From the NCBI GenBank assembly GCA_946480485.1, contig CAMLJW010000189.1, positions 1 to 9,408 of the forward strand: 9,408 bases of DNA, in the 5' to 3' direction. Origin of the DNA: an uncultured Streptomyces sp. Its GTDB lineage: Bacteria > Actinomycetota > Actinomycetes > Streptomycetales > Streptomycetaceae. This document shows positions 1-9,408 of this stretch, one piece after another. The position numbers and the translations under genes were made by a program. Position 1 is the first letter of the stretch; each line of letters begins with the position of its first letter. Below the pieces are notes generated by a model. That model saw nothing but the letters and a program-made list of their open reading frames with translations. It did not search any database and was not told where the DNA came from.

Positions 1-190
1 GGCTCAGGGCGGCACCGAAGAAACTCTCGTCCAGGCGCTTTGTAGGAACCCGACAGCATCTCAGCCAGCTCCACACGCACCCCGGCCACCGCCGCTGCAC
101 GCCCGCTGCACAAATGGCCACCGCTCGGCCACCGGAGGCCCCTGAATGCTGCCCCGCGAGGGGGCCAAGGACAGCCCAGAGGCTGCAGAA
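1..190. other. Left-edge region with no supportable gene
   Basis: This stretch lies downstream of the tRNA terminator and shows no gene I can defend. A minus-strand frame is open from about position 107 to the left edge and contains GTG and ATG start options, including an ATG at 57-59. Its third-position G+C is only moderate, well below the neighbouring genes, so it may be the start of a gene beyond the edge or chance. A plus-strand frame beginning at 114 runs straight through the tRNA and is not credible. No transposase, integrase or repeat of the tRNA 3' end is visible here. Confidence 0.4.
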
Positions 191-231
191 AAGGAAAAAC
201 CCCAGGTCACGGCGAGTGAGTCCTGGGGTTT
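189..231 (-). terminator. Intrinsic terminator of tRNA-Thr
   Basis: A perfect 10-bp inverted repeat (AAACCCCAGG at 231-222, CCTGGGGTTT at 206-197, minus-strand sense) encloses a 15-nt loop. On the minus strand the stem ends in a T-rich run, TTTTT-CC-TTTT, down to 189. It starts only 5 nt after the tRNA discriminator base, as expected for a stand-alone tRNA unit. It is the only hairpin in the window with a clear T-tract. Confidence 0.85.
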
Positions 232-236
232 CTCGG

Positions 237-310
237 AGCCGCCTTCGGGATTCGAACCCGAGACCTACGCATTACGAGTGCGTTGCTCTGGCCATCTGAG
301 CTAAGGCGGC
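237..310 (-). tRNA. tRNA-Thr, anticodon CGU
   Basis: A full cloverleaf reads on the minus strand. It has a 7-bp acceptor stem (GCCGCCT with AGGCGGC), a D stem GCTC/GAGC with a 9-nt loop, an anticodon stem ACGCA/TGCGT with loop CTCGTAA, a 5-nt variable loop, and a T stem TCGGG/CCCGA with loop TTCGAAT. The anticodon CGT reads the Thr codon ACG, one of the two preferred Thr codons in high-GC genomes. The discriminator is U (complement of position 237). The next bases are CCG rather than CCA, so the CCA tail must be added enzymatically, which is common in actinomycetes. All stems pair perfectly, so this should be functional. tRNA 3' ends such as 238-262 are frequent integration targets in Streptomyces, but no element is inserted here. 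Confidence 0.95.
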
Positions 311-321
311 GTGCTGCCCGC

Positions 322-349
322 ACTATGGTGCGATCGGCAACGTCGGTAA
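322..349 (-). promoter_or_regulatory. Candidate tRNA-Thr promoter
   Basis: On the minus strand, a -35-like TTACCG (349-344) and a -10-like CATAGT (327-322) are separated by 16 nt. Initiation about 7 nt past the -10 would give a leader of roughly 5 nt before the mature tRNA 5' end at 310. The position is sensible for a tRNA gene, but both hexamers are imperfect matches to the consensus for the principal sigma factor (HrdB-type). Confidence 0.4.
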
Positions 350-362
350 GTCTACACAGTTT

Positions 363-399
363 CCGGGGGTGCTCCCCACGTGCCCTGAGGGACCCCCGG
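363..399 (-). terminator. Hairpin downstream of the S33 hydrolase gene
   Basis: An 8-bp perfect inverted repeat (CCGGGGGT 363-370, ACCCCCGG 392-399) surrounds 21 nt that contain a further CCC/GGG pairing. It begins 12 nt after the hydrolase stop codon on the minus strand. There is no T-run, which is frequent for Streptomyces terminators. The position between the hydrolase stop and the tRNA promoter supports a transcription end here. Confidence 0.5.
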
Positions 400-411
400 T
401 GGGCCCCGTGG

Positions 412-2046
412 TCAGGTTGCTGAGCAGCTCTTTTCCTTGGTGGGAGGGGTGCCTTGCAGGAGGTAGCGGTTGATCGTGGAGTCGATGCAGGCGCTGCCGC
501 GGCCGTATGCGGTGTGACCGTCGCCGTCGTAGGTGAGGAGGGTGGCGGAGGAGAGCTGGGCGGCAAGGGACTGGGCCCAGCGGTAGGGGGTCGCGGGGTC
601 GCGGGTGGTGCCGACCACGACGACGGGTGCGGCTCCCTTCGCCTCGATGCGGTGCGGTTCACCAGTCGGCATCACGGGCCAGTACGCGCAGTTGAGGGAC
701 GCCCACGCAAGGCCCCTGCCGAAGACCGGGGAGGCCTTCTCGAAGGAGGGGAGGGCTTCCCCTACCGCCTCGGGGGAGGAGAAGGCCGCCGGCAGATCCA
801 GGCAGTTCACCGCCGCGTTCGCGAACATCAGGTTCGCGTACTGCCCGTCTGCGTCGCGCTCGTAGTAGCTGTCGGAGAGGATCAGCAGGCCCGCGCCGTC
901 CTTGTCCTTCATGGCCATGGTGAGGGCCTCGCGCAGCCGGGGCCAGGCCGCCTCGTCGTACATCGCCGCGATGACGCCAGTCGTCGCCAGTGCCTCCCCC
1001 AGCTTGCGGCCATCCGTGTCGCCCGCCTCGATGGGCGCGGTGTCGAGCTGCTGGAAGAAGGCCTTCAGGTTCCTGCCGACCTGTTTCGGAGTCGTTCCCG
1101 GGCCGCCCAGCGGGCAGTCGGACTGGCGCACGCAGTCCTTCGCGAAGGCCTGGAACGCCGTCTCGAACCCCGCCGTCTGGTCCTCGTTCGTCCTGCGGGC
1201 GGGCAGCGACGGGTCCATCGCACCGTCCAGAACCAGTCGGCCCACCCTGTCGGGGTACAAACCCGCGTACGTGGCGCCCAGGAACGTGCCGTACGAGGCG
1301 CCGACGTACGTCAGCCTGTCGTCCCCCAGTGCGGCGCGCAGGACATCCATGTCGCGGGCCGCCTCGACCGTTGACACATGGCGCAGCAGTTCGGGCGAGT
1401 GTCGCCCGCAGCCCTCGGCGAACTCCTTGAAGCCGTCGACCAGTTCGTCCTTCTCCCGCGCGTTGTCGGGGGTGATGTCCATCTGCGTGTAGGTGTCCAT
1501 CTCGCGGCCGGTGAGGCATTCGACCGGCTCACTGCGGGCGACGCCACGCGGGTCGACGGCGACCATGTCGTAACGGGCGCGGACGTCAGCCGGGTATCCG
1601 ACACCCGCGTACGACTGGAGGTAGCCGACCGCCGAACCGCCCGGGCCGCCCGGGTTGACCAGCAGCGAACCGATCCGCTTGCCCGGGCCCGTGGCCTTCT
1701 TGCGGGAGACGGCCAGCTTGATGTCGCCGGAGGCCGGCTCCGCGTAGTCGAGCGGCGCCTTCAGGGTGGCGCACTCGAAGTCGGGGACACCGCAGTCGCG
1801 CCAGTTCAGCTTCTGTCCGTAGTACGGAGCGAGCGCCGGCGGTGTGGCCTTGGGCAGCGCGTCCAAAGCCGAGGCCCCTGCCGGGCTCGCGGAGCTCATC
1901 GAACTCCCCGTGGAGCAGGCGGAGATGAGCAGTCCAGCGGCCGCGAGCAGCACGCCGCACGCACGAAGGGAGCGGTGGGAGAGGGTCGACCTGGCCCGGA
2001 TCGACCGGCCCCGGGAGGTTCTGAGCTGGCGCCTGTTACTCATCAC
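412..2046 (-). CDS. Secreted lipoprotein alpha/beta-hydrolase, peptidase S33 / tripeptidyl aminopeptidase type
   Basis: The 544-residue product resembles the Streptomyces tripeptidyl aminopeptidase family (Tap, SlpD and SlpE), which are exported serine exopeptidases that remove short N-terminal peptides. Visible family marks are the oxyanion-region NPGGPGGS (131-138), the nucleophile elbow GASYGT with Ser251, the acidic residue Asp483 in TTRDPATPY, and His511 in GDGHTAYG. That completes a Ser-Asp-His triad in the usual order. The N terminus has an Arg-rich segment, a hydrophobic stretch (31-42) and a lipobox ISAC with Cys44, followed by a Ser/Ala/Pro linker. I therefore infer a membrane-anchored extracellular lipoprotein. 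A twin-arginine pair at 5-6 makes Tat export possible, although it sits unusually far from the hydrophobic core. The start is GTG at 2046, with AGGG 10 nt upstream; an ATG at 2043 is the alternative. Substrate specificity cannot be read from sequence, and an esterase role is possible. Confidence 0.9.
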   Translation of the reverse strand: MMSNRRQLRTSRGRSIRARSTLSHRSLRACGVLLAAAGLLISACSTGSSMSSASPAGASALDALPKATPPALAPYYGQKLNWRDCGVPDFECATLKAPLDYAEPASGDIKLAVSRKKATGPGKRIGSLLVNPGGPGGSAVGYLQSYAGVGYPADVRARYDMVAVDPRGVARSEPVECLTGREMDTYTQMDITPDNAREKDELVDGFKEFAEGCGRHSPELLRHVSTVEAARDMDVLRAALGDDRLTYVGASYGTFLGATYAGLYPDRVGRLVLDGAMDPSLPARRTNEDQTAGFETAFQAFAKDCVRQSDCPLGGPGTTPKQVGRNLKAFFQQLDTAPIEAGDTDGRKLGEALATTGVIAAMYDEAAWPRLREALTMAMKDKDGAGLLILSDSYYERDADGQYANLMFANAAVNCLDLPAAFSSPEAVGEALPSFEKASPVFGRGLAWASLNCAYWPVMPTGEPHRIEAKGAAPVVVVGTTRDPATPYRWAQSLAAQLSSATLLTYDGDGHTAYGRGSACIDSTINRYLLQGTPPTKEKSCSAT

Positions 2047-2087
2047 ATGAGCGTAACCCTGCGCAACTGACCGATCACTTATGGTGG

Positions 2088-2126
2088 TCTATTTGCCTCA
2101 TACGAGTGACGTCGTCAATCCGTCAC
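2088..2126 (-). promoter_or_regulatory. Candidate promoter and operator-like inverted repeat upstream of the S33 hydrolase
   Basis: On the minus strand a good -35-like TTGACG (2118-2113) is followed 19 nt later by a weak -10-like AATAGA (2093-2088). The -35 lies inside an inverted repeat, GTGACG (2106-2111) and CGTCAC (2121-2126), separated by 9 nt. Such an arrangement could be a repressor site. The 19-nt spacer and poor -10 make the promoter assignment uncertain. Confidence 0.3.
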
Positions 2127-2176
2127 AGCGGCAGTCCTTCGCAGGCAGCCGACCTCGTCACCCGGGCCCATGGCAA

Positions 2177-2190
2177 GCCTGCGCACAGGC
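2177..2190 (-). terminator. Weak hairpin after holB
   Basis: A short stem-loop, GCCTG (2177-2181) and CAGGC (2186-2190) with a 4-nt loop, lies 27-40 nt downstream of the holB stop. It has no T-tract and only five base pairs. It is the best terminator-like structure I see between holB and the hydrolase gene, and it is weak. Confidence 0.2.
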
Positions 2191-2216
2191 GGGCTGTGGC
2201 CGGCGCTCACCCCGGC

Positions 2217-3422
2217 TCACCCCGCCCGCAACGCCATCGTCATCGCCTCCACCGCCAGCAGCGGCGCCACATTGCGGTCGAGGGCCTCGCGGCAGGCGGC
2301 GATCGCTTCTATGCGGCGCAGGGTCGCTTCGGCGGAAGTACCGCGTGCGAGGCGCTCCAGCGTGTCCTGCATATCCGTGTTCGCGAGGGCGAGGCTGGTG
2401 CCGAGCTGGAGGGCGAGGACGTCGCGGTAGAAGGCGGTGAGGTCGACCAGGGCGAGGTCCAGGCTGTCGCGCTGCGTACGCGTTCTGCGGCGCTTCTGCT
2501 TTTCCTCCAGTTCCTTCATCACGCCTGCGGTGCCGCGCGGCATGCGGCCGCCCTGGGCCGCGCCGAGCGCCGCTTTCAGCTCCTCGGTCTCCTTCCCGTC
2601 TATCTCCTCGGCCATCTGCTTGGCGTCCTCAAAGGCCGCGTCGATCAGCTCCTGGGCCGCCTTGAGACAGCCGCCGACGTCGTCGATGCGGAGCGGAAGC
2701 TTGAGGACGGCGGCGCGGCGCTCGCGGGCGCGCTCGTCCGTGGCCAGGCGGCGGGCGCGGCCGATGTGGCCCTGGGTGGCGCGGGCGGCGGCGGCCGCGA
2801 CGTCCGGCTCGATGCCGTCGCGACGTACGAGGACGTCGGCGACCGCGGCCACGGGCGGCGTCCGGAGCGTGAGGTGGCGGCAGCGGGAGCGGATGGTGGG
2901 CAGGACGTCCTCGACGGAGGGCGCGCACAGGAGCCAGACCGTGCGCGGGGCGGGCTCTTCGACGGCCTTCAGGAGTACGTTGCCCGCGCCTTCCGTGAGG
3001 CGGTCGGCGTCCTCCATGACGATGACCTGCCAGCGGCCGCCCGCCGGGGCCATCTGGGCGCGTCGGACCAGGTCGCGGGTCTCCTTGACACCGATGGAGA
3101 GGAGGTCGGTGCGGACGATCTCCACGTCGGCGTGGGTGCCGATCAGGCTTGTGTGGCACCCGTCGCAGAACCCGCAACCGAGAGCTCCGCCGAGGGCGCG
3201 GTCAGGGCTCAGGCACTGGAGGGCCGCCGCGAAAGCCCTTGCCGCGGTGGAACGGCCCGACCCCGGCGGGCCCGTGAACAGCCAGGCGTGCGTCATCTTC
3301 GACGCCTCAGGGGGCGCAGTGCCGGCCGCCGCCGCCGTGACCAGGGCGTCGGCATCCCGGGCGGCGGCGTCGAGCTGCGCGCTCACCTTCTCCTGCCCCA
3401 CCAGGTCATCCCATACGGGCAT
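2217..3422 (-). CDS. holB: DNA polymerase III clamp-loader subunit delta-prime
   Basis: The 401-residue protein is the delta-prime subunit of the replicative clamp loader, which helps load the beta clamp on primed DNA. It begins with the typical VWDDLVGQ motif. It has a Walker A-like GPPGSGRST (51-59) in which Arg57 stands where ATP-hydrolysing members carry Lys, a four-Cys zinc module (Cys70, 83, 86, 89), a Walker B-like VIVMEDAD (133-140) and the SRC motif (179-181) that supplies the arginine finger to a neighbouring subunit. The C-terminal part (about 230-401) is helical, with a basic Lys/Arg patch at 303-318, and would be the collar domain. I chose ATG at 3422 because family similarity starts there and GGAAGGG lies 9 nt upstream. 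The frame is open to 3629, but that 69-residue extension is low-complexity with no family similarity. The gap to tmk is 229 bp and to the hydrolase 170 bp. Confidence 0.93.
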   Translation of the reverse strand: MPVWDDLVGQEKVSAQLDAAARDADALVTAAAAGTAPPEASKMTHAWLFTGPPGSGRSTAARAFAAALQCLSPDRALGGALGCGFCDGCHTSLIGTHADVEIVRTDLLSIGVKETRDLVRRAQMAPAGGRWQVIVMEDADRLTEGAGNVLLKAVEEPAPRTVWLLCAPSVEDVLPTIRSRCRHLTLRTPPVAAVADVLVRRDGIEPDVAAAAARATQGHIGRARRLATDERARERRAAVLKLPLRIDDVGGCLKAAQELIDAAFEDAKQMAEEIDGKETEELKAALGAAQGGRMPRGTAGVMKELEEKQKRRRTRTQRDSLDLALVDLTAFYRDVLALQLGTSLALANTDMQDTLERLARGTSAEATLRRIEAIAACREALDRNVAPLLAVEAMTMALRAG

Positions 3423-3590
3423 GGGTTGCCGCCCTTCCGTCGCACTGTGCCGTGTCGCGTCCCATTGTGCGGGAGGGGACTGACAACGGGGTGTCACGCT
3501 GGGTGAGCGGGGCTCGGCGCGGACCTCCAAAGGGACACGAGCTCCGAGGGCAGCCAAGCCCCCCGCGGCGGCCCACACGGCGGCCGGCGG

Positions 3591-3618
3591 GGCGACGCCG
3601 TGCGTCAGCGGCGTCGCC
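3591..3618 (-). terminator. GC-rich hairpin after tmk
   Basis: A perfect 10-bp inverted repeat (GGCGACGCCG 3591-3600, CGGCGTCGCC 3609-3618) with an 8-nt loop lies 34-61 nt downstream of the tmk stop. It lacks a T-tract. Its position between tmk and holB suggests it ends or attenuates tmk transcription, so holB probably has its own promoter, although I could not find a convincing one in 3423-3590. Confidence 0.45.
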
Positions 3619-3651
3619 GCCAACGACACCGCACGTCAGCGCGTCCGTACG

Positions 3652-6600
3652 TCAGCGCCCTCGGCGCCCCCGCTCCCCGTCCCAGTCGTCATCCTCACGC
3701 GGGCCCAGCAATTCGTCCGCCAGCGTCGGGAGATCGTCCAGCGGGGTCTCCTCCGCCCAGTCCGAGCGCGGACGTCGACGCGAGCCGTCCTCGGGGTCGA
3801 CCTGGGGCAGCTCGCGGGTGCGGGCGTCGGAGCCGTCGGGCGCCGGTGGCTCCTCACGGAAGTACCCCGGGGGCACCCGGTCCGCCGGGTCACTCCCCCA
3901 CTCGCCCCCACGGTCCTCCCGTACGGGAGGGAGTACGGCTGTCTCACCGGCGGCCCCGTGCGGCTCCGGAGGCTGCGGCAGCACAGTTGTCTCGTCGTCG
4001 GCCCCCTGCGGCGGTTGCGACAGCACGGCCGTCTCCTCCGCGTCGGGCCCGGCGTCGCGGGGCGGCACGGGAGGCAGCACGGCGGTCTCGTCGGCCGGGC
4101 CTGCGGACGCGTTTGTCGGCGTCACGACAGGCGTCGGGACCGTCGTCTCGTTGTCGCGCACTTCGGCCGAGGAACCGGATTCCTCCCTACCGGCGGAAGC
4201 CGACCCGGCAGCCGACCCGGCAGCCGACTCCGCGGCCGCGGCGGGGGCCTCCGAAGCCGCAGCCCGCCGAGCCTCCTCGGCCCGCAGCAGCGCCTCCTCA
4301 GCCTTCCGCTGCTTCTCCAGGCGCCGCTCCTCCGCCTCCCGGCGGAGCCGCGCCTCCTCGGCGGCCTGCTTGCGCAGGCGCTCCTGCTCGGCCGCGCGGG
4401 CCTGCTCCTGCGCGAGCCGCCGCGCCCGCTCCTCCGCGGCCCGCTGGCGCGCCTCTTCGGCCCGCCTCCGGGCCTCCTCGGCCTGCCGCTCGGCCTCGCG
4501 CCGCTGTGCCTCCTCCAGCTCGCGCTGCCTGCGTTCCTCTTCCTCCGCGCGCAGCCGGGCGAGCTGCTCCTGCCGCTCGCGCTCGAGGCGCTCCTCCTCG
4601 GCCTTGCGGGCGGCCTCTTCCGCGGCGCGACGCCGCGCCTCCTCCTCGGCCGCCTTACGGGCCTCCTCCTGGGCCTTCACCTCGGCCTCGGAGAGCGGGA
4701 GCAGCATGTCGAGCCGATGCCGGATCACCGTGGTGACGGCCTCGGGCTCCTGCCCGGCGTCAACCACCAGGTAGCGCGTGCAGTCGGCCGCCGCGAGCGT
4801 CAGAAAACCGGACCGCACGCGCGCGTGGAACTCGGCGGGCTCCGACTCCAGCCGGTCCGGCGCCTCCGTGAACCGCTCGCGGGCGGCCTCCGGCGACACA
4901 TCGAGCAGCACCGTCAGATGCGGTACGAGTCCGTTCGTCGCCCAGCGGTTGATACGGGCGATCTCGGTCGGAGACAGGTCGCGGCCCGCTCCCTGGTACG
5001 CCACCGAAGAGTCGATGTACCGGTCCGAGATCACGACCGCGCCCCGCTCCAGCGCGGGCCGCACCACGGTGTCCACGTGCTCGGCGCGGTCGGCGGCGTA
5101 CAGCAGCGCCTCGGCCCGGTGCGACAGCCCGGCCGAGGACACGTCCAGCAGGATCGACCGCAGCCGCTTCCCCACGGGGGTGGCGCCCGGCTCACGGGTC
5201 AGCACGACCTCGTGCCCCTTGGCCCGGATCCACTCCGCGAGTGTCTCGGCCTGCGTTGACTTCCCGGCCCCGTCACCGCCCTCCAGGGCGATGAAGAACC
5301 CGGCGGTTGCGGGCACCTGCGCGGGATCGTCTCCGCCCCGCAGCGCGTCCCGCAGATCCTTGCGCAGCGGTACCCCGGACCGGTCGTCGGCCTTGGCCAG
5401 CACCAGCGCGGCGACCGGCAGCAGCAGCGCGCCGACCAGCATCAGGGTGAAGGCCGCGCCCCCGTGCGCGAACACGAACCTGCCGTTCTCCAGCCGGTGC
5501 GGCCCGATCGCCGCGGCCACCACAGGGGCCACCACGGCTCCCAGGGCGACGAAAACCCGTACGACCGCGTGCAGATGCTCCGTCGTACGCGCCCGCCGGT
5601 AGTCCTCGGTCTCCTGGTCGAGCAGCGTGTGTCCGGTGTGCGCGGCGGTGCCCGCGCCGACGCCTGCGAGCAACACGACCAGGAGCACCGTGGTGACGTC
5701 CGGAACGAGCCCGGCGGCGAGCAGCGCGACCCCTGTGAAGGCGATCGCCAGGGCGAGCAGCCGGCGCCGCGACAGAGAAGGCAGCAAGGAGGATGCCCTG
5801 CGGATCCCGAAGACCGTGCCCCCGGTCAGCGCGAGCACGAGCAGCCCGTACAACACCGGCCCGCCGCCCAGGTCCTTCGCGTGCAGCACGGCGACGGCGA
5901 CGGCCGCCGCGACCGCCCCGGCCACCGCCGCGCAGGCCAGGACCAGCAGTGGAATCGCGCCGGTACGCCCCTTGTCGACGCCGGTGCCCGCCTTGGGGCG
6001 GCGCATGCCCTCGAGCGGCGACCGTGCGCGCGGGGTGCGCCCATCGGGCAGCTCCAGCAACGTGAGCACCGACAGGGACGCGGCGAACAGGCCCGCGGAG
6101 ACGTACGACGCGAGGGCCGCCTGATGCTGGTCGAACCAGGCCAGTCCGGCGCCCAGCAGGTTGTTGACGAGCCCGGCCAGGACGAGGGTCGCGGCCGCGA
6201 GGGGCACTGCCACGCATCCCGTACGCAGCGACAGGCGCCGCAGGGCGTCCATGTTGTCCGGCAACCCGGGAGGGGCGGTGCGCAGCGCTTCGTTGCAGAG
6301 GCGGGGCCGTGAGACGGGGGAGGGGATCGTCGCACTCTCCAGCGGCGGTGCGGGCAGCAGCGCGGGCGCCGCGCTCTCCCGGCACACCGCCCAGAAGCGC
6401 TCGGCGACCCCGGTCACGAAGGTGGTCACCAGGATCACGGCCAGCGCGTCGTCGGGCGTCCAGTCGATCCACAGGGGCGCGATGATCAGCAGCGCTGCGC
6501 GCAGCCCGTCCGCGCCGACCATGGTCCAGCGGCGGTCGAGCGGCCCCTCCGGCGCGGTGAGGGAGGTGAGCGGTCCGAGGAGCACCGCCCCGAAGAGCAG

Positions 6601-6879
6601 CGTCGCCAGAATGCGCGTCCCGAAGACGGTCGCCACGGCGAATGCCACACCTCGGTAGCCGCCGGCGAAAGAGCCTTCGGAGATCGCCGCCTGAAGGGCC
6701 AGGACGACCAACACGAGCAACGCGAGGGCGTCGCCGACACTACCCACGAGCTGTGCGCTCCACAGCCGCTTGAGCTGCGGCCGACGCAGTAGAGCGCGGA
6801 CAGCGCGCTCCCGGGAGTCTGCGACCAGGGCGTCGTCGGGGGCCGAGGTCTGGGCCGTAGGCTGCTCCGCTCGCGTCAT
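3652..6879 (-). CDS. tmk: Membrane-fused thymidylate kinase: MFS-like domain + dTMP kinase + helical arm + acidic tail
   Basis: This 1075-residue protein is about five times the length of a stand-alone dTMP kinase (about 210 aa). Residues 38-495 form roughly eleven to twelve hydrophobic segments with an MFS-like opening (LKRLWSAQLVGSVGDALALL). The kinase occupies about 526-727: P-loop GGDGAGKS (534-541), REPG (562-565), DRY (619-621) with SSVAYQGAGR, and lid segment APDRLE (673-678). The P-loop lacks the Arg of type I enzymes, so it looks type II-like, as in E. coli. All key kinase residues are present, so it should phosphorylate dTMP to dTDP at the cytoplasmic face. Residues 731-875 are Glu/Arg/Ala-rich helix, and 876-1075 is an acidic, Pro-rich, probably disordered tail with repeated E-T-[A/T]-V motifs. 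The start is ATG 6879, with a -10-like TAGGCT six nt upstream and no good ribosome-binding site. Similar long Tmk proteins are known in Streptomyces; whether the membrane domain transports anything is unknown. Confidence 0.93.
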   Translation of the reverse strand: MTRAEQPTAQTSAPDDALVADSRERAVRALLRRPQLKRLWSAQLVGSVGDALALLVLVVLALQAAISEGSFAGGYRGVAFAVATVFGTRILATLLFGAVLLGPLTSLTAPEGPLDRRWTMVGADGLRAALLIIAPLWIDWTPDDALAVILVTTFVTGVAERFWAVCRESAAPALLPAPPLESATIPSPVSRPRLCNEALRTAPPGLPDNMDALRRLSLRTGCVAVPLAAATLVLAGLVNNLLGAGLAWFDQHQAALASYVSAGLFAASLSVLTLLELPDGRTPRARSPLEGMRRPKAGTGVDKGRTGAIPLLVLACAAVAGAVAAAVAVAVLHAKDLGGGPVLYGLLVLALTGGTVFGIRRASSLLPSLSRRRLLALAIAFTGVALLAAGLVPDVTTVLLVVLLAGVGAGTAAHTGHTLLDQETEDYRRARTTEHLHAVVRVFVALGAVVAPVVAAAIGPHRLENGRFVFAHGGAAFTLMLVGALLLPVAALVLAKADDRSGVPLRKDLRDALRGGDDPAQVPATAGFFIALEGGDGAGKSTQAETLAEWIRAKGHEVVLTREPGATPVGKRLRSILLDVSSAGLSHRAEALLYAADRAEHVDTVVRPALERGAVVISDRYIDSSVAYQGAGRDLSPTEIARINRWATNGLVPHLTVLLDVSPEAARERFTEAPDRLESEPAEFHARVRSGFLTLAAADCTRYLVVDAGQEPEAVTTVIRHRLDMLLPLSEAEVKAQEEARKAAEEEARRRAAEEAARKAEEERLERERQEQLARLRAEEEERRQRELEEAQRREAERQAEEARRRAEEARQRAAEERARRLAQEQARAAEQERLRKQAAEEARLRREAEERRLEKQRKAEEALLRAEEARRAAASEAPAAAAESAAGSAAGSASAGREESGSSAEVRDNETTVPTPVVTPTNASAGPADETAVLPPVPPRDAGPDAEETAVLSQPPQGADDETTVLPQPPEPHGAAGETAVLPPVREDRGGEWGSDPADRVPPGYFREEPPAPDGSDARTRELPQVDPEDGSRRRPRSDWAEETPLDDLPTLADELLGPREDDDWDGERGRRGR
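3925..4152 (-). repeat. Five E-T-[A/T]-V motifs in the Tmk tail
   Basis: The C-terminal tail of Tmk carries the motifs NETTV (910-914), DETAVL (930-935), EETAVL (948-953), DETTVL (962-967) and GETAVL (978-983). Their first Thr residues, at 912, 932, 950, 964 and 980, are spaced 14-20 residues apart, each in acidic, Pro-rich surroundings. The DNA differs between copies, so the motif appears to be held at protein level rather than being a recent tandem duplication. Acidic-Thr-x-x-hydrophobic sites resemble actinobacterial Ser/Thr kinase targets and FHA-domain ligands; that role is inferred. Confidence 0.7.
4198..4228 (-). repeat. 12-bp tandem repeat in tmk
   Basis: The 12-bp unit AGCCGACCCGGC occurs at 4198-4209 and 4210-4221, with a partial third copy to 4228. 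It encodes the SAAGSAAGSA linker between the helical arm and the acidic tail. Copy number of such a linker repeat could vary without shifting the frame. Confidence 0.8.
4255..4689 (-). other. Segment encoding a Glu/Arg/Ala-rich continuous helix in Tmk (residues 731-875)
   Basis: About 145 residues contain almost only Glu, Arg, Ala, Lys, Gln and Leu, with no Pro or Gly, in recurring EEARR/EEERL blocks. This is either a coiled coil or an ER/K-type stable single alpha-helix. Leu is sparse and not clearly in heptad register, which leans towards a single helix. It directly follows the kinase lid and C-terminal helices, so it would project the tail away from the membrane-bound kinase. Confidence 0.75.
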
Positions 6880-6885
6880 GTGTTC

Positions 6886-6914
6886 AGCCTATCGGGAGGC
6901 GCTGACACCACGAA
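6886..6914 (-). promoter_or_regulatory. Candidate leaderless promoter of tmk
   Basis: On the minus strand a -10-like TAGGCT (6891-6886, pattern TAnnnT) ends 6 nt before the ATG at 6879. A weak -35-like TTCGTG (6914-6909) lies 17 nt upstream of it. Initiation at the usual distance would fall at or next to the A of the start codon, giving a leaderless mRNA. This agrees with the lack of a clear Shine-Dalgarno sequence. Confidence 0.35.
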
Positions 6915-6957
6915 GGGCCGCCCGACGCTGCGGATGCGGGGCCTCCGGAGGGGCGCT

Positions 6958-6997
6958 GCGCCTTCGTGCCGGATGACCTCCTCCCGCGCGAAGGCGC
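6958..6997 (-). terminator. Hairpin after topA
   Basis: An inverted repeat GCGCCTTCG (6958-6966) and CGAAGGCGC (6989-6997) pairs perfectly over 9 bp. It extends inward through a U-G wobble to two more GC pairs, giving about 12 bp with a 16-nt loop. It lies 50 nt downstream of the topA stop and 79 nt upstream of the tmk start. There is no T-run. It probably separates topA and tmk transcription. Confidence 0.5.
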
Positions 6998-7046
6998 GAT
7001 CAGGGCGGGCGTGAAGTCGCAGCCAGTGCGGCCCGAAGACGCGCTC

Positions 7047-9407
7047 TCAGCCCTCCGAAGCCGCCGTCTTCTTGGCTGCTGCCTTCTTCGCGGGAGCCTT
7101 CTTGGCGGCCGTCTTCGAAGCCGCTGTCTTCTTGGCTGCCGTTTTCTTGGCGGGAGCCTTCTTGGTGACCGTTTTCTTGGCGGGAGCCTTCTTCGCCGTC
7201 TTCTTCACCGGCCCCTTCGCCCGCTTCTCCGCGAGCAGCTCGAAGCCACGCTCAGGAGTGATCGTCTCGACGCTGTCGCCGGACCTCAGGGTCGCGTTGG
7301 TCTCGCCGTCGGTGACGTACGGCCCGAAGCGCCCGTCCTTGACGACGACCGGCTTCCCGCTGACCGGGTCCTCGCCGAGCTCCTTCAGCGGCGGCTTGGC
7401 GGCCGCGCGGCCGCGTACCTTGGGCTGCGCGTAGATGACAAGGGCTTCGTCAAGGGTGATCGTGAAGAGCTGGTCCTCGCTCTCCAGGGAGCGCGAGTCG
7501 GTGCCCTTCTTCAGGTACGGCCCGTAGCGCCCGTTCTGCGCGGTGATCTCCACGCCCTCGGCGTCCTTGCCGACGACGCGCGGCAGCGACATCAGCTTGA
7601 GCGCGTCCTTCAGGGTCACCGTGTCCAGGGACATCGACTTGAAGAGCGAGGCCGTGCGCGGCTTGACGGCGTTCTTGCCCGTCTTCGGGGTGCCCTCGGG
7701 AAGCACCTCGGTCACATACGGCCCGTAGCGCCCGTCCTTGGCGACGATCTGGTGCCCCGTGATGGGGTCCGCACCCAGCTCGAAGTCGCCGCTCGGCTTG
7801 GCGAGCAGCTCCTCCGCGTACTCCACGGACAGCTCGTCCGGAGCGAGATCGTCCGGGACGTCCGCACGCTGGTGGGTCTCGGAGTCCTTCTCGCCGCGCT
7901 CGACGTACGGGCCGTAGCGCCCGACGCGCAGCACAATGCCGTTGCCCACGGGGAACGACGACACCTCGCGGGCGTCGATCGCGCCCAGGTCGGTGACGAG
8001 CTCCTTGAGGCCGCCCAGGTGGTCCCCGTCGCCGTTCCCGGCCTCGGCCGCGCTGCCGCCGACGCCCCTGCCCGGGGCGGAGCCGCTGTCGGACGCGGTT
8101 TCGCCGAAGTAGAACCGCTTCAGCCACGGCACGGACTGCGCCTCGCCGCGCGCGATGCGGTCGAGGTCGTCCTCCATCTTGGCCGTGAAGTCGTAGTCGA
8201 CGAGCCGCCCGAAGTGCTTCTCCAGAAGGTTGACCACGGCGAAGGACAGGAAGGACGGCACCAGGGCCGTGCCCTTCTTGAAGACGTACCCGCGGTCGAG
8301 GATGGTCCCGATGATCGACGCGTACGTCGACGGACGGCCGATCTCTCGCTCTTCGAGCTCCTTGACCAGGCTGGCCTCGGTGTAGCGGGCCGGGGGCTTG
8401 GTGGCGTGGCCGTCGACCGAGAGCTCTTCGGCGGACAGCGCGTCGCCCTCGTTGACCTGCGGGAGCCGACGCTCACGGTCGTCCAGCTCGGCGTTCGGGT
8501 CGTCCGCGCCCTCGACGTACGCCTTGAGGAAGCCGTGGAAGGTGATGGTCTTGCCGGACGCGCTGAACTCCGCGTCGCGACCGTCGGAGGCCGTGCCACC
8601 GATCTTCACCGTCACGGAGTTCCCGATCGCGTCCTTCATCTGGGAGGCGACCGTCCGCTTCCAGATCAGCTCGTAGAGCTTGAACTGGTCGCCGGTCAGT
8701 CCGGTCTCGGCGGGCGTGCGGAAACGGTCGCCGGAGGGTCGGATCGCCTCGTGCGCCTCCTGCGCGTTCTTGACCTTCCCGGCGTACGTCCGCGGCCGGT
8801 CCGGCAGGTAGTCGGCGCCGTACAGCTGCGCGACCTGGGCTCGGGCCGCGGCGACCGCCGTGTCCGACAGGGTCGTGGAGTCCGTACGCATGTACGTGAT
8901 GAAGCCGTTCTCGTACAGCTTCTGCGCCACCTGCATCGTGGCCTTCGCGCCGAAGCCGAGCTTGCGCGAGGCCTCCTGCTGCATCGTCGTCGTACGGAAC
9001 GGCGCGTAGGGGGAGCGGCGGTACGGCTTCGACTCGACAGACCGGACGGAGAAGTTCGTCTGCTCGAGGGCGGCGGCGAGCGCGCGAGCGTTCGCCTCGT
9101 CCAGGTGGAGCGTGTTCGCGCCCTTCAGCCGGCCGAGCGAGTCGAAGTCGCGGCCTTGGGCCACGCGCTTGCCGTCGACCGTGGCCAGGCGGGCGGCCAT
9201 GGAGGAGGGATCACTCCGGTCGCCGGCGCGCCCCGTGCCGAAGGTGCCCGTGAGGTCCCAGTACTCGGCCGAGCGGAACGCGATGCGCTCGCGCTCCCGC
9301 TCGACGACCAGGCGGGTCGCCACGGACTGGACACGGCCCGCCGACAGACGCGGCATGACCTTCTTCCACAGCACCGGGGAGACCTCGTAGCCGTAGAGGC
9401 GGTCGAG
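7047..9407 (-). CDS. topA: DNA topoisomerase I (type IA), N terminus beyond window
   Basis: The 786 visible residues are the C-terminal part of a type IA topoisomerase, which relaxes negative supercoils through a 5'-phosphotyrosyl intermediate. The frame is open to the window edge, and the first visible residues (LDRLYGYEVSPVLWKK) are internal topoisomerase sequence, so the start and the Toprim domain lie to the right. The conserved LSAGRVQSVATRLV follows. The catalytic Tyr is in ITYMRTDST, encoded at 8894-8892, and corresponds to Tyr319 of E. coli. After a Gly/Ser-rich linker (around 8030-8100), four C-terminal repeats each contain GR[YF]GPY (near 7910, 7725, 7525 and 7330). They replace the zinc fingers of E. 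coli TopA, as is usual in actinobacteria. The protein ends in a Lys/Ala tail. Streptomyces TopA is about 950 aa, so roughly 165 residues are missing from view. Confidence 0.95.
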   Translation of the reverse strand, partial: LDRLYGYEVSPVLWKKVMPRLSAGRVQSVATRLVVERERERIAFRSAEYWDLTGTFGTGRAGDRSDPSSMAARLATVDGKRVAQGRDFDSLGRLKGANTLHLDEANARALAAALEQTNFSVRSVESKPYRRSPYAPFRTTTMQQEASRKLGFGAKATMQVAQKLYENGFITYMRTDSTTLSDTAVAAARAQVAQLYGADYLPDRPRTYAGKVKNAQEAHEAIRPSGDRFRTPAETGLTGDQFKLYELIWKRTVASQMKDAIGNSVTVKIGGTASDGRDAEFSASGKTITFHGFLKAYVEGADDPNAELDDRERRLPQVNEGDALSAEELSVDGHATKPPARYTEASLVKELEEREIGRPSTYASIIGTILDRGYVFKKGTALVPSFLSFAVVNLLEKHFGRLVDYDFTAKMEDDLDRIARGEAQSVPWLKRFYFGETASDSGSAPGRGVGGSAAEAGNGDGDHLGGLKELVTDLGAIDAREVSSFPVGNGIVLRVGRYGPYVERGEKDSETHQRADVPDDLAPDELSVEYAEELLAKPSGDFELGADPITGHQIVAKDGRYGPYVTEVLPEGTPKTGKNAVKPRTASLFKSMSLDTVTLKDALKLMSLPRVVGKDAEGVEITAQNGRYGPYLKKGTDSRSLESEDQLFTITLDEALVIYAQPKVRGRAAAKPPLKELGEDPVSGKPVVVKDGRFGPYVTDGETNATLRSGDSVETITPERGFELLAEKRAKGPVKKTAKKAPAKKTVTKKAPAKKTAAKKTAASKTAAKKAPAKKAAAKKTAASEG
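7050..7205 (-). repeat. Lys/Ala-rich C-terminal tail of TopA, with direct DNA repeats
   Basis: The last 52 residues of TopA are almost only Lys, Ala, Thr and Pro in KKTA/KKAPAKK units before the final SEG. At DNA level a 25-bp unit (CCGTTTTCTTGGCGGGAGCCTTCTT) is exactly repeated at 7139-7163 and 7169-7193, with further degenerate copies across the tail. In Streptomyces and mycobacteria such lysine repeats are reported to bind DNA and to increase TopA processivity. Confidence 0.9.
7311..7926 (-). repeat. Four TopA C-terminal repeats with the GR[YF]GPY motif
   Basis: The motif appears four times in TopA: VGRYGPYVERG, DGRYGPYVTEV, NGRYGPYLKKG and DGRFGPYVTDG, from N to C terminus. At DNA level each gives a similar stretch near GTACGGCCCGTAGCGCCC (plus strand). 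These are the topoisomerase C-terminal repeat modules typical of actinobacteria, which bind DNA and take the place of zinc ribbons. Confidence 0.85.
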
Positions 9408-9408
9408 G

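Follow-up and report, generated by a model that had tools for sequence, protein, structure and literature searches.

A complete dTMP kinase, an enzyme usually regarded as small and soluble, is here encoded in one reading frame with a membrane domain, and the question raised by the locus is what such a protein does and how widely it is used. The window (the whole stretch of 9,408 nucleotides that was analysed, from an uncultured Streptomyces sp.) carries the fusion gene between topA and holB (Table 1); in the Streptomyces protein, an MFS domain is followed by a complete dTMP kinase, a charged helix, a variable tail and a C-terminal peptide. We put at roughly two in three the probability that topA-[MFS::dTMP kinase]-holB is a widespread actinobacterial fusion that is usually the sole Tmk of the cell, located at the membrane, with an MFS domain that is transporter-like and not a passive anchor. 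The sequence-only reading had placed the gene beside topA and a clamp-loader gene, and family matches identified topA upstream and holB downstream. The true start of holB is probably near 3422–3425, because its family match begins at residue 70.

Table 1. Features of the fusion locus, with positions in the window and residues of the fused protein.
Feature	Position	Strand	Evidence or remark
Upstream neighbour topA (DNA topoisomerase I), extending beyond the window	7047..9407	(-)	TIGR01051 565.4 bits
MFS::dTMP-kinase fusion gene, 1075 aa	3652..6879	(-)	single ORF; Pfam and NCBIfam domains
MFS membrane domain, residues ~16–500, twelve long helices predicted, the last two separated by a beta-hairpin	5380..6834	(-)	
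Asp50, middle of first long helix	6730..6732	(-)	kept in 127/127 aligned fused proteins having a residue there
Linker with short helix, residues 501–526	5302..5379	(-)	structure model; dN/dS 0.40
dTMP kinase domain, residues 527–728	4696..5301	(-)	TIGR00041 172.7 bits (cut-off 83.25); PF02223 158.1 bits (cut-off 27); TM-score 0.95 to PDB 5x7j; dN/dS 0.079 (79 Streptomyces sequences)
P-loop EGGDGAGKST, residues 533–542	5254..5283	(-)	sequence motif
DRY motif, residues 619–621	5017..5025	(-)	sequence motif
Lid region DRLESEPAEFHARVR, residues 675–689	4813..4857	(-)	sequence motif
Charged E/R/A helix, residues ~736–885	4225..4674	(-)	near-constant length in Streptomyces (0.4% gaps)
Variable acidic tail carrying multiple [DE]xTxxLP motifs, residues ~886–1030	3790..4224	(-)	motif count; dN/dS 0.47
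Conserved C-terminal peptide LADELLG, residues 1053–1059	3703..3723	(-)	surrounding 30 residues dN/dS 0.126
holB, DNA polymerase III delta' subunit, downstream neighbour	2217..3629	(-)	NF005926 546.9 bits

The kinase motifs had been described as complete, and this was confirmed: P-loop, TREPG, DRY and lid residues are all present in a domain that exceeds both curated family cut-offs. It shares fold and motifs with the Thermus thermophilus Tmk (TIGR00041, PDB 5x7j), which was also the best phmmer match of the window protein (E 2.9e-47); stand-alone TIGR00041 enzymes, however, have no membrane domain, helix or tail. The window protein is distinct from the Corynebacterium glutamicum-type stand-alone dTMP kinase (NF005923/PRK07933), which has the same enzyme name but whose model it matches at 62.3 bits against a cut-off of 193.

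Long spurious frames do arise in high-GC DNA, and an apparent fusion could reflect mis-assembly or a mis-called gene. We rejected this explanation, the likelihood of which is negligible, because kinase frames of fused length were found in 149 of 151 Streptomyces genomes (the other two hold a piece of the fusion running to a contig end) and recur in the class and the phylum, where one frame matches both domains across the sample. Nor is an internal start that would yield a free kinase conserved; of 104 possible start codons around the junction in 74 loci, two had an SD-like site. The proposal of one fused polypeptide thus stands.

The fusion is not special to the window: it is genus-wide, and its MFS–kinase core is much more widespread. 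Of 393 class genomes, 199 gave a fused-type match and 149 one of kinase strength only, i.e. without the MFS domain; among 246 phylum genomes, 64 gave a fused-type match. Twenty loci sampled from these 64 had both profiles in one ORF (20/20), holB (20/20) and, in 18 cases, topA. When domain order was compared across relatives, the loci examined, which include 25 with a stand-alone tmk, gave no MFS-profile match (E 1e-5) other than in the fusion itself. A split MFS gene at stand-alone loci was rejected on this ground. Same-strand ORFs of at least 250 aa with at least six hydrophobic segments were present within 4.5 kb upstream in six of the 20 loci L157–L176 and in L124, all of them more than 2.5 kb from tmk. 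Unrooted quick trees of the kinase (63 rows) and of HolB (62 rows) needed two label changes each, against 19–20 in shuffles; because the trees are of this kind, with so few changes, gain and loss of the fusion are indistinguishable.

The sequence-only reading, which is supported in part, had placed an essential dTTP-synthesis step at the membrane, and a second, stand-alone tmk, which would have spoken against it, was sought in relatives. Of 16 Streptomyces genomes in which every candidate was scored, 14 had a single PF02223 match over cut-off, among them six that are closely related to the window (G001, G543, G544, G545, G019 and G102). Extra matches were found in G002 and G013, and the 335-aa one in G013 exceeds the TIGR00041 cut-off too; further over-cut-off PF02223 matches were seen in G012, G118 and G157, which were chosen for showing several matches, and by hand count 48 of 151 Streptomyces genomes contain further Tmk-family matches. 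Beyond the genus, 20 sampled phylum genomes with the fusion had one PF02223 match each (all candidates scored), and in four genomes of 1.2–1.3 Mb no dTMP kinase other than the fused one exceeded the family cut-off: G258 and G231 gave one PF02223 match, and G356 and G178 one over cut-off. As far as tested in relatives, the fused kinase is usually the cell's only recognisable dTMP kinase. That it is instead dispensable, with another Tmk doing the work, is a situation that does exist in 24 genomes of the G371 lineage described below, and the extra Tmk-like genes in some Streptomyces would fit it. For the window we nevertheless consider it very improbable, given intact kinase motifs, a kinase dN/dS of 0.079, the 14 fully scored Streptomyces genomes without another over-cut-off match and the failure to find NF005923 in any of 10 Streptomyces genomes in which 32 candidates each were scored.

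The G371 lineage separates the two halves of the protein. In 24 of its 26 loci the kinase is degenerate, the lid motif being lost in all 24 and the P-loop lysine in 21, yet conserved columns of the MFS domain are retained at 0.85–0.88. Across four clades that together hold 17 of these 24 proteins, dN/dS was 0.044–0.106 for the MFS domain versus 0.164–0.391 for the kinase. The stand-alone dTMP kinase NF005923 is present in exactly the 24 genomes with a degenerate fused kinase, as frames of 231–437 aa at sites other than the fused gene; it was found in none of 55 genomes with intact fused kinases. For 19 of the 56 genomes in which NF005923 was not found, the search covers 32 of 33–58 first-look candidates. 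In G353, from the same family, neither the fusion nor NF005923 was found. Because the MFS domain is under strong purifying selection while the kinase relaxes and NF005923 co-occurs, the membrane domain would seem to have a separate conserved role in this lineage, which amounts to a natural separation-of-function experiment in which cells keep the role of the membrane part without the enzyme. The replacement of the kinase may have been a single event, since the 24 cases form one lineage. The kinase fold is also kept in the degenerate proteins, with dN/dS below 1, and part of the selection may therefore act on the MFS–kinase pair. The eight most degraded kinases have also lost Asp597 and Arg620, and half of them Arg598; the idea that degenerate kinases serve as dTMP sensors is weakened by these losses.

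The membrane domain has the twelve-helix MFS fold. The window domain reaches PF07690 only just (33.4 bits, cut-off 33.4), and among eight aligned members all match PF07690 (E <= 0.001) and seven match MFS_3. Charged residues in and around TM1–TM4 and TM11 are invariant in kind among the aligned fused proteins: D50 (127/127), R/K89 (127/127), R127 (128/128) and R/K431 (129/129). Motif A, between TM2 and TM3, is clear in seven relatives and altered in the window, where LDRR is left; its D115 and R116 occur in 124 and 127 of 128 proteins respectively. The Streptomyces domain (dN/dS 0.21, 0.1% gaps) is the more divergent branch, with this altered motif and a dN/dS above that of the kinase. The sequence-only reading had listed a pure anchor, a sensor or a transporter for a nucleoside or nucleotide as options for the membrane domain. 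As a pure anchor it would do no more than hold the kinase at the membrane, for instance close to sites of replication. The kinase does follow directly after the last helix, the neighbours are topA and holB, and the domain has no known substrate; an anchor alone nevertheless seems unlikely, as a twelve-helix domain with hardly any indels exceeds what anchoring requires, intrahelical charges are kept in 127 of 127 proteins and, in the one lineage that lost the kinase active site, the MFS domain outlives it under strong purifying selection and is the better conserved part. The findings are compatible with a sensor as well as with a transporter.

As to what might be transported, the families that the membrane domain of three relatives matches best are exporters of the DHA3/MFS_3 type (TIGR00900, 104–125 bits; EntS, 49–50 bits); these scores are below the NCBIfam cut-offs, and the window-type protein differs from such exporters by its fused nucleotide kinase. 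For the TIGR00900 H+ antiporter subfamily the cut-off is 319.6 bits, against 33.8 for the window and at most 124.9 for three relatives. Three relatives score 62–74 bits with PRK08633, an acyl-ACP-phospholipid acyltransferase model of an MFS–enzyme fusion, in which an MFS domain precedes cytosolic enzyme domains; its enzyme is a lipid acyltransferase, whereas the fused Tmk protein has no lipid domain. A profile search of solved structures with the MFS part gave nothing below E 0.008, and assignment of a solute from structure was rejected, the matches being tied across unrelated transporters. They include, among many others, phosphate-ester (G6PT) and nucleoside (YegT) transporters. Together with positive residues in TM2 and TM11, and a transporter fold fused to an enzyme, these could point to uptake of a thymidine nucleotide or nucleoside and its immediate phosphorylation by the kinase. 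We find such substrate feeding doubtful: tied matches are uninformative on substrate, the related models (H+ antiporter, enterobactin exporter, lysophospholipid transporter, all below cut-off) speak against it, and the MFS domain outlasts kinase activity in the degenerate lineage.

Our preferred reading, of a transporter-like membrane protein that usually holds the cell's only Tmk, would work as follows. The kinase domain would follow the twelfth helix and lie in the cytoplasm, and conversion of dTMP to dTDP would take place at the membrane, because the kinase is complete in sequence and usually the only recognisable one. Our best guess for the MFS domain is a conformationally cycling DHA3/MFS_3-like transporter of a small amphipathic or nucleotide-related solute; the cytosolic kinase fold would dimerise it and, where active, couple it to the thymidine nucleotide pool. 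A tentative further possibility is that the protein is a thymidine-nucleotide-linked transporter in which the dTMP-kinase fold reads the nucleotide and gates the MFS domain, catalysis being a transferable second job. Catalysis handed over, with transporter and kinase fold staying together, is also the arrangement of the pseudokinase lineage.

Many actinobacteria appear to synthesise a DNA precursor by means of a thymidylate kinase that forms one protein with a transporter-like membrane domain. This essential step seems to be carried out in that way in much of the Actinomycetota, among them Streptomyces and the Nanopelagicus-like bacteria with genomes of 1.2–1.3 Mb. An annotation line for S. 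coelicolor SCO3542 / S. lividans 20575 reads 'Integral membrane protein with kinase activity', and the entry next to it, 3541, is a subunit of DNA polymerase III (PMC6302529); elsewhere the annotation is 'Putative thymidine kinase' (PMC3897704). From name and neighbour we infer that SCO3542/20575 is orthologous to the window gene. In the full texts searched, the main texts of largely open-access articles, only such annotation lines came up, and the fusion itself was nowhere described.

The Streptomyces protein would gain a further cytosolic arm from its rod-like helix and its tail with motifs, and this arm probably serves in docking or phospho-regulation. The [DE]xTxxLP motif occurs 505 times in 108 tails, where shuffling gave 3.6 on average and 12 at most. 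The C-terminal peptide LADELLG was found in 118 of the 120 best matches of the window query, in 71 of 120 with the L147 query and in 0 of 120 with a Nanopelagicus-like query.

While fetching class members with a weak kinase score we met a lineage of 26 loci (22 in the family of genome G371, with those of G379, G403, G362 and G283 added by sequence) in 24 of which the fused MFS::dTMP kinase ORF is kept while its kinase decays; the kinases of genomes G419 and G173 are intact. All 24 degenerate loci have lost the lid DR(L/I/M)E motif, the P-loop lysine is substituted in 21 of them and both P-loop glycines are also gone in eight. Among 80 genomes searched, a separate dTMP kinase above the cut-off of NF005923, a stand-alone family, was found in exactly the 24 with a degenerate kinase. 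None of the 55 genomes with an intact fused kinase gave an NF005923 match, and G353 showed neither the fusion nor such a match; only 32 candidates were scored in 19 of these 56 negative genomes. Forty-five of the 55 kinases were verified residue by residue (33 from the class, 10 from the phylum, G419 and G173), the phylum kinases differing at Asp597 only, and the remaining 10, from Streptomyces, were judged intact by full-length family score.

In four clades covering 17 of the 24 degenerate proteins, Nei-Gojobori dN/dS estimates were 0.074, 0.078, 0.106 and 0.044 for the MFS domain and 0.331, 0.260, 0.391 and 0.164, respectively, for the kinase, whose fold is still under some constraint. In contrast, the order is opposite in Streptomyces (MFS 0.21, kinase 0.079; 150 sampled pairs from 79 sequences). 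Since decay is seen only where another dTMP kinase is present, these sequence patterns support the fused kinase being the working enzyme elsewhere; and since the MFS domain is strongly constrained while the attached kinase decays, we conclude that it has a role independent of phosphoryl transfer. The degenerate cases represent one lineage and possibly one replacement event.

The copy number of dTMP kinase was also assessed. When every candidate was scored, 14 of 16 Streptomyces genomes had a single over-cut-off match; G002 and G013 had more than one, G013 having been put in the set because of its extra matches. Each of 20 phylum genomes gave one dTMP kinase match, as did G258 and G231, and G356 and G178 gave one above cut-off. 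By hand count of matches that were mostly not itemised, extra Tmk-like genes occur in 48 of 151 Streptomyces genomes, and three chosen for having them (G012, G118 and G157) each held two additional PF02223 matches above cut-off, so dTMP kinase redundancy is possible in a minority of Streptomyces. The second Tmk-family protein of G013 (L193, G013:C5:289879-290418, above cut-off in a 335-aa frame) is encoded on a different contig from the fused gene.

An over-cut-off kinase in a frame of 924-1298 aa was present in 149 of the 151 Streptomyces genomes. Each of the two exceptions yielded a fragment only. The one in G105 spans residues 1-280 and stops at base 5763 of its contig, which is 5767 bases long; the one in G054 spans residues 925-1073, its frame being open from the contig start. 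Across the class, 199 of 393 genomes matched a fused relative with an E-value of 1e-80 or lower (including a few genes cut by contig ends), 149 at kinase strength only (1e-33 to 1e-69) and 45 not at all at 1e-20. Across the phylum, 64 of 246 genomes matched with an E-value of 1e-75 or lower, and 11 of these had already been counted in the class sample; at the 20 of these 64 loci that were fetched, MFS and kinase profiles always lay within one ORF, with holB as a neighbour in 20 and topA in 18. Fused proteins come, among other named sources, from Candidatus Nanopelagicus, BACL4, Carbonactinospora and Sporichthyaceae. In rapidly computed trees for the kinase and for HolB, two changes separate fused from stand-alone forms, and no separate MFS gene was found at any of 25 stand-alone loci examined. 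One stand-alone kinase (L156) falls among the fused kinases in the kinase tree and may have lost its MFS domain. Genome G495 (1.8 Mb) has both a fused and a stand-alone tmk, at distinct loci (L123 and L124), and is perhaps a mixed assembly. Three fused kinases (L204, L206 and L214) carry a long lid-region insert but retain the P-loop, DRY and lid residues.

Within the membrane domain, conserved charges were found at D50 (TM1), R/K89 (TM2), D115, R116 and R127 (around TM3) and R/K431 and R441 (TM11), with conserved glycine pairs in TM8 and TM10; retention of such features is what we would anticipate in a cycling MFS protein. By sequence the domain is related to exporter models and, less strongly, to lysophospholipid-transporter models, a likeness that offers only a hint of role. 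On the basis of these residues and relatives the reading we prefer is a transporter-like domain that handles a solute of its own; the domain would be physically tied to the thymidine nucleotide pool and perhaps informed by it.

Beyond the kinase, the E/R/A-rich helix is near constant in length (0.4% gaps, 86% identity) and the tail variable (16% gaps, 60% identity) across the 79 Streptomyces sequences, namely the window and 78 sequences from loci L001-L080, the other two of those 80 being left out for N's or length. The motif [DE].?TxxLP occurred 505 times in 108 tails versus a shuffled mean of 3.6, the sequences being related and hence non-independent, and 103 of 120 proteins carry 3-6 copies. 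The C-terminal peptide L[ASVTI]DE..[GS] was found in 118 of the 120 best matches of the window query, every named one being from Streptomyces; in 71 of 120 proteins retrieved with an L147 query; and in 0 of 120 Nanopelagicus-like proteins. Any link to Ser/Thr kinases or docking is a guess.

SCO3542 of S. coelicolor is tabulated as an 'Integral membrane protein with kinase activity' adjoining a DNA polymerase III subunit (PMC6302529) and named 'Putative thymidine kinase' elsewhere (PMC3897704); SAV4622 of S. avermitilis is a 'putative thymidylate kinase' in the table of sites of a Rex paper (PMC5355995). The passages naming these genes do not describe an MFS::kinase fusion.

Genes downstream of the fusion in the window
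Feature	Position	Strand	Remarks
tRNA-Thr (CGT) gene	235-310	-	downstream of TAP-like peptidase gene
TAP-like alpha/beta-hydrolase	412-2046	-	PF08386, PF00561
holB	2217-3629	-	family match from residue 70

Since its family match starts only at residue 70, holB is probably shorter at the 5' end than the frame given. Many class loci also have a relative of the TAP-like hydrolase close to holB.
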